DNA from: a virus
IMG/VR virus record: IMGVR_UViG_3300030107_004359
Span: 1 to 48,290 of that record
Reading direction: 5' to 3' (one strand)
DNA length: 48,290 nt
Positions 1-48,290 of the stretch are shown one piece after another. The position numbers and the translations under genes were made by a program. Position 1 is the stretch's first letter, and each line of letters begins with the position of its first letter. The notes beneath the pieces are model-generated. The model saw only the letters and a list, made by a program, of their open reading frames with translations, was not told the origin of the DNA and ran no database searches.

Positions 1-1
1 T

Positions 2-99
2 GGTAAATGCTATTCAATCAAAGTTGAATCAACTACAACTGAAGAGATAGCGCAATTAACATCTGCAAAATGGTCCGAGGTGCGTGAAGATAGAAATGA
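2..99. repeat. Terminal direct repeat, left copy
   Basis: Bases 2-99 are identical to 48193-48290 (98 bp). The repeat lies inside one continuous reading frame, so it reflects circularity or terminal redundancy and not two separate loci. The length may simply be an assembler overlap, so it should not be taken as the true packaging repeat. Confidence 0.95.
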
Positions 100-238
100 G
101 AGACTTAAGGAAACCGATTGGCGTGCTTCAAGTGATTTAACGATGAGCGATGCTTGGAAAAACTATAGAGCTGAATTACGTTCCATACCTCAAACACAAA
201 CTGATCCATATAACATCACTTGGCCGACTGAGCCATAA
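2..238 (+). CDS. Phage tail assembly chaperone-like protein, C-terminal part (continues from window end)
   Basis: This is the 3' part of a gene that begins at 47995 and crosses the contig join. The frame is open from position 2, and the same codons occur at 48193-48290. The C-terminus has a pattern with R-L-K-E-T-D-W early, then an acidic stretch, W-K-N-Y-R-A-E-L-R and a final proline-rich tail. This matches the Phage_tail_APC (tail assembly chaperone) signature found at the ends of tail-fibre gene clusters. The joined protein is about 145 residues. It is likely to help fold or assemble the fibres encoded just upstream. Family assignment is from motif memory; the exact role is inferred. Confidence 0.7.
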   Translation, partial: GKCYSIKVESTTTEEIAQLTSAKWSEVREDRNERLKETDWRASSDLTMSDAWKNYRAELRSIPQTQTDPYNITWPTEP

Positions 239-245
239 TTAAACT

Positions 246-410
246 ATGCAAAAGATCTTTAATACTTTTTCTGTTCTTTCTATTTCAATTATAGGAATTT
301 ATTTTTATTTATCTAACTCGTTTAGACCTAATTATATGCCGATTACTCATATTGATTGCGTAGAGGAAGAGCCTTTTGTTTTTGGCGATTCTTTTAAACA
401 AGCTTTTTAA
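246..410 (+). CDS. Small membrane protein (54 aa)
   Basis: This short frame begins with ATG at 246, 8 nt after the tail-chaperone stop, and ends with TAA at 408-410. Residues 4-25 form one hydrophobic segment (rich in F, I, L, V, Y), preceded by a lysine and followed by a polar, acidic tail with one Cys. This suggests a single-pass membrane protein. It is co-directional and closely packed with the tail genes. No family is recognised. A role in lysis (holin or spanin-like) is possible from size and topology, but nothing in the sequence proves it. Confidence 0.55.
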   Translation: MQKIFNTFSVLSISIIGIYFYLSNSFRPNYMPITHIDCVEEEPFVFGDSFKQAF

Positions 411-431
411 GTTAATTCTGTTTATTGCTAA

Positions 432-1052
432 TTGGACATTCCCGACATCCATATAAAAGATATTGATATACCTGTATTACATATCCCTGATAGCCCCGTT
501 ATTATCCCAGGTTGTCAATACACTCATCGAGATTTAAAACGTACTGGTAATGCTGACCTTTTATTAGTAGATAGGAATGGCGTTTATAGCACATGTACTG
601 AAGGCGAGTTACCTCATTTCTATCCAATGGAGTGGGATAACGATTTAAAAATTTCAGTAGAAGAGCCGAAGGTAACAGATAAAGAAAGTGATATACCTGA
701 GCCACCTAAACCAAAGATAAAAATACCTCCACCTGATCCACCTCCAGAAACAAAACCTTGTCCTGATCCGGCCTCTCCGCTGCGCGTAGGTGGGTTCGCT
801 AATCAAGACCGCTTAGAAAAGATAGTAGGCTTTGAGTTGGTAAATGGAGAGTGTCGTGCTATTTGGGAGAAAGTTCCTTTTATAAATACTTACTTCCCTT
901 CCCCTCCAGTAGCAATTTCAACGGCGGGAATAGCTGTTATTGCTGCAACTGCACCTTTACTTCTAAACGTTATTAAACCTGCTGTAAAAAATTTAATTAA
1001 GAAACTTATTGGGAAGAGGAAAGCGAATGATGATGGGGCAAAACCTGATTAG
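432..1052 (+). CDS. Proline-rich protein with C-terminal membrane segment, cyanophage-type hypothetical
   Basis: The protein has 206 residues and uses a TTG start at 432; no ATG gives a longer frame. The N-terminal third contains a PGCQYTHRD segment and several Cys. The middle (about 80-110) is a proline/lysine/acidic-rich linker. Residues about 155-180 are hydrophobic (alanine/isoleucine/leucine-rich), followed by a very basic tail (KNLIKKLIGKRK). A proline-rich stalk before a membrane anchor and a cationic end resembles conserved hypothetical proteins I recall near structural genes of marine cyanophages; this is recollection. Its last 47 nt overlap a gene on the opposite strand. A function in membrane contact or lysis is possible but unproven. 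Confidence 0.7.
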   Translation: MDIPDIHIKDIDIPVLHIPDSPVIIPGCQYTHRDLKRTGNADLLLVDRNGVYSTCTEGELPHFYPMEWDNDLKISVEEPKVTDKESDIPEPPKPKIKIPPPDPPPETKPCPDPASPLRVGGFANQDRLEKIVGFELVNGECRAIWEKVPFINTYFPSPPVAISTAGIAVIAATAPLLLNVIKPAVKNLIKKLIGKRKANDDGAKPD

Positions 1053-1605
1053 CTGGTACGACTACTTCAACATCGTGACAGGTAACTGCACTGTCTGAAC
1101 CCTTTCGGAAGCGAACCCCAAGCTTGATTTGCGCTGAGCATTGGGCAAGTCGGTGGAGATTTATTTCGTATTTAGTTTTGAGTTGTAAGAGCTTTTGATT
1201 TTCGATATTTACTTTGACGGCTTGATGGCATAGATCAACTCCTTTGCCTAATGGGATATTGAACTGAAGGCTTGCACCCATATTTAAGTTGAACGAGTCT
1301 TTCTCAAATCTTGGTATTTCTGAGTAGTAAAGAACATTACCAGTATCCTCTTCATAGATAGGTGTTCTAGTTATATCTTTTCTAGGTGTTTGCCATGATC
1401 TACCATCTGTTATATAAGGACTGAAAGTAACGGATGGACTGACACATTGGATACCCATACTGTATCTCGAAACAGGCCACATTCCTGGGGTGATCATCGT
1501 GGCATTGTTATTAACAACCCCAGTAGATGTAGAGTTTGGAGAAGATACAGTAGTGTTGGCTAATACTGGGGTTTGGATTCCTATTAATAATGCTATTGTC
1601 CAAAT
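1006..1605 (-). CDS. Exported hypothetical protein
   Basis: This is the last gene of a three-gene leftward set encoding exported proteins. The frame is open from an ATG at 1731, but that start would overlap the upstream gene by 139 nt and put 40 polar residues before the signal peptide. I therefore prefer initiation near 1605 (ATT codon), right at the stop of the upstream gene. The product then begins with a typical Sec signal: a hydrophobic run WTIALLIGIQTPVLA with cleavage expected after A. The mature part is rich in Ser, Thr and Asn, with four Cys and a histidine/serine-rich tail. No enzyme motif is seen. It resembles secreted cyanophage hypotheticals from memory. The start is uncertain. 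Confidence 0.6.
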   Translation of the reverse strand: MWTIALLIGIQTPVLANTTVSSPNSTSTGVVNNNATMITPGMWPVSRYSMGIQCVSPSVTFSPYITDGRSWQTPRKDITRTPIYEEDTGNVLYYSEIPRFEKDSFNLNMGASLQFNIPLGKGVDLCHQAVKVNIENQKLLQLKTKYEINLHRLAQCSAQIKLGVRFRKGSDSAVTCHDVEVVVPANQVLPHHHSLSSSQ

Positions 1606-2024
1606 ACACTTATAGATTCGGTCTTGGTTGAGGTCTGAATTTGTCTCGTCACTGTTGTTACTGAATCCAATCCCGGAGTGATTATCGATTCGACCAGAGT
1701 GAAAGGCTGGCCTTCGTTTACGATAGTCCATCTAGGAATACTCTCCATCTTTGGTGAGGTCCATGAAAACTTAACTCCATCATGGGTTTGCTCGTTCTCC
1801 TTAATTGCAGAGGGATTGATATAAGTATCTGACTTAATGTTGTTGCCAGATGCAGAATACGAATATGCTGAACGCCAAGTAGAAATCGAAACTGTCTCAT
1901 TAATTATTTGTTCACTGGATGAATTTTGCGTGAGTGTCCCTGTCCTAAATGCGGGAACCAGGGGCGTAGCTAATAGGGATCTGCCCCCTATTAAAGTACT
2001 CAATAGTAAGACCCATTTAATCAA
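1593..2024 (-). CDS. Exported hypothetical protein
   Basis: The middle gene of the exported-protein set. The longest frame starts at 2072, but a TTG at 2024 overlaps the upstream stop by 8 nt, which suits translational coupling. It gives a clean signal peptide (I-K-W, then V-L-L-L-S-T-L-I-G-G, ending near L-L-A). The remaining ~120 residues are Ser/Thr-rich with several Trp and no Cys, and suggest a beta-rich secreted domain. Its stop at 1593-1595 overlaps the next gene's likely start. No known family was recognised. The three signal-peptide genes lie beside the integrase, where temperate phages often carry lysogen-expressed cargo; that is inference. Confidence 0.6.
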   Translation of the reverse strand: MIKWVLLLSTLIGGRSLLATPLVPAFRTGTLTQNSSSEQIINETVSISTWRSAYSYSASGNNIKSDTYINPSAIKENEQTHDGVKFSWTSPKMESIPRWTIVNEGQPFTLVESIITPGLDSVTTVTRQIQTSTKTESISVFGQ

Positions 2025-2538
2025 TTTGAATCGTAATCGTAGTACTAGCAGTACACAGCGTCCCAGAACCACCTCCGCTGCAAGTCGTAATTCCAGAGCT
2101 TAGGCTCGTTAAGGCCAAGTCACCTTTTGTACCCCCGCTTCCTATGGTTGTCTGACCGCTTAATACAGGCAGGGCCGCAATACCTGACGACGGTGTAACG
2201 GTAGACGGGGTACTATCTCCTACAAAAATTGACTCAACTTTTTCGAATGCGGAGCCTGCACTTGTCACAACCGTATCTGTCTGAATTAAGGCGGGAACTC
2301 CATCGCTAAGACTTCCAAGATTCAAGCCACCAATCTTATTTGATGTTGTGGTATCTCCAATCGTGACCGATGGCGTTATGTTTGAACCACTCAATGAATA
2401 TGTGCTACCAGCTTTTTTAGTAATGACGTATGGCATTTCAACCTGTATCTGGGCCGAGGTGGTGTAACTAGCCGTTATCTCTGCTTTAGCTGTGGGAGCG
2501 AAAATAAATACCAGTGGTAGGAGAAGTAATTTTTTCAT
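2017..2538 (-). CDS. Exported Ser/Thr/Gly-rich protein, cyanophage-type hypothetical
   Basis: The protein has 173 residues. Residues 1-19 (MKKLLLLPLVFIFAPTAKA) form a textbook Sec signal peptide with an AKA cleavage site. The mature protein is nearly all Ser, Thr, Gly, Ile and Val with alternating beta-type patterns, one G-S-T-Y-S-L-S-G-S-N-I motif and a Cys pair close to the C-terminus (CSGGGSGTLC). I recall similar exported proteins with a GSSYSxSGxN motif in marine cyanomyoviruses, with unknown function. Its ATG at 2538 shares its A with the final A of the upstream TAA stop. It could be a virion decoration, a surface protein or a lysogen-expressed protein. Confidence 0.7.
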   Translation of the reverse strand: MKKLLLLPLVFIFAPTAKAEITASYTTSAQIQVEMPYVITKKAGSTYSLSGSNITPSVTIGDTTTSNKIGGLNLGSLSDGVPALIQTDTVVTSAGSAFEKVESIFVGDSTPSTVTPSSGIAALPVLSGQTTIGSGGTKGDLALTSLSSGITTCSGGGSGTLCTASTTITIQID

Positions 2539-2849
2539 TATTGAAGCTTGCCGTCGGGTCCAATATTTTTACCAGTTATAGGATCTTTGCGAGATTTGGT
2601 GTTGTTTTTACCATTACCAGTACCGGGTTTCTTTGTAGTAATGCCAGCTACTTGACTCAGAACAGATGACAATAATCCGGCGCAGAATGTGGTATCAATT
2701 TGCCTAGTAGGGTTTGGATTGAAGTAACTCCAAGAAATTACTGCCAAGGCCCAAAACACTACAGTCACCTGTATGAATTGAGCTAACAGAGACGGTTTTT
2801 CTTCGTCTTTTTCTTCTTTTTCTTGGGGTATTTCTTGGTAGTCATCCAT
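2538..2849 (-). CDS. Membrane protein, possible holin-like
   Basis: The protein has 103 residues and is first in the leftward exported-protein operon. The N-terminus is very acidic (E/K/D-rich, residues 5-20). One strong membrane helix follows at about 25-43 (FIQVTVVFWALAVISW), then a second moderately hydrophobic segment (FCAGLLSSVLSQVAGI, about 55-71). The C-terminal 30 residues are basic and glycine/asparagine-rich. A hydrophobic helix, an amphipathic helix and a basic tail are compatible with a class II/III holin, but also with a simple membrane protein. The palindrome CCTTATATAAGG lies 30 bp upstream. No endolysin is adjacent. Confidence 0.65.
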   Translation of the reverse strand: MDDYQEIPQEKEEKDEEKPSLLAQFIQVTVVFWALAVISWSYFNPNPTRQIDTTFCAGLLSSVLSQVAGITTKKPGTGNGKNNTKSRKDPITGKNIGPDGKLQ

Positions 2850-2878
2850 AAGAGTTGGTTAACACCTCTTCAGTTTAA

Positions 2879-2929
2879 CCTTATATAAGGTGCAATTGCT
2901 TAAGTATTATTTAGTAACTTGTATAAGTT
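2879..2929. promoter_or_regulatory. Two copies of the genome-wide TTATATAAG-type palindrome
   Basis: CCTTATATAAGG (2879-2890) is a perfect 12-bp palindrome, and AACTTGTATAAGTT (2916-2929) is a near-palindrome. Both lie in the 92-bp gap upstream of the exported-protein operon. Both belong to the family found in front of many other genes in this genome. Confidence 0.6.
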
Positions 2930-2941
2930 GCATTTATCTTT

Positions 2942-3184
2942 CTAAGTAACTTTACTTTTCTTTGCCTGTATTTTAATTTTTTGAAGTGCTAGACGGACGC
3001 TTAAGATCATATCTTGAAGCTCTACAGAGCGTTGCTGTTCGTTGTTTGGATCATCAGAAATAGCCCCTAAGAGTTCAATACCTTCATACATTTCTCCACT
3101 AAGGTTAGTCATTGCTTCGCAGACATTTAACATCTTAAAATCCTCATCTTTATCTGAAGAATTAGTAATAAATCTTGCACTCAT
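2942..3184 (-). CDS. Small helical hypothetical protein
   Basis: An 80-residue protein, highly charged, mostly helical by composition, with a lysine-rich C-terminus (KIKIQAKKSK). No known domain is recognised. It is transcribed leftward, away from the serine recombinase gene, and shares a 160-bp divergent control region with it that contains a long inverted repeat. The position suggests a role in lysogeny control or recombination directionality (small, basic-ended, next to the integrase), but no motif supports a specific call. Recombination directionality factors for serine integrases are diverse, so one cannot be excluded here. Confidence 0.55.
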   Translation of the reverse strand: MSARFITNSSDKDEDFKMLNVCEAMTNLSGEMYEGIELLGAISDDPNNEQQRSVELQDMILSVRLALQKIKIQAKKSKVT

Positions 3185-3231
3185 TTTTCTATAAGTGTTT
3201 TATGTAGGTCATGCATATCTGATTCCCCTTT

Positions 3232-3298
3232 TAGTATTTTTGTCGCCTTGTAGTTGAACAATCTAAGGATTATTTCATAACAAGGCGACGAAATACTA
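3232..3298. repeat. Long imperfect inverted repeat upstream of the serine recombinase; candidate attP or operator
   Basis: The left arm (3232-3251) reads TAGTATTTTTGTCGCCTTGT and the right arm (3280-3298) reads ACAAGGCGACGAAATACTA. They match as inverted copies apart from one mismatch and one extra base, around a 28-bp spacer. The element ends 50 bp before the recombinase ATG. Large serine recombinases act on attP sites of about 50 bp with inverted half-sites, usually beside the integrase gene. A divergent intergenic position argues against a terminator. An operator for the recombinase or its divergent neighbour is the main alternative. Confidence 0.5.
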
Positions 3299-3347
3299 GA
3301 TTAGCTAGAAGAGATATGTATAAGCATTTTTACTATAAAGTCTACTA

Positions 3348-4664
3348 ATGTCAAATATGTTGAATCTAAATAGTGTCGGCTACGCAAGAGTTAGCACTAA
3401 GTCTGGAGAGCAGCTTTCTTCTCTAGAAACACAAAAAAACAGGCTAAAGGCTGTGGGTGTTGATAAAGTTTATTGCGATGTTGAGAGTGGAAGATCCAAT
3501 GATAGAAAGGCTTTTAACGAATTGCTCCAATTAATCGATAAAAAAGCGATAAAAGAAATCGTAGTTACTAGGTACGACAGACTTGGAAGAGATGCCACGT
3601 TCATCGATGCCGCACTTGTCTTAGCGTCAAAAAAGAACGTGGTAATTAGAACAATAGATACAGGAATAGTTAACGTAGAGACTCCAGCAGGGTTCCTAAT
3701 GTCTCGGATCTCAACCAGTCTTGCCGAGATGGAATCTAAAATGTTGAGCTTAAGGGTTAAAAAAGCTCTTGAGCAAAAGTGGAAAGATGGGGATATGCCA
3801 AGATCAAGGTTGCCCTGGGGTTATCACAAAGTTGAGAGAGAAGGTAAAAAGTGTGTAGAACTACATCCAATAGAAGGTGAAAGAGCAAAAGAACTACTTT
3901 TTGAACTAAAAGAGAACGGGTATCGTCTTAACGTCACTTTAAAGAAATTTAAGGACATACCTTTAAGCACACCATCAAGTGTTAGAGCTTGGATTGCCAA
4001 CCCCGTTCTTAGGGGTGGAATGGGTTTTGAAAAATACGCTACTTATAAATACAAAAGGGTGGTCTGGGGATTACATGAACCTTTAATAATGCATGAAGAT
4101 TGGTTTGTTATACAAAGACTATTAGATTTGAATAAGAGTACTTGGGGCAGAAGTGCAGGTGTAAAACCAAAGCTACTCACAGGCATTTGTTATTGCGGTG
4201 AATGTAATCACAAGTTGGGGTATGCAAGTAGGAAAGCCAAAACACACCAATTAAACTTACGTTGCAACACATTTAAGTGCAGCAATTACATGAAATTAGT
4301 AAAGGAGTCTTTGATTACAAAAGCTATTAACAAGTCTTTAGCGAAGCGGTCAGGAGAACTAGCAAGTCTGACTAAAGAGGAACCCCCAGAAGTTATTAAG
4401 GTTAGGAGTGAAATAGATATGTTGAGTAAGCTAGACGACCCGGATTTAAGAGAAGCAATCACAAGAAAAAAGGAAAAGCTAGCGAGTTTATTGCTCGTTA
4501 AATCACCAGTTATGAAAGAACGTGCTCAGATGATGGCAAGCAGTGATTTTTGGGATCATGCTGCCTCTCTTCCCGATAACCGTCTCCGAGAGATATATCT
4601 TGAGTTTGTTCTGAAGGCGGTTGCGAATCCAAAACAGGTGACTCAGGTTTCTCTGCGGATTTAG
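3348..4664 (+). CDS. int: Large serine recombinase (phage integrase)
   Basis: A 438-residue site-specific recombinase of the resolvase/invertase superfamily. Residues 10-150 are the catalytic domain: YARVSTKSGEQ with nucleophile Ser16, then T-R-Y-D-R-L-G-R-D carrying the catalytic arginines, and a long helix (AEMESKMLSLRVKKAL). A recombinase domain follows (about 155-270). A zinc ribbon is at about 280-315 with paired cysteines (CYCGEC ... RCNTFKCS), then a coiled-coil segment near 340-380. This order is typical of large serine integrases, including the XisF-type cyanobacterial recombinases, which join attP to attB without high-energy cofactors. It supports a temperate lifestyle. The inverted repeat at 3232-3298 may be its attP. 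Confidence 0.92.
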   Translation: MSNMLNLNSVGYARVSTKSGEQLSSLETQKNRLKAVGVDKVYCDVESGRSNDRKAFNELLQLIDKKAIKEIVVTRYDRLGRDATFIDAALVLASKKNVVIRTIDTGIVNVETPAGFLMSRISTSLAEMESKMLSLRVKKALEQKWKDGDMPRSRLPWGYHKVEREGKKCVELHPIEGERAKELLFELKENGYRLNVTLKKFKDIPLSTPSSVRAWIANPVLRGGMGFEKYATYKYKRVVWGLHEPLIMHEDWFVIQRLLDLNKSTWGRSAGVKPKLLTGICYCGECNHKLGYASRKAKTHQLNLRCNTFKCSNYMKLVKESLITKAINKSLAKRSGELASLTKEEPPEVIKVRSEIDMLSKLDDPDLREAITRKKEKLASLLLVKSPVMKERAQMMASSDFWDHAASLPDNRLREIYLEFVLKAVANPKQVTQVSLRI

Positions 4665-4747
4665 ATTTCTTAAAATCCTCGATTAGAGATATAAGGACTT
4701 CTCCGATTGACACGGATAAGTGTTACTTAGCTATATAAAAAATAAAT

Positions 4748-4945
4748 TCAAATACCCGTATCACAGCAATTATGGTCTGGATATTGTAGTAAATCTTTAG
4801 CGATAATTTCGTAACTAGGGTGTTTTGTTATATGTTCTCTAAGCGCATCTAACACTACGTCATTTATGCTCTTTTGTGTGTACGCAGCAAATACAGAAAG
4901 CTTGTGATGGCAACTATCCTGTATGTTCACAGTCATGCGTTTCAT
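4748..4945 (-). CDS. Ribbon-helix-helix (Arc/CopG-like) DNA-binding protein
   Basis: A 65-residue protein. It opens with an RHH pattern: a short basic beta-strand (KRMTVNIQDSCHHKL), helix A, then helix B beginning at the turn (SINDVVLDALREHI). RHH proteins are dimers that insert the paired strand into the DNA major groove at short palindromic sites. It lies convergent to and just downstream of the serine recombinase, so it may regulate lysogeny. Three RHH-like proteins are encoded in this genome (with 9400-9627 and 13655-13924), all near copies of dispersed palindromes. The cysteine pair near the C-terminus is unusual. Confidence 0.7.
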   Translation of the reverse strand: MKRMTVNIQDSCHHKLSVFAAYTQKSINDVVLDALREHITKHPSYEIIAKDLLQYPDHNCCDTGI

Positions 4946-5051
4946 GTTTGGCAGCTTTGTCGAAATCGAAGTAAAGCTAAGTTAACTATTTAAGCTATAA
5001 AATCTACTTTTAAGTGTCTTTTTGTGCTCTTGCAAGGCTCATATGATTCGG

Positions 5052-5104
5052 GTAAATATTATTTTGTATTTACGGCTACGCTATCCCTTTAAAAAGATAA
5101 GGGA
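5052..5104. other. Two small hairpins in the gap downstream of 5126-5317
   Basis: GTAAATA (5052-5058) pairs with TATTTAC (5067-5073). TCCCTT (5084-5089) pairs with AAGGGA (5099-5104). They sit between two leftward genes, so they could end transcription of the upstream one, but no clear U-tract follows on the leftward strand. Confidence 0.3.
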
Positions 5105-5125
5105 ATGGTAACTACTTTAAGTTTT

Positions 5126-5317
5126 TTATAAATCTCTTAATGTAACCTCTGGTTTAAAATGAGCGTTCTTTTTTGCGTTTCTAAACTTACGTTTACCTAG
5201 TCTTATTTTTCTTGCTTCTACTAAAAAATCTGCAGCTCTATGTATTTCACCAAGAGTTGCGTTAGAGACGGCTGTTCTTAGCATCTTTAGTACAGTTTGC
5301 CGAGGGCTTAACTCCAA
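5126..5317 (-). CDS. Small basic hypothetical protein
   Basis: A 63-residue protein that is predicted to be helical and becomes very basic in its second half (EARKIRLGKRKFRNAKKNAHFK). No domain is recognised. It is divergent from the DUF3310 gene, with about 45 bp between the starts. The basic tail could bind nucleic acid, but this is inference from composition only. Confidence 0.5.
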   Translation of the reverse strand: MELSPRQTVLKMLRTAVSNATLGEIHRAADFLVEARKIRLGKRKFRNAKKNAHFKPEVTLRDL

Positions 5318-5362
5318 AACCTGCTAACTTACTCAGTACTATTATACTTGTATAGGTTAAAA

Positions 5363-5584
5363 ATGACAGATGACGAGGTTAACAGTCCTAGCCACTATAC
5401 ATTAGATCAAGATATTGAATGTATAGATGCTATTAAAGCCCAACTTACTAAAGAAGAATTTAGAGGTTATTTAAAAGGTAATATTGCTAAGTATCTTTGG
5501 AGAGAGAAAATTAAAGGAGGGTTAGTTTCACTTCAAAAAGCAAAATGGTATTTATCTTATTTAATAAGATTTGATGAGTCATAG
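5363..5584 (+). CDS. DUF3310-family small protein
   Basis: A 73-residue protein. The frame is open from a TTG at 5348, but the ATG at 5363 follows an AGG-containing leader and gives the family-typical start. The family pattern is clear: N-S-P-S-H-Y early, I-E-C-I-D-A-I, E-F-R-G-Y-L-K-G-N-I-A-K-Y-L-W-R and a final K-A-K-W-Y-L helix. DUF3310 is widespread in phage early regions and is sometimes labelled nucleotide kinase-like, without proven activity. It is the only rightward gene within the leftward early block. Its stop overlaps the end of the convergent zinc-ribbon gene by a few bases. Confidence 0.85.
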   Translation: MTDDEVNSPSHYTLDQDIECIDAIKAQLTKEEFRGYLKGNIAKYLWREKIKGGLVSLQKAKWYLSYLIRFDES

Positions 5585-5839
5585 GTCTTGAGGGTGTGCA
5601 GCTTGCTTCACAAATACATATTTGCCACAATCAAGCCAACCAATACGACCTCTATTAACAGGAATTTCAGGGGGTGCAACTTCTTGCGTGGTATAAAAAC
5701 GGTGAGAACAAATTAAGCATTGTCGTCTTCTTACAGTTAAATCAATGTCTTTCGCGTCTTTCTTAGTAAGGATTACTCTGCTTAAAAAAGCTCCGCAGTC
5801 TGGACAAGCGGGTGGTGGTGAGTTAGCGGGGGGTTTCAT
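5579..5839 (-). CDS. Zinc-ribbon protein resembling the NrdR N-terminal domain
   Basis: An 86-residue protein. A CxxC pair (CPDCG, near residue 12) and a second pair (CLICSHRF, near 41) frame a segment with R-R-R-Q-C. This matches the zinc ribbon of NrdR-type repressors (CPxC ... RRRxCxxCxxRFTT). The ATP-cone domain of true NrdR is absent, so only the nucleic-acid-binding ribbon is present. It is the last gene of the leftward replication operon and overlaps the DUF3310 gene tail to tail. It may bind DNA or RNA; its regulatory target is unknown. Confidence 0.65.
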   Translation of the reverse strand: MKPPANSPPPACPDCGAFLSRVILTKKDAKDIDLTVRRRQCLICSHRFYTTQEVAPPEIPVNRGRIGWLDCGKYVFVKQAAHPQDL

Positions 5840-5841
5840 AT

Positions 5842-6093
5842 TTACTCATTAGGTTTTAGCGTGTTTTGGCTGTGTAATGAAATAGTCTCGACATCTTCCC
5901 ATTTGACATAGTAGTAATAAGAAGCTCTATTTTTGCTATCAGTTTTTAAAACCGCTTCTGTAATCACGCCATATCTACAATCAGATATACCGTTATTTTT
6001 TAATAAGTCCTTACGTTTTTTGGGATTAGTAAGATTAAAGTTTTTATTGAATCGTTTTACACGATCATTAATTTGATACTTTTGTATGCTCAT
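5842..6093 (-). CDS. Hypothetical small protein, possible SH3/KOW-like fold
   Basis: An 83-residue protein. The N-terminus is strongly basic (lysine/asparagine/arginine-rich to about residue 35). The C-terminal half has beta-strand patterns with YGVITEAV and Y-Y-Y-Y-V-K-W-E-D, reminiscent of small KOW/Tudor-like barrels. That resemblance is weak. It overlaps the polymerase stop by 4 bp (ATGA type), so it is probably translated from the same message. Confidence 0.55.
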   Translation of the reverse strand: MSIQKYQINDRVKRFNKNFNLTNPKKRKDLLKNNGISDCRYGVITEAVLKTDSKNRASYYYYVKWEDVETISLHSQNTLKPNE

Positions 6094-7931
6094 CCTTTGG
6101 CCTCACTCCAATTGAAGCCAACGCCGCCATCAGCACCAAATTTCACTGAGTCACCAAAGACTTCTTTACCTGCCTCAGACATAAGTTTCTCCATAGTTTT
6201 CAGTACTTTTATTGAACGTAAAACAGAGCATTCGACGACAATCTCATCGTGAACCTGTAGTACTAGACGGGCTTTAGGATCTATCTTTGGTAGCTCTCTA
6301 ACAATTGAATTCATTGCTATCTTTACCACCGAGGCGCATGATCCTTGTACCTCATTGTTTCCATAGGTTGTGAACTTTGCTGATTTACCAGGTAAAAAGC
6401 GACGGCGTAGGTCAACCATCCGCACTGGTTCACCTCGTCTAACCTTTTCTTTATTTCTTTGATGCCATTGGCCGATTTCTGGATAAATTTTGTGCCAAGC
6501 ATTTAAAAATTCCTCCGCTTCTTTGTTTGAGATAATTTTTCCTAGACCAAGGAAGTATTTAACTAACCCCTGAACACCTGCGCCATACAAGGCTCCAAAG
6601 TTGGTTCCCTTAGCATTTTGCCGTTGTTCTTTGGTTACTTCGTCTAACTCACACTCGTACATTAAAGATGCAGTTAGCTTGTGAAGATCTTCACCGTTAT
6701 TAATTGCATTCTTCATACGAGGTACATTTGCTATGCGATCACATGCAGCTCCACCTAATTCCATTGTTTCAAAGTCAGCCACAACAAAAGCTAAACCTTC
6801 TTCCGGTATAAATAAACTTCTAATAGCCTTATCTCTAGGGACATTTTGTAAGTTTGGAGTACTACAGCTTAGTCTTCCTGTAGCTGTACCTGATTGAAAG
6901 AAACGAGGGTGAATCCTATCGGTTTCTATATCTACGTGTTTCCGCAAACTTACACACATCTGCAATAACTTATCTTTAACTTTCCAATCTAAGTAGGTTC
7001 TTACAATTGAAAATTCTCTGAATTGCGTTAATAAGTTTTGATCGAGACTAGGCTTACCATCCATATCTCTAGGATCAATACCTAAAGAGTTGAAGTGCTT
7101 TAGAACTTGTCTAGGAGAGCGAGGGTTAAATCCGGCGGGTATATATGTGTTATTTCTTTTGTATCCAACATGGGTCTTGTTTAAATTCAGCTCGCCATTT
7201 TGTAACAAGGGTAAACCTTCTAAGTTGTTATTAAGCAGTTCCCCATGTAACTCTTCTACAAACCTCCTTTGATAAGACTTACCAACTTCTTTAAGCTCTT
7301 CGATTAACCCATCAGTTTTTTCTGCGTCTATCTTTATCCCGCTAGACTCCATCTGAATTATTGCAGGGACAGTCATCTTTTCAATTTCATACACAATTTC
7401 TAAGTCGTCTTCAATAATTTGACCGATCATGTCCCAGTAGACACGCCAAGTAAATCGAACATCATTCATTGCATATTCAAGATCTTCCTTATTTAATTCT
7501 GCGTTCATCCAATCCTGCGATTGCAATGTTTTATCTACAATTTCTCCTAATCTTCGCTTTACTACATCTGCAAGAGAATGACCAACATTAAGTTTTCCGT
7601 TATATATTTGATGACTCATTAACTGAGTACATTCAAAGTTATTAGGTGGTAAATGAATACCACAATTACCTAATACTCTTACGTCAAAAGAGGCATTATG
7701 AAATATAAACTTATTCTCAGGTTTTTCCATCCATTGTTTTAACTTAGTCCAATCATCATCACTTGCCTTCTTTAAGTCAATACTAAACTCATGTTTATCG
7801 TTATGGAACTGAATAAGACGAATATTCTTTCTACCTTTAAAAGCATCAGGAATAAATGCTGTTTCTGTATCACAAGCACAACAGTTTCCTATCTTTTCAA
7901 TATCAGCCTTAAAAGTATTACTTAAGATCAT
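6090..7931 (-). CDS. polA: Family A DNA polymerase (Pol I-like, with 3'-5' exonuclease)
   Basis: A 613-residue replicative polymerase. The N-terminal 3'-5' exonuclease has Exo I (DTET; Asp21, Glu23), Exo II (FHNASFD) and Exo III (YAMNDVRF) motifs. The polymerase part shows the template-contact segment TATGRLSCSTPNLQNVPRD, motif A (VVADFETMELGGAA), motif B (RQNAKGTNFGALYG) and motif C (LQVHDEIVVE). The residue equivalent to E. coli Phe762 is Phe. There is no 5' nuclease domain, as in T7-like and other phage family A enzymes. It is the largest gene of the leftward early operon and overlaps its upstream neighbour by 14 nt. It probably works with the primase-helicase encoded at 10310, across the divergent control region. 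Confidence 0.97.
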   Translation of the reverse strand: MILSNTFKADIEKIGNCCACDTETAFIPDAFKGRKNIRLIQFHNDKHEFSIDLKKASDDDWTKLKQWMEKPENKFIFHNASFDVRVLGNCGIHLPPNNFECTQLMSHQIYNGKLNVGHSLADVVKRRLGEIVDKTLQSQDWMNAELNKEDLEYAMNDVRFTWRVYWDMIGQIIEDDLEIVYEIEKMTVPAIIQMESSGIKIDAEKTDGLIEELKEVGKSYQRRFVEELHGELLNNNLEGLPLLQNGELNLNKTHVGYKRNNTYIPAGFNPRSPRQVLKHFNSLGIDPRDMDGKPSLDQNLLTQFREFSIVRTYLDWKVKDKLLQMCVSLRKHVDIETDRIHPRFFQSGTATGRLSCSTPNLQNVPRDKAIRSLFIPEEGLAFVVADFETMELGGAACDRIANVPRMKNAINNGEDLHKLTASLMYECELDEVTKEQRQNAKGTNFGALYGAGVQGLVKYFLGLGKIISNKEAEEFLNAWHKIYPEIGQWHQRNKEKVRRGEPVRMVDLRRRFLPGKSAKFTTYGNNEVQGSCASVVKIAMNSIVRELPKIDPKARLVLQVHDEIVVECSVLRSIKVLKTMEKLMSEAGKEVFGDSVKFGADGGVGFNWSEAKG

Positions 7932-8166
7932 ATTTAATCCTCCTTTCTCTAGCTAGGGTCTTGATCATACCGAGTTCATAAAATACACTGCATATAAATT
8001 TAAGCTCTCTATAAGTTTCTCTCTCACTTAATCTTGCTTTAGCTTCTGCCATAATATAATCAAGTTCATCTTGTGAAAGATTGTCTAGTTCATTCAGCTT
8101 TATTTCTCTTTGTAATAGATAACTTTTAAGATAAACTTCATCGGGGTCTAAGTGATGGTGGCTCAT
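7918..8166 (-). CDS. Hypothetical helical protein upstream of polA
   Basis: An 82-residue protein, rich in charged and leucine residues and probably all helical. Its last 14 nt overlap the polymerase start in another frame, and its own start overlaps the upstream gene by 4 nt. This tight packing supports real translation. No domain is recognised. It may be a small accessory factor for replication. Confidence 0.6.
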   Translation of the reverse strand: MSHHHLDPDEVYLKSYLLQREIKLNELDNLSQDELDYIMAEAKARLSERETYRELKFICSVFYELGMIKTLARERRIKYDLK

Positions 8167-8387
8167 AGTTCTTTTTTCCAGAGAATAACATTTGCTGTCG
8201 GGTTGTTTAATTTAGCTTTTTGTTTAGCCTCTTCTTTGCTATATCCCCAATAATTCAAATAACGTCCTTTTTTATAAGGTTCAGCTATGTAATACTGATG
8301 TAATTTACGAACGGGAGGAGAATTTTCCTCGCTCATATAAGGTAAATAAGAAGTCATTGGATTAAAGTAATTTTTCAAAATCGGCAC
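8163..8387 (-). CDS. Hypothetical protein
   Basis: A 74-residue frame. ATG at 8387 overlaps the upstream gene by 26 nt; two later ATGs (8357 and 8336) would give shorter products, so the start is uncertain. The C-terminal 50 residues are Tyr- and Lys-rich (QYYIAEPYKKGRYLNYWGY, then EEAKQKAK) and end in a short strand (VILWKK). The pattern looks like a small alpha/beta domain, with no recognised family. Confidence 0.55.
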   Translation of the reverse strand: MPILKNYFNPMTSYLPYMSEENSPPVRKLHQYYIAEPYKKGRYLNYWGYSKEEAKQKAKLNNPTANVILWKKEL

Positions 8388-8778
8388 GAATTTTTGCTAG
8401 ATCTTTAGCTTCTGCACACTCTTCAACGCTGCTAATAGTAAGCTTTAAAATATCCGTAGCAATAGGATCAAAGTCACCATCAATAGTGGATAAAATAGTG
8501 TGTACTTCCTCTAAAAGTCTTAAATCACCCTCAATTGCAGCTAAGTTTTTGTAGTACTGAGCAATAGTTAAAGTTAAATTGGGATCTTGTCTATTGGTTT
8601 CAAGTACTGTTTGAAGTTCGATGTATTGTCCTGAGATAATTCCTTGATGATGCAGGATAAAAGCCTCCATAAAAAGTAATATTTTTTCTTTTAGGTGTGA
8701 AGGTCGGTAAGCAAATGCGGCTTTTTTAGCTTCTTTAAACCGTGAACCCGAAAAACTGCTAGGCATTAAGATCTCCAA
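8362..8778 (-). CDS. Hypothetical helical protein
   Basis: A 138-residue, mostly helical protein with few glycines and many Glu/Leu/Ile. The first 35 residues are basic and aromatic (SGSRFKEAKKAAFAYRPSHLKEK). No known domain is seen. It lies in the leftward replication operon upstream of polA. A possible in-frame second ATG (MPSS) four codons in could be the true start. Confidence 0.6.
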   Translation of the reverse strand: MEILMPSSFSGSRFKEAKKAAFAYRPSHLKEKILLFMEAFILHHQGIISGQYIELQTVLETNRQDPNLTLTIAQYYKNLAAIEGDLRLLEEVHTILSTIDGDFDPIATDILKLTISSVEECAEAKDLAKIRADFEKLL

Positions 8779-8812
8779 TAAATGAACTTTTTATATAAAT
8801 CAACAAAAACTT

Positions 8813-9046
8813 TTAAAGTCTTAGTTGATCTAGCAACCAATCTTGTTTTGGTGTTACTGCCCTACATCGAGGACAAGCTTTAGAAGAGAAGGAAAAGGTA
8901 TATGCTCTATGAGTTAAAAAACAAATTGGGCATTTAAGAAGTTTCCCTTTAAAACTTGGTCTATCGTTATGTGTAAGAAGTTGATAATGCTGAGTTAAGC
9001 GAGCACGACCTTTTCTAACCGATAGGTGTTTAAAAGATTCAATCAT
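8813..9046 (-). CDS. Small zinc-ribbon protein
   Basis: The open frame extends to 9133, but an ATG at 9046 overlaps the stop of an unlisted small gene upstream (ATGATTGA, 8 nt). It gives a 77-residue protein with a basic N-terminus. Two CxxC pairs (CPIC and CPRC), about 19 residues apart, form a zinc ribbon near the C-terminus. Nucleic-acid binding is likely from the fold and the basic charge; the specific role is unknown. The longer frame's first 29 residues read against the upstream gene in another frame, so I consider them non-coding. Confidence 0.6.
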   Translation of the reverse strand: MIESFKHLSVRKGRARLTQHYQLLTHNDRPSFKGKLLKCPICFLTHRAYTFSFSSKACPRCRAVTPKQDWLLDQLRL

Positions 9047-9215
9047 TGGGAGGTTTATTTTTAAGGTTTGCCCAATCGAGAGTTTGAGTTTCGATAACCT
9101 CATCAAGCATTTGATCTGCAGTTGAGCTATCAACCCCTAATAAAATCATTAATTTAGTTTTTATGTCTTGTTTACCTTGTAAGAAAGGAATCAAGATGTC
9201 ATTTAAAGCTTTCAT
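9039..9215 (-). CDS. Short hypothetical protein (58 aa), easily missed
   Basis: This frame starts at 9215 with an ATG that overlaps the upstream stop (TAATG) and ends at 9039 inside the next gene's start. The 58-residue product begins MKALNDILIPFLQGKQDIK and contains an acidic helix (STADQMLDEVIE). Start-stop overlaps on both sides make it part of the translationally coupled leftward operon. No family is recognised. Confidence 0.6.
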   Translation of the reverse strand: MKALNDILIPFLQGKQDIKTKLMILLGVDSSTADQMLDEVIETQTLDWANLKNKPPND

Positions 9216-9403
9216 TAAATGTGTAGTTGTTTTTGGACTTCAGCTAGTACATCAGGAGGTAAGCAACTGTCTTCAAATCTATTAGAAGAATCCTTGCAAA
9301 GTTTTACCGTCCCTGTGAGTTCACCTTTTCTTCTCCAGCAAACGGTATAAACGCAAAGGTCTTCATCTAAATTTACGGTTACTCGTTCAAGTGAAGGGAT
9401 CAA
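9215..9403 (-). CDS. Hypothetical small protein
   Basis: A 62-residue protein from a TTG start that overlaps the previous stop by 4 nt (TTGA). A beta-rich N-terminal part (VTVNLDEDLCVYTVCWRRKGELTGTVKL) is followed by a short helix (PPDVLAEVQKQL). Three Cys are spread through it. No family is recognised. Confidence 0.55.
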   Translation of the reverse strand: MIPSLERVTVNLDEDLCVYTVCWRRKGELTGTVKLCKDSSNRFEDSCLPPDVLAEVQKQLHI

Positions 9404-9627
9404 GGATCTGCACCTCTATTAGGTTCTTCGTATTCTTGAAAAATCCAAGAATCTGCTTTTTGAGCTTTTATCGCTTTATTTTCTTCTAAATAATCAATTA
9501 CAGCTTCTCTAATTAAAGTAGAGACACTACTACCTGTGCTTTTACTAACTTTTTTTAATTCTTTAAGGTGCTCTGGAGAGATACGAGTAGCACAAGTAAC
9601 TAACCAAGGCTTACCTGAGAAAGTCAT
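9400..9627 (-). CDS. Ribbon-helix-helix DNA-binding protein
   Basis: A 75-residue protein. Residues about 10-50 follow the CopG/RHH pattern: a strand (VTCATRISPEHL), helix A (KELKKVSKSTG), a turn and helix B (SVSTLIREAVIDYLEEN). The C-terminal tail is polar. It sits near the promoter-proximal end of the leftward operon, so it may autoregulate from the palindromic sites at 10146-10190; that target is inferred. It overlaps its neighbours by 4 nt on both sides. Confidence 0.75.
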   Translation of the reverse strand: MTFSGKPWLVTCATRISPEHLKELKKVSKSTGSSVSTLIREAVIDYLEENKAIKAQKADSWIFQEYEEPNRGADP

Positions 9628-9884
9628 TCAACTGCCTCCTTTTGAAAAGGCGCAGTCATATCAGTTATGCGGATAGTTCCTCTAACCCTTTTTTTAGAAG
9701 ATTGATAATTTATCAATCTTGTTAAATGATCGGAGTCTCGTATTAAAAAAGATTCTTGATAGCGTCCATTTTCCCCTTCACCGCCTGGATGGTTTTCATC
9801 TAATAAAACACTAACTCGTAAATCGTCTAAGGTTTTCTTAGATTTTTTTGTATTTATCAAGGAATTATCTTTATCATCCATCAC
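9624..9884 (-). CDS. Hypothetical protein
   Basis: An 86-residue protein with a lysine/aspartate-rich N-terminus and a beta-rich core (RVSVLLDEN, YQESFLIRD, VRGTIRITDM). It is second in the leftward operon with 4-nt overlaps at both ends. No domain is recognised. Confidence 0.55.
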   Translation of the reverse strand: MMDDKDNSLINTKKSKKTLDDLRVSVLLDENHPGGEGENGRYQESFLIRDSDHLTRLINYQSSKKRVRGTIRITDMTAPFQKEAVE

Positions 9885-10117
9885 GCCACCGCCTGAACTT
9901 GAATATCCCAGTCAGCTAAGGAAGCCCAAGATAAGTTAGATACCGGCTCTTCAAGCTTTCCTGTCTCTAAGTCATATTGTTGAATACTTGCGTAGACCTT
10001 TGTTGGGTCACTGGCATGAAAACAAAACCCAACAAGACGGAATTCTGCTCCATTTGTATTTGTTAAAAGAGCCCCTTTAAGAGTGTCTAGGCTTAACGTC
10101 GAAGAGTTTAAATTCAT
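9881..10117 (-). CDS. Hypothetical protein, first gene of the leftward early operon
   Basis: A 78-residue protein with beta-strand patterns (AEFRLVGFCFHASDPTKVYASIQQYDLETGKL), probably a small barrel or sandwich. No family is recognised. As the promoter-proximal gene it is probably transcribed first, from the divergent control region at 10118-10309. Confidence 0.55.
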   Translation of the reverse strand: MNLNSSTLSLDTLKGALLTNTNGAEFRLVGFCFHASDPTKVYASIQQYDLETGKLEEPVSNLSWASLADWDIQVQAVA

Positions 10118-10309
10118 TAGAAAACCTCAAATTGAATGCGATAGGAGGTGAGTTAAGGCTCACCTGAAATTAATATATAACTTATATAAGAACCTGTAAA
10201 CACATTGCAGTGAAAGGAGTTACAAGAAGTGCTTTTTTATACATGCCTTAAGTATGACCTAGCTTAGTTTAGCTGCCTCATATATATTCGGTAAACCTGT
10301 ATTTGATAG
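10118..10309. promoter_or_regulatory. Divergent early control region
   Basis: This 192-bp gap separates the two early operons. It holds a perfect inverted repeat AGGTGAG/CTCACCT (10146-10165, 6-bp spacer), a copy of AACTTATATAAG (10179-10190), a TGTAAACA element (10195-10202) and TATATATTC-like AT-rich DNA near 10281. The arrangement fits a bidirectional promoter with operators. No gene is seen in it. Confidence 0.6.
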
Positions 10310-12616
10310 ATGAAACAAGATATGGAGCAAGGAATAGAAGTTTTGACAGATCTAGGGCCATTAGAAGGTTTACCCGGAAACGCAAGATTTACACCAGTAC
10401 TAGGTAAGCAACCAATTACTAAGAGATGGAATGAAGATCCAAGTACTTGGCTAACTCAGGAGCAAGTTATAAAAGAGAGAAACTTAAACGATAGATGCAC
10501 TGGTATTGGATTATTAACAGGTCGTAAAACAGGTAATTTGGTATGGCTTGATTTTGATGGGGAATCAGAGGATGAGGAAACGGGGGAAATTAAATCAGCC
10601 GCATTAGATTTTGAATGGTTTACAGGTATGCCTTTATCAAGGCTACCAAAAAGCCCTATTTGCTTAAGTGGTAAACCCACAAGATTTAGAGCATTATTTA
10701 GAATGCCGGAATATGTAGGCGAGGAATTTAAAGGTATTTCAGTTGTAGGAAAATGTACCCCTACACACGCTTTTGAAATTTTATATGAAAAGGAAGGGGG
10801 TAAATGTTTTCATGCAGTAATTGAAGGACCACACCCAGATAATCCAAATTGGTTATATCACTGGAAAAAAGGTTATTCACCTTCAGACATACCGATACCA
10901 GACTTACCTTTTAAAGTTATTAATGGTATTTCTAGGCATATAACAAGGACTAAGTTAGAGCTGCTTAAACAAGACGAGGAAAGAGGAGAGGTTAATAAAG
11001 ATAAACCAAGAACTATGGATTTATTAGACCCAGGCAAGCAAAGAAAGCTAGTTAAAGAGATGATGGAATATTGGCCGTACCGTTGGGAACCAGGAGGTAA
11101 TTACCATGAAATTGCAGGTATTTTATTAAGTTTATGGCGTGGGATTAACGATCCACAGACATTTAAGTTATGGATTATTGGATCTAGTTGGGATAAGAAA
11201 AACGATTGGACAGGAGAAAGGGGAGCGCAACGAGTACCAGGCGGTGATCCTCTTAAATGGATACAGTCACTACTTAAATCTAAAACTGAAGGTAAGAAAA
11301 TAGGACCGTGGGGATGTGCTTTTGATTCTGCTATTAAGGGAGGTTGGCAAGTACCAGAATGGTGCTTACCTCCAAGAGAGATAGGCGATCCGCAGGATTT
11401 ATTGAAACAAACTGCTATAACTACGACTAAACTAGGCGAAACATTAAAGAAGATTGATGAGGCAGATGTATCTAGTACTCAAAGATTGTTAGCGATGCAG
11501 GGATTAAGAAAGGATTTAGGGATAAATAAGGCTGAATTAGCAGAGGTAATAACCGCGTTACAAGAGGAGCTACATGACAATTCAGGATCTACATCATTTG
11601 AAGATGTAATGAAGAGTACGGTAGTTACTGAGCCATTAGTTGAGAGACTTATACCAGTTGGATGCGTTTGTTTATTAGCGGCGGAAGGTGGTACAGGTAA
11701 GACCTCAATGATGTATAGATTAAGCGAGGCCGTAAGTAGCGGTAAGCCTTTTGCTGGAGCTTTCAAAGTACCTAAAGCACAACCTGTGTTAATGGTTCAG
11801 AAGGATGAAAGCCAAGTTAATGCTTTAGTGAAGTGGAGAAGGATGGAATTAAAACCGGGCAAAGGTATGTTTCATGTTCGGTGGAACTTCCATGTAGGTA
11901 TGCTTCCTGAGTTAAGGAAATGGATTATAGAAAGCAAAGCTAAGTTGGTATTGTTAGATAGTTTGGGTACTTTGTTAGGCGGTGGTGGAGCAAGTCTTAA
12001 CGATGCAGAGATTGGTTTGTTATATATGTATCACCTGAATAAGATTGCTTCAGATTTAGGGGTAAGTATTGTTATTACCCACCATTTAAAGAAAGAGAAC
12101 GGTGTTGGTAGAGATGGACAACCCAGAGCGAGAGTAGTAACTAAGAACTCATTGTATGGCAGTGCTTATTTAGTAAACGGTGCAAGTCAATGTTGGGGTT
12201 TATATAAGGAAGCTAGACCTGAGTTTGGTGCGGAGAATGATGATAGTACCACTTTAATATTGAAGGTTTTAAAGGATAGGAGTGGTATTACTGAAGATGG
12301 AGATAAGTTTGAATTACGAGGTAATGCAGATGATTACTCATTTGAATTAATTAAACATAACGAAAGTGAACAACCTATAGAGGAGTTAGATACGTTAAAG
12401 CAGAAATTACATAAGGTATTAGGTAAGTATAAGAGTCCTGAGACAGCTATTACTAAGGAATTGCTACATGCATCAGAGGGTATAAGTAAGTACAGCAATA
12501 AAGCAATGGTTAAAGAGTTAAGAGCATTAGTTGATCGTAGAGAAGTAACAGGAGTTGTAAGGATACCTATTAAAGGTAAGGGACAAAGTAAGTATGCATA
12601 TTATCGAATTAAGTAG
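10310..12616 (+). CDS. Primase-helicase (prim-pol-like N-terminus, RecA/AAA-type helicase C-terminus)
   Basis: A 768-residue protein. The N-terminal ~210 residues resemble a bifunctional primase-polymerase: TGIGLLTGRKTGNLVWLDFDGE with an acidic active-site candidate (DFD), and later FRALFRMPE. The middle (about 240-350) resembles the helical extension of such proteins. Residues about 455-620 form a RepA/RecA-like ATPase with Walker A (EGGTGKTS, near 460), Walker B (LVLLDSLGT, near 547) and a sensor-like IVITHH. A winged-helix-like C-terminus (ELLHASEG...VVRIPIKGKGQSKYAYYRI) ends it. It probably primes and unwinds phage DNA for the polymerase at 6090-7931. Iteron-like repeats follow the gene directly. 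Confidence 0.85.
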   Translation: MKQDMEQGIEVLTDLGPLEGLPGNARFTPVLGKQPITKRWNEDPSTWLTQEQVIKERNLNDRCTGIGLLTGRKTGNLVWLDFDGESEDEETGEIKSAALDFEWFTGMPLSRLPKSPICLSGKPTRFRALFRMPEYVGEEFKGISVVGKCTPTHAFEILYEKEGGKCFHAVIEGPHPDNPNWLYHWKKGYSPSDIPIPDLPFKVINGISRHITRTKLELLKQDEERGEVNKDKPRTMDLLDPGKQRKLVKEMMEYWPYRWEPGGNYHEIAGILLSLWRGINDPQTFKLWIIGSSWDKKNDWTGERGAQRVPGGDPLKWIQSLLKSKTEGKKIGPWGCAFDSAIKGGWQVPEWCLPPREIGDPQDLLKQTAITTTKLGETLKKIDEADVSSTQRLLAMQGLRKDLGINKAELAEVITALQEELHDNSGSTSFEDVMKSTVVTEPLVERLIPVGCVCLLAAEGGTGKTSMMYRLSEAVSSGKPFAGAFKVPKAQPVLMVQKDESQVNALVKWRRMELKPGKGMFHVRWNFHVGMLPELRKWIIESKAKLVLLDSLGTLLGGGGASLNDAEIGLLYMYHLNKIASDLGVSIVITHHLKKENGVGRDGQPRARVVTKNSLYGSAYLVNGASQCWGLYKEARPEFGAENDDSTTLILKVLKDRSGITEDGDKFELRGNADDYSFELIKHNESEQPIEELDTLKQKLHKVLGKYKSPETAITKELLHASEGISKYSNKAMVKELRALVDRREVTGVVRIPIKGKGQSKYAYYRIK

Positions 12617-12931
12617 GGGGGTGGTCAGTAGTTAGTAGTTCATAAGAGGTATTGATTGTTGTAATCCCTTGGGGTGGAAGAGAATAGAGAGAATTTAGAG
12701 GAGTATCCAGTTTGTTTGAGGTGGATACTGCATGTTAGGTAAGTGGATACTGAAGTGGATACTCGTATATTTTCCTTGTAATCGGTTGGTATAACTAGGT
12801 TAATAGGTACTAAATAGTTCTATGAACTACTAAACTACTCACCCCTATTACTTTTATTTATATAAATTATCTTGAAGTAGTAAGTTAACGCTGCTAAGTT
12901 AAGCGTCCCAACTTATATAAGGTTTTAACTA
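12617..12931. other. Non-coding gap with iteron-like repeats; candidate replication origin or operator
   Basis: No convincing gene is seen here. GTGGATACT occurs at 12721-12729, 12743-12751 and 12755-12763, and the inverted form GAGTATCCA is at 12701-12709. A palindrome TAGTTC-TAT-GAACTA lies at 12815-12829. AT-rich DNA follows (12840-12880), then AGTAAGTTAACGC and CTAAGTTAAGCG boxes. AACTTATATAAG (12910-12921) stands 10 bp before the next ATG. Iterons beside an AT-rich stretch and the primase-helicase gene are typical of phage origins. Confidence 0.55.
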
Positions 12932-13627
12932 ATGCCAACAAATAAGGCAGCTAAAGCAAAACCACCAGGACAAAAACGCAATATTAGTGAAACTGTTGCT
13001 TTTGGTAGAGAACAAATGAGTAAAATAGCTAGACCTTTTTTTAATCAATGGTCACAACCAGCATTTTTAAAATTAGCTAGTTCTACATTTGGAGAACGAT
13101 GTATCCACAGTACACAAATTAAAGGATTTTCTGAAGGTACATTAAGGGATGCTAGTATGAAACCTGTAGTAGCATTAGGAGAATTAAACGAAGCTATAGC
13201 TAGAAGTCAAGGAATTAAATCAGTAGGTAATGGAATAAGATGCCCTGGAGCAATAAAAGAATTATGGCAAGATAAAGTTTATATGAGAGATAATAATGGT
13301 AAACCTATTGGAGCTGAGATAATGCTCTCTATATTTGCAGGTCTTATTGATTTAAAGATAGGAGAAACTAAGGAAATACCAGTATCAAAAGAAAAGTTAG
13401 TATCAAAAGCATTAGGAAAACATTTAAGGATGAGTTTACAAAGACAAGATTATGATTGGTTAGATCGAGTAAAGGAATTAAATAAGAAATGTCCTATAGC
13501 AGAAAATTTATTAATGGGAAAACCAGTTAAAGGAACACAGATAGTAAATCAGTTTAATAAGATAGCAAATATCAGTAAAGAATCAGCGGAAGACCTATGG
13601 CAATTAATTGTCACACCTATGCTATAA
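12932..13627 (+). CDS. Hypothetical protein of the replication/recombination block
   Basis: A 231-residue protein with a basic, disordered N-terminus (AAKAKPPGQKRN) and an alpha-rich remainder, including KEKLVSKALGKHLRMSLQRQDYDWLDRVKELNKKCP. It has three scattered Cys and no recognised domain. AACTTATATAAG ends 10 bp before its ATG. It is co-directional with the primase-helicase, the ssDNA-binding candidate and the exonuclease, so a role in DNA metabolism is plausible but unproven. Confidence 0.6.
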   Translation: MPTNKAAKAKPPGQKRNISETVAFGREQMSKIARPFFNQWSQPAFLKLASSTFGERCIHSTQIKGFSEGTLRDASMKPVVALGELNEAIARSQGIKSVGNGIRCPGAIKELWQDKVYMRDNNGKPIGAEIMLSIFAGLIDLKIGETKEIPVSKEKLVSKALGKHLRMSLQRQDYDWLDRVKELNKKCPIAENLLMGKPVKGTQIVNQFNKIANISKESAEDLWQLIVTPML

Positions 13628-13654
13628 GAGTTATATAAGGTATAAAGTATAAAG

Positions 13655-13924
13655 ATGAAATATACAAGTTATAAACCAGCTCATAATAAGTATGAAATAG
13701 ATCCAGCGAGACCAACTATGCCTAAGACTATATTTGGTGAAAAACATATAACATCCACAAGTCTTTCAGAAGATGGATGGGATATAGCAGGGAGATTAGC
13801 TAAATTATTAAATACCAGTAAGAGTAATGTAATAGAACTATGTTTGAGATATTTTGAAAATGATAAAGAAGAGTTAATATATTACAAGAATAGATATTTA
13901 AAAATACATCAGAAGCAATCCTAA
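13655..13924 (+). CDS. Possible ribbon-helix-helix protein
   Basis: An 89-residue protein. Its N-terminal 30 residues are polar and carry a P-A-R-P-T-M-P-K stretch. The central part (HITSTSLSEDGWDIAGRLAKLLNTSKSNVIELCLRYF) has a strand, helix, turn, helix order like RHH/CopG domains, and a charged helix closes it. It is preceded by a TTATATAAGG box and followed by AACTTATTTAAGTT (13923-13936). It could regulate the early block through these palindromes. The fold assignment is from pattern only. Confidence 0.55.
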   Translation: MKYTSYKPAHNKYEIDPARPTMPKTIFGEKHITSTSLSEDGWDIAGRLAKLLNTSKSNVIELCLRYFENDKEELIYYKNRYLKIHQKQS

Positions 13925-13997
13925 CTTATTTAAGTTTACATGTTTTATATAAGTAGCTAGGATAAGGAAGTCACACAACCTATAGGTTACTCGACTC

Positions 13998-14600
13998 ATG
14001 GCCTTATTATCCAAGTCAATTGAAGAAGCTTTTAAAGCTAGTAAAGAAGCTGCTGCATCTGGAGGTAGTTCAAACTATCTTAATACAAAAGAAATTAACG
14101 ATGAAAGTACAGTCATTACTCTTTTAGGAGATGAAGAGCACGTTCTAATGAGATATATTGTTTGGACAGACGAGCGTAAACCTATGAAGTTTACTGAGAA
14201 ACCTAGTAAAGAAGAGATTAAAGAAAGAGCAGAGGAAGAGGGACTAACAATTAAAGGGAAAGCAGTAGCAAATCAACTATGTGCTTTTACAGTATGGAAT
14301 TATAATGAAAGTAAAGTACAAGTATTTGAATTTTCACAGAAAGGTATAGTTAATCCAATAATGGATTTTTTAACTGATGAGGAAGGTAAAAAGACACCAC
14401 ATTTATTTGATTTAAGACTAAAAGCGCATCGTGGTAAGGATGATAAGGATGTTACCTATTCTGTTTTAATAGTACCAGGCAAGCGTATGAAAGAGAAAGT
14501 AAATAAAGAAGTTGCAGCGGCTTTTGATGAAGTATTAGAAGCGGGATACGACATCACTGCATTAATTGATAATGGAGATCCATTTTCACCGGAAGGATAG
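13998..14600 (+). CDS. Putative single-stranded DNA-binding protein
   Basis: A 200-residue protein. A flexible N-terminus is followed by an OB-fold-like core with VLMRYIVWTDERKPMKF and ANQLCAFTVWNYNESKVQVFEFSQKGIVNPI, then DLRLKAHRGKDDKDVTYSVLIVPGK and an acidic C-terminal helix and tail (DNGDPFSPEG). The alternation of strands, the conserved aromatic/basic residues and the position immediately before a PD-(D/E)XK exonuclease match phage SSB-type proteins. This is inference from pattern and context; no fully diagnostic motif is present. Confidence 0.6.
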   Translation: MALLSKSIEEAFKASKEAAASGGSSNYLNTKEINDESTVITLLGDEEHVLMRYIVWTDERKPMKFTEKPSKEEIKERAEEEGLTIKGKAVANQLCAFTVWNYNESKVQVFEFSQKGIVNPIMDFLTDEEGKKTPHLFDLRLKAHRGKDDKDVTYSVLIVPGKRMKEKVNKEVAAAFDEVLEAGYDITALIDNGDPFSPEG

Positions 14601-14609
14601 AATATAATT

Positions 14610-14621
14610 AACTTATATAAG
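14610..14621. promoter_or_regulatory. Palindrome AACTTATATAAG before the exonuclease gene
   Basis: An exact copy of the dispersed 12-mer, ending 9 bp before the exonuclease ATG and followed by a further ATAAGTT half-site. There is no Shine-Dalgarno sequence between it and the start. Confidence 0.6.
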
Positions 14622-14630
14622 ATAAGTTAA

Positions 14631-14921
14631 ATGATTGAGTTTAAAGAAGGACCAATTAAGATAAAGCGATCTAAAGATAGATCAAGCTACATGACACCAG
14701 GGGGAAAACTTCCTGGTGTAACAACTATCCTTTCAGAAACCAAAGATGAAGATGCAAAAAAAGCCTTACAAAGATGGTACGCCTTCAATCGCGAAGAGAA
14801 AAAGAGACTCGTATCTATGTCTTGTAGAAGAGGCAGCTATGTCCATCAGCAACTTGAAAATGTTATACAAGGATTACCTATAAAAAAGGATTTGAGTACA
14901 GTTTATTTGGTCCCTATTTAG
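14631..14921 (+). CDS. PD-(D/E)XK exonuclease, N-terminal part (frameshifted)
   Basis: The 0-frame encodes 96 residues and ends at TAG 14919-14921. It contains the family's N-terminal signature (LPGVTTILSETKD and RRGSYVHQQLENV, the RG..xH motif) but not the catalytic D-x-K. The heptamer A AAA AAG lies in frame at 14882-14888. A -1 shift there reads GGATTTGAG onward and joins the downstream frame (14927-15322) into a 230-residue enzyme, a normal length for Cas4/RecB-like phage nucleases. Either programmed -1 frameshifting or a homopolymer indel explains the split. No obvious stimulatory stem follows the heptamer. Confidence 0.75.
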   Translation: MIEFKEGPIKIKRSKDRSSYMTPGGKLPGVTTILSETKDEDAKKALQRWYAFNREEKKRLVSMSCRRGSYVHQQLENVIQGLPIKKDLSTVYLVPI

Positions 14922-14926
14922 AACAA

Positions 14927-15322
14927 ATGTTGCCATGGGTTGAAGCAAATATTGTTAAACCTATAGCAATGGAAAGACCAATATGGCATCCTGCAGGATT
15001 TAGTGGAACCTTTGATTTATTAGCCTATACAAAGGAACATGGGGATAACCCTGTATTAATAGATTATAAGACCAGTACTAAGAGTAGATTAGCTAACCCA
15101 TTATTACTAAGAGATTACCAAGACCAACTATCTGCATATAGGGCTGGAATTTTACATACTTATGGAGTACGAGTTAATCATGCTTGTTTAGTTATTGGAT
15201 TAGAAAATAAGTTAGAACTTAAAAGTATGGGTAAGTTTGTACTTGACTGTCATAAAAATAGTTTTATGGAAAGAGTTGAAGAGTTTCATAAAAGTAAATG
15301 CAAAGCTAAAGTCTTGAAGTAA
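14927..15322 (+). CDS. PD-(D/E)XK exonuclease, C-terminal part (frameshifted)
   Basis: This frame carries the catalytic core of a RecB/Cas4-like nuclease: FSGTFDLLAY (metal-binding Asp), VLIDYKTS (the D/E-x-K motif) and DYQDQLSAYRAGI (the QxxxY-type helix). It has an internal ATG at 14927, but the frame stays open upstream to the A-run at 14882, and that upstream stretch (GFEYSLFGPYLEQ) looks like real protein. It is therefore most likely the second half of one 230-residue exonuclease. This enzyme would process DNA ends in recombination or replication, with the SSB-like protein encoded upstream. Confidence 0.8.
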   Translation: MLPWVEANIVKPIAMERPIWHPAGFSGTFDLLAYTKEHGDNPVLIDYKTSTKSRLANPLLLRDYQDQLSAYRAGILHTYGVRVNHACLVIGLENKLELKSMGKFVLDCHKNSFMERVEEFHKSKCKAKVLK

Positions 15323-15632
15323 AATAGTTTTATGCAAGCCTGACTCTTGAGCAAAAAGAGTTTAGCTTGACTCTTGTACAAAAAAAGTTAAATGAGTCTT
15401 GTTCAAAAACGGTTATATACATACACTCACACACAGAATTATATGGTTTGAAAAATTCCGAGACCTCCTAAGCGATTTTCCAAAATATTTTTTGGGCTAT
15501 TTGTTTACATTTAGTGGTTCACTAAGTAACACATAAGAATCCCACTAAATATAAATTAACGTACCCTTTAAATAACATATAAGAGGGGTCACTATTTCAT
15601 ACATAATCAGGTCACTAACTAGGTACTCAAAA
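15323..15632. other. Non-coding control gap with tandem and dispersed repeats
   Basis: Three related elements with the core TGAcTCTTGnnCAAAAA start at 15341, 15368 and 15393 (27- and 25-bp spacing). TTTGTTTACATTTA begins near 15500 and recurs at 15779. GGTTCACTA and two GGTCACTA boxes occur near 15516, 15587 and 15610, and TAACACATAAGA/TAACATATAAGA form another pair. The first TGACTCTTG element can also fold (ACTCTT/AAGAGT). No gene is seen. The density of repeats suggests a regulatory or replication site. Confidence 0.5.
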
Positions 15633-15800
15633 ATGACGACATCTAACCCTACTCAATACAAAGGATTAACGATAATAAAGGACAGTCAAAACCGCTGGAA
15701 TGTTTGCAAGCACTATGAAACTAGCCAGAGCTTTCAAACATTTGAAACCCTAGCTGCTGCAATGCATTACGCGTATAGTTTGTTTACATTTAAGTCATAG
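15633..15800 (+). CDS. Small hypothetical protein (55 aa)
   Basis: ATG at 15633 to TAG at 15798-15800. The product starts MTTSNPTQYKGLTIIKD, has a strand-turn-strand pattern (LTIIKDSQNRWNVCKHYETSQSF) and an alanine-rich helix (TLAAAMHYAYS). This looks like a small beta-beta-alpha domain. No family is recognised. GGTCACTA boxes lie upstream and a TGTTTACATTTA box overlaps its 3' end. Confidence 0.5.
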   Translation: MTTSNPTQYKGLTIIKDSQNRWNVCKHYETSQSFQTFETLAAAMHYAYSLFTFKS

Positions 15801-15914
15801 GCGTTGGAACTGCTTCTATATATAGATACCTTTTTTCTTTGAATTATCTATCAATGTAAACATTTAACCGCTTATTTACTTGCCATGAGCTGTGGCGTCC
15901 TATATAAGTACTAT

Positions 15915-15961
15915 TAACCCAACTTAATTGGGTTATTGTTCAATTCTTTTCTATTCTATTT
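15915..15961 (+). promoter_or_regulatory. Hairpin plus pyrimidine leader before the DUF932 gene
   Basis: TAACCCAA (15915-15922) pairs perfectly with TTGGGTTA (15928-15935) over a 5-nt loop. The leader TTCTTTTCTATTCTATTT (15944-15961) follows and ends 7 nt before the ATG. The identical 18-mer follows the next hairpin at 17141-17158. There is no Shine-Dalgarno sequence. Confidence 0.6.
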
Positions 15962-15968
15962 AATTCCA

Positions 15969-17057
15969 ATGGTATTCAAAAACAATGTGGTCACTGACCA
16001 ATACAGCAATAAAGATGGTAATACCGTAATGGTTTACGGTAAATACAAAGATCAAAGTTATGGCTTCACAAGTAACGAAGCCAAAGAAGGAACTATGGTT
16101 AACGATCAACCAACTGTTAGAGATGCTTTTAAAGCAGCTAAAGCTTTATGGCATGCGAAAAAAGTTCCCGGCTACTATCAAAATGAAGTAGGTGAGGTAG
16201 TTAAGACTGATAAGTTCATTAGTTTGATAAACCAGGACTCAGGTCAGTGGCTAGGAAACTTTTCCAACAGATACACACCAGTGCAAAATGAAACTATATG
16301 TGAGTTAGTAACAGAACTATGCGAACGAGGTATTACAGAACAGCCAGAAAATATTTTGCAATTGAAAGACGGCAATATATACATTCAAATGCCTATGAAT
16401 CAAGCGGATATTTTAGACAATGATCATGTTAGGCAATACCTTCATATTTGCGATAGTAAGAACGGTTCAACTTCATTACAAGCTTTCACAAGCTACTCAA
16501 GGTTAAGTTGTGCCAATGCTTTAGGCTATTTTACCGGATCCGTTGCTAATAATGCGATGCGCGATAACCACGGAATACGGCTCAAGCACTCTAAGGGGGT
16601 TGATAGATTTGCTAGGTGCATCGTTGATGTCTTAGACAGAGCCACCGGAACTTTTGAAACTGATATGGCTAACCTTAGAAAATTATCAAAGGTAAGAAGC
16701 ACCGAATATATAGAGACAGTTTTGTTTAATACAATATTTTCGGATCGTATGAAAACACCTATCACTGATAAAACTACTGGTGAAAAGAGAGAGAGACGTT
16801 TGAGTGACATTCCAGAGGTTAACCGGATAAAGAGCAAAGTAAGGAACAACACTTTGTTAGGAGCTGATCTTACTGAAGGATGGAGCACCCCCACTGATAA
16901 CCTATGGAAACTATGCTGCGCGACAACTGAAGAGTTAACCCATGGCCGGGCCGGCAATAGGATTATTAAAACATCTAATAGACTTAGGTCTTTATATCAT
17001 GGGAGCCAGGGTAAAGCCATTAATGCTGTGACTAGTACGCTCTTACAATTCACTTGA
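15969..17057 (+). CDS. DUF932 family protein
   Basis: A 362-residue protein. The frame is open from TTG 15936, but those first codons are the pyrimidine leader repeated before another gene, so the ATG at 15969 is chosen. The DUF932 (phage/plasmid-like) pattern is visible: NFSNRYTPVQNETICELVTEL, YLHICDSKNGSTSLQAFTSYSRLSCANALGY, and a helical C-terminal half with ATTEELTHGRAGNR. Its function is unknown in general; members are common in phages and plasmids and are sometimes linked to DNA maintenance or anti-defence. A 10-bp inverted repeat (TGTAAACATG/CATGTTTACA) follows the gene. Confidence 0.85.
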   Translation: MVFKNNVVTDQYSNKDGNTVMVYGKYKDQSYGFTSNEAKEGTMVNDQPTVRDAFKAAKALWHAKKVPGYYQNEVGEVVKTDKFISLINQDSGQWLGNFSNRYTPVQNETICELVTELCERGITEQPENILQLKDGNIYIQMPMNQADILDNDHVRQYLHICDSKNGSTSLQAFTSYSRLSCANALGYFTGSVANNAMRDNHGIRLKHSKGVDRFARCIVDVLDRATGTFETDMANLRKLSKVRSTEYIETVLFNTIFSDRMKTPITDKTTGEKRERRLSDIPEVNRIKSKVRNNTLLGADLTEGWSTPTDNLWKLCCATTEELTHGRAGNRIIKTSNRLRSLYHGSQGKAINAVTSTLLQFT

Positions 17058-17065
17058 ATAGGATA

Positions 17066-17104
17066 TGTAAACATGATTTGACTTATACAAGTTGCATGTT
17101 TACA
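17066..17104. promoter_or_regulatory. Nested inverted repeat with two regulatory motifs
   Basis: TGTAAACATG (17066-17075) and CATGTTTACA (17095-17104) are perfect inverted copies. Their 19-bp spacer contains GACTTATACAAGTTG, a member of the dispersed palindrome family. The element sits between the DUF932 gene and the following hairpin. Confidence 0.55.
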
Positions 17105-17109
17105 CTTAT

Positions 17110-17158
17110 GGCGTAGGGGTTTTCACCCTTACGCCTTTTTTTCTTTTCTATTCTATTT
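17110..17158 (+). terminator. Hairpin terminator with U-tract and repeated pyrimidine leader
   Basis: GGCGTAGGGG pairs with CCCTTACGCC (17110-17135, one G-U/mismatch) and is followed by seven T and then TTCTTTTCTATTCTATTT (17141-17158). It looks like an intrinsic terminator for the DUF932 gene. Its tract runs directly into the next ATG at 17161, so it may instead be an attenuator or a leader processing site. Confidence 0.7.
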
Positions 17159-17160
17159 CA

Positions 17161-17430
17161 ATGTCTTTCTCTAACATTCCTACAACTGCTAAGAGTCTTA
17201 ATTATTGCAAGAAGGCAAAATTAATTGAATACATTCTTGCCTATCAAGTAGAGCAAGAAAAATCAAAAACTCAGCTAGTAACGTCGGAATTCATTAAACC
17301 TAGTGAATATATATGCGACATCAACAAACGCATTAAACGCAACAACCAAGAAGTTAAAGCACTTTTAAAAGATACTCAAAACACTTTTAAAGCAGTAAAA
17401 AAAGTTATTTCATTACCTAGCTTTATCTAA
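17161..17430 (+). CDS. Small basic hypothetical protein
   Basis: An 89-residue protein. The frame is open from 17092, but its first 23 codons read through the hairpin and U-tract; the ATG at 17161 follows the same leader as the DUF932 gene and is preferred. The product is helical and lysine-rich (NKRIKRNNQEVKALLKDTQNTFKAVKKV). No family is recognised. A hairpin at 17438-17456 follows immediately. Confidence 0.6.
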   Translation: MSFSNIPTTAKSLNYCKKAKLIEYILAYQVEQEKSKTQLVTSEFIKPSEYICDINKRIKRNNQEVKALLKDTQNTFKAVKKVISLPSFI

Positions 17431-17437
17431 TCTTATT

Positions 17438-17479
17438 AGCCCTAACTAATAGGGCTCTTTTCTTTTCTATACCTATTTA
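17438..17479 (+). terminator. Hairpin terminator and third copy of the pyrimidine leader
   Basis: AGCCCTA (17438-17444) pairs perfectly with TAGGGCT (17450-17456) over the loop ACTAA. It is followed by CTTTTCTTTTCTATACCTATTT, a diverged copy of the 18-nt leader, before the ATG at 17485. Confidence 0.7.
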
Positions 17480-17484
17480 AAACG

Positions 17485-17994
17485 ATGCCTAAATTTAAAG
17501 TTACAGATTCAACGCCTTTCTTCTTTGATACGAAATACGGCTATCTAGATAATTTTGTTATGTGTTCAGACATGGCAAGCCTAGACATGAAAAAAACGCC
17601 TTTAGGCTATGGAGCTAAAGAAAACACACTCGAATACTTAGAAAAGCACCCAACCTTTAAACTCTTACCTTTTAAACAGGCGTTTGAATTATATGAGGCT
17701 TTCAACGCTAAAAAATACGAGGTAGGAACTATTAAAGAGACTACAGAAGAGCAGTTTTTCTATTCTTTGAACGTCTTACCCCCCGAAGACTGGACGCATA
17801 ACACAAGTACTAGCGAGTCATTCCGAATATCTGAAGCCATGACAAATAATCTTTATAGCTATTACATACGAGTTAGCGACGGTTTTCCAATTAAACAAAG
17901 ATACTTCTCAACTATCGCAGACCGCTTTACCACGGATCACAATAAGTTAATCCAAATGGTAAGAGATCAATTTAGTGTAGAGGTAGTAGCATAA
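17485..17994 (+). CDS. Hypothetical protein, weakly DUF1419-like
   Basis: A 169-residue protein. The region FFYSLNVLPPEDWTHNTSTSESFRISEAMTNNLYSYY has the L-N-V-L-P-P-x-x-W ... S-F-x-x-S-E pattern that I associate with DUF1419-type proteins of plasmids and phages. The similarity is weak. The N-terminal half is aromatic-rich (TPFFFDTKYGYLDNF). It is last in the run of genes that each have a hairpin leader, and it overlaps the next small ORF by one base (TAATG). Confidence 0.6.
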   Translation: MPKFKVTDSTPFFFDTKYGYLDNFVMCSDMASLDMKKTPLGYGAKENTLEYLEKHPTFKLLPFKQAFELYEAFNAKKYEVGTIKETTEEQFFYSLNVLPPEDWTHNTSTSESFRISEAMTNNLYSYYIRVSDGFPIKQRYFSTIADRFTTDHNKLIQMVRDQFSVEVVA

Positions 17995-18167
17995 TGAAAT
18001 GCCTTAATCAAGATCTTTTCACTCGTCAAGAAGCCAAAACTATTACTTTTTACTTAGAAAGTGCAATACAGGGTGAAACTCTTACAGACCAAGAAGAACA
18101 AGAATTAAAAACTATATTCGACAAATTAGAAACCATTAAACCAATTAACCAGGAGCTAAGTAAATGA
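17994..18167 (+). CDS. Small acidic hypothetical protein (57 aa)
   Basis: ATG at 17994 overlaps the upstream stop by one base, and TGA at 18165-18167 overlaps the next ATG (ATGA). The product is helical and acidic (DQEEQELKTIFDKLETIKP). Coupling on both sides supports expression. No family is recognised. Confidence 0.55.
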   Translation: MKCLNQDLFTRQEAKTITFYLESAIQGETLTDQEEQELKTIFDKLETIKPINQELSK

Positions 18168-18343
18168 AGCTAACTATTAAACAGACTGAAAGCCTAAACA
18201 AGCTTAGAGAACGATGGGAGTATGTTGGCAAGCCGTACCCCTTATTAGGGTCTAGTGACTGCGCAATGGTTGATGTTAGTGACAGTAAAGGAAGAACTAG
18301 TATTACTTTTGGAATAGAACCTGACGGCTATTATCACACTTAG
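18164..18343 (+). CDS. Small hypothetical protein (59 aa)
   Basis: ATG at 18164 overlaps the upstream stop (ATGA); TAG is at 18341-18343. The N-terminal half is basic and helical (KQTESLNKLRERWEYV). The C-terminal half is strand-rich (CAMVDVSDSKGRTSITFGIEPDG). An intrinsic terminator follows 30 bp downstream. No family is recognised. Confidence 0.55.
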   Translation: MKLTIKQTESLNKLRERWEYVGKPYPLLGSSDCAMVDVSDSKGRTSITFGIEPDGYYHT

Positions 18344-18373
18344 AAAAAAGACCAAATAAAACCACTTTTAAAC

Positions 18374-18397
18374 GCTCCCAAATATGGGAGCTTTTTT
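18374..18397 (+). terminator. Intrinsic terminator at the end of the middle gene cluster
   Basis: GCTCCCA (18374-18380) pairs perfectly with TGGGAGC (18385-18391) over a 4-nt loop and is followed by six T. It separates the small-gene cluster from the packaging genes. Confidence 0.85.
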
Positions 18398-18414
18398 ATT
18401 GTTTGGTCAATGTT

Positions 18415-18426
18415 AACTTATATAAG
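18415..18426. promoter_or_regulatory. Palindrome AACTTATATAAG before the terminase small-subunit candidate
   Basis: An exact copy of the dispersed 12-mer between the terminator and the packaging gene, 14 bp before its start. TATTAT at 18432-18437 could serve as a -10 box. Confidence 0.55.
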
Positions 18427-18440
18427 ATCCCTATTATTCA

Positions 18441-18797
18441 TTGATTACGGCTATACTTTCAGCAAAACACGCGGTTACAGTGGGAAAGAAAGCCGATAAC
18501 GTCACAGTACAAAAAAGACTTAACAAGCTCCTGGAGCTCCATAACTTAGGCTATAACAGATATCAAATGGTACAGTATTGCGCGAAGAACTACGGCCTTA
18601 AGCCTAGACAGGTGGACTCATATCGTAAGGCTTTATTCACTCAGTTACAACGTGATTTGGATATTACGCGCGAAGCTAAGGTTACTGAAATGATAACGAG
18701 ATTAGATCATGTTTATCGTGAGTCAGTAACAGGCCGGCAATTGAGTAATGCAATAGGAGCATTGAATTCAATCGCGCGGCTTCTTAAATTAGAATAG
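18441..18797 (+). CDS. terS: Putative terminase small subunit
   Basis: A 118-residue protein from a TTG start. The N-terminal half looks like a helix-turn-helix unit (LNKLLELHNLGYNRYQMVQYCAKNYGLKPRQVDSYRKA). A second helical part (EMITRLDHVYRESVTGRQLSNAIGALNSIARLLKLE) resembles the oligomerisation helix of small terminases. Size, order of domains and position upstream of the large terminase support the call. The small subunit recognises pac/cos DNA and loads it into the motor. The intervening 787-bp structured gap is unusual, since the two subunits are normally adjacent. Confidence 0.65.
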   Translation: MITAILSAKHAVTVGKKADNVTVQKRLNKLLELHNLGYNRYQMVQYCAKNYGLKPRQVDSYRKALFTQLQRDLDITREAKVTEMITRLDHVYRESVTGRQLSNAIGALNSIARLLKLE

Positions 18798-18997
18798 GTA
18801 ATATAGATAGATCTCTCATATTTTTCGCAGTACCCTGGTACCCCTACCTTAAATATATTTTATCGAATAATATTGTTTATACTAATTAATAGTTAATGTG
18901 CCTCACTAATTGATATATAACAGGCTTAATCTATTGGACAAAATATAATTAAATACTGGACACATGTAGATGCCTTGCGTCGCAGTGATTAACGTGT

Positions 18998-19028
18998 TTG
19001 CATAACTGTGTAATAGACAGTTATGCAA
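18998..19028. repeat. Perfect 12-bp inverted repeat in the terminase gap
   Basis: TTGCATAACTGT (18998-19009) and ACAGTTATGCAA (19017-19028) are exact inverted copies around GTAATAG. No U-tract follows, so it is more likely a protein-binding or packaging site, or an RNA stem, than a terminator. Confidence 0.7.
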
Positions 19029-19120
19029 GGCAAATAGCCCCCCTCCGGGGCAAGCGATTCGGCGCGGCGGTGGGGTCGGGGGCGGTTGCTCAAATCTGTA
19101 CCCCCTCCCCCGTCTCCTTA
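19029..19120. other. GC-rich island between terminase genes; candidate cos/pac site
   Basis: This ~90-bp stretch is strongly GC-rich in an AT-rich genome. GCCCC/GGGGC forms a hairpin (19037-19051). A run of G-tracts (GGCGCGGCGGTGGGGTCGGG region, 19061-19083) faces CCCCCTCCCCCG (19100-19111). Packaging sites commonly lie beside the terminase genes and are compositionally distinct. No coding frame explains it. Confidence 0.45.
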
Positions 19121-19224
19121 TATAAGTTTGCTCACAAAGCTTGTAGATACTGGGGATAGGAGTAGGGTAAAACTAAGCCGATGTATTTCTGCTGTGTGAC
19201 CTAATTTTAAGTATTGTTCTCTAA

Positions 19225-19407
19225 CAATTACTTATAGGAGGGGGAAACAGCCGTCTAGCTAAAGTACTTTCGTCCTTTGTTGGAGGAGAGGATAGGTGCG
19301 TTACACCCCTAACCCCTAAAGTTAGAGCATCGCTTAAGTTTGTAGAGAGGCTTAAGCGTGAGGTGAGATGCGAAGAGGTACCCATTAATGGAGAATCGGC
19401 CAACTAA
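19225..19407 (+). other. Open frame without start codon; coding-like or structural RNA
   Basis: A 60-codon frame runs from after TAA 19222-19224 to TAA 19405-19407 and reads like protein (for example SLKFVERLKREVRCEEVP), but it has no ATG, GTG, TTG or near-cognate start near the purine-rich AGGAGGGGG (19237-19245). The same DNA forms a stem CGCTTAAG/CTTAAGCG (19331-19338 and 19351-19358). It could be a gene remnant, or chance openness within a structured RNA leader. Confidence 0.3.
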
Positions 19408-19563
19408 CCTCATAGTTATTAGGGTAACTAAGGGGTTAAGTTGTTTTAACCTAAATAAGTTATAGAATGAGTATGTCCTATATATAAGCAACTACTTATT
19501 AGCCACTCAACAGGGAATCGATAGCATCAGAACCCCTTAGTTTAAGATAGCTAGGGGGTTTTG
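19310..19563 (+). promoter_or_regulatory. Attenuator-like leader with mutually exclusive pairings
   Basis: Segment 1 (TAACCCCT, 19310-19317) can pair with segment 2 (AGGGGTTA, 19431-19438). Segment 2 extended (ACTAAGGGGTT, 19427-19437) pairs perfectly with segment 3 (AACCCCTTAGT, 19531-19541). Segment 3 can instead pair with segment 4 (CTAGGGGGTT, 19551-19560) to make a terminator followed by TTGTT. A local hairpin GGTTAA/TTAACC (19434-19451) competes as well. This 1-2/3-4 versus 2-3 logic is that of transcription attenuators; the interpretation is inferred. Confidence 0.45.
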
Positions 19564-19564
19564 T
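19531..19564 (+). terminator. Intrinsic terminator upstream of the late operon
   Basis: AACCCCTTAG pairs with CTAGGGGGTT with one G-U pair, followed by a short U-rich run (TTTTGTTG). It lies directly before the 19585 gene and could be a conditional terminator. Confidence 0.6.
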
Positions 19565-19584
19565 TGAACAAAGGAGTTAAGAGC

Positions 19585-19836
19585 ATGTCAAACAAAACAT
19601 TTGGGGAATGGTTAAGTGACTATGACGGAAGAGATGAAGGTGTAAGAGATTTAAGGGAAGAATATTTACAGACGAGACGAGTATATCCAAGGGGAGTAAG
19701 GACAATAATCACACCAATACATTTATATAACGAGATGAGATTATTTTCGGGATGTACGGGAGCGATAGAGGCATTAGTAACAGCGTCGAAGTTATATGGT
19801 CAACCATTACCGACTAGTATCTTTGAGGGAGATTAA
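19585..19836 (+). CDS. Hypothetical protein with YozE-like N-terminus
   Basis: An 83-residue protein. The longer frame starts at TTG 19561, inside the terminator tract, whereas ATG 19585 follows AAGGAG with good spacing and is chosen. TFGEWLSDYDGRDEGVRDLREEYL resembles the small YozE SAM-like helical domain, with the W-L and R-D ... D-L signature. The C-terminal half (HLYNEMRLFSGCTGAIEALVTASKLYG) is also helical. The function is unknown. It overlaps the convergent membrane-protein gene by 23 nt. Confidence 0.65.
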   Translation: MSNKTFGEWLSDYDGRDEGVRDLREEYLQTRRVYPRGVRTIITPIHLYNEMRLFSGCTGAIEALVTASKLYGQPLPTSIFEGD

Positions 19837-19996
19837 CTCTAAGGTGAGCTTCTAATCTAGCGACTTTAGTATCAAGAGCATTTAATCTTTTAAAAATTTC
19901 GACGTTATATTTTTCACGTTTATTACCAGAATTAGAGATCAGCAATGCGACAGTAGAAATAGAAGCCCCTAGAATTGCAGCAATTACTTCGTTCAC
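19814..19996 (-). CDS. Small membrane protein with coiled-coil tail, holin candidate
   Basis: A 60-residue leftward gene embedded in the rightward late operon. The GTG start at 19996 follows GGGGGGTGGGGTG. Residues 3-22 form one membrane helix (VIAAILGASISTVALLISN). A basic linker and an amphipathic coiled-coil helix (EIFKRLNALDTKVARLEAHL) follow. The order TM then coiled coil resembles small phage holin/XhlA-like membrane proteins, although here the TM is N-terminal. Opposite orientation suggests separate control. The call as a holin is tentative, since no endolysin is recognised. Confidence 0.5.
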   Translation of the reverse strand: MNEVIAAILGASISTVALLISNSGNKREKYNVEIFKRLNALDTKVARLEAHLRVNLPQRY

Positions 19997-20054
19997 CCCA
20001 CCCCCCTGTATTAAATATGAGGATATGTTACTTAAATAAGGAGGTAAATAGTAA

Positions 20055-21410
20055 ATGAGTTTGCTATCAAAGTTACCAGGGGGCAGTTGTTTAGAGCCAC
20101 CAATAAGGAGTAGTAGTAGAGCGACAATAAGTGATAAAGAATTACGAAATAAGATAAACGAGGGATTACTACCAGCGCAGAGGGAATTTTGTAATGATAG
20201 GGAGCATCGAATTTTAGGATTTATCGGAGGATTTGGGAGTGGGAAGACGAGAGCGTTATGTGCGAGGGCAGTTTTGCTATGTATGGATAATGTTGGGACA
20301 GTAGGAGCAGTATTTGAACCAACTTTTATATTATTAAAGGATGTATGGATGAGAAGTTTTGATGATTATTTAGAGGAGTATGGAATTGAGCATGATTTCC
20401 GTATATCACCGCAACCTGAATACATTATTCATACAGAGCAAGGAAGTACGACGTTGTTATGTAGAGCAACTGAGACATGGAATAGGATTAGGGGACAGAA
20501 CTTAAGTTTTTGTTTAGCTGATGAGATCGATACAAGTCCACCAGATGTTGCTCAGAAAGCGAGTGAAATGTTTTTAGCGAGATTACGAGGAGGTAAGAAT
20601 CCAAGTTTAAGTGTGGGATCTACGCCTGAAGGATATAAGTGGTGTTATAGGACATTTGTAGAGAATGGAGATAGGGAGGATAGGAGAATGATTAAGGCAA
20701 AGACAACAGATAATCCATATTTACCGGAAGGATTTATTGAATCTTTGTATGAGAACTTTGATACTAATTTAATTGCTAGTTATATCGAAGGAGAATTTAC
20801 GAATTTAGAGAACACGACTGTATATCATCCATTTGATAGAGATAAGCATTGGACAGATGCAGAGATAGGAGAAGACGAGAGAGTATTTATAGGAGTTGAT
20901 TTTAACGTTGGGGCTTGTTTTTGTATTGCGATTGTAAGGAGAGGAGATGAATTTCACGTTATAGATGAGTTACATCCAAAGGACACGCCAGCGGTAGTGG
21001 ATAAATTACGTGAGACATATGAGAAACAGTTAGAGCGAGAGAATTTAGTAGTTATACCTGATGCTGCGAGTAAGCAAAGGACTACGACTAATGCATCTGA
21101 GTCAGATTTAAGTTTATTAAAGCGAGGGAAATTAATAGTAAAGGTACAAGCATCGAACCCCTTAGTAGCGGATAGGGTTAATTGCATCAATGTATTGTTA
21201 TTAGCAAATAGATTAAAGGTACATAATAGATGTAAGTATTTAATTAAATCATTAGAGCAGCAAACATATGACAAGACGGGAAGACCTGATAAAGGTATTG
21301 GAGGAATAGATGATATATCAGGACCAGTAGATGCATTAGGATATGGAATAAATTACTTATCACCATTACGTCGTTGGTCGAGTGGTGGTTCAACCGTTCG
21401 TATCTACTAG
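20055..21410 (+). CDS. terL: Terminase large subunit
   Basis: A 451-residue packaging motor. The N-terminal ATPase has Walker A GGFGSGKT (residues 58-65) and a Walker B with catalytic acid in LSFCLADEID (near 160), then LSVGSTPEG as the coupling motif. The C-terminal nuclease has FIGVDFNVG (first catalytic Asp, near 282), LVVIPDAASKQR and a final acidic patch in GIGGIDDISGPVDALGYG. This is the classic ATPase plus RNase H-fold nuclease order. A strong ribosome site (AAGGAGG) precedes ATG 20055. It cleaves concatemers and drives DNA through the portal encoded directly downstream. Confidence 0.96.
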   Translation: MSLLSKLPGGSCLEPPIRSSSRATISDKELRNKINEGLLPAQREFCNDREHRILGFIGGFGSGKTRALCARAVLLCMDNVGTVGAVFEPTFILLKDVWMRSFDDYLEEYGIEHDFRISPQPEYIIHTEQGSTTLLCRATETWNRIRGQNLSFCLADEIDTSPPDVAQKASEMFLARLRGGKNPSLSVGSTPEGYKWCYRTFVENGDREDRRMIKAKTTDNPYLPEGFIESLYENFDTNLIASYIEGEFTNLENTTVYHPFDRDKHWTDAEIGEDERVFIGVDFNVGACFCIAIVRRGDEFHVIDELHPKDTPAVVDKLRETYEKQLERENLVVIPDAASKQRTTTNASESDLSLLKRGKLIVKVQASNPLVADRVNCINVLLLANRLKVHNRCKYLIKSLEQQTYDKTGRPDKGIGGIDDISGPVDALGYGINYLSPLRRWSSGGSTVRIY

Positions 21411-21419
21411 AATAGGGTT

Positions 21420-23033
21420 ATGACTAATTCAGGATCAACGTACCCGACACGTCCGGGTCAAAATGCACTTATTGATTTAGGTGGATTAACCGGAAGGGTA
21501 GATATACCAAAGAATGATCAGCCGGAAGATCCGAGTGCTAAGAATGCAGCGGTATTAGGGATGCTGCCATATTGGGCACCAATTAATACGTGTGTTGGTG
21601 GTACAAAGACTATAAGGCAGAACGCTGAGAATATAATTCCGAGAGAGGAAAGGGAAGATGACGATGCGTATGGGAGAAGAATATTTCATGCTGTTATGCC
21701 ACCCTTTTTGCAAAGGTTAGCGAGTCAAGCTGCGGGAACGATATTAAGGAGGGGAATACATTTAGAGGGAGGGGATAAAGAATATTGGGAGGAGTGGTCC
21801 AAGGATGTAACAGGAGATGGGACACCATTAAATGAGTTTGCGAGACGAGTATTAGTAGATGCATTGTTATATGGGCATACGAGTGTATTAGTAGAGAGTC
21901 CTAGTGAGATGCCTAATAATTTAGCTGAGATGAGGAAAGGAGATTACCGACCATATTTATGTCCAATTGAAGCGCAACAGATATGTGGATGGAGGACAGA
22001 AGGGAATCGTGCTCAAGCTGACTTAACACAATTGAGGTATTCCGAGATTGTAAGTGAACCAGAGGGAAGGTTTGGGGAAGAAGTCATAGAGCAAGTCCGA
22101 GTTTTAGAACCTGGAAGATATGAGATATGGAGAACAGAGGATGCGACAACGGGAAGGAATGCAGGATGGTATCTACATGAATCAGGAGGATACGATCTTG
22201 ACCGAATACCAGTCGTCACAGTGTATTCAAACCGTCTTGGGACATTACTATCTAGGCCACCGTTACTAGAGGTAGCGAATTTGAATATTGCATATTGCCA
22301 GAGGTTTACAGATTATCACCATAGTATTCATGTAGGTAGTCAGCCGATCTTAGTATTGAAGGGTTTTGATCCTGATTCAGATAATAAGTTAGGGTTATCA
22401 GTCAACACGGCTGTTTTATTACCGCCAGATGGAGATTGTAATTATGTGCAAGCGACATCAGATTCATTTGAGAGTCAATTAGAGTGTTTACGAACATTAG
22501 AGGAGCAAATCAGTAGTTTAGGGATTAGCACATTAGCAAGGCAGAACATCACCAATGCGGCTGCGGAGGCGAAGAGATTAGATAGGATTGATAGTGATTC
22601 AATCATGTCAATTATCAGTGAAGATTTAGCAAGAGCGATAACTGAGATATTAGGTATGGCAGCGGATTACGCAGGAGTTGAAGCACCAAAAGTAACTATA
22701 CCAAGAGATTATGAGAATAGATTATTAGATGGGAATCAGATTACAGCGATGTTGCAATTACAGATGCAAAATCAGATATCACAGGAGACATTGCTACGGA
22801 TATTGCAAGAGGGTGAAGTTATACCGCCTTATGTTGAGATAGATGGAGAGTTAGCGAAGACTAAGGATGAATTAGAGGATAAGTTGGAGATGGATTTAGA
22901 GCAAGTAAGGGAACAAGTAAAGATAAAGAGTGCAGAGACAGGAGGTATTAGCAGTGGAGATGCTGCTAGTGGGAGTACTAAGGGATCAATGACATTGCCA
23001 ACTCCAATGAGAAGTGGCAAGTATGGCGATTAA
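21420..23033 (+). CDS. Portal protein (DUF4055-like)
   Basis: A 537-residue protein directly after terL. The pattern MLPYWAPINTCVGGTKTIRQNAENIIPREEREDDDAYGRRIFHAV..PPFLQRLASQ matches the DUF4055 portal-like family. A crown and stem region follows (ISSLGISTLARQNITNAAAEAKRLDRIDSDS is typical of the portal helical stem). The C-terminal ~50 residues are Glu/Lys/Ser-rich. The portal forms the dodecameric DNA entry ring. It overlaps the Mu F-like gene by 11-20 nt depending on that gene's start. Confidence 0.85.
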   Translation: MTNSGSTYPTRPGQNALIDLGGLTGRVDIPKNDQPEDPSAKNAAVLGMLPYWAPINTCVGGTKTIRQNAENIIPREEREDDDAYGRRIFHAVMPPFLQRLASQAAGTILRRGIHLEGGDKEYWEEWSKDVTGDGTPLNEFARRVLVDALLYGHTSVLVESPSEMPNNLAEMRKGDYRPYLCPIEAQQICGWRTEGNRAQADLTQLRYSEIVSEPEGRFGEEVIEQVRVLEPGRYEIWRTEDATTGRNAGWYLHESGGYDLDRIPVVTVYSNRLGTLLSRPPLLEVANLNIAYCQRFTDYHHSIHVGSQPILVLKGFDPDSDNKLGLSVNTAVLLPPDGDCNYVQATSDSFESQLECLRTLEEQISSLGISTLARQNITNAAAEAKRLDRIDSDSIMSIISEDLARAITEILGMAADYAGVEAPKVTIPRDYENRLLDGNQITAMLQLQMQNQISQETLLRILQEGEVIPPYVEIDGELAKTKDELEDKLEMDLEQVREQVKIKSAETGGISSGDAASGSTKGSMTLPTPMRSGKYGD

Positions 23034-23832
23034 TGAGAAAGAGGAAGAATTACTTGCAATATTTTTATGGTTTGCGAGTCGAATAGAGGCAAGGATTGAA
23101 AGGGAAGTAAGACCTGTATTACGTCTTGCTATGTTGGAGTTAAGAGAAATAGTAAGTAATATTAGTCCAGGGGGACAATTTAGGATATATGAATGGCAAG
23201 AGATACAAGCAAGGGCGTTACCAATTTTATCGAAGATAACTAGTGTTCTTCGGATACAGATCCCGCCAGAACTAGAGGAAATACGACCAAAGATACAAAA
23301 AGCAGCGGCAAAGTATGTTGACCAAGAAGCTCCTGATATTGTTCCAATTGGGAATCAAGAGATATTAAGGAAGGTAGTAATAGGAGGAATAACATTAAAT
23401 GAGATACTAGGAAGTCCGGGTGTATCTAATCGTTTAACTATAAACATGGCAAAGGATTTAGATAGGATGGTTCGCACTTCTTTATTTATGGAGCTACCTA
23501 CGAATGAAATAGCTAACAAAGTAGTAAGGGTTATAGAAAAGAATGGGAGAGTTGTATCACAAATACGGCGAGGATCATATGCGAACCAGATATTAAATAG
23601 AACAAATAACACGATAAGTGCAGCGGTATGGGATGTAACTAACAAGACGGCAAGGGAATTCTGGGAAGATATTGCTATACCTAATCAGAGGTGGATGTGG
23701 TTAGCGACTTTAGAGAATACGTGTCCTGTATGTTTACCATTTCATAGAGTAGTGAAGTCAAGGTTAAGTGAATTTACTGCGTTACCTGCGGTACATCCAA
23801 ACTGCAGATGTGTTGTAGTACCTGTAATATGA
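23023..23832 (+). CDS. Mu F-like head morphogenesis protein
   Basis: A 269-residue protein (a start at GTG 23014 is also possible). The body is helical. The C-terminal part has the Phage_Mu_F signature: RWMWLATLENTCPVCLPFHRVVKSRL, then LPAVHPNCRCVVVPV, with paired cysteines and histidines for zinc binding. Such minor head proteins sit near the portal and are needed for capsid assembly. A TTATATAAG box lies 9 bp after its stop. Confidence 0.85.
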   Translation: MAINEKEEELLAIFLWFASRIEARIEREVRPVLRLAMLELREIVSNISPGGQFRIYEWQEIQARALPILSKITSVLRIQIPPELEEIRPKIQKAAAKYVDQEAPDIVPIGNQEILRKVVIGGITLNEILGSPGVSNRLTINMAKDLDRMVRTSLFMELPTNEIANKVVRVIEKNGRVVSQIRRGSYANQILNRTNNTISAAVWDVTNKTAREFWEDIAIPNQRWMWLATLENTCPVCLPFHRVVKSRLSEFTALPAVHPNCRCVVVPVI

Positions 23833-23852
23833 AGAAAGTTATATAAGTAAAC

Positions 23853-23972
23853 ATGGCTTGTTGGTATCCGAGTCCTTGGTGGCCGCGATGGGATGTTAAG
23901 AAAGCAGAGGAAGAGAAGCCAGCAACAAAGAGAAGAGTAAAAGCGAAGAAAAAACAGACAGTGACTACATAA
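23853..23972 (+). CDS. Very small basic protein (39 aa)
   Basis: ATG at 23853 to TAA at 23970-23972, in the gap between the Mu F-like and scaffold genes. The product begins MACWYPSPWWPRW (four Trp in 13 residues) and ends with a lysine/arginine/glutamate-rich tail (TKRRVKAKKKQ). It is preceded by GTTATATAAG, 5 bp before the ATG. The composition (a Trp/Pro-rich head and a cationic tail) could suit a DNA- or membrane-contacting peptide. Length makes the call uncertain. Confidence 0.45.
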   Translation: MACWYPSPWWPRWDVKKAEEEKPATKRRVKAKKKQTVTT

Positions 23973-24028
23973 AACGTTACCTAAATAAGTTATAAGGCAG
24001 TAGAATAAAGATAACCTCTAGTTTTTGC

Positions 24029-24796
24029 ATGTCTGAGGAAATAGCGGTAGTCGAGCCTGTGGCCGACGTTGCTAGTGAGTCCGTGACCACTACACCCGCA
24101 GCAATTCCACCCAACCCCCCTGTTAGTTCATCGGAGGGCAGTGCCGCCGAAGAATTACTACAGAAGAAATTAGGTTTCGCCAATTCTCAAGCTGCCAAGG
24201 CTAAGAAAGAAGCGGAACAGACAAGAAAGCAGCTCCAGAAACTTCAAATAGAAGTGGACAAGTTGCAAGAATCTCAACAAACGGCGGTGCGTGAGAACCT
24301 TGAGAATCAAGGTGCTTATAAAGAGTTATATGAAGCGGAGAAAGAGCGTTGCAAGACGTTAGAGACCCGTCTTCTAAATGAGACTGCTGAGTTACGAACT
24401 GAATTGGAGTCAGTGACCCAATCAGCGAGTGCAGAACGTCTCAAAGCGAGTTCTTTATCAGCAATATCTCAATCCAACGCATTAAATCCTGAGCAAATGT
24501 ACACATTGCTCCAACCTCAATTGCGACAAAGTGACGAAGGAAATCCGACTGTGTTAAACGGGGGCGTTGAACAGAGTCTTAGTGATTATCTAACTAATTT
24601 GAAGCAAGCGAAGGAATGGCAGCATCATTTTGCAGCAGGAGGTAATCGAGGGATGGGATCAAACGCAGCGTCACCAAGCGTGGCACCTGGAATGACAAAT
24701 CCTTATAAAACAGGAAACATGACGGAAGCGATCAAGCTTGAGGTAGAGAATCCTGAACTTGCGCGAGTACTTAAAGCAGAAGCGACCAGAGGGTAA
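24029..24796 (+). CDS. Capsid scaffolding protein
   Basis: A 255-residue protein. It has a Pro/Ala/Val-rich, disordered N-terminus (residues 1-40), a long coiled coil (about 42-150: QKKLGFANSQAAKAKKEAEQTRKQLQKLQIEVDKLQ and onward), and a flexible Gly/Asn/Pro-rich C-terminal part with a final helix. Position between portal/Mu F and the major capsid gene, coiled-coil content and size are those of phage scaffolds, which template procapsid assembly and then leave. No protease domain is seen, so the scaffold is probably not self-cleaving. Confidence 0.8.
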   Translation: MSEEIAVVEPVADVASESVTTTPAAIPPNPPVSSSEGSAAEELLQKKLGFANSQAAKAKKEAEQTRKQLQKLQIEVDKLQESQQTAVRENLENQGAYKELYEAEKERCKTLETRLLNETAELRTELESVTQSASAERLKASSLSAISQSNALNPEQMYTLLQPQLRQSDEGNPTVLNGGVEQSLSDYLTNLKQAKEWQHHFAAGGNRGMGSNAASPSVAPGMTNPYKTGNMTEAIKLEVENPELARVLKAEATRG

Positions 24797-24822
24797 TTCA
24801 CGGAAACCCTAATTAAAAGCCA

Positions 24823-25026
24823 ATGGCGGCGACGTTTCAAAACTACAGTGGCGGTACCTTTTTAGGTGATCTAGTCACACGTCCGGAATTTCTGGGCTAT
24901 GTCCAAGAGGACATTTATAACGGTTGTAAATGGATTCAATCCGGTGCAGTCACAAGAAACTCAGCTTTAGATGCTAAAGCGGGTGGAATATCTGTCGAAG
25001 TACCATTTTTTAAACCGATCACTCCT
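24823..25026 (+). CDS. Major capsid protein, exon 1
   Basis: Exon 1 encodes residues 1-68 of the coat protein and ends at ...KPITP. The frame would otherwise stop at 25051-25053 after eight intron-encoded codons. The last codon, CCT at 25024-25026, ends in the U that forms the conserved U-G pair of intron P1. Joined to 25292-26155, the full protein has 355 residues, normal for a HK97-fold-type or related coat. Continuity is excellent: ITP joins TEERIESNNTWGTSS. The scaffold gene is 26 bp upstream. Confidence 0.85.
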
Positions 25027-25291
25027 TATCTTCGTAGGGCTTTCTGCTGGTAACAGCAGGAATGGAGAGGGTGAATTGCTGGAAGCCCCCTATAACTGGG
25101 TAATCAGCAGCCAAGCTAGACCACAATCTAGAAGGTTCAACGACTAACTCCCGACAGGCAACTGAGTAACGGAGACAAGAGTGCCCTCCACAGAACTAGG
25201 TTTTACCAAAGCTGTGAAGATATAGTCTGATCAACACCGATAGCAAAGGTGTTGAACCGAGAGATAAAGAGCTTTCGGGATAACAAAAATG
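25027..25291 (+). ncRNA. Group I self-splicing intron (265 nt, probably IA subgroup, no endonuclease)
   Basis: P1 is CCTTAT/GTAGGG across the 5' splice site, with the conserved U-G pair at 25026/27. P2 is CTGCTG-GTAA-CAGCAG (25044-25059). A CTAGA/TCTAG stem is at 25116-25131. P7 is GACTA (25142-25146) with TAGTC (25223-25227), in the hallmark context GGTTCAACGACTA and AAGATATAGTCTGA. P8 is CACAG/CTGTG (25189-25216). P9 is CAACACC/GGTGTTG (25232-25254). The intron ends with G 25291. The 3' exon's GAAG can pair with CTTC in the P1 loop (P10). The extra sequence between P7 and P8 resembles P7.1/7.2 of subgroup IA. No ORF fits inside. Confidence 0.93.
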
Positions 25292-26155
25292 ACAGAAGAG
25301 CGAATCGAGTCAAATAACACATGGGGTACAAGCTCTAACGGTTATCTAACTCCACAGAAAGTACAGGCAACAAACCAAATCATGCCAATCATTAGGCGTG
25401 GTTTTTCATATGCCGTAGATGACATCAGTAAGTTAGGTACTGGATCAGACCCAATGGGAGCAATCCGCAACCAACTTTCCAAAGCAATCAACAAGCATCG
25501 TACAGCTACTTTAATCAACCAGCTTGACGGTATTTTTGCGAGTGCTTTATCAGGTAACGCGACTGACGTATCTAGTTCTACAACTTCTACAAACACCAAT
25601 TATTTAACATTAACCAATGTTATTAAAGCCAAGAATTTACTTGGTGAGCGTGGTGGTGAGTTAAGCACAATCGCTATGCATAGCGATGTATATGCTTACT
25701 TGCAAGAAGTAGGAGCATTGCAGTTCTCAGCTAACAACTTAGCGAGTGGTACCAGTATCCAATGGGGAGGCGGCGGCCTTGGAGTATCTAATACTCAAGT
25801 AGCTACTTTCATGGGATTAAGTGTTGTTGTTGATGATTTATTAGCACCAACTCTCAACTCAGGTGGTTCTGATCAATATCCAATTTACTTACTCGGTGCG
25901 GGTGCAATTAATGAGGGAGTCCAACAGGACTTGAAGGTTGAATTTGATAGAAACATCTTGTCTCTTCAAGATGTATTAGCTCTTAGTTACCACTACGGAT
26001 TCCATTTAGGTGGAACTAAGTATGGTGGTTCAGCTAACCCAACCAACGCAACTCTAGCTACAAGTGGTTCATGGACCCTTGCTTATACAGAGCGTAAGAT
26101 GGTTGATGCTGTGAAGCTAACTGTTAATACTCCTTATTCAACAAATAAGGCTTAA
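25292..26155 (+). CDS. Major capsid protein, exon 2
   Basis: Exon 2 supplies residues 69-355 (287 codons). It begins TEERIESNNTWGTSSNGYLTPQKVQATNQIMPIIRRGFSYAVDDISKLGTGSDPMGAIRNQLSKAI, a pattern typical of coat proteins of this size, with an N-terminal region, spine helix and beta-rich C-terminal domain. The ATG at 25289 lies at the intron's last three bases and is probably not used as a start: without splicing this part would lack the N-terminal 68 residues. It assembles the icosahedral head. Confidence 0.88.
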   Translation, partial: TEERIESNNTWGTSSNGYLTPQKVQATNQIMPIIRRGFSYAVDDISKLGTGSDPMGAIRNQLSKAINKHRTATLINQLDGIFASALSGNATDVSSSTTSTNTNYLTLTNVIKAKNLLGERGGELSTIAMHSDVYAYLQEVGALQFSANNLASGTSIQWGGGGLGVSNTQVATFMGLSVVVDDLLAPTLNSGGSDQYPIYLLGAGAINEGVQQDLKVEFDRNILSLQDVLALSYHYGFHLGGTKYGGSANPTNATLATSGSWTLAYTERKMVDAVKLTVNTPYSTNKA

Positions 26156-26175
26156 TTGCTTTTGGAGTAAATATA

Positions 26176-26213
26176 AAGAGGGGGACTGTAAAAGGTTCTC
26201 CTTTTTATTTTTC
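26176..26213 (+). terminator. Weak intrinsic terminator after the major capsid gene
   Basis: GGGGA (26181-26185) can pair with TCTCC (26197-26201) including one G-U pair, followed by TTTTTATTTTT. The stem is short, so read-through to the adaptor genes is likely, with reduced downstream expression. Confidence 0.5.
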
Positions 26214-26218
26214 CATTA

Positions 26219-26235
26219 AACTGAGTTAAGTTAAG
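26219..26235. promoter_or_regulatory. Late-type palindromic box AACTGAGTTAAGTTAAG
   Basis: A 17-mer identical to the one before the tape measure gene (29707-29723). It lies 14 bp before the ATG at 26250 and just after the terminator. Confidence 0.6.
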
Positions 26236-26249
26236 CATTCGTACCAAGT

Positions 26250-26414
26250 ATGGTTAAACTTGTACGTTTATATGTAGATCCTATTGCTGAAATGCCTAAC
26301 TATCTACTACCCGGATATGTACCCTCTGTAATTGACGTGTTACCCCATCACGTTAGAAAAACCCGCCGTCACTTAAAGAAAAGGGGTTATGAAGTTATCG
26401 CTGTTCCAATCTGA
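26250..26414 (+). CDS. Small basic hypothetical protein (54 aa)
   Basis: ATG at 26250; the stop at 26412-26414 overlaps the next gene's ATG (TGATG). The product starts MVKLVRLYVDPIAEMPNYLLPGY and ends with a basic helix (HHVRKTRRHLKKRGYEVIAV). Similar short, cationic proteins are common between coat and adaptor genes. No family is recognised. The late-type palindrome is immediately upstream. Confidence 0.6.
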   Translation: MVKLVRLYVDPIAEMPNYLLPGYVPSVIDVLPHHVRKTRRHLKKRGYEVIAVPI

Positions 26415-26935
26415 TGTCATTACCAACAACCACAAGTTATGTAGCCAGAGCTGATGCTGATACATACTTTGCTACATCATTTAATAATGCATCTTGGGGA
26501 GCATTAAGTGATTCACAAAAGGATTTAGCTTTACAGGTAGCGACTAGGAATCTGGAGACGCTTCAATGGTATGGAAAAAAGTGCGTAACGGATCAATCGT
26601 TGCAATGGCCGAGAGAGATAGCAGCCGAAGGGAGCACCGACGCAACTGTATGTACTACATTACCTAATCAGATAGTTGAAGCGACATGTGAATTAGCATT
26701 AAAGCTACATAACAATCAATCAATATTTATTAGTAATCCTGAGAGTGGTACGACTGGGACGTTTGTATCAAAAGAGAGGATAGGAGAATTAGAGGTTGAA
26801 TATGAGGAATACGACGGAGTTAAGTCAATATCTAGTGGACCTAAGATCATTGTATTATTTCCTTGGTTAAAGGAGTTATTAAGATCCTATGCAAAGGTAG
26901 GAAGTAAGTCAGTTATGACGGCGGTGAGATCGTGA
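26414..26935 (+). CDS. Head-tail adaptor (DnaT-like family)
   Basis: A 173-residue protein. SYVARADADTYFATSFNNASWGALSDSQKDLALQVATRNLETLQWYGKKC, then QSLQWPRE and LPNQIVEATCELALKL, follow the consensus of the phage family often annotated as DnaT-like ssDNA-binding, whose position here (first after the coat) indicates a head completion/adaptor role. A C-terminal part with strands and LFPWLKELLRSYAK completes it. It would bind the portal ring and stabilise packaged DNA. The overlap with the next gene is 4 nt (GTGA). Confidence 0.75.
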   Translation: MSLPTTTSYVARADADTYFATSFNNASWGALSDSQKDLALQVATRNLETLQWYGKKCVTDQSLQWPREIAAEGSTDATVCTTLPNQIVEATCELALKLHNNQSIFISNPESGTTGTFVSKERIGELEVEYEEYDGVKSISSGPKIIVLFPWLKELLRSYAKVGSKSVMTAVRS

Positions 26936-27309
26936 GTAAGATTGACGAAGTATTTGGAGGCTTACCCGGTCCTATCATTAGTAAGTGGGGTCAGTCTATG
27001 GTATTTATTCGTAATGCTGGAGAAGGCACATACAATCAAAGTACCGGATCAATTACGACAACAGAGACAAGGATTAATGTAAAAGCTGTAATTACACAAG
27101 TCAGTCCAACAGAAGTTGAGGGAGAGTTACAGGCAACAGATGTTAAGATATTGATAGATGCAGGACAGTTAGGCAGTACATATATAACGACTGCGGATCA
27201 ATTTGAGTATGCGGAAGATACTAAGACCATAACGGCTAATATCATCCGAGTTAACACGACTAGAGGAGATAAGCCAATTTTTTATGTATGTTTTGCGAGG
27301 CCACAATAA
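26932..27309 (+). CDS. Head closure/neck protein
   Basis: A 125-residue protein from a GTG start that overlaps the adaptor stop. The beta-rich pattern (RINVKAVITQVSPTEVEGELQATDVKILIDAGQLG, then TKTITANIIRVNTTRGDKPIFYVCFARP) and gene order fit the small head-closure or stopper proteins of siphoviruses. No strict motif is available, so the call is mainly contextual. Its stop overlaps the next start (TAATG). Confidence 0.6.
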   Translation: MSKIDEVFGGLPGPIISKWGQSMVFIRNAGEGTYNQSTGSITTTETRINVKAVITQVSPTEVEGELQATDVKILIDAGQLGSTYITTADQFEYAEDTKTITANIIRVNTTRGDKPIFYVCFARPQ

Positions 27310-27791
27310 TGGTAAAGAGGAAGCCCATAACTCAATTAATACCGGATGTAAGGGAAGCACTTATTGAGGGTATGGAAGAGGCTACGGAAGCTATAACACT
27401 TGATTTAATAGAGCAAGGACCATATTGGAGTGGTTTATTTGCTAGGTCATGGATGGTTGTTAGAGGTCAAAATTCTATTCCGCAATATATTCCTAGACAG
27501 TATCCAGTGCCTAGAGAAGCAAGGGAAAGACCTAAAGGAGAAGCTGTAAAAGCATTACGTCCAATAGTGCCAAAGAATGAGGATTTAAGAGGTTATACGA
27601 TAGGAAACATGACGGAATATGCAGGGTACGCAATGGATATATGGCCTACGAATAAAGGAAGGCAAGGAGGTAACGCACCAAACGCAACGGCACCACCTAA
27701 ATGGTTTCAAACTTATGCAGGTGGGGGCACAGGAACAGGTATGGCTTGGAGAGTTGAGCATGAATTAACCAATGTATTTAGGAGGTATTAA
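27309..27791 (+). CDS. Neck protein, HK97 gp10-like candidate
   Basis: A 160-residue protein from ATG 27309 (frame open from 27288, but the ATG coupled to the upstream stop is preferred). It begins with a basic leader and a helix (LIPDVREALIEGMEEATEAITLDLIEQ), followed by GPYWSGLFARSWMVVRG, which resembles the gp10-like P-x-x-T/S-G-x-L-x-x-S motif. A Gly/Pro-rich loop and a final WRVEHELTNVF helix follow. Position third after the coat supports a neck or tail-completion role. Confidence 0.65.
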   Translation: MVKRKPITQLIPDVREALIEGMEEATEAITLDLIEQGPYWSGLFARSWMVVRGQNSIPQYIPRQYPVPREARERPKGEAVKALRPIVPKNEDLRGYTIGNMTEYAGYAMDIWPTNKGRQGGNAPNATAPPKWFQTYAGGGTGTGMAWRVEHELTNVFRRY

Positions 27792-27793
27792 CG

Positions 27794-28228
27794 ATGACTC
27801 TTCAATCAGTGCGGTCAATTTATGAAGCACCCGTTATTACAGCATTAGCCGCGTTATCCCCCACAGTTAACTGTTACGTGGCTAACCAACCAGTTAAGAA
27901 TGACGATGCAGCAAAAGAACACGCATTAATAAGGGTTAATTTTACAGGTACAACTGAGGTGACATTAGGCCAGAGCTTAGAAAATTTAAGGGGTATAATT
28001 ATTGTTGAGTGTTATGCGATAAAGAACAATGGTCCTGAGAGAGCACAAACAATGATTACAGCGGTAATGACTGCTTTAAACAACTTGAATACATGTAATC
28101 CTCATCCACCTAGCGGTAGTTATGGAAAGGTAGGACAGATAACAGGACCATTATTTGCCTCATTGGAAAATAGTCCTCATTTTATGGCGAGTGTCACTTG
28201 TCCATTTTATGCGACTCATATAAGTTAG
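27794..28228 (+). CDS. Tail terminator/completion protein (DUF4128-like)
   Basis: A 144-residue protein. SIYEAPVITALAAL at the N-terminus and VNFTGTTEVTLGQSLENLRGIIIVECYAIKNNGPERAQTMITAVMTAL, with alternating strands and helices, resemble the gpU/DUF4128 tail-terminator fold, which caps the tail tube and joins it to the head. The position directly before the tail-tube gene agrees. Its final codons contain a CATATAAGTTAG element matching the dispersed palindrome half-site. Confidence 0.7.
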   Translation: MTLQSVRSIYEAPVITALAALSPTVNCYVANQPVKNDDAAKEHALIRVNFTGTTEVTLGQSLENLRGIIIVECYAIKNNGPERAQTMITAVMTALNNLNTCNPHPPSGSYGKVGQITGPLFASLENSPHFMASVTCPFYATHIS

Positions 28229-28292
28229 TAGAAGCCCCCGTATAACAACGCCCCCGCTGTTGTTTCGACTCTCTACATAGAGAGATAGACCA

Positions 28293-29075
28293 ATTCCAGT
28301 TTCTTGCTCAAGTCAAGTCCTCACTGGGAATGACGGAAGCGTGTGGTTTCAGCCAGCGTCTACCGAATTTTGCCTTAAAGATTGGACTGATTTTCCGGCA
28401 GGCACCTCAATCACGGTTCCTTCCGATCACGATTTTCGTGTAAACGACCCTGTTAAATTTACCGAACAAGGTAGTGCTAGCCTTGCTACTGCGCTTACGG
28501 CTGGTACAACTTATTACGTTGTTGCCAAGACCGCTACAACAATAGATGTAGCTACAGCAGCCGGAGGTACTGCAATTACTCTTGTTCAGAATGGTGGTAC
28601 TGGAAGTGCTGACACATCAAATACAAGTGTTAATCACATCAAGATAGATTACGCGGAATTTGCTGCGGTATGTCAGGTAAAATCATTCTCTATTGATTTA
28701 AGTAGAGAAGAGATAGACACTACTGTTTTACCATGCACAGTTAACACCACAGGTTCTCTTGCTTCCTTTAGGACAATGCAAGCGGGTTTTGCATCTGGTT
28801 CTGGCACAATGGAAGTCCAGTTTACAGATGATCAAACAAATCTTGCTAACCGACTACTCGGTAACAGCATGAGAAAGAACCAAGATGGAGCCGAAGTCCG
28901 ACTATTTATCAATACTGTTGGTACTACAGCGTCTCCATCGCTTAGTGATAGTCTTTACATCCAAGCACCAATCTCAATTATGGGATTTAGTTTGAATGTA
29001 TCTCCTGAAGATGTAATAGTCGGTTCACTAACCTTCAGTCTTAGTGGGCAACCGACGCATCTTTTGGGCAATTAA
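28293..29075 (+). CDS. Major tail tube protein
   Basis: A 260-residue protein if started at ATT 28293; the first canonical start is GTG 28341 (244 residues). The in-frame codons before 28341 encode SSQVLTGNDGSVWF, which fits the beginning of tail-tube proteins of this type, and the upstream stop is at 28278. A domain with a loop insertion (FPAGTSITVPSDHDFRVNDPVKF, DUF-like beta) is followed by the tube core (CQVKSFSIDLSREEIDTTVLPC, FASGSGTMEVQFTDDQ, PISIMGFSLNVSPEDVIVGSLTFSLSGQP). These patterns recur in the paralogue at 38092. It polymerises around the tape measure. Confidence 0.8.
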   Translation: MPVSCSSQVLTGNDGSVWFQPASTEFCLKDWTDFPAGTSITVPSDHDFRVNDPVKFTEQGSASLATALTAGTTYYVVAKTATTIDVATAAGGTAITLVQNGGTGSADTSNTSVNHIKIDYAEFAAVCQVKSFSIDLSREEIDTTVLPCTVNTTGSLASFRTMQAGFASGSGTMEVQFTDDQTNLANRLLGNSMRKNQDGAEVRLFINTVGTTASPSLSDSLYIQAPISIMGFSLNVSPEDVIVGSLTFSLSGQPTHLLGN

Positions 29076-29100
29076 TCTAAGTTAGATAAATTTAGTTAAA

Positions 29101-29128
29101 GCCTCCTAATTTTTCAGGAGGCTTTTTT
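29101..29128 (+). terminator. Strong intrinsic terminator after the tail tube gene
   Basis: GCCTCCT (29101-29107) pairs perfectly with AGGAGGC (29116-29122), followed by six T. It would end transcripts that carry the highly expressed tube gene. Confidence 0.9.
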
Positions 29129-29135
29129 ATGTTTA

Positions 29136-29150
29136 TACTTATATAAGTTA
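29136..29150. promoter_or_regulatory. Palindrome TACTTATATAAGTTA before the tail chaperone gene
   Basis: A near-complete copy of AACTTATATAAGTT, directly after the terminator and 11 bp before the next ATG. The pairing of terminator and palindrome suggests a restart point for transcription. Confidence 0.6.
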
Positions 29151-29161
29151 AATAATTTAAT

Positions 29162-29536
29162 ATGGCTTTAAGCCTAATAGAGCAATTAAAAAAGGCAGCA
29201 TCATTAAAACCTACAAAGAGAACTGTTGTTTTAACTAATGGTCAAGTTATTGAGTTTTATTGTGCTCCATTAACTATGGCAGAAAGACAAAAAGCTCAAA
29301 AAGATGCAAAGAACGATGATACGACTGAAATCGCTCTTCAACTTTTAGTTGGTAAAGCTTGCGATGAGAAAGGAGAGAGGTGTTTTAATCTTGCCCATAT
29401 TCCAGAGTTGAAGCATATGTGTAAGGAACAGGATGTGCAAGCATTGATGTTAGCTGTTATGCAAGAGCCAGAGGAGGAGGAGGTGGCAGCCCCCACCGAC
29501 ATGAAAAGAACTAGAAAAGCAGCTACGGAAGGATAA
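29162..29536 (+). CDS. Tail assembly chaperone, first component
   Basis: A 124-residue protein between tube and tape measure genes. MALSLIEQLKKAASLKPTKRTVVLTNGQVIEFYCAPLTMAERQKAQKDAK has the pattern of phage tail-assembly chaperones, and the tail is acidic (EPEEEEV) and then basic. In many siphoviruses a second frame is reached by frameshifting; here the second frame (29541-29696) is open from 29505 in the +1/-2 register, so such a shift is possible. It chaperones the tape measure during tail assembly. Confidence 0.75.
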   Translation: MALSLIEQLKKAASLKPTKRTVVLTNGQVIEFYCAPLTMAERQKAQKDAKNDDTTEIALQLLVGKACDEKGERCFNLAHIPELKHMCKEQDVQALMLAVMQEPEEEEVAAPTDMKRTRKAATEG

Positions 29537-29540
29537 TTTT

Positions 29541-29696
29541 ATGATGCTTTCCTTTGGAGTAGCGAAGGAATTAGGAATGACAGTCCAACAGCTTTATCAA
29601 AATATTACTTTAAATGAGTTGTTAGGGTGGTCTGCATATTTTTCAATCATCAACCAAGAGCAGGAAGATGCTATGAAAAAGGCAAGACGACGCTAA
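29541..29696 (+). CDS. Tail assembly chaperone, second component
   Basis: A 51-residue frame starting ATGATG, 5 bp after the stop of the first chaperone, with GGAAGGA about 9 nt upstream. FGVAKELGMTVQQLYQNITLNELLGWSAYFSIINQEQE matches the C-terminal part of G-T-type chaperones (ELGMTVxxL ... ELLGWxAYF). The ribosome site suggests independent translation. The frame is also open upstream to 29505, leaving room for a +1 or -2 shift, but no classical slippery run is seen. Confidence 0.75.
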   Translation: MMLSFGVAKELGMTVQQLYQNITLNELLGWSAYFSIINQEQEDAMKKARRR

Positions 29697-29706
29697 ACTA
29701 TAAAAT

Positions 29707-29723
29707 AACTGAGTTAAGTTAAG
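29707..29723. promoter_or_regulatory. Late-type palindromic box AACTGAGTTAAGTTAAG
   Basis: Identical over 17 bp to 26219-26235. It ends 3 bp before the tape measure start codon (TTG 29727), where a ribosome site would normally be. Confidence 0.6.
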
Positions 29724-29726
29724 ACA

Positions 29727-32700
29727 TTGGCTGTATACGCTGCTGATATTGAAGTAAAGATAAAGAATAAAGGAGAATTAACACGTCTAGAAAAGCAGTT
29801 TAAAAAGTTATTTGACGTTTCGGTTCAGTTAGATAAAACGATAAAGAGTTTAGGAAAATCAAATGTAATTAAGGTTGATACAAGAGGAGCAATAAGCGCA
29901 ATAAACCAATTAGAGACAAAGATTAAGAGTTTGAGTAGGACAGTTAACCTCGACGCACGTACTAGAGAAAGTCGAAGTGGCGGGGGTGGTATGTCCGGCG
30001 CAGCTATACCAATGATGGCGGCTGCTATGAATCAAGGGAGAAATAGACCTACTACAGATAGCAGGATCGATCTTTTTAAAGAAGGTGATGAAGTTTTTAA
30101 GAAACATATAAAGAACATAGGAGAGGAGGTAAAGATGCAAGAGCATGTCGTAAAAAGTTATGGGGAGACAGCAGAGCGAGCGTGGACTAAACACTCTAAG
30201 GCGGTAAAAAATTTTAATAAGCACCAAGAAAAGACGACAAGGACTCTAGATGAGTTAGAGAAGTCATATTTAAAGAGTAATTTTCATAAATTTTCAAAGA
30301 ATGCCATATTCGGAAAACAAGCGGCTAAGAACTTCGAGATATTTGCAAAGGCATATATAAGGACTAATAGTGAAGTTGCTGAATTATTGCAGAAACAGAA
30401 TAAAGCGGTAGTTGATCGAGTAGGAGAAGAAAAAATACTTAAAGAGAGAGCCGAAGGTAATTTAAGGAGGGAAGAGCAAAGCCTACAAAATAAGAAGGAT
30501 GTTTTGCGTTTGACTAAAGAAGAAACAGAGAACACTATTAATAGAGCTTTAATGACCGATAGAGAGAGGGAATTACACAGAGATATAAATAAGCACAAAA
30601 GAAAAGGATTTGAAGCTTTAGCACAATCTTATAGACATCAAGAGGAAATAAATGAAGCCATAGTGCAGGGGATAAAACCCGCTAAAAAACTTACGGATCA
30701 ACTTGAAGAGTCAACTCAGAGAATGAAAGAGAGTTTTGATAAGGTAAGAGAATTGAGACATGAGTTAAATAAACCTATAAACACAGGGCCACAAGGATTA
30801 ATTGGAGGAATGAGAAGTTTAGGAATCGGTGGAGCCAAAGCAGCTTTTGGTAAAGGGGCGTTAGGTGCATCAGCGATGGTTCCGGGTATGGCTCCCTTTG
30901 CCATTGGAGCAGGTGCAGGGGCTATAGGTAAATCAGGAGGAGCAATGTTAGCTGGAGGTGCTTTAGGTGCAGCCGGGGCTGGTGTGTTAATGGGAGGATT
31001 AGCGTTAGGTAATTTTATTAAAGAAGCAACCATAGCTTCATCAGAAATGAAGAAAATGCAGTTAGCCTTAACGGCTGTAGTTTCTAGTAATGAAGATTAT
31101 AAAAATGCTTTAGATTCGGTAAATGAGATATCAAATAGTCTCTTAATTCCTCAAGCTAAAGTAACAAAAGCTTTTACACGATTACAGGCTGCAGCATCAG
31201 CTAGTGGCTTCGAGGTAAATGATGTAAAAAATATGATGAAAGGCTTTAGTGCAGCTTTAGTTGCGACGGAGGGAGACACCAAGAATTTCAACGGAGTTAT
31301 GCTTGCCCTTGGACAGGTCATGGGAAAGGGCAAGGCTGCTGCAGAGGAAATTCGTGGGCAAATCGGGGAGAGACTTAGCGTGGTAATTCCCGAATTAGCA
31401 GTGTCTATGGGTAAGACAACTAAGGAGTTAGATAAGATGTTTGATGATGGAAAAGTAACGGTACAAAATATAGTTGATTTAGGCGTACATTTAGAGAAGA
31501 AGTATGGAGAATCAGCCGCTAATATATTAAAAAGTCAAATGAATTCGGGTGAAAGATTAAAGTTTGAACTATCTAAGCTCTCACTTGCTCTTGGTCCAAT
31601 ATTTGAAGGTATTGGTGCACTTTTTCAAAATTTAGCGAGTACGGTAGTAGAGGCTTCGACTACAATGGTTAAGCATGTTAAAAAGATTATTGGTATCGGA
31701 CTTGATAATCAAATCAACAAGTTAAAAGGAGAGTTATCTTTTTGGAAGGAATTTTTAAGCATTCAAGAGGATTTGAATACGAAGCTAAAGAGTTTGGGAT
31801 TAAAGAGGGGGCTAGAGGGTACAGCAGGATTTGAAGGCACTAAAAATTTTGTAACAGCGTTAGAGAAACGGATAAAAAATTTAAAGGAAGTAAAAGTATC
31901 GGGAACAAAAGGGAAGAAACAAGGAGAAGGTCTAAGTAAAGAGGAACAGAGACGACTAGCTAACTTTGAAAAATTTAAGCGTAATAATGAAATAGAAAGA
32001 AGATTTTTAGAAGACAAATTAAATCTAGGTACTAAACAAGCTGAGTTAAATAGAGAGATAGCCTTAATGGCTGACACACACGGATTAGATAAGATAGATG
32101 TAATAAAGGAAGAGTTAAGGAAAAGAGACGAGTTAAACGAGAAGTTAGAGAGCGAAGTAGTTACCAGAGGAAAGATCAATGACATGATCGAAGAACAAGA
32201 TCAGAAATTAAAAGATCTAGTCAACCCGCTAAATCAAGTACAAGCTGCGTCAGATGCGATTGGAACAGCATTTGGAGAGGCAGTAAGGGAAGTTGTTAAG
32301 GGTACGAAGAGTATTGGTGATGCTGTTGCGAGCATGTTAGATCGTATTGCTGATCACTTCTTACAGACAGCCGCCGACATGATGGCACAACAGACCTCAA
32401 ATTGGTTATTTAAGACACTTGCTAGTGCAATAGGTGGAGGAATTAGTAATGGAGTTAGTGGTGGTATTAGCGGGAGCACAGGTTTACAAGACTGGATGTT
32501 AGAGACACCTGCGTACCCCGTTGCTCTATCTTCTGGGGGATATGTAGATAGACCAACCAAGGGTTTGATAGGAGAAGGCGGTGAAGGCGAGTATGTCATT
32601 AAGGAGTCTCAGATGGCGGGAGCAATGAATCGTTGGTCTCAAGGGAATAGAGGTAAAGCAGTTATACATGGTAGTGATGGAGGTGTAGGCAGTCAGCAAG

Positions 32701-32894
32701 CCGGAGGTTCGACTGAGTTAGTTGTTAATTACACAGGACCATCACTTGTATTTAATGAGCAAGAGTATGTACCTAAATCTGCTGTACCTGAAATCATTAA
32801 CTCAGCAGCTAAGAGGGGTGCGGAAGCGGGTCAAAGTAAAGTTCTTAGTCAACTAAAAAACTCTCGTAGTCAACGTTCTCGGATTGGTTTATGA
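29727..32894 (+). CDS. Tape measure protein
   Basis: A 1055-residue protein, the second-longest in the window. The N-terminal 300 residues are coiled-coil and lysine/glutamate-rich. Residues about 350-440 are Gly/Ala-rich with a hydrophobic membrane-like stretch (MLAGGALGAAGAGVLMGGLALGNFI). The TMP domain follows (STSKMQ-like: EMKKMQLALTAVVSSNEDYKNALDSVNEIS, GKAAAEEIRGQIGERLSVVIPELAVSMGKTTKEL), which matches the tape measure N-domain family. The C-terminus is again Gly/Ser-rich with SSGGYVDRPTKGLIGEGGEGEYVIKE. It sets tail length. The tail length can be estimated at about 0.15 nm per residue for comparison with electron micrographs. Confidence 0.95.
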   Translation: MAVYAADIEVKIKNKGELTRLEKQFKKLFDVSVQLDKTIKSLGKSNVIKVDTRGAISAINQLETKIKSLSRTVNLDARTRESRSGGGGMSGAAIPMMAAAMNQGRNRPTTDSRIDLFKEGDEVFKKHIKNIGEEVKMQEHVVKSYGETAERAWTKHSKAVKNFNKHQEKTTRTLDELEKSYLKSNFHKFSKNAIFGKQAAKNFEIFAKAYIRTNSEVAELLQKQNKAVVDRVGEEKILKERAEGNLRREEQSLQNKKDVLRLTKEETENTINRALMTDRERELHRDINKHKRKGFEALAQSYRHQEEINEAIVQGIKPAKKLTDQLEESTQRMKESFDKVRELRHELNKPINTGPQGLIGGMRSLGIGGAKAAFGKGALGASAMVPGMAPFAIGAGAGAIGKSGGAMLAGGALGAAGAGVLMGGLALGNFIKEATIASSEMKKMQLALTAVVSSNEDYKNALDSVNEISNSLLIPQAKVTKAFTRLQAAASASGFEVNDVKNMMKGFSAALVATEGDTKNFNGVMLALGQVMGKGKAAAEEIRGQIGERLSVVIPELAVSMGKTTKELDKMFDDGKVTVQNIVDLGVHLEKKYGESAANILKSQMNSGERLKFELSKLSLALGPIFEGIGALFQNLASTVVEASTTMVKHVKKIIGIGLDNQINKLKGELSFWKEFLSIQEDLNTKLKSLGLKRGLEGTAGFEGTKNFVTALEKRIKNLKEVKVSGTKGKKQGEGLSKEEQRRLANFEKFKRNNEIERRFLEDKLNLGTKQAELNREIALMADTHGLDKIDVIKEELRKRDELNEKLESEVVTRGKINDMIEEQDQKLKDLVNPLNQVQAASDAIGTAFGEAVREVVKGTKSIGDAVASMLDRIADHFLQTAADMMAQQTSNWLFKTLASAIGGGISNGVSGGISGSTGLQDWMLETPAYPVALSSGGYVDRPTKGLIGEGGEGEYVIKESQMAGAMNRWSQGNRGKAVIHGSDGGVGSQQAGGSTELVVNYTGPSLVFNEQEYVPKSAVPEIINSAAKRGAEAGQSKVLSQLKNSRSQRSRIGL

Positions 32895-33448
32895 GTATTA
32901 CGACACTAGTAACGTTTATCCGATTAACGGATTCTCAAGGAGATTTAAAGGATCTATATCAGAACGGTAAGCGTGATGATACTTCGACTACATTAACTAA
33001 TGAATCAAGAAACATTGATACTATTAACTATATAAAAAACACTAAAAATTTTATTACTTACCAGTCCGTAGAAGCCACGACAGCGGAGAAGTTTTATTAT
33101 CTCCCTTTTTTATATCAAGGTGCCGCTAAAAATAGGACGGGAGATAATTTAGAAGCTGGATTAATATTTGCTAATAATGTTCTTGCGATGAATAAAGCAA
33201 GACAGGCAGTAAAAGAAAAATGGCATGTTGAGGTAAGTGTTTGCATTGTTAATCCGACAACACTAGAAGTTGAAAGAACATTGACTAATGATTCATGGTT
33301 AGCAGCGTCAATGTCATATGATTTTGAAACAGTTGAGGTTATGTTGTCTTCTGCTATTGATGCAGTAGGAAGTAATGCACCTACCTCTGTGTTGACTACA
33401 AGTATGGTTGGAGCATTGCCTACTAGCGCACAGATTCAGAATATATGA
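32891..33448 (+). CDS. Minor tail protein (DUF1833/gpL-like position)
   Basis: A 185-residue protein overlapping the tape measure stop by 4 nt. The beta-rich pattern (SITTLVTFIRLTDSQGD, KFYYLPFLYQGAAKNRTGDNLEAGLIFANNVL, WHVEVSVCIVNPTTLEVERTLTNDSWLAASMSYDFETVEVMLSSAIDAV) and the order tape measure, this gene, NlpC-like gene, gpJ-like hub are those of gpM/gpL-type distal tail proteins. It probably forms part of the tail tip. The overlap with the next gene is 4 nt. Confidence 0.65.
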   Translation: MSITTLVTFIRLTDSQGDLKDLYQNGKRDDTSTTLTNESRNIDTINYIKNTKNFITYQSVEATTAEKFYYLPFLYQGAAKNRTGDNLEAGLIFANNVLAMNKARQAVKEKWHVEVSVCIVNPTTLEVERTLTNDSWLAASMSYDFETVEVMLSSAIDAVGSNAPTSVLTTSMVGALPTSAQIQNI

Positions 33449-33840
33449 ATCCAGCGGAAATTATTGGTATGCCCTATCGTTTGGGAGCCACACCGGAAAA
33501 GCATCAAGCGGTTGATTGTTTATCGTTAACTAGGTCGGTTTTAAGTGGGTACGGAATAAAGTCACCACAGCCTACGAGAGAATGGTATCGACGATTAAGA
33601 AAGAAGGACTATTCAATTTTTAAGGAGCAACTTCAACTTTGGGGAAATAAGACGAAGACCCTTAGACTATGCACAGTTGGACTCTGTAGAGCGAAACAAG
33701 GTTATGGACTTTGTATTTATTGGGAGGACGGATGGCTAAATTGCGGAGAGTTGGAGGCACGTTGGAGTCCCACCGACGTATTGCAGGTCGAAGAATTTTA
33801 TTACCCGCAGAAGCGGAACTTTGTAATACCCTCGGATTAA
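33445..33840 (+). CDS. NlpC/P60-like tail tip protein, probably catalytically degenerate
   Basis: A 131-residue protein in the gpK-like position. IIGMPYRLGATPEKHQAVDCLSLTRSVLSGYGI has the NlpC/P60 active-site Cys (Cys25 in VDC-L-S). The usual downstream His strand (HVGLY-type) is replaced by GYGLCIYWEDGWLNC, with no His at the expected place. It may have lost peptidase activity and kept a structural tail role. The next gene starts inside its 3' end, with a 109-nt overlap in another frame. Confidence 0.7.
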   Translation: MNPAEIIGMPYRLGATPEKHQAVDCLSLTRSVLSGYGIKSPQPTREWYRRLRKKDYSIFKEQLQLWGNKTKTLRLCTVGLCRAKQGYGLCIYWEDGWLNCGELEARWSPTDVLQVEEFYYPQKRNFVIPSD

Positions 33841-36800
33841 CTGAGAGCGAGTATTTTTATTTTCTTGACTTAACTGAGTCAAAAATAGGTAAGCGAGTTA
33901 GGGAATATGAGTACATACCAGATATAAAAAATGAGCCTACAAGTTTTGCAGCGAAGTTAGCTCTTCAAATTATTGTTGGGGTTGTTATTAATGTAGTTGC
34001 AGATCACTTAGCACCTAAACCACGCGAACCGAAAGCTCCACCTAATCTTACAACGGGAGGTAAAACGGGTAATCAAAGATTCGCTCCACAGACAGGATTT
34101 AATTCAGTACAGGAATTAGCCAAGTTAGGAGATATTATTCCCTTAGTTTTTACTAGACGAGAAAGTGGTCACGGAGGGATACGAATTAACACCAAATTAA
34201 TTTGGTCCCAGATGAAAAGTCATTGGTCTGGACAACAATTAAATGGTTTATTTTTATTATCTAAAGGGGAACTAGATAGCGAACCTGATTTTGCGGGTTA
34301 TGCCATTGGAGACACAACTCTAGCTAATTATACAAATGCAAAATTAGCTTTATACAAGAGGTTATCGGGAGGAAGAATTTTAAATAGTGATAGATATAGC
34401 GAAGGACTATTAGAAAATGAAGTAGATAATTCTGAAGATGTTTTTTCTGTTTGGTGGGATCGATATACAGCAAATGCATCAAATGTTGTAAGCGGTACAC
34501 GAACACCCGGTAGTCAAACGCAGTTTGGCGCGTTTGCTCCTATGGCAAATGGTATGCGGTTTAGAGTTCCTTATGAGTTAGTTTTAAAATCTGAGGATTA
34601 TTCAAAGACTCTTAAACAGGACGTTAATAGAAAGAGACAAAAAATAGAGACATCTTTTCCTAGATATTCGGGAGTAACTTATGCGTATAGTGCAACCTCT
34701 GGAACATCAGAAGATAGAACTCCTATTACAGATGCGTCGGGAAATTTAATTCAAGTATTTAAAGATTATCAAGTTCAGTATGAGGTTAGTGATCTAAATC
34801 CAGCGGAACAGGAGAATTACGATGATGAATTTAGACCATACGGAATGGAAGATGTTAAGTCTTCTATAGATTCGGATCGCATTACGACTGATAATAATTT
34901 AGCTATTGGTGATTCTTATTTAATTGGATCATCTTTAGCAGTTTGCAGATACGTTGGTTACACAGATTCTCGCGGGGTTTGGGCACCTGATACAGATACT
35001 AAGGTTGAAGCAAAGTTTGATATTACTGACACCGGATTTGTAAATGCAATTGGACCTGATGTTATCGAAAAAGCCTACCATCCTTACGAGTTAGCAGTAA
35101 TACAAAGAGTAGCGTTAGGGACTATTTCTAATAATACAAAGTGCCAAGTAACTGAGATAGGAATTAAATCAACGGTATGGAGACAGATAACAGGTTTTGC
35201 TAATGTTAATTCTCATCCCGATTCTAAAACTATAACGAGATACGAGAAAAATAACGGAAGTATTTCGTTAGGCCAGATGTCTAAATATATTAATCGTTAT
35301 AGCTTTTTCAGATTACAAGGACGAATATCAGGCATACATCCAATTAAAGATTGGGAATATATAGACGGGGGTATTCCATTTGCTGTCAAAGGAAACATAC
35401 CTCAACCCCAATATAATTTTATTCGCATTAATCATTCAGATGCCTATCAATATGAATTTAGATTTGTCCCTTATCCCGGTAATTTAATACAGAGGGAACT
35501 AAGAGATAATGGGATCACTTCTATTAGATTATTTCAAAAAAACTCGTTAAGTAAGGTTGATAATAATGCCAATCTTTTTGACGTTTATTACTCTGGGGAT
35601 TTATACGTTTTAACGGGGAATAGAGCGAGTAATTCCGAGTGGTATTTAGGAGAGATACCTAAGACAGATAGTTATGATACTAAGGTTTTAGGGCTGAGTA
35701 AAACGGATAATGGTAATGGAATACCTGTTTCAAAGGGTTGGTTACTCGAAGAGGCAAGAGGGTATAAGTATGATTCAAGTGACTACGATGTTATCGATGG
35801 TGTTAAGTGGGAGTATCCCTATCAAAAAAATGCTAGTAAAAATGGTCGAAGTATTAATGCAAGGTTTTATTGGAAGGGGTCAAGTGTAGGGAGCATAAAT
35901 AAAAGGCAACCCGGTTCACTTCCTCATAAGAAAGGGTCTGCTGTGCCTTGGCCTTCACGGTTTGTTGGAGTTTCGGATAATGAAGAGTGGTCTGTAGAGA
36001 GCAATGGGTATCAGTACCGCATAGGAAGTATCTCATTCGGTGATAGTTCATCGAGAGCAGAGAGCGCATCTATCAAGAGATATGCGTGGGAAAACTCTGA
36101 TGCGAACACTGTTTATGATGACTGGGAGACAACGACGGTTACAGGCGCAGGCAGTGGTTTAACTTTAACTGTAAGGGTATATGAAAACACACCAAGAACA
36201 ATTGCATGGGAGATAAAGGATGGAGGATCTGGTTATGAATCTGGGGATAGAGTTAAATTTATTCCACCTAATCAAACTTCTAACGGAGAGATTGAGATAG
36301 TAGTAATAACGGACACAGGAGCATTGGTAATAGACGAACCTTGGCCTATTGGCAAAAACTTAAATCCTTATGATGCTATTTCCGACTTCATACAGTATGA
36401 CGCAGAACAAACCAGTCATTTAAACTCACCTGAACATGAGTTGGTGTATGTCAATGAAATGAACAAAAAGTCAACTATTGATTATCCAAATCTTGCATAC
36501 GCTGGTATGCGTTTGAATAGTTCTAAAGAGTGGACTACGTTTTCGCAGTTTTCAGCATATTTAAAGAAGGGGATCAAAGTAGACCGACTTATTAACAGTA
36601 ATACTGAGGCAACTAATTTATTTCCTGAGATTGCTTATACCTTACTAACTGATTCAGAATTAGGTGCTGGAGAGTTAATTGGAACTATTGCTGTTGATAA
36701 AGAGCGCATGACTATTGCGGCTAAGTTCTGTGAAGCCAATGGTTTTTATTGGGATGGTGTTATTACAGAGGGGCAGAATCTAAGAGAGTTTATCTATCAA

Positions 36801-37655
36801 ATGTCAGGATATTGTTTACTAGACTTTACTATTTTAGGCGGTAAATTCTCTCTAGTACCCGCTGTACCTTATGACGATAATTTTGTCATCAATAAGAAGG
36901 CTAGTTTTAGTGATCCTGACGGAACTAGCAATTTAAAAATAAGAGCTTTATTTACTGACGGTAATATTAAAGACCTAAAAGTAAGTTTTCTAACACCCGA
37001 AGAAAGACAAATATTTCAAGGACGTGCTTTATATAGACATGAAACAGAAAATGGCTTTCCCGAAACCAAAGTTGTTGATATAGGTTTAGCATTTGAGCAG
37101 AGCCAGAGTAGTTATTTATCAGGGAGTGCAGAAGATCCTATTGAAACTTTTGATATGTCGGTTTTTTGTACGTCGTCTAGACATGCCGAAACCTTTTTAC
37201 GCTATGCACTTCGGGTTAGGCAATTAATTGATCACGGTATAACTTTTAGTACAACACCACAAGCGGCTATGTTTTTAGCTCCTGGTCAATATTTCAGACT
37301 TTATTCAGAGAGCACACATACCTCCAGATTTGAGAACGGTTCAATTAGTTCTGATGGAACAGTTCAGTCGATTGGGGAAGATATTTTAACTAACGCAGAT
37401 ATTTATTATTGGAGATCTGGCATGGAAGAGGTAAGAGAAGCTAAATTGAAGGTAATAGAAGGGAAGACTCAAGATTCAAATTTGTTTAATAGTGTATTTA
37501 CAGTAAAGAAAACAAATAGATCTGATCGTGTTTATAAGGTGGAGTCCCTAAGTTATGGAGAGGAGGGATTAATTGAAGTAGCTGCTAGTCATGTTCCTTT
37601 AACGGCCACAGGGTCATTGGCTATTCTAGATTGGACGGCTTCTGATTTTACCTAA
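33732..37655 (+). CDS. Tail tip central hub / host specificity protein (gpJ-like)
   Basis: At 1307 residues this is the largest protein. ATG 33732 follows GGGAGGA and is preferred over the ORF start at 33711. The N-terminal region has a hydrophobic segment (FAAKLALQIIVGVVINVVADHLAP, about 70-93) followed by PPNLTTGGKTGNQRFAPQTGFNSVQELAKLGDIIPLVFTRR, a pattern of gpJ-type hubs. Residues 900-1307 contain hub domain patterns (SDSELGAGELIGTIAVDKERMTIAAKFCEANGFYWDGVI, LREFIYQMSGYCLLDF). It forms the central tail hub that contacts the host. The large overlap with the upstream gene is unusual. Confidence 0.85.
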   Translation: MAKLRRVGGTLESHRRIAGRRILLPAEAELCNTLGLTESEYFYFLDLTESKIGKRVREYEYIPDIKNEPTSFAAKLALQIIVGVVINVVADHLAPKPREPKAPPNLTTGGKTGNQRFAPQTGFNSVQELAKLGDIIPLVFTRRESGHGGIRINTKLIWSQMKSHWSGQQLNGLFLLSKGELDSEPDFAGYAIGDTTLANYTNAKLALYKRLSGGRILNSDRYSEGLLENEVDNSEDVFSVWWDRYTANASNVVSGTRTPGSQTQFGAFAPMANGMRFRVPYELVLKSEDYSKTLKQDVNRKRQKIETSFPRYSGVTYAYSATSGTSEDRTPITDASGNLIQVFKDYQVQYEVSDLNPAEQENYDDEFRPYGMEDVKSSIDSDRITTDNNLAIGDSYLIGSSLAVCRYVGYTDSRGVWAPDTDTKVEAKFDITDTGFVNAIGPDVIEKAYHPYELAVIQRVALGTISNNTKCQVTEIGIKSTVWRQITGFANVNSHPDSKTITRYEKNNGSISLGQMSKYINRYSFFRLQGRISGIHPIKDWEYIDGGIPFAVKGNIPQPQYNFIRINHSDAYQYEFRFVPYPGNLIQRELRDNGITSIRLFQKNSLSKVDNNANLFDVYYSGDLYVLTGNRASNSEWYLGEIPKTDSYDTKVLGLSKTDNGNGIPVSKGWLLEEARGYKYDSSDYDVIDGVKWEYPYQKNASKNGRSINARFYWKGSSVGSINKRQPGSLPHKKGSAVPWPSRFVGVSDNEEWSVESNGYQYRIGSISFGDSSSRAESASIKRYAWENSDANTVYDDWETTTVTGAGSGLTLTVRVYENTPRTIAWEIKDGGSGYESGDRVKFIPPNQTSNGEIEIVVITDTGALVIDEPWPIGKNLNPYDAISDFIQYDAEQTSHLNSPEHELVYVNEMNKKSTIDYPNLAYAGMRLNSSKEWTTFSQFSAYLKKGIKVDRLINSNTEATNLFPEIAYTLLTDSELGAGELIGTIAVDKERMTIAAKFCEANGFYWDGVITEGQNLREFIYQMSGYCLLDFTILGGKFSLVPAVPYDDNFVINKKASFSDPDGTSNLKIRALFTDGNIKDLKVSFLTPEERQIFQGRALYRHETENGFPETKVVDIGLAFEQSQSSYLSGSAEDPIETFDMSVFCTSSRHAETFLRYALRVRQLIDHGITFSTTPQAAMFLAPGQYFRLYSESTHTSRFENGSISSDGTVQSIGEDILTNADIYYWRSGMEEVREAKLKVIEGKTQDSNLFNSVFTVKKTNRSDRVYKVESLSYGEEGLIEVAASHVPLTATGSLAILDWTASDFT

Positions 37656-38059
37656 TGGCTATTGTTAACTTCCCTTCTGGTTTAGCTCCGAGTAGTAGAT
37701 CATTTACAGCGGGTGAATATCCTCAAACAGTATTTGAAGCTCAAAATGGTACAAAAAGTATTATCCGTTATGGAAATAAAGCGGTTAACGCCAAGCTAGT
37801 ATTAGGTTTCACCAATATTACTGACGATGCAGCGAATGACATTTTAAACAATTATGTGAGTGTTAATAGTGACTGGGATTATGTAAATTTTGACTCAACT
37901 AGAGGTCTGCAGGGTATCGAGAACAGTTTGCTAAAAGATAAGATAAGAGAGGGAGGGGGAGTTAAATGGAGATATGATGGACCTCCAAAAGTAACCAGTG
38001 TTCAGCCGGGAATCAATAATGTTTCTTGTAAATTTGTGGCTTGCTTCGATGGCGACTAG
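37655..38059 (+). CDS. Tail protein, hypothetical
   Basis: A 134-residue protein that starts at the hub stop (TAATG). MAIVNFPSGLAPSSRSFTAGEYPQTVFEAQNGTKSIIRYGNKAVNAKLVLGFTNITDDAANDILNNY resembles small distal tail proteins I recall from cyanophage tail clusters. The fold is probably a beta-barrel with a C-terminal strand (CKFVACFDGD). It is likely to be part of the tail tip or a fibre base. Confidence 0.6.
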   Translation: MAIVNFPSGLAPSSRSFTAGEYPQTVFEAQNGTKSIIRYGNKAVNAKLVLGFTNITDDAANDILNNYVSVNSDWDYVNFDSTRGLQGIENSLLKDKIREGGGVKWRYDGPPKVTSVQPGINNVSCKFVACFDGD

Positions 38060-38069
38060 AATAATAAGC

Positions 38070-38084
38070 AACTAAGTTAAGTTG
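38070..38084. promoter_or_regulatory. Late-type palindromic box AACTAAGTTAAGTTG
   Basis: A variant of the dispersed element, 7 bp before the ATG at 38092. Confidence 0.55.
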
Positions 38085-38091
38085 TGATCGA

Positions 38092-38571
38092 ATGGCTAAT
38101 TTTTATTCAGGACAAGACGGACAGTTGTTTGTTGATGGTGGTAGTACTGCTGTAGCAAAGGTAAGATCTTGGTCATTCACTGCTAGTCAAGCTGTATTAG
38201 AAACAATCTCTTTAGAGGATACTGATCGTACCCTTATCCCAGGAATTAGAAGTATTACAGGAAGTTGCTCAATCTATTATTACTCTGAGGCAGGTTCAGA
38301 CACAGGTGCAGGAGGTGTATCGACTCTTTTACAAAAATTTGTTAAACCGTCGGGCGGATCAGTAGCAGGAACAGGTAAGACAGCAAAAGCAAGTGACGTT
38401 AAGTTAAAACTAGCAATCGATGACGGATCAACATTTGGGCGTTTTATTGAGCTTTTCGCTTATATCACTAGCTTTTCGATGACTAACGCAGTGGGGCAAG
38501 TGCTAGCGGCGGATATAAGTTTTGAAGGTAACGGAGCACCTTTAGGTACTGGATCTGCAATATCTTTCTAA
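38092..38571 (+). CDS. Tail tube-like protein (second paralogue)
   Basis: A 159-residue protein. MANFYSGQDGQLFVDGGSTAVAKVRSWSFTASQAVLETISLEDTDRTLIPGIRSITGSCSIYYYS follows the same order as the tail tube protein at 28293 (GNDGSVWF ... KSFSIDLSREEIDTTVLP ... GSGTMEVQF) without the large insertion. The strand-rich remainder ends with FSMTNAVGQVLAADISFEGNG. Tube-like modules at the tail tip occur in other siphophages as distal or baseplate rings. A role in the tail tip is the likely one. Confidence 0.65.
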   Translation: MANFYSGQDGQLFVDGGSTAVAKVRSWSFTASQAVLETISLEDTDRTLIPGIRSITGSCSIYYYSEAGSDTGAGGVSTLLQKFVKPSGGSVAGTGKTAKASDVKLKLAIDDGSTFGRFIELFAYITSFSMTNAVGQVLAADISFEGNGAPLGTGSAISF

Positions 38572-38574
38572 TCA

Positions 38575-39441
38575 GTGGCAATTTATTTCGGGTCAAACGG
38601 TCTCGTTGAATTAAAGCGGGATACAACAGGTTCGGGGCTAGTTACTCAGTTAGACCCTAATGATGTCAATGTATCTAAGCGTCGTTTTTCAGTAGATTTT
38701 AAGAGTAGCTCTTTAATCACTGGGGATCAGGTTGATATTGAAACTACTGATGGATCGACTCTTGATTTAGTTTCAGGTCATAGTTATCCCGATGTTAGGA
38801 GATATATCCATGTTGATGAAGTTGGAGGTATTCGTCTTTTTTTAACATTTGAATTAGCTCTTGCTGGTAATCAATCTGATGCCTCAGTACTAACTGCCCC
38901 TTCTACAGCAAAAAGGATACGAATTACTACACGTAATAATCGATATCGTTGTTTAGCAAATATTAAAGATTTTGAGATTACAACAACTAGGGATTCAATT
39001 GATCTTACTAACTTAGGTGATGAGTTTAAGTCCCAATTTGATCGTGGTTTAATTTCCGGTCAGGGCACTTTAAATTGTTTATGGCAACATCAGTATTTGA
39101 TTTGTGACCCTCATTACGATGCTAATGCACCTGAATTTCCTGCCTATTTAGCACAATTAATTTTAAGAATAGAGCAGGGAGCTGATTTTAAAGGGCAGTT
39201 TTTTGTTTATTACGATGGATCAGCAAACGTAAATAGTATTTGGTATGAGGCAGATTGTTTAATTTCTAATGTTGCTATCTCGGTTCAGACGGAGGGAGTT
39301 ATAACAACCAAACTGGACTTTGTAACTAGTGGTCCTTTTCAATTAAAGAGTGGAGCACCACAAGAGTACCTACTGCAAGAAAGTGGAGACTTCCTACTAC
39401 AAGAGGATGGAAGTAAGCTTACACTTGAGGATACGAACTAG
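38575..39441 (+). CDS. Tail/fibre-associated protein
   Basis: A 288-residue protein from a GTG start (38575), 3 bp after the previous stop. The N-terminal region is beta-rich (GSNGLVELKRDTTGSGLVTQLDPNDVNVSKRRFSVDF). IKDFEITTTRDSIDLTNLGDEFKSQFDRGLISGQGTLNCLWQH resembles tail tube-like strands again. The end carries the motif YLLQESGDFLLQEDGSKLTLEDT, a repeat of L-L-Q-E-x-G found at the ends of many phage tail proteins. It probably belongs to the tail tip. Confidence 0.6.
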   Translation: MAIYFGSNGLVELKRDTTGSGLVTQLDPNDVNVSKRRFSVDFKSSSLITGDQVDIETTDGSTLDLVSGHSYPDVRRYIHVDEVGGIRLFLTFELALAGNQSDASVLTAPSTAKRIRITTRNNRYRCLANIKDFEITTTRDSIDLTNLGDEFKSQFDRGLISGQGTLNCLWQHQYLICDPHYDANAPEFPAYLAQLILRIEQGADFKGQFFVYYDGSANVNSIWYEADCLISNVAISVQTEGVITTKLDFVTSGPFQLKSGAPQEYLLQESGDFLLQEDGSKLTLEDTN

Positions 39442-39464
39442 AATTGATCTATGATGCCTTTACA

Positions 39465-39479
39465 AAGTTAAGTTGAGTT
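39465..39479. promoter_or_regulatory. Late-type half-sites AAGTTAAGTTGAGTT before the fibre gene
   Basis: Tandem AAGTT/GAGTT half-sites directly abut the ATG at 39480, as with other members of the element family. Confidence 0.5.
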
Positions 39480-41570
39480 ATGCCAGATCTCGAAATTAGC
39501 CAGTTAGATTATTTAGCTGGTAGTGGTATCCAAGCTGATGATGTATTAGCTCTAGCCGATTTGAGTGCTAGTCAGACTAAGAAAGTAAAAGCTAAGGAGT
39601 TAGTAGCGCAAGGTTTAGCCTTAGCTGATAGCAACTCAATACCTCCAACAGCATTACAGTATCCGCTTTCAGCATCGCAAATTGTAACGGCTACAATTGC
39701 AGACTCAGCAGTAACTAATAATAAATTACAGAACTCAAGTATTAGTTTAGGCGGTCTAAGTCTTGCTCTGGGGAGTGTCGATGCAACACCAGCTTTAGAT
39801 TTAACTGATGCAACTAACTATCCTACGTCGTCTTTAAGTGGAACGATTACTAATGCTCAATTAGCAGGCAGTATTGAAGGTAGTAAATTATCAAATACGA
39901 CGATTAGTTATGCTAAATTAAATCTATCTAATGGAGATATACCGGGTGCAAAGATCACAGCGTCAAGTTTAACATCAACACAGTTAGGAACTGATTCTGT
40001 GACAGCTACGCAAATAGCTGAAAACGCAGTGGGAGCAAGCGAAATTGGAAGTGCAGTTATTACAAATAGTCACATCGCAAGTAATACAATACAAGCGGGT
40101 AACATTGCATCTAACGCGATTGGAAGTTCAGAACTAGCAGACAATTCTGTGGATACTGCGGCTGTCCAAGATTCAGCGATTACAACGGCTAAGATTAATA
40201 ACGCTGCGGTGACTAATGATAAATTAGCGGGGAGTATTGCAGGTACAAAATTATTAAATTCAACTATAACTTCGACGCAGTTAGGGACAAATAGTGTTAC
40301 AAGTACGGAGCTATCTGACAACGCCGTGGACACTGCAGCCATAGCAACGTCAGCCGTAACAAACGACAAAATTGCTAGTGGTATAGCGGGGTCTAAGATA
40401 ACTGATGATACTATTTTACCTATTAAATTAAGTTCGAGTAACTTAGATCGATCACTAAATGTTTCTGGAGGAAACTTAGGAATTAATAACGTTGTTAGTG
40501 GAGGATCCTCAGAACGCAATGGGATTAGCTACAACAACCAGGGATTAATAACCTCTACCGCCGCGCTTGTATCAAGTGATCTCCCTGAAGCGGAAGTTAA
40601 TAATATTGGTGCAGTTTCAGTTCCATCTGCAGGTGGTTTATCTGTTACTGCTTTAGGTGCTTTATCCATTGCAAACTCAATAACTGCCTCCAACATATCG
40701 GGAATAACTTACAACTCATTTGGTCAGATTACAGCCGTACAAGCTTTAGTGGGTACAGATTTACCTTTAGCTGGAACTACAACTGTAGGAGCAATAAAAG
40801 TACCCACAACATCAGCACCTTTAGCTGTAGATGGCAATGGGGTACTAAGCCTTAATGATAGTGGAGTTGCAAGTGGTACATATACAAAGGTAACGGTTTC
40901 AAGTGCAGGGATTGTTACGTCTGGATCAAGTTTGATCGCGAGTGATGTTCCTTCTTTACCTGCATCCAAAGTTACCAGTGGGACTTTTGGAAGTTCTTTT
41001 ATTGCTGATAATGCAATTACGATGGATAAGATCGACAGTAATGCGATCTCATTTATTCAGGAAGCGCAACCAGACATTACTGATTTACCGACTGGAGTTT
41101 ATTGGTTACAAGAATCATCAGGCCAGTTACGCATTTTTAACGGAAACTCTTGGTATGCCGTAGGTTTTGGAAGATTAGCAGAAGAAAATCTCAGGTATGT
41201 CGGTACTTTTAATGGTACAAATGGTGTCATTGGAACTTTGACGACATTTGGAACATCAGCAGGGCTAACAGCGGGGGTAGCATTACCAGCCGGAACCGCC
41301 GCGTTAACGGGGTGTTATGCAGTATGTACTACAGCGGGTAACGGAGTAGGAGTTGTAAGTGGAGTTAGTTTTACAGTTGGTGATTGGTGTATGTGCAATG
41401 GTTTGGTTGGATGGCAAAGGGTTGATATTAATGCTGGTGATGCTCCGACTATTGGATTAGACGGATTGAATGATGTCACTATTTCAAGTGCAGTCGCGGG
41501 GCAGTTCTTAGAATTACAAACTGGAGGTACTTGGAATAATGTTTCTGAAATTTCTGGGGGTACTTATTAA
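39480..41570 (+). CDS. Repeat-rich tail fibre
   Basis: A 696-residue protein. Its N-terminus (PDLEISQLDYLAGSGIQADDVLALADLSASQTKKVKAKELVAQGLAL) is the pattern of cyanophage fibre attachment domains. Residues about 75-340 are a tandem series of short Ala/Ser/Thr/Asn-rich units of the type (A-I-T-N-A-K-I ... A-V-T-N-D-K-L-A), which form elongated beta-helical shafts. The C-terminal part (about 500-696) is a globular Gly/Ser-rich head (TDLPTGVYWLQESSGQLRIFNGNSW). It probably binds the host surface. Confidence 0.8.
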   Translation: MPDLEISQLDYLAGSGIQADDVLALADLSASQTKKVKAKELVAQGLALADSNSIPPTALQYPLSASQIVTATIADSAVTNNKLQNSSISLGGLSLALGSVDATPALDLTDATNYPTSSLSGTITNAQLAGSIEGSKLSNTTISYAKLNLSNGDIPGAKITASSLTSTQLGTDSVTATQIAENAVGASEIGSAVITNSHIASNTIQAGNIASNAIGSSELADNSVDTAAVQDSAITTAKINNAAVTNDKLAGSIAGTKLLNSTITSTQLGTNSVTSTELSDNAVDTAAIATSAVTNDKIASGIAGSKITDDTILPIKLSSSNLDRSLNVSGGNLGINNVVSGGSSERNGISYNNQGLITSTAALVSSDLPEAEVNNIGAVSVPSAGGLSVTALGALSIANSITASNISGITYNSFGQITAVQALVGTDLPLAGTTTVGAIKVPTTSAPLAVDGNGVLSLNDSGVASGTYTKVTVSSAGIVTSGSSLIASDVPSLPASKVTSGTFGSSFIADNAITMDKIDSNAISFIQEAQPDITDLPTGVYWLQESSGQLRIFNGNSWYAVGFGRLAEENLRYVGTFNGTNGVIGTLTTFGTSAGLTAGVALPAGTAALTGCYAVCTTAGNGVGVVSGVSFTVGDWCMCNGLVGWQRVDINAGDAPTIGLDGLNDVTISSAVAGQFLELQTGGTWNNVSEISGGTY

Positions 41571-41650
41571 TACCTCAACTTAGGTAAGTAAGCTAAGATT
41601 TAATTACCTATGGATATAGGTGTCCACCGCTTGTATAAGCATTAGAGATT
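41571..41650. other. Gap between fibre genes with a CTTAGGTAAG box
   Basis: CAACTTAGGTAAGTAAGC at about 41576-41593 is a weak member of the dispersed element family. Nothing else is recognised in this 80-bp gap. Confidence 0.35.
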
Positions 41651-44266
41651 ATGGCTATTAAGATCACGCTAAAAAATAGCGTCGTTGAAAACTCTGTTCC
41701 TACTACAACCCACTTACCAACGGTAGGGGAGTTAGCGGTTAACGCAAATGCGAATAGTCCCGCGGGTTATATGCGGCTTAGTGATAATACGATTGCACAA
41801 ATTTTTGGACCTGGCAGCATAACAACCCCCGCCGCTTCTACAACAGTTGCAGGGATAAGTGAATATGCGACTAATGCAGAGACTACAACGGGTTCTTCGA
41901 CAACGAGATCTGTTACTCCTGCGGGTCTAGCGGCGGTTACTTCTGCGGAAAGAACCACATCAAATAGTACATATTTAGCTCTTGCTGGAGGAACTCTTAC
42001 TAATCCTCTTGTTTTGCCAAATGCTTCAAATTCGGCTCCAGCTTTGACGGGAGCTGATACTGATTCAGGTGTTTACTTTGCTACTAATAGTGTCTCTCTG
42101 GCAGCGGGGGGTGTTCAGGGATTAACTCTTAATAGTGATGCTTATGTCAATGTCCCTACGAGGTTAGGAGTAGGAGTCGCAAGTCCAGCGGTAGCTTTCC
42201 ATATTAATTCTGGAGCTACAAATGAATGTGCAAGATTTGAGAGTAGTGATACTGAGGTTACTCTTGAGTTAAAAGATACCACTGGTACAGCGACAATAAA
42301 AAGCAGAAATGATTTTAGGTTTGGAAACAGCACAGGTGAATTAGCTAGGGTAGATGACTCCGGTAGATTGCTTGTTGGTCTTACGTCTGCAAGAACTCTT
42401 TTATCAGGGAATATTCCCTCGTTTCAGGTAGAAGGTACTGCTAATAGTGATTCGTCTTTAAGTATTGTAGAAAATGCTAGCAGTACTAACGGACCAAGTT
42501 TATTACTGGGGAAGACTAGAGGCACTGCATTAGGTGGTACTACAATTGTTCAAACTGGAGATGAATTAGGAACTATTTATTTTAATGGTTCTGATGGTAC
42601 AGACATTCAAAGTACAGGTGCATTTATTAGAGCAAAAGCAAGTGGAACGATTGCAGGTAATAGGATGCCCGGTCAGTTGTTATTTGCCACTACTGCAGAC
42701 TCAGCAGGTTCGGTAACACCTACGGCTGTCTTAACTCTTGATTCTATTGAAGCGAAATTTGCAGGTGATATTAAGATTAATGATGATCTAAAGATCTCAC
42801 ATGATGGGACAAATAAAATAGATGCTGCTAGCGGAGCCTTAGATATAAGAACTTCTACCGCTGCTGACATCGATATATTAACTAATGATGGTTTAGCTAT
42901 TAAATGTGTAGCCGATGGATCAACAAATTTATATTATGACGGTTCTCCTAAACTTTCAACTACTTCAACAGGTGTAAAAGTTGAAGATAATCAGATGTTT
43001 GTAGCTGGAGAACATAATGATCTGAGCATCTACCATGATGGAACGAAAAATTATTTAAAAAGTATTGCTTCTACAAATACTGAGATTTGGTCAGATACTT
43101 TCTACGTTAAATCAGTAACAGGGTCAGGTGAAGCAATAATCAAAGGGTCTGTAAACGGGGCAGCAGAACTCTATTATGACAACACTAAGAGGGTGGAAAC
43201 AACTAGTTGGGGCTTAAATGTTCTAGGTAATTGTGGAGTAGGAAATAACAATAGCTTCCAATGTGGAGATAATCAAGATCTACAAATCTTCCATACTAGT
43301 GGTGACTCTAAAATAAAAAATAATACTGGTTGGTTTGTACAAGCTGCAGACTCTTATGCATTTAAAACTAATGATGAGACTGACTGGTTTATGGCACTAT
43401 CAAGTAGTGCAGTAAAGCTCTACTATGATGGTGCACCTAAATTAGAAACTAAGAACTACGGGGTAACAGCGACGGGACATTTTGAACTAGATGGAGCAAA
43501 TCTATTCAAGGGTCCAGATAATGCAAAGTTAAATCTGGGTAATAGTAATGATTTGAAGGTCTATCATAGTTCTACAGATGATAACTCTTACATATGGAAT
43601 GATACTGGAGATTTAAGAATATTTAGTGGTTCAAACTCCGATCCAACAACCGAAAGTATTAATTGCAAAGCTAATGGACATACGTCACTTTATTATGATG
43701 GAGCAGAGAAGGCTTTTACTCACGCCAATGGGTTTAAGTTAAATGATGACAAGATACTTTTAATAGGGACAGGGAATGATCTTAAACTCTCGCATAATGG
43801 TACTGTTGAAAATTCTTATATACAAAATGATACTGGTTATTTATATATAGATACCGTTGATAATGTTTATATTAGAAGCGATAGTGGCGTTGATACTGCA
43901 GTATTTGATCATACTAATGGTTGCTCTCTTAAATACCAAGGTAATACTAAGTTAAATACAACAAATGTTGGAGTTACAGTGACTGGAGCTGTTACTGAAT
44001 CGTCAGACTTAGCACTTAAAAGTAATATCGAACCATTAACAAATGTACTCGATAAGATTAATCAAATAACAGGTTATAAATACAATTTTACGTCAAATAA
44101 TTCTTCCTCTATGGGAGTTATTGCACAAGATGTAGAGAAAGTATTCCCCGAACTTGTTCATGGTGAAGAAGGATCTAAATCACTTCAATACAGTGGTTTA
44201 ATAGGTGTATTAGTAGAGTCAGTTAAAGAGTTATCTGCAAAAGTAGCGGCATTGGAGGGAGCGTAA
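41651..44266 (+). CDS. Tail fibre/spike with C-terminal peptidase S74 chaperone
   Basis: An 871-residue protein. The N-terminal 100 residues include TITTPAASTTVAGISEYATNAETTTGSSTTRSVTP, a common fibre module. From about 370 to 770 there are at least four imperfect copies of a unit of the type N-D-L-x-I-x-H-D-G-T-x-x-S-Y-I-x-N-D-T-G-x-L-x-I. The C-terminal ~85 residues are an S74 intramolecular chaperone: SSDLALKSNIEPLTNVLDKINQITGYKYNF, with the Ser-Asp cleavage site near residue 787 and the Lys of the Ser/Lys dyad, then MGVIAQDVEKVFPEL. It self-cleaves after trimer assembly. It is likely a receptor-binding fibre. Confidence 0.92.
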   Translation: MAIKITLKNSVVENSVPTTTHLPTVGELAVNANANSPAGYMRLSDNTIAQIFGPGSITTPAASTTVAGISEYATNAETTTGSSTTRSVTPAGLAAVTSAERTTSNSTYLALAGGTLTNPLVLPNASNSAPALTGADTDSGVYFATNSVSLAAGGVQGLTLNSDAYVNVPTRLGVGVASPAVAFHINSGATNECARFESSDTEVTLELKDTTGTATIKSRNDFRFGNSTGELARVDDSGRLLVGLTSARTLLSGNIPSFQVEGTANSDSSLSIVENASSTNGPSLLLGKTRGTALGGTTIVQTGDELGTIYFNGSDGTDIQSTGAFIRAKASGTIAGNRMPGQLLFATTADSAGSVTPTAVLTLDSIEAKFAGDIKINDDLKISHDGTNKIDAASGALDIRTSTAADIDILTNDGLAIKCVADGSTNLYYDGSPKLSTTSTGVKVEDNQMFVAGEHNDLSIYHDGTKNYLKSIASTNTEIWSDTFYVKSVTGSGEAIIKGSVNGAAELYYDNTKRVETTSWGLNVLGNCGVGNNNSFQCGDNQDLQIFHTSGDSKIKNNTGWFVQAADSYAFKTNDETDWFMALSSSAVKLYYDGAPKLETKNYGVTATGHFELDGANLFKGPDNAKLNLGNSNDLKVYHSSTDDNSYIWNDTGDLRIFSGSNSDPTTESINCKANGHTSLYYDGAEKAFTHANGFKLNDDKILLIGTGNDLKLSHNGTVENSYIQNDTGYLYIDTVDNVYIRSDSGVDTAVFDHTNGCSLKYQGNTKLNTTNVGVTVTGAVTESSDLALKSNIEPLTNVLDKINQITGYKYNFTSNNSSSMGVIAQDVEKVFPELVHGEEGSKSLQYSGLIGVLVESVKELSAKVAALEGA

Positions 44267-44321
44267 CCCGTAATTTCCAATGCTTGTCTAATATTTAAAC
44301 TTTTATTATTTAACATTTTTT

Positions 44322-44546
44322 ATGTCATCTTTAATTGAGCGCAGAAACGCACGTAAAGCAGAAGCCGAGGCTCTTGCCAACAAATTTAATACTCTTACTG
44401 AAGAGAGTAAGAAACTTGAAAATGAAAGAGCACAAGTTCATGCTGACTTTACAGTTAAAAGTGCTCAGTACGCCGAACTAGAGCAGATGGTTAAGGAGGC
44501 GGCTATCACTGATGTATGTTCTGTTAATTCCTCCAACGAAGGTTAA
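44322..44546 (+). CDS. Small coiled-coil protein
   Basis: A 74-residue protein, almost entirely a heptad-rich coiled coil (ERRNARKAEAEALANKFNTLTEESKKLENERAQVHADF...). A short tail with one Cys follows. It comes directly after the S74 fibre. Such small coiled-coil proteins can be fibre trimerisation or tail accessory proteins. No family is recognised. Confidence 0.65.
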   Translation: MSSLIERRNARKAEAEALANKFNTLTEESKKLENERAQVHADFTVKSAQYAELEQMVKEAAITDVCSVNSSNEG

Positions 44547-44560
44547 ACTTTTATTATCCA

Positions 44561-44573
44561 CTTAACTTAGTTG
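44561..44573. promoter_or_regulatory. Dispersed element, inverted (CTTAACTTAGTTG)
   Basis: This is the exact reverse complement of CAACTAAGTTAAG found upstream of 38092, here 7 bp before the ATG at 44581. Both orientations occur, as expected for a protein-binding site. Confidence 0.55.
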
Positions 44574-44580
44574 CATAAAA

Positions 44581-44901
44581 ATGGCAATTGTAAAAACTTG
44601 GGAAGTTAACACGATGGAGCGTGACATTTCCGACGGACACGTTAATAGGATTATTTGGCGTTGCAAGGCGATTAATGATTCTGATAACACAGAAGCACCT
44701 GATACAAGGCAAACAGGTGAAGTAAATTTCACAAAGCCTTCTAGTCTCCCTTCTGACTTCAAAAGTTATGAGTCCTTAGATGCTGCTACCTGCATTTCAT
44801 GGGTTAAAACTACTTTAGGAACTGATGGTGTAGCTGCTGTAGAAGCGGCGATTGATACCGCTTTAACTCCTGCTACAACTGCTATGGGTAAACCTTTCTA
44901 A
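44581..44901 (+). CDS. DUF7936-like tail accessory protein (copy 1)
   Basis: A 106-residue protein. VKTWEVNTMERDISDGHVNRIIWRCKAINDSDNTEAPDTRQTGEVNF..FKSYESLDAATCISWVKTTLGTDGVAAVEAAIDTAL follows a pattern I recall as DUF7936: an N-terminal W-x-V strand, G-x-V-x-x-x-x-W-R, then L-x-x-x-x-x-x-x-W-V and an E-x-x-I-D helix. It is common in cyanophage tail regions, with unknown role. The next gene is a divergent paralogue of it. Confidence 0.7.
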   Translation: MAIVKTWEVNTMERDISDGHVNRIIWRCKAINDSDNTEAPDTRQTGEVNFTKPSSLPSDFKSYESLDAATCISWVKTTLGTDGVAAVEAAIDTALTPATTAMGKPF

Positions 44902-44903
44902 TT

Positions 44904-45206
44904 ATGGCAACTACTACGTGGGGTCTTGCTAATACAGAGTATGACCTAAGTGATGGGTTTGTTCATACGGCCCATTGGACTTGTGTAAGAACAGATGGAA
45001 ACTACTCGGCTTCTAGCTATGGGAGTTGCTCTTTAACTAGACCTGAAACATTAACAACGAGAACTGAATTAACAACAGCCGAAATTATTACGGATGTAAA
45101 GCAAATTCTCGGTTCAAATCAGGTGATATTAATTGAAAACTCTTTAGTTTCCAAAATCTCCGAAAGTAAAACCCCTACTCAAGGGTCTTTTGTTCCTTCG
45201 ACCTAG
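44904..45206 (+). CDS. DUF7936-like tail accessory protein (copy 2)
   Basis: A 100-residue protein 2 bp after copy 1. TTTWGLANTEYDLSDGFVHTAHWTCVRTDGNYSASSYGSCSLTRPE..RTELTTAEIITDVKQILGSNQVILIENSLVSKI aligns with the first copy in the order W, S-D-G-x-V, H/I-x-W-x-C and a C-terminal amphipathic helix. It looks like a tandem gene duplication with strong divergence. Role unknown. Confidence 0.7.
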   Translation: MATTTWGLANTEYDLSDGFVHTAHWTCVRTDGNYSASSYGSCSLTRPETLTTRTELTTAEIITDVKQILGSNQVILIENSLVSKISESKTPTQGSFVPST

Positions 45207-45212
45207 TTAAAT

Positions 45213-45437
45213 ATGGTTCGCAAAATACTTGATGCCGCCGCGTGTTTAGCACTTTTACTAAGTGCTTCTTTAGCTGGTGGTTCTTTTCTTCTTTATAGAT
45301 ACGTGACTTCACCTCAGTTTGAAGAGCAAGTAAAGGAAAAGCTTATGGGCCAACTATCTAAAGTAGTTCCCATGTCCATTGAGAAGAGTTTGCCAAAGAC
45401 AACAGGTGTTTCAATACCATCAATCCCGAAGTTGTAA
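45213..45437 (+). CDS. Membrane protein, possible holin or tail-associated
   Basis: A 74-residue protein. Residues 6-32 form a membrane helix (DAAACLALLLSASLAGGSFLLYRYV). A polar, amphipathic stretch (FEEQVKEKLMGQLSKVVPMSIEKSL) and a proline-rich end follow. The order TM then an amphipathic tail resembles small membrane proteins I recall from cyanophage tail regions. A lysis role is possible but unproven. Confidence 0.6.
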   Translation: MVRKILDAAACLALLLSASLAGGSFLLYRYVTSPQFEEQVKEKLMGQLSKVVPMSIEKSLPKTTGVSIPSIPKL

Positions 45438-45448
45438 TAGAATGGGGT

Positions 45449-45460
45449 AACTAAGTTAAG
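45449..45460. promoter_or_regulatory. Late-type box AACTAAGTTAAG
   Basis: An element-family copy 11 bp before the ATG at 45472, followed by a TTGAGTT half-site. Confidence 0.55.
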
Positions 45461-45471
45461 TATTGAGTTAA

Positions 45472-45804
45472 ATGGATCCCGGTGCTTACAACATTACGAT
45501 ATATAAGCGAAGTGATTGGAGTAAAGAAGTCACGCTAAAGGACAGCACTGGAAGCGCAGTTAATCTTACGGGGTACACTGTGGCATGTGAGTTTTGGACT
45601 GTGGATAGAGCTAAGAAATGGGTTGATGTGACTACCACTATTTCAGACGCAAGCAATGGGAAAGTAACTATGGCACTTACAGATACGCAAACAGCGGATT
45701 TACCTGATACCAGTTATTACGATTTAAAGTTAACCACTGCGGATGATATATCTAATTATTGGTTACAAGGCACCGTGACCGCCAAAACTGGATATACAAC
45801 ATGA
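45472..45804 (+). CDS. Tail accessory protein, beta-rich
   Basis: A 110-residue protein. MDPGAYNITIYKRSDWSKEVTLKDSTGSAVNLTGYTVACEFWTVDRAKKWVDVTTTISDASNGKVTMALTDTQTADLPDTSYYDLKLTTADDISNYWLQGTVTAK follows a beta-sandwich pattern like the N-terminal domain of BppU-type upper-baseplate and similar phage proteins. It lies in the fibre cluster. Its stop overlaps the next start (ATGA). Confidence 0.65.
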   Translation: MDPGAYNITIYKRSDWSKEVTLKDSTGSAVNLTGYTVACEFWTVDRAKKWVDVTTTISDASNGKVTMALTDTQTADLPDTSYYDLKLTTADDISNYWLQGTVTAKTGYTT

Positions 45805-46079
45805 CGGCTAATACTGTAACGGTTACAGAGACCACCAATACGGTTACTGTTAATGAAGAAACTAACTCAGTAACGGTACAACAAGGTAGTACATCAACGG
45901 TTGATGTAATTACAGCAGGACCACAAGGAGCTAGTATTACTGGACCAACAGGACCAACCGGAGCAACGGGGGCAGGCATACCGACGCTTGGTGATCCGGG
46001 TAATATAATAATTAAAAGTAGTTATACTAACTATGACATCGAATGGGCTTCAACTCTTGACGGAGGAACTTTTAACTAA
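45801..46079 (+). CDS. Short tail fibre protein with collagen-like repeat
   Basis: A 92-residue protein from ATG 45801 (frame open from 45759, but the coupled ATG is preferred). A Thr/Val/Asn-rich repeat (TVTVTETTNTVTVNEETNSVTVQQ) is followed by a short Gly-x-y repeat (GPTGPTGATG), then a C-terminal helix-free part. Collagen-like repeats are common in phage tail fibres and may form trimeric triple helices. It overlaps genes on both sides by 1-4 nt. Confidence 0.65.
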   Translation: MTANTVTVTETTNTVTVNEETNSVTVQQGSTSTVDVITAGPQGASITGPTGPTGATGAGIPTLGDPGNIIIKSSYTNYDIEWASTLDGGTFN

Positions 46080-46534
46080 TGGCTAGAATACAACTCAAGA
46101 GAGGAACTAAAGCGAACCTCCCAACCTCGTCAATGTTAGCGGGTGAAGCACATTTCACGACTGACCGAGGAACCTTACATGTTGCGGTAGATGCAACAAG
46201 TAAATTATCGATTGTTCCTCCTGTCGAAGATTTAACGACTCTCGCCTCTGTTGATGGGGCCACTGACCTTGTTTTGATTCACGACAGTTCAGAATCAAGC
46301 GGTCAAAAAGAAAAGAAGATAACTTTTAACGCTTTTAAAACAGCCCTGAATGTCCCTGAGTCTGACACTGACGAAAAGACAGCAGTTGTAAGCGGAGGCA
46401 CAAGTGGGTATCTCTATGGGACTGATGGATCTGATGGTGTCATACGTGTTCATACTTCAATGTCAATGACAAAAGATAGTGGTAACGCCTTTGTAACTCT
46501 CGCCGTTGGTGATATTGATTTAGGTACGTTCTAA
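46079..46534 (+). CDS. Tail fibre protein with Mtd-like N-terminal domain
   Basis: A 151-residue protein. ARIQLKRGTKANLPTSSMLAGEAHFTTDRGTLHVAVD matches the N-terminal module of major tropism determinants and related fibre proteins (R-G-T ... G-E-x-x-x-x-T-D). The remainder is Ser/Thr/Asp-rich with a beta-pattern. No variable repeat or reverse transcriptase is present, so it is not a diversity-generating cassette. It is part of the tail fibre cluster. Confidence 0.75.
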   Translation: MARIQLKRGTKANLPTSSMLAGEAHFTTDRGTLHVAVDATSKLSIVPPVEDLTTLASVDGATDLVLIHDSSESSGQKEKKITFNAFKTALNVPESDTDEKTAVVSGGTSGYLYGTDGSDGVIRVHTSMSMTKDSGNAFVTLAVGDIDLGTF

Positions 46535-47008
46535 ATGGCAACCCTTCGATTTAAACGAGGGACATCAGATCCGACTGCCTCGGATTTTTCTAATACAGCG
46601 GAGTTGTTAATCAATACAACAGATGGAGGTTTATTCACTAAGGATGATTCAGCTAACATTGTAGAGATAGGTACAGTTAAACCTAATTTCACAGGGAAAG
46701 TTACACAAACATCAACGGCTGTTTCAGCCTTAGATATAGATTGTTCAACTAGTAATTATTTTACGAAAGCTATTTCTGCTGATAGTACATTTACATTTTC
46801 TAATGTACCTAGTAATGGACAAGCCTATGGATTTGTACTTGAGTTAGATGTATCAGGAGATAGAACATTAACTTGGCCTGCTGCTGTTAAGTGGAACGGT
46901 GGATCAGCCCCCACACTTACTGCAGATAAAACTCATTTATTTAGTTTAGTTACTGTAGATAATGGAACGACTTGGCGTGGTTCAGCCGCTGTAGATTATA
47001 CGACTTAA
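46535..47008 (+). CDS. Tail fibre protein, related to the preceding gene
   Basis: A 157-residue protein directly after the preceding stop. The N-terminus (MATLRFKRGTSDPTASDFSNTAELLINTTDGGLFTKDDSANIVEIG) is the same type of module as in the previous gene. The C-terminal half has the beta pattern of fibre tips (VLELDVSGDRTLTWPAAVKWNGGSAPTLTADKTHLFSLVTVDNGTTWRGSAA), which I associate with cyanophage fibre genes. It overlaps no neighbour. Confidence 0.75.
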   Translation: MATLRFKRGTSDPTASDFSNTAELLINTTDGGLFTKDDSANIVEIGTVKPNFTGKVTQTSTAVSALDIDCSTSNYFTKAISADSTFTFSNVPSNGQAYGFVLELDVSGDRTLTWPAAVKWNGGSAPTLTADKTHLFSLVTVDNGTTWRGSAAVDYTT

Positions 47009-47013
47009 AAATT

Positions 47014-47991
47014 GTGCTTATATTCCCTACTTATCAAACACTGCTAACTAAGTCTGTTGCGACTGGAGGAGGTGGTGGAGATAGTTTTATTACCACTAAC
47101 TTATTTGTTCATTACGATTTTAGTGATACTGATTCTTGGAATCAAACTACTGGTACGGACACAGAAGATTACACAGTCTACAACTTAGCTCATAATCATA
47201 ACGATGCATTAATCAGATCTAGGACTGGTTCAGGTTTTACTTACCAGAACGATTCTAGTTCAACGGCGATCTCTTATGAATCATCCGATGGTGGTGGATG
47301 TATTGAGATTGACCCTAGTGTTATTACAGGTTGGCCGACTATGCTTTCACAAAGAATGGTTATATATATACCTGGAAGTCAATCTACATCTTATTGGGGT
47401 TCTCCTCCCACGGTTAGCGCAACATCTTCAGACAATCTTTTTTACGGTATAGGCACAGGTCCATTTACTTTTGAAACTTGGGTTAGATACTATATTGACG
47501 ATTCTTATACAGGTGGGTATGACCATAGACTTCTTTACGAAATACGAACCAAAAGAGACGATGAAACGACTGGATTTGCAGCAAAGTGTAATTATTATCT
47601 TCGGTTAACTGGTGCTGGATATAGTAACAGTGCTAGTCACAGGAGAAAGATACGAACTCAATTTCAAAATCCTTATCCTTCAATACAGTATTCCTCTTCA
47701 GATGCGATACCTTCAACGGGTTCAGGTTGGAGTGATTGGCTTCACTTGGTTTATAGTAGAAATAGCAATAGTACAAATGATACCAAGTTATACGCTAATA
47801 ACAGCCTTGTTTTAACTAGAACAGATAACGCCGATTTTAGTCATCTTTTGTACGGGGCATTATTTGATACATGGAAACCTCAAAATAGTTTATCAAGGTT
47901 TGGTATATTTAGGTTTTATAGAGGTAAAGCACTGACTTCCTCAGAGGTTACGACCAACTGGAACGCTCAAAAATCACGTTTTGGACATTAA
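47014..47991 (+). CDS. LamG/concanavalin-like carbohydrate-binding tail fibre
   Basis: A 325-residue protein. The frame is open from 46972, but this is inside the previous gene; GTG 47014, 5 bp after that stop, is preferred. The core (PFTFETWVRYYIDDSYTGGYDHRLLYEIRTK ... WSDWLHLVYSRNSNSTNDTKLYANNSLVLTRTD ... SRFGIFRFYRGKALTSSEVTTNWNAQK) is the LamG/concanavalin A-like lectin pattern. Such domains bind glycans and often determine host recognition. The next gene, the tail chaperone, begins 3 bp later. Confidence 0.85.
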   Translation: MLIFPTYQTLLTKSVATGGGGGDSFITTNLFVHYDFSDTDSWNQTTGTDTEDYTVYNLAHNHNDALIRSRTGSGFTYQNDSSSTAISYESSDGGGCIEIDPSVITGWPTMLSQRMVIYIPGSQSTSYWGSPPTVSATSSDNLFYGIGTGPFTFETWVRYYIDDSYTGGYDHRLLYEIRTKRDDETTGFAAKCNYYLRLTGAGYSNSASHRRKIRTQFQNPYPSIQYSSSDAIPSTGSGWSDWLHLVYSRNSNSTNDTKLYANNSLVLTRTDNADFSHLLYGALFDTWKPQNSLSRFGIFRFYRGKALTSSEVTTNWNAQKSRFGH

Positions 47992-47994
47992 CCT

Positions 47995-48290
47995 ATGAAG
48001 TATGCAATTGTTGATGGTACGACAATTACTAAAACTGGTACTATCTTTGAATTATTTCCAAATACCTCATTTCCTAAGAGTGGCCCTACAGCATCGTTTA
48101 TTAGTGCTAATAACTTAGTTGAAATTATTGAATGGATACCTATAACAGAACCAAGTCAAAAACTCACTAATGTCGATGTTTACTTAGATTCAGGTAAATG
48201 CTATTCAATCAAAGTTGAATCAACTACAACTGAAGAGATAGCGCAATTAACATCTGCAAAATGGTCCGAGGTGCGTGAAGATAGAAATGA
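47995..48290 (+). CDS. Phage tail assembly chaperone-like protein, N-terminal part (continues at window start)
   Basis: ATG at 47995 opens a frame to the window end. It resumes at position 2 and stops at 236-238, giving about 145 residues in the joined protein. MKYAIVDGTTITKTGTIFELFPNTSFPKSGPTASFISANNLVEIIEWIP is a beta-rich N-terminal domain typical of such proteins. The C-terminal chaperone signature is at the window start. It follows the lectin-like fibre gene by 3 bp. Confidence 0.7.
   Translation, partial: MKYAIVDGTTITKTGTIFELFPNTSFPKSGPTASFISANNLVEIIEWIPITEPSQKLTNVDVYLDSGKCYSIKVESTTTEEIAQLTSAKWSEVREDRN
48193..48290. repeat. Terminal direct repeat, right copy
   Basis: Identical to 2-99 over 98 bp. 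The preceding base differs (A versus T), which marks the boundary. Confidence 0.95.

Follow-up and report, generated by a model that had tools for sequence, protein, structure and literature searches.

Group I introns in phage capsid genes are already known: an 819-bp intron interrupts the major capsid gene of mycobacteriophage LittleE (JF937101), as evidenced by RT-PCR and N-terminal sequencing, and a capsid intron of the lactococcal phage Tuc2009 is cited in the same work (PMC3706429). A 265-bp phage intron without an endonuclease is known as well, from the minor tail protein gene of mycobacteriophage BAKA (PMC3706429, JF937090). The locus described here lies in a 48,290-nt stretch of viral DNA (the window), in which positions 25027-25291 of the + strand are a 265-nt insert matching the group I intron family RF00028, with a group IA layout. 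The insert resembles the LittleE intron, which is efficiently spliced in vivo (PMC3706429), in being a group I intron of a major capsid gene; however, LittleE is an unrelated phage, and its intron carries an endonuclease gene and falls on a different branch (RF00028 30.7 bits, matching that of the window over just 37 nt). The BAKA intron has the same length, likewise lacks an endonuclease and also resides in a virion gene, but this is a tail gene, and the match to the window intron again extends over just 37 nt. The psbA intron of Synechococcus phage S-PM2 (AY329638; RF00028 87.8 bits) is another group I intron of a cyanophage without an internal endonuclease, 79% identical to that of the window over 85 nt in the P4-P6 region; it differs in splitting a photosynthesis gene. 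Introns of the same lineage occur in S-EIV1-like capsid genes (contigs L095, L150, and L212), those at residue 234 in L095 and L211 being sister to the window intron, but the capsid protein is unrelated and the gene is interrupted at many sites.

The preliminary description of this DNA had set a coat-gene intron apart from the known cases, a view that the published introns of LittleE and Tuc2009 overturn. What is new is the presence of homologous introns at a second site, 21 nt upstream, and of their kin in the unrelated S-EIV1-like capsid gene. A literature search covering mainly open-access journals turned up no report of introns in the S-EIV1-like capsid gene or of several introns in one cyanophage capsid gene.

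The intron and its split capsid gene

RF00028 was the sole RNA match at gathering level in the window (cmscan, Rfam), at 25017-25252 with 62.2 bits, above the curated threshold of 50 (E 1.7e-13); the intron had been assigned to group I from the letters alone, and the covariance model bears this out. Its boundaries had also been placed exactly to the base. Removal of 25027-25291 joins ...KPITP seamlessly to TEERIE... in a frame of 355 amino acids; unspliced translation ends after 76 codons. Exon 1 (24823-25026, +) comprises 68 codons, confirming a split after residue 68, and aligns to intronless homologues up to 25026, and exon 2 (25292-26155, +) adds 287 codons and the stop in the spliced frame. 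The final intron base, the omega-G, is at 25291. In four related contigs (L002, L003, L004, and L007), BLASTN segments stop at window position 25026 and resume at 25292, giving an exact empty site, which in L004 reads ACTCCT before and ACAGAAG after the splice point. The comparison with coat homologues thus finds them without the 265 nt, including IMG/VR relatives of up to 95% protein identity (L004). Among 86 sampled homologous loci, 78 read through both intron sites and three contain introns (L005, L013, and L024); five were uninformative. At the level of sequence, the position of the intron, its family and the consistency of its splice sites are established.

The intron is closed by stops in all three forward frames, and its longest stop-free frame on either strand is 56 codons. 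It is not a composite mobile intron with a homing endonuclease ORF inside, in agreement with the preliminary description; an endonuclease encoded on either strand of the intron is ruled out by these frame lengths, and a protein-coding insert by the forward stops together with the absence from homologues. Because stops close all three frames, capsid supply would depend on splicing. It should be noted that the last three intron bases form an ATG (25289-25291) in frame with exon 2, which is why gene finders report a separate 288-aa ORF for this exon.

The spliced product is a major capsid protein, as had been proposed: it matches the Gp13-like major capsid family of Pfam (PF20036, E 1.9e-11, 44.3 bits with a cut-off of 26.4) and the major head protein family phrog_247 of PHROGs (E 3e-51). 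The gene stands in a head module ordered as terminase, portal, head morphogenesis and capsid, followed by tail genes including the tape measure protein. The isolate relatives of the capsid protein are the cyanophages S-2L, MED4-184, and KBS-S-2A, and those of the large terminase subunit (TerL) are MED4-184, S-H1, and KBS-S-2A, with 33-41% identity for capsid and terminase; in line with the earlier suggestion, the phage is likely a cyanophage, judging from these two proteins. The window showed neither a photosynthesis gene nor a tRNA, and a scan of genome contigs for a host yielded no cyanobacterial prophage, the matches being one of 54% in a Rhodobacterales-binned contig and two distant ones. 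A large serine recombinase with Resolvase/Recombinase domains is encoded at 3348-4664, which suggests that this phage, with its cyanosiphovirus-like head genes, is temperate or once was.

Secondary structure and covariation

The elements named in the preliminary description (the U.G pair of P1, the GNRA loop of P2, the P7 strands GACUA/UAGUC, P8, P9, and the terminal G) are all present, and we mapped the remaining helices, all on the + strand, with an alignment of 17 related introns built from sequence only. In P1 (25024-25039), the exon CCU and the intron UA pair with UAGGG (IGS, G37-G39), and the wobble pair U25026.G25037 marks the 5' splice site; this U.G guide pair of the 5' exon and the terminal intron G (G25291) are features of group I introns, and both are found in the related introns too. 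P2 is a hairpin with a GUAA loop (25041-25062) that contains an in-frame TAA stop at 25051-25053. P3 pairs 25067-25071 with 25184-25188, with double-sided changes in four of five pairs. The alignment also supports P4 (25077-25082/25104-25109), P5 (25085-25088/25098-25101), P6 (25110-25112/25134-25136), P6a (25116-25120/25127-25131), P8 (25189-25193/25212-25216) and two hairpins of the P9 region (25232-25254 and 25257-25278). P7, the guanosine-binding helix (25142-25146/25223-25227), is invariant in 17/17 introns. The extra stems P7.1 (25148-25151/25171-25174) and P7.2 (25155-25157/25162-25164) have double-sided changes in all seven of their pairs; they are those of group IA, an assignment that follows the layout of these stems and not a subgroup-specific model.

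The RNAalifold consensus of the 17 introns has 49 pairs, 36 of them with double-sided changes; adding the P7 pseudoknot (36/54) completes a P3-P8 core with the P7/P3 pseudoknot. With the pseudoknot included, 95.0% of cells pair versus 73.5% in shuffles (0/500 as good), and cells with double changes number 184 versus 50; shifting the partner by one column lowers the pairing to 39-47%. For the window intron by itself, the MFE z-score is -3.3, with one of 200 shuffles equally good. P1 pairs better with the intron's own 5' exon (mean 5.1 bp) than with exchanged exons (3.2 bp; 14 introns, 0/2000 permutations). The window P1 is the weakest and shortest of the set, with three exon pairs and 2-3 intronic pairs, which counts against our preferred reading, and P10 with the 3' exon, judged by eye, is imperfect in the window and good at several sites, among them that of L013 and residues 134 of L095 and 147 of L150. 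The upstream frame reaches a stop before the core in all 18 introns examined, at offset 0-33, and at offset 96 in one intron with an extended 5' part; the two other frames do so in roughly 58% of cases. Reviews describe in-frame stops as typical where a group I intron interrupts a protein gene (PMC3984707, PMC3073962), so the early stop is a confirmation and no novelty.

We regard it as highly probable, on this comparative evidence, that an endonuclease-free catalytic group IA intron is spliced out of a cyanosiphovirus-like major capsid gene and belongs to a laterally spreading lineage. The transcribed RNA would fold into the P3-P8 core, with P7 binding exogenous guanosine; cleavage would follow U25026 at the U.G pair of P1, and joining of the exons at G25291 would release the 265-nt intron and restore the 355-aa coat protein, while the in-frame stop in P2 would halt ribosomes before the core. 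The catalytic activity of the window intron and its splicing in vivo are predictions from this structure, and so is the need for splicing in capsid supply.

Related introns at other sites

Common descent of all introns in this gene from a single site is ruled out. In two contigs with a homologous capsid gene, L013 and L024, introns from the lineage of the window intron (70-74% identity) sit 21 nt upstream of its site, after codon 61, with the junctions GTGCCT/TTTTTC and GTGCCT/TTCTTT, and Rfam confirms both (RF00028 73.1 and 67.1 bits). At both sites of the gene the splice point follows CCU and the guide has GGG. Each of the codon-61 introns (L013 2723-2979 and L024 2327-2597) opens with an in-frame TAA.

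At least 120 stretches of viral contigs matched in a scan for the intron's core motif. Among the matches listed, the top-scoring one after the same-site copy was in L095 (83% over 230 nt), where the host gene is 72% identical to that of Synechococcus phage S-EIVl, which is intronless, and belongs to the major head family phrog_1357; we refer to it as the S-EIV1-like capsid gene. Pfam gave no match to its protein, and PHROGs did. BLASTP found no significant similarity between the window and S-EIV1-like capsid proteins, and common ancestry of the two was rejected on this ground as the source of their shared introns.

Mapping the S-EIV1 protein onto the fetched loci recovered the gene in 88, split in 20; these loci comprise the 80 top-ranked matches of an L095 exon together with the motif hits, not a random sample, so that 20/88 is no population frequency. 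Group I introns confirmed by Rfam occupy four places in L095, six in L150, and five in L212. The splice sites lie near S-EIV1 residues 7-20, 39, 50, 89, 134, 141, 147, 216, 234, 240, and 284, a count (about ten) that is approximate because some were placed by hand, the automatic search having given no result for five gaps. Many of these introns are 235-290 nt long, and several exceed 900 nt. The sites vary between the contigs with split genes (L150 3637-6305, L212 98-2615, and L095 3035-5274). In the S-EIVl record itself (KJ410740 60784-62010; L287 2411-3637), the first half of the capsid gene is annotated as an opposite-strand CDS and only the last part as a forward one; the annotation apparently overlooks the intact capsid ORF.

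In the intron tree, the window and L005 copies group with those at residue 234 in L095 and L211 (support 99/97), the latter being longer (371 nt) and having less certain ends; the introns after codon 61 in the homologous gene fall outside this group, and the deep branches are poorly resolved.

Movement of the lineage and its hosts

The intron of L005, at the same site as that of the window, is 97.5% identical to it over the 236 nt visible in this truncated contig, which lacks exon 1 and the initial 30 nt of the intron. Exon 2 is 88.0% identical between the two (86% over its first 100 nt); that of L005 is nearer to the intronless L004 (92.6%) and L006 (93.2%) than to the window. Given this discordance between intron and exon, the intron appears to have moved laterally between phages; strong constraint on it could have contributed to the high identity. 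It would have reached the capsid gene of at least one close relative without the flanking exon, and its kin would have settled at other sites of the window-type gene and in the S-EIV1-like capsid gene.

As to the route of spread, which we infer, a free-standing homing endonuclease acting in trans, as at the psbA intron site of cyanophages (collaborative homing, reviewed in PMC3984707), is a possible if somewhat doubtful explanation. Transfer of the intron without its flanking exon 2 would fit such a process, and some related capsid introns (L110, L141, and L244) are of ~1 kb, not 250 nt, with room for an endonuclease judged by length alone. Against it, no endonuclease domain was found by Pfam in the 64 window ORFs, a set without opposite-strand overlapping and very small ORFs, and the window site is unlike that of its nearest relative, S-EIV1-like residue 234. 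Reverse splicing into new sites, with subsequent reverse transcription and recombination, seems unlikely to us. Related introns at two locations are a circumstantial argument for it (PMC3984707), and here they occupy two sites of one gene, separated by 21 nt, and about ten of another; the CCU and GGG common to both sites of the window-type gene also fit. Against it, the guides differ at most sites, so that drift or adaptation would have to come afterward, no reverse transcriptase was identified, and the route lacks direct evidence in phages. That the insert is a degenerate relic, with the gene inactivated or divided into two proteins, the second starting at the ATG at 25289-25291, is very improbable: the closed intron frames and the 288-aa ORF would suit it, but all core helices are intact with P7 invariant, both exons show high conservation against homologues lacking the intron (95% of amino acids to L004), the 68 N-terminal residues are retained in every homologue, and no Shine-Dalgarno-like run precedes this ATG at normal spacing.

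The lateral spread that we favor would concern a lineage frequent in phage capsid genes. Coat genes had been placed outside the usual hosts of phage introns; this does not hold among the 101 viral contigs, from the matches listed, in which a usable ORF lies upstream of the core motif, where the commonest flanking family is a major head family (phrog_1328, eight members). Further major head families have 4, 3, 2, 2, 1, and 1 members, which may overlap and are not to be summed as independent. Other flanking genes encode RNA polymerase, tail sheath, scaffold, portal, tape measure, ribonucleotide reductase, and PsbA. With relatives of the window intron at about ten places in the S-EIV1-like gene, up to six at once, cyanophage capsid genes look like a favored home for such introns. 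Since capsid genes need very high expression, an intron residing there must splice efficiently.

For gene callers, and for viral surveys that rely on the capsid, genes split in this way are a pitfall and will be misread. With slightly less than even confidence, we propose that cyanophage capsid genes are a preferred habitat in which an endonuclease-free lineage colonizes new sites time and again, both inside a gene and across unrelated capsid genes, so that the coat protein, the most abundant one of the virion, would need several sequential splicings, with guide and P10 readapting at each site. Minimal related introns at many sites in two capsid genes, with empty alleles at hand, are material for studying movement without an endonuclease and the adaptation of guides, and the same set bears on the tolerance of phages for a late gene with several introns.
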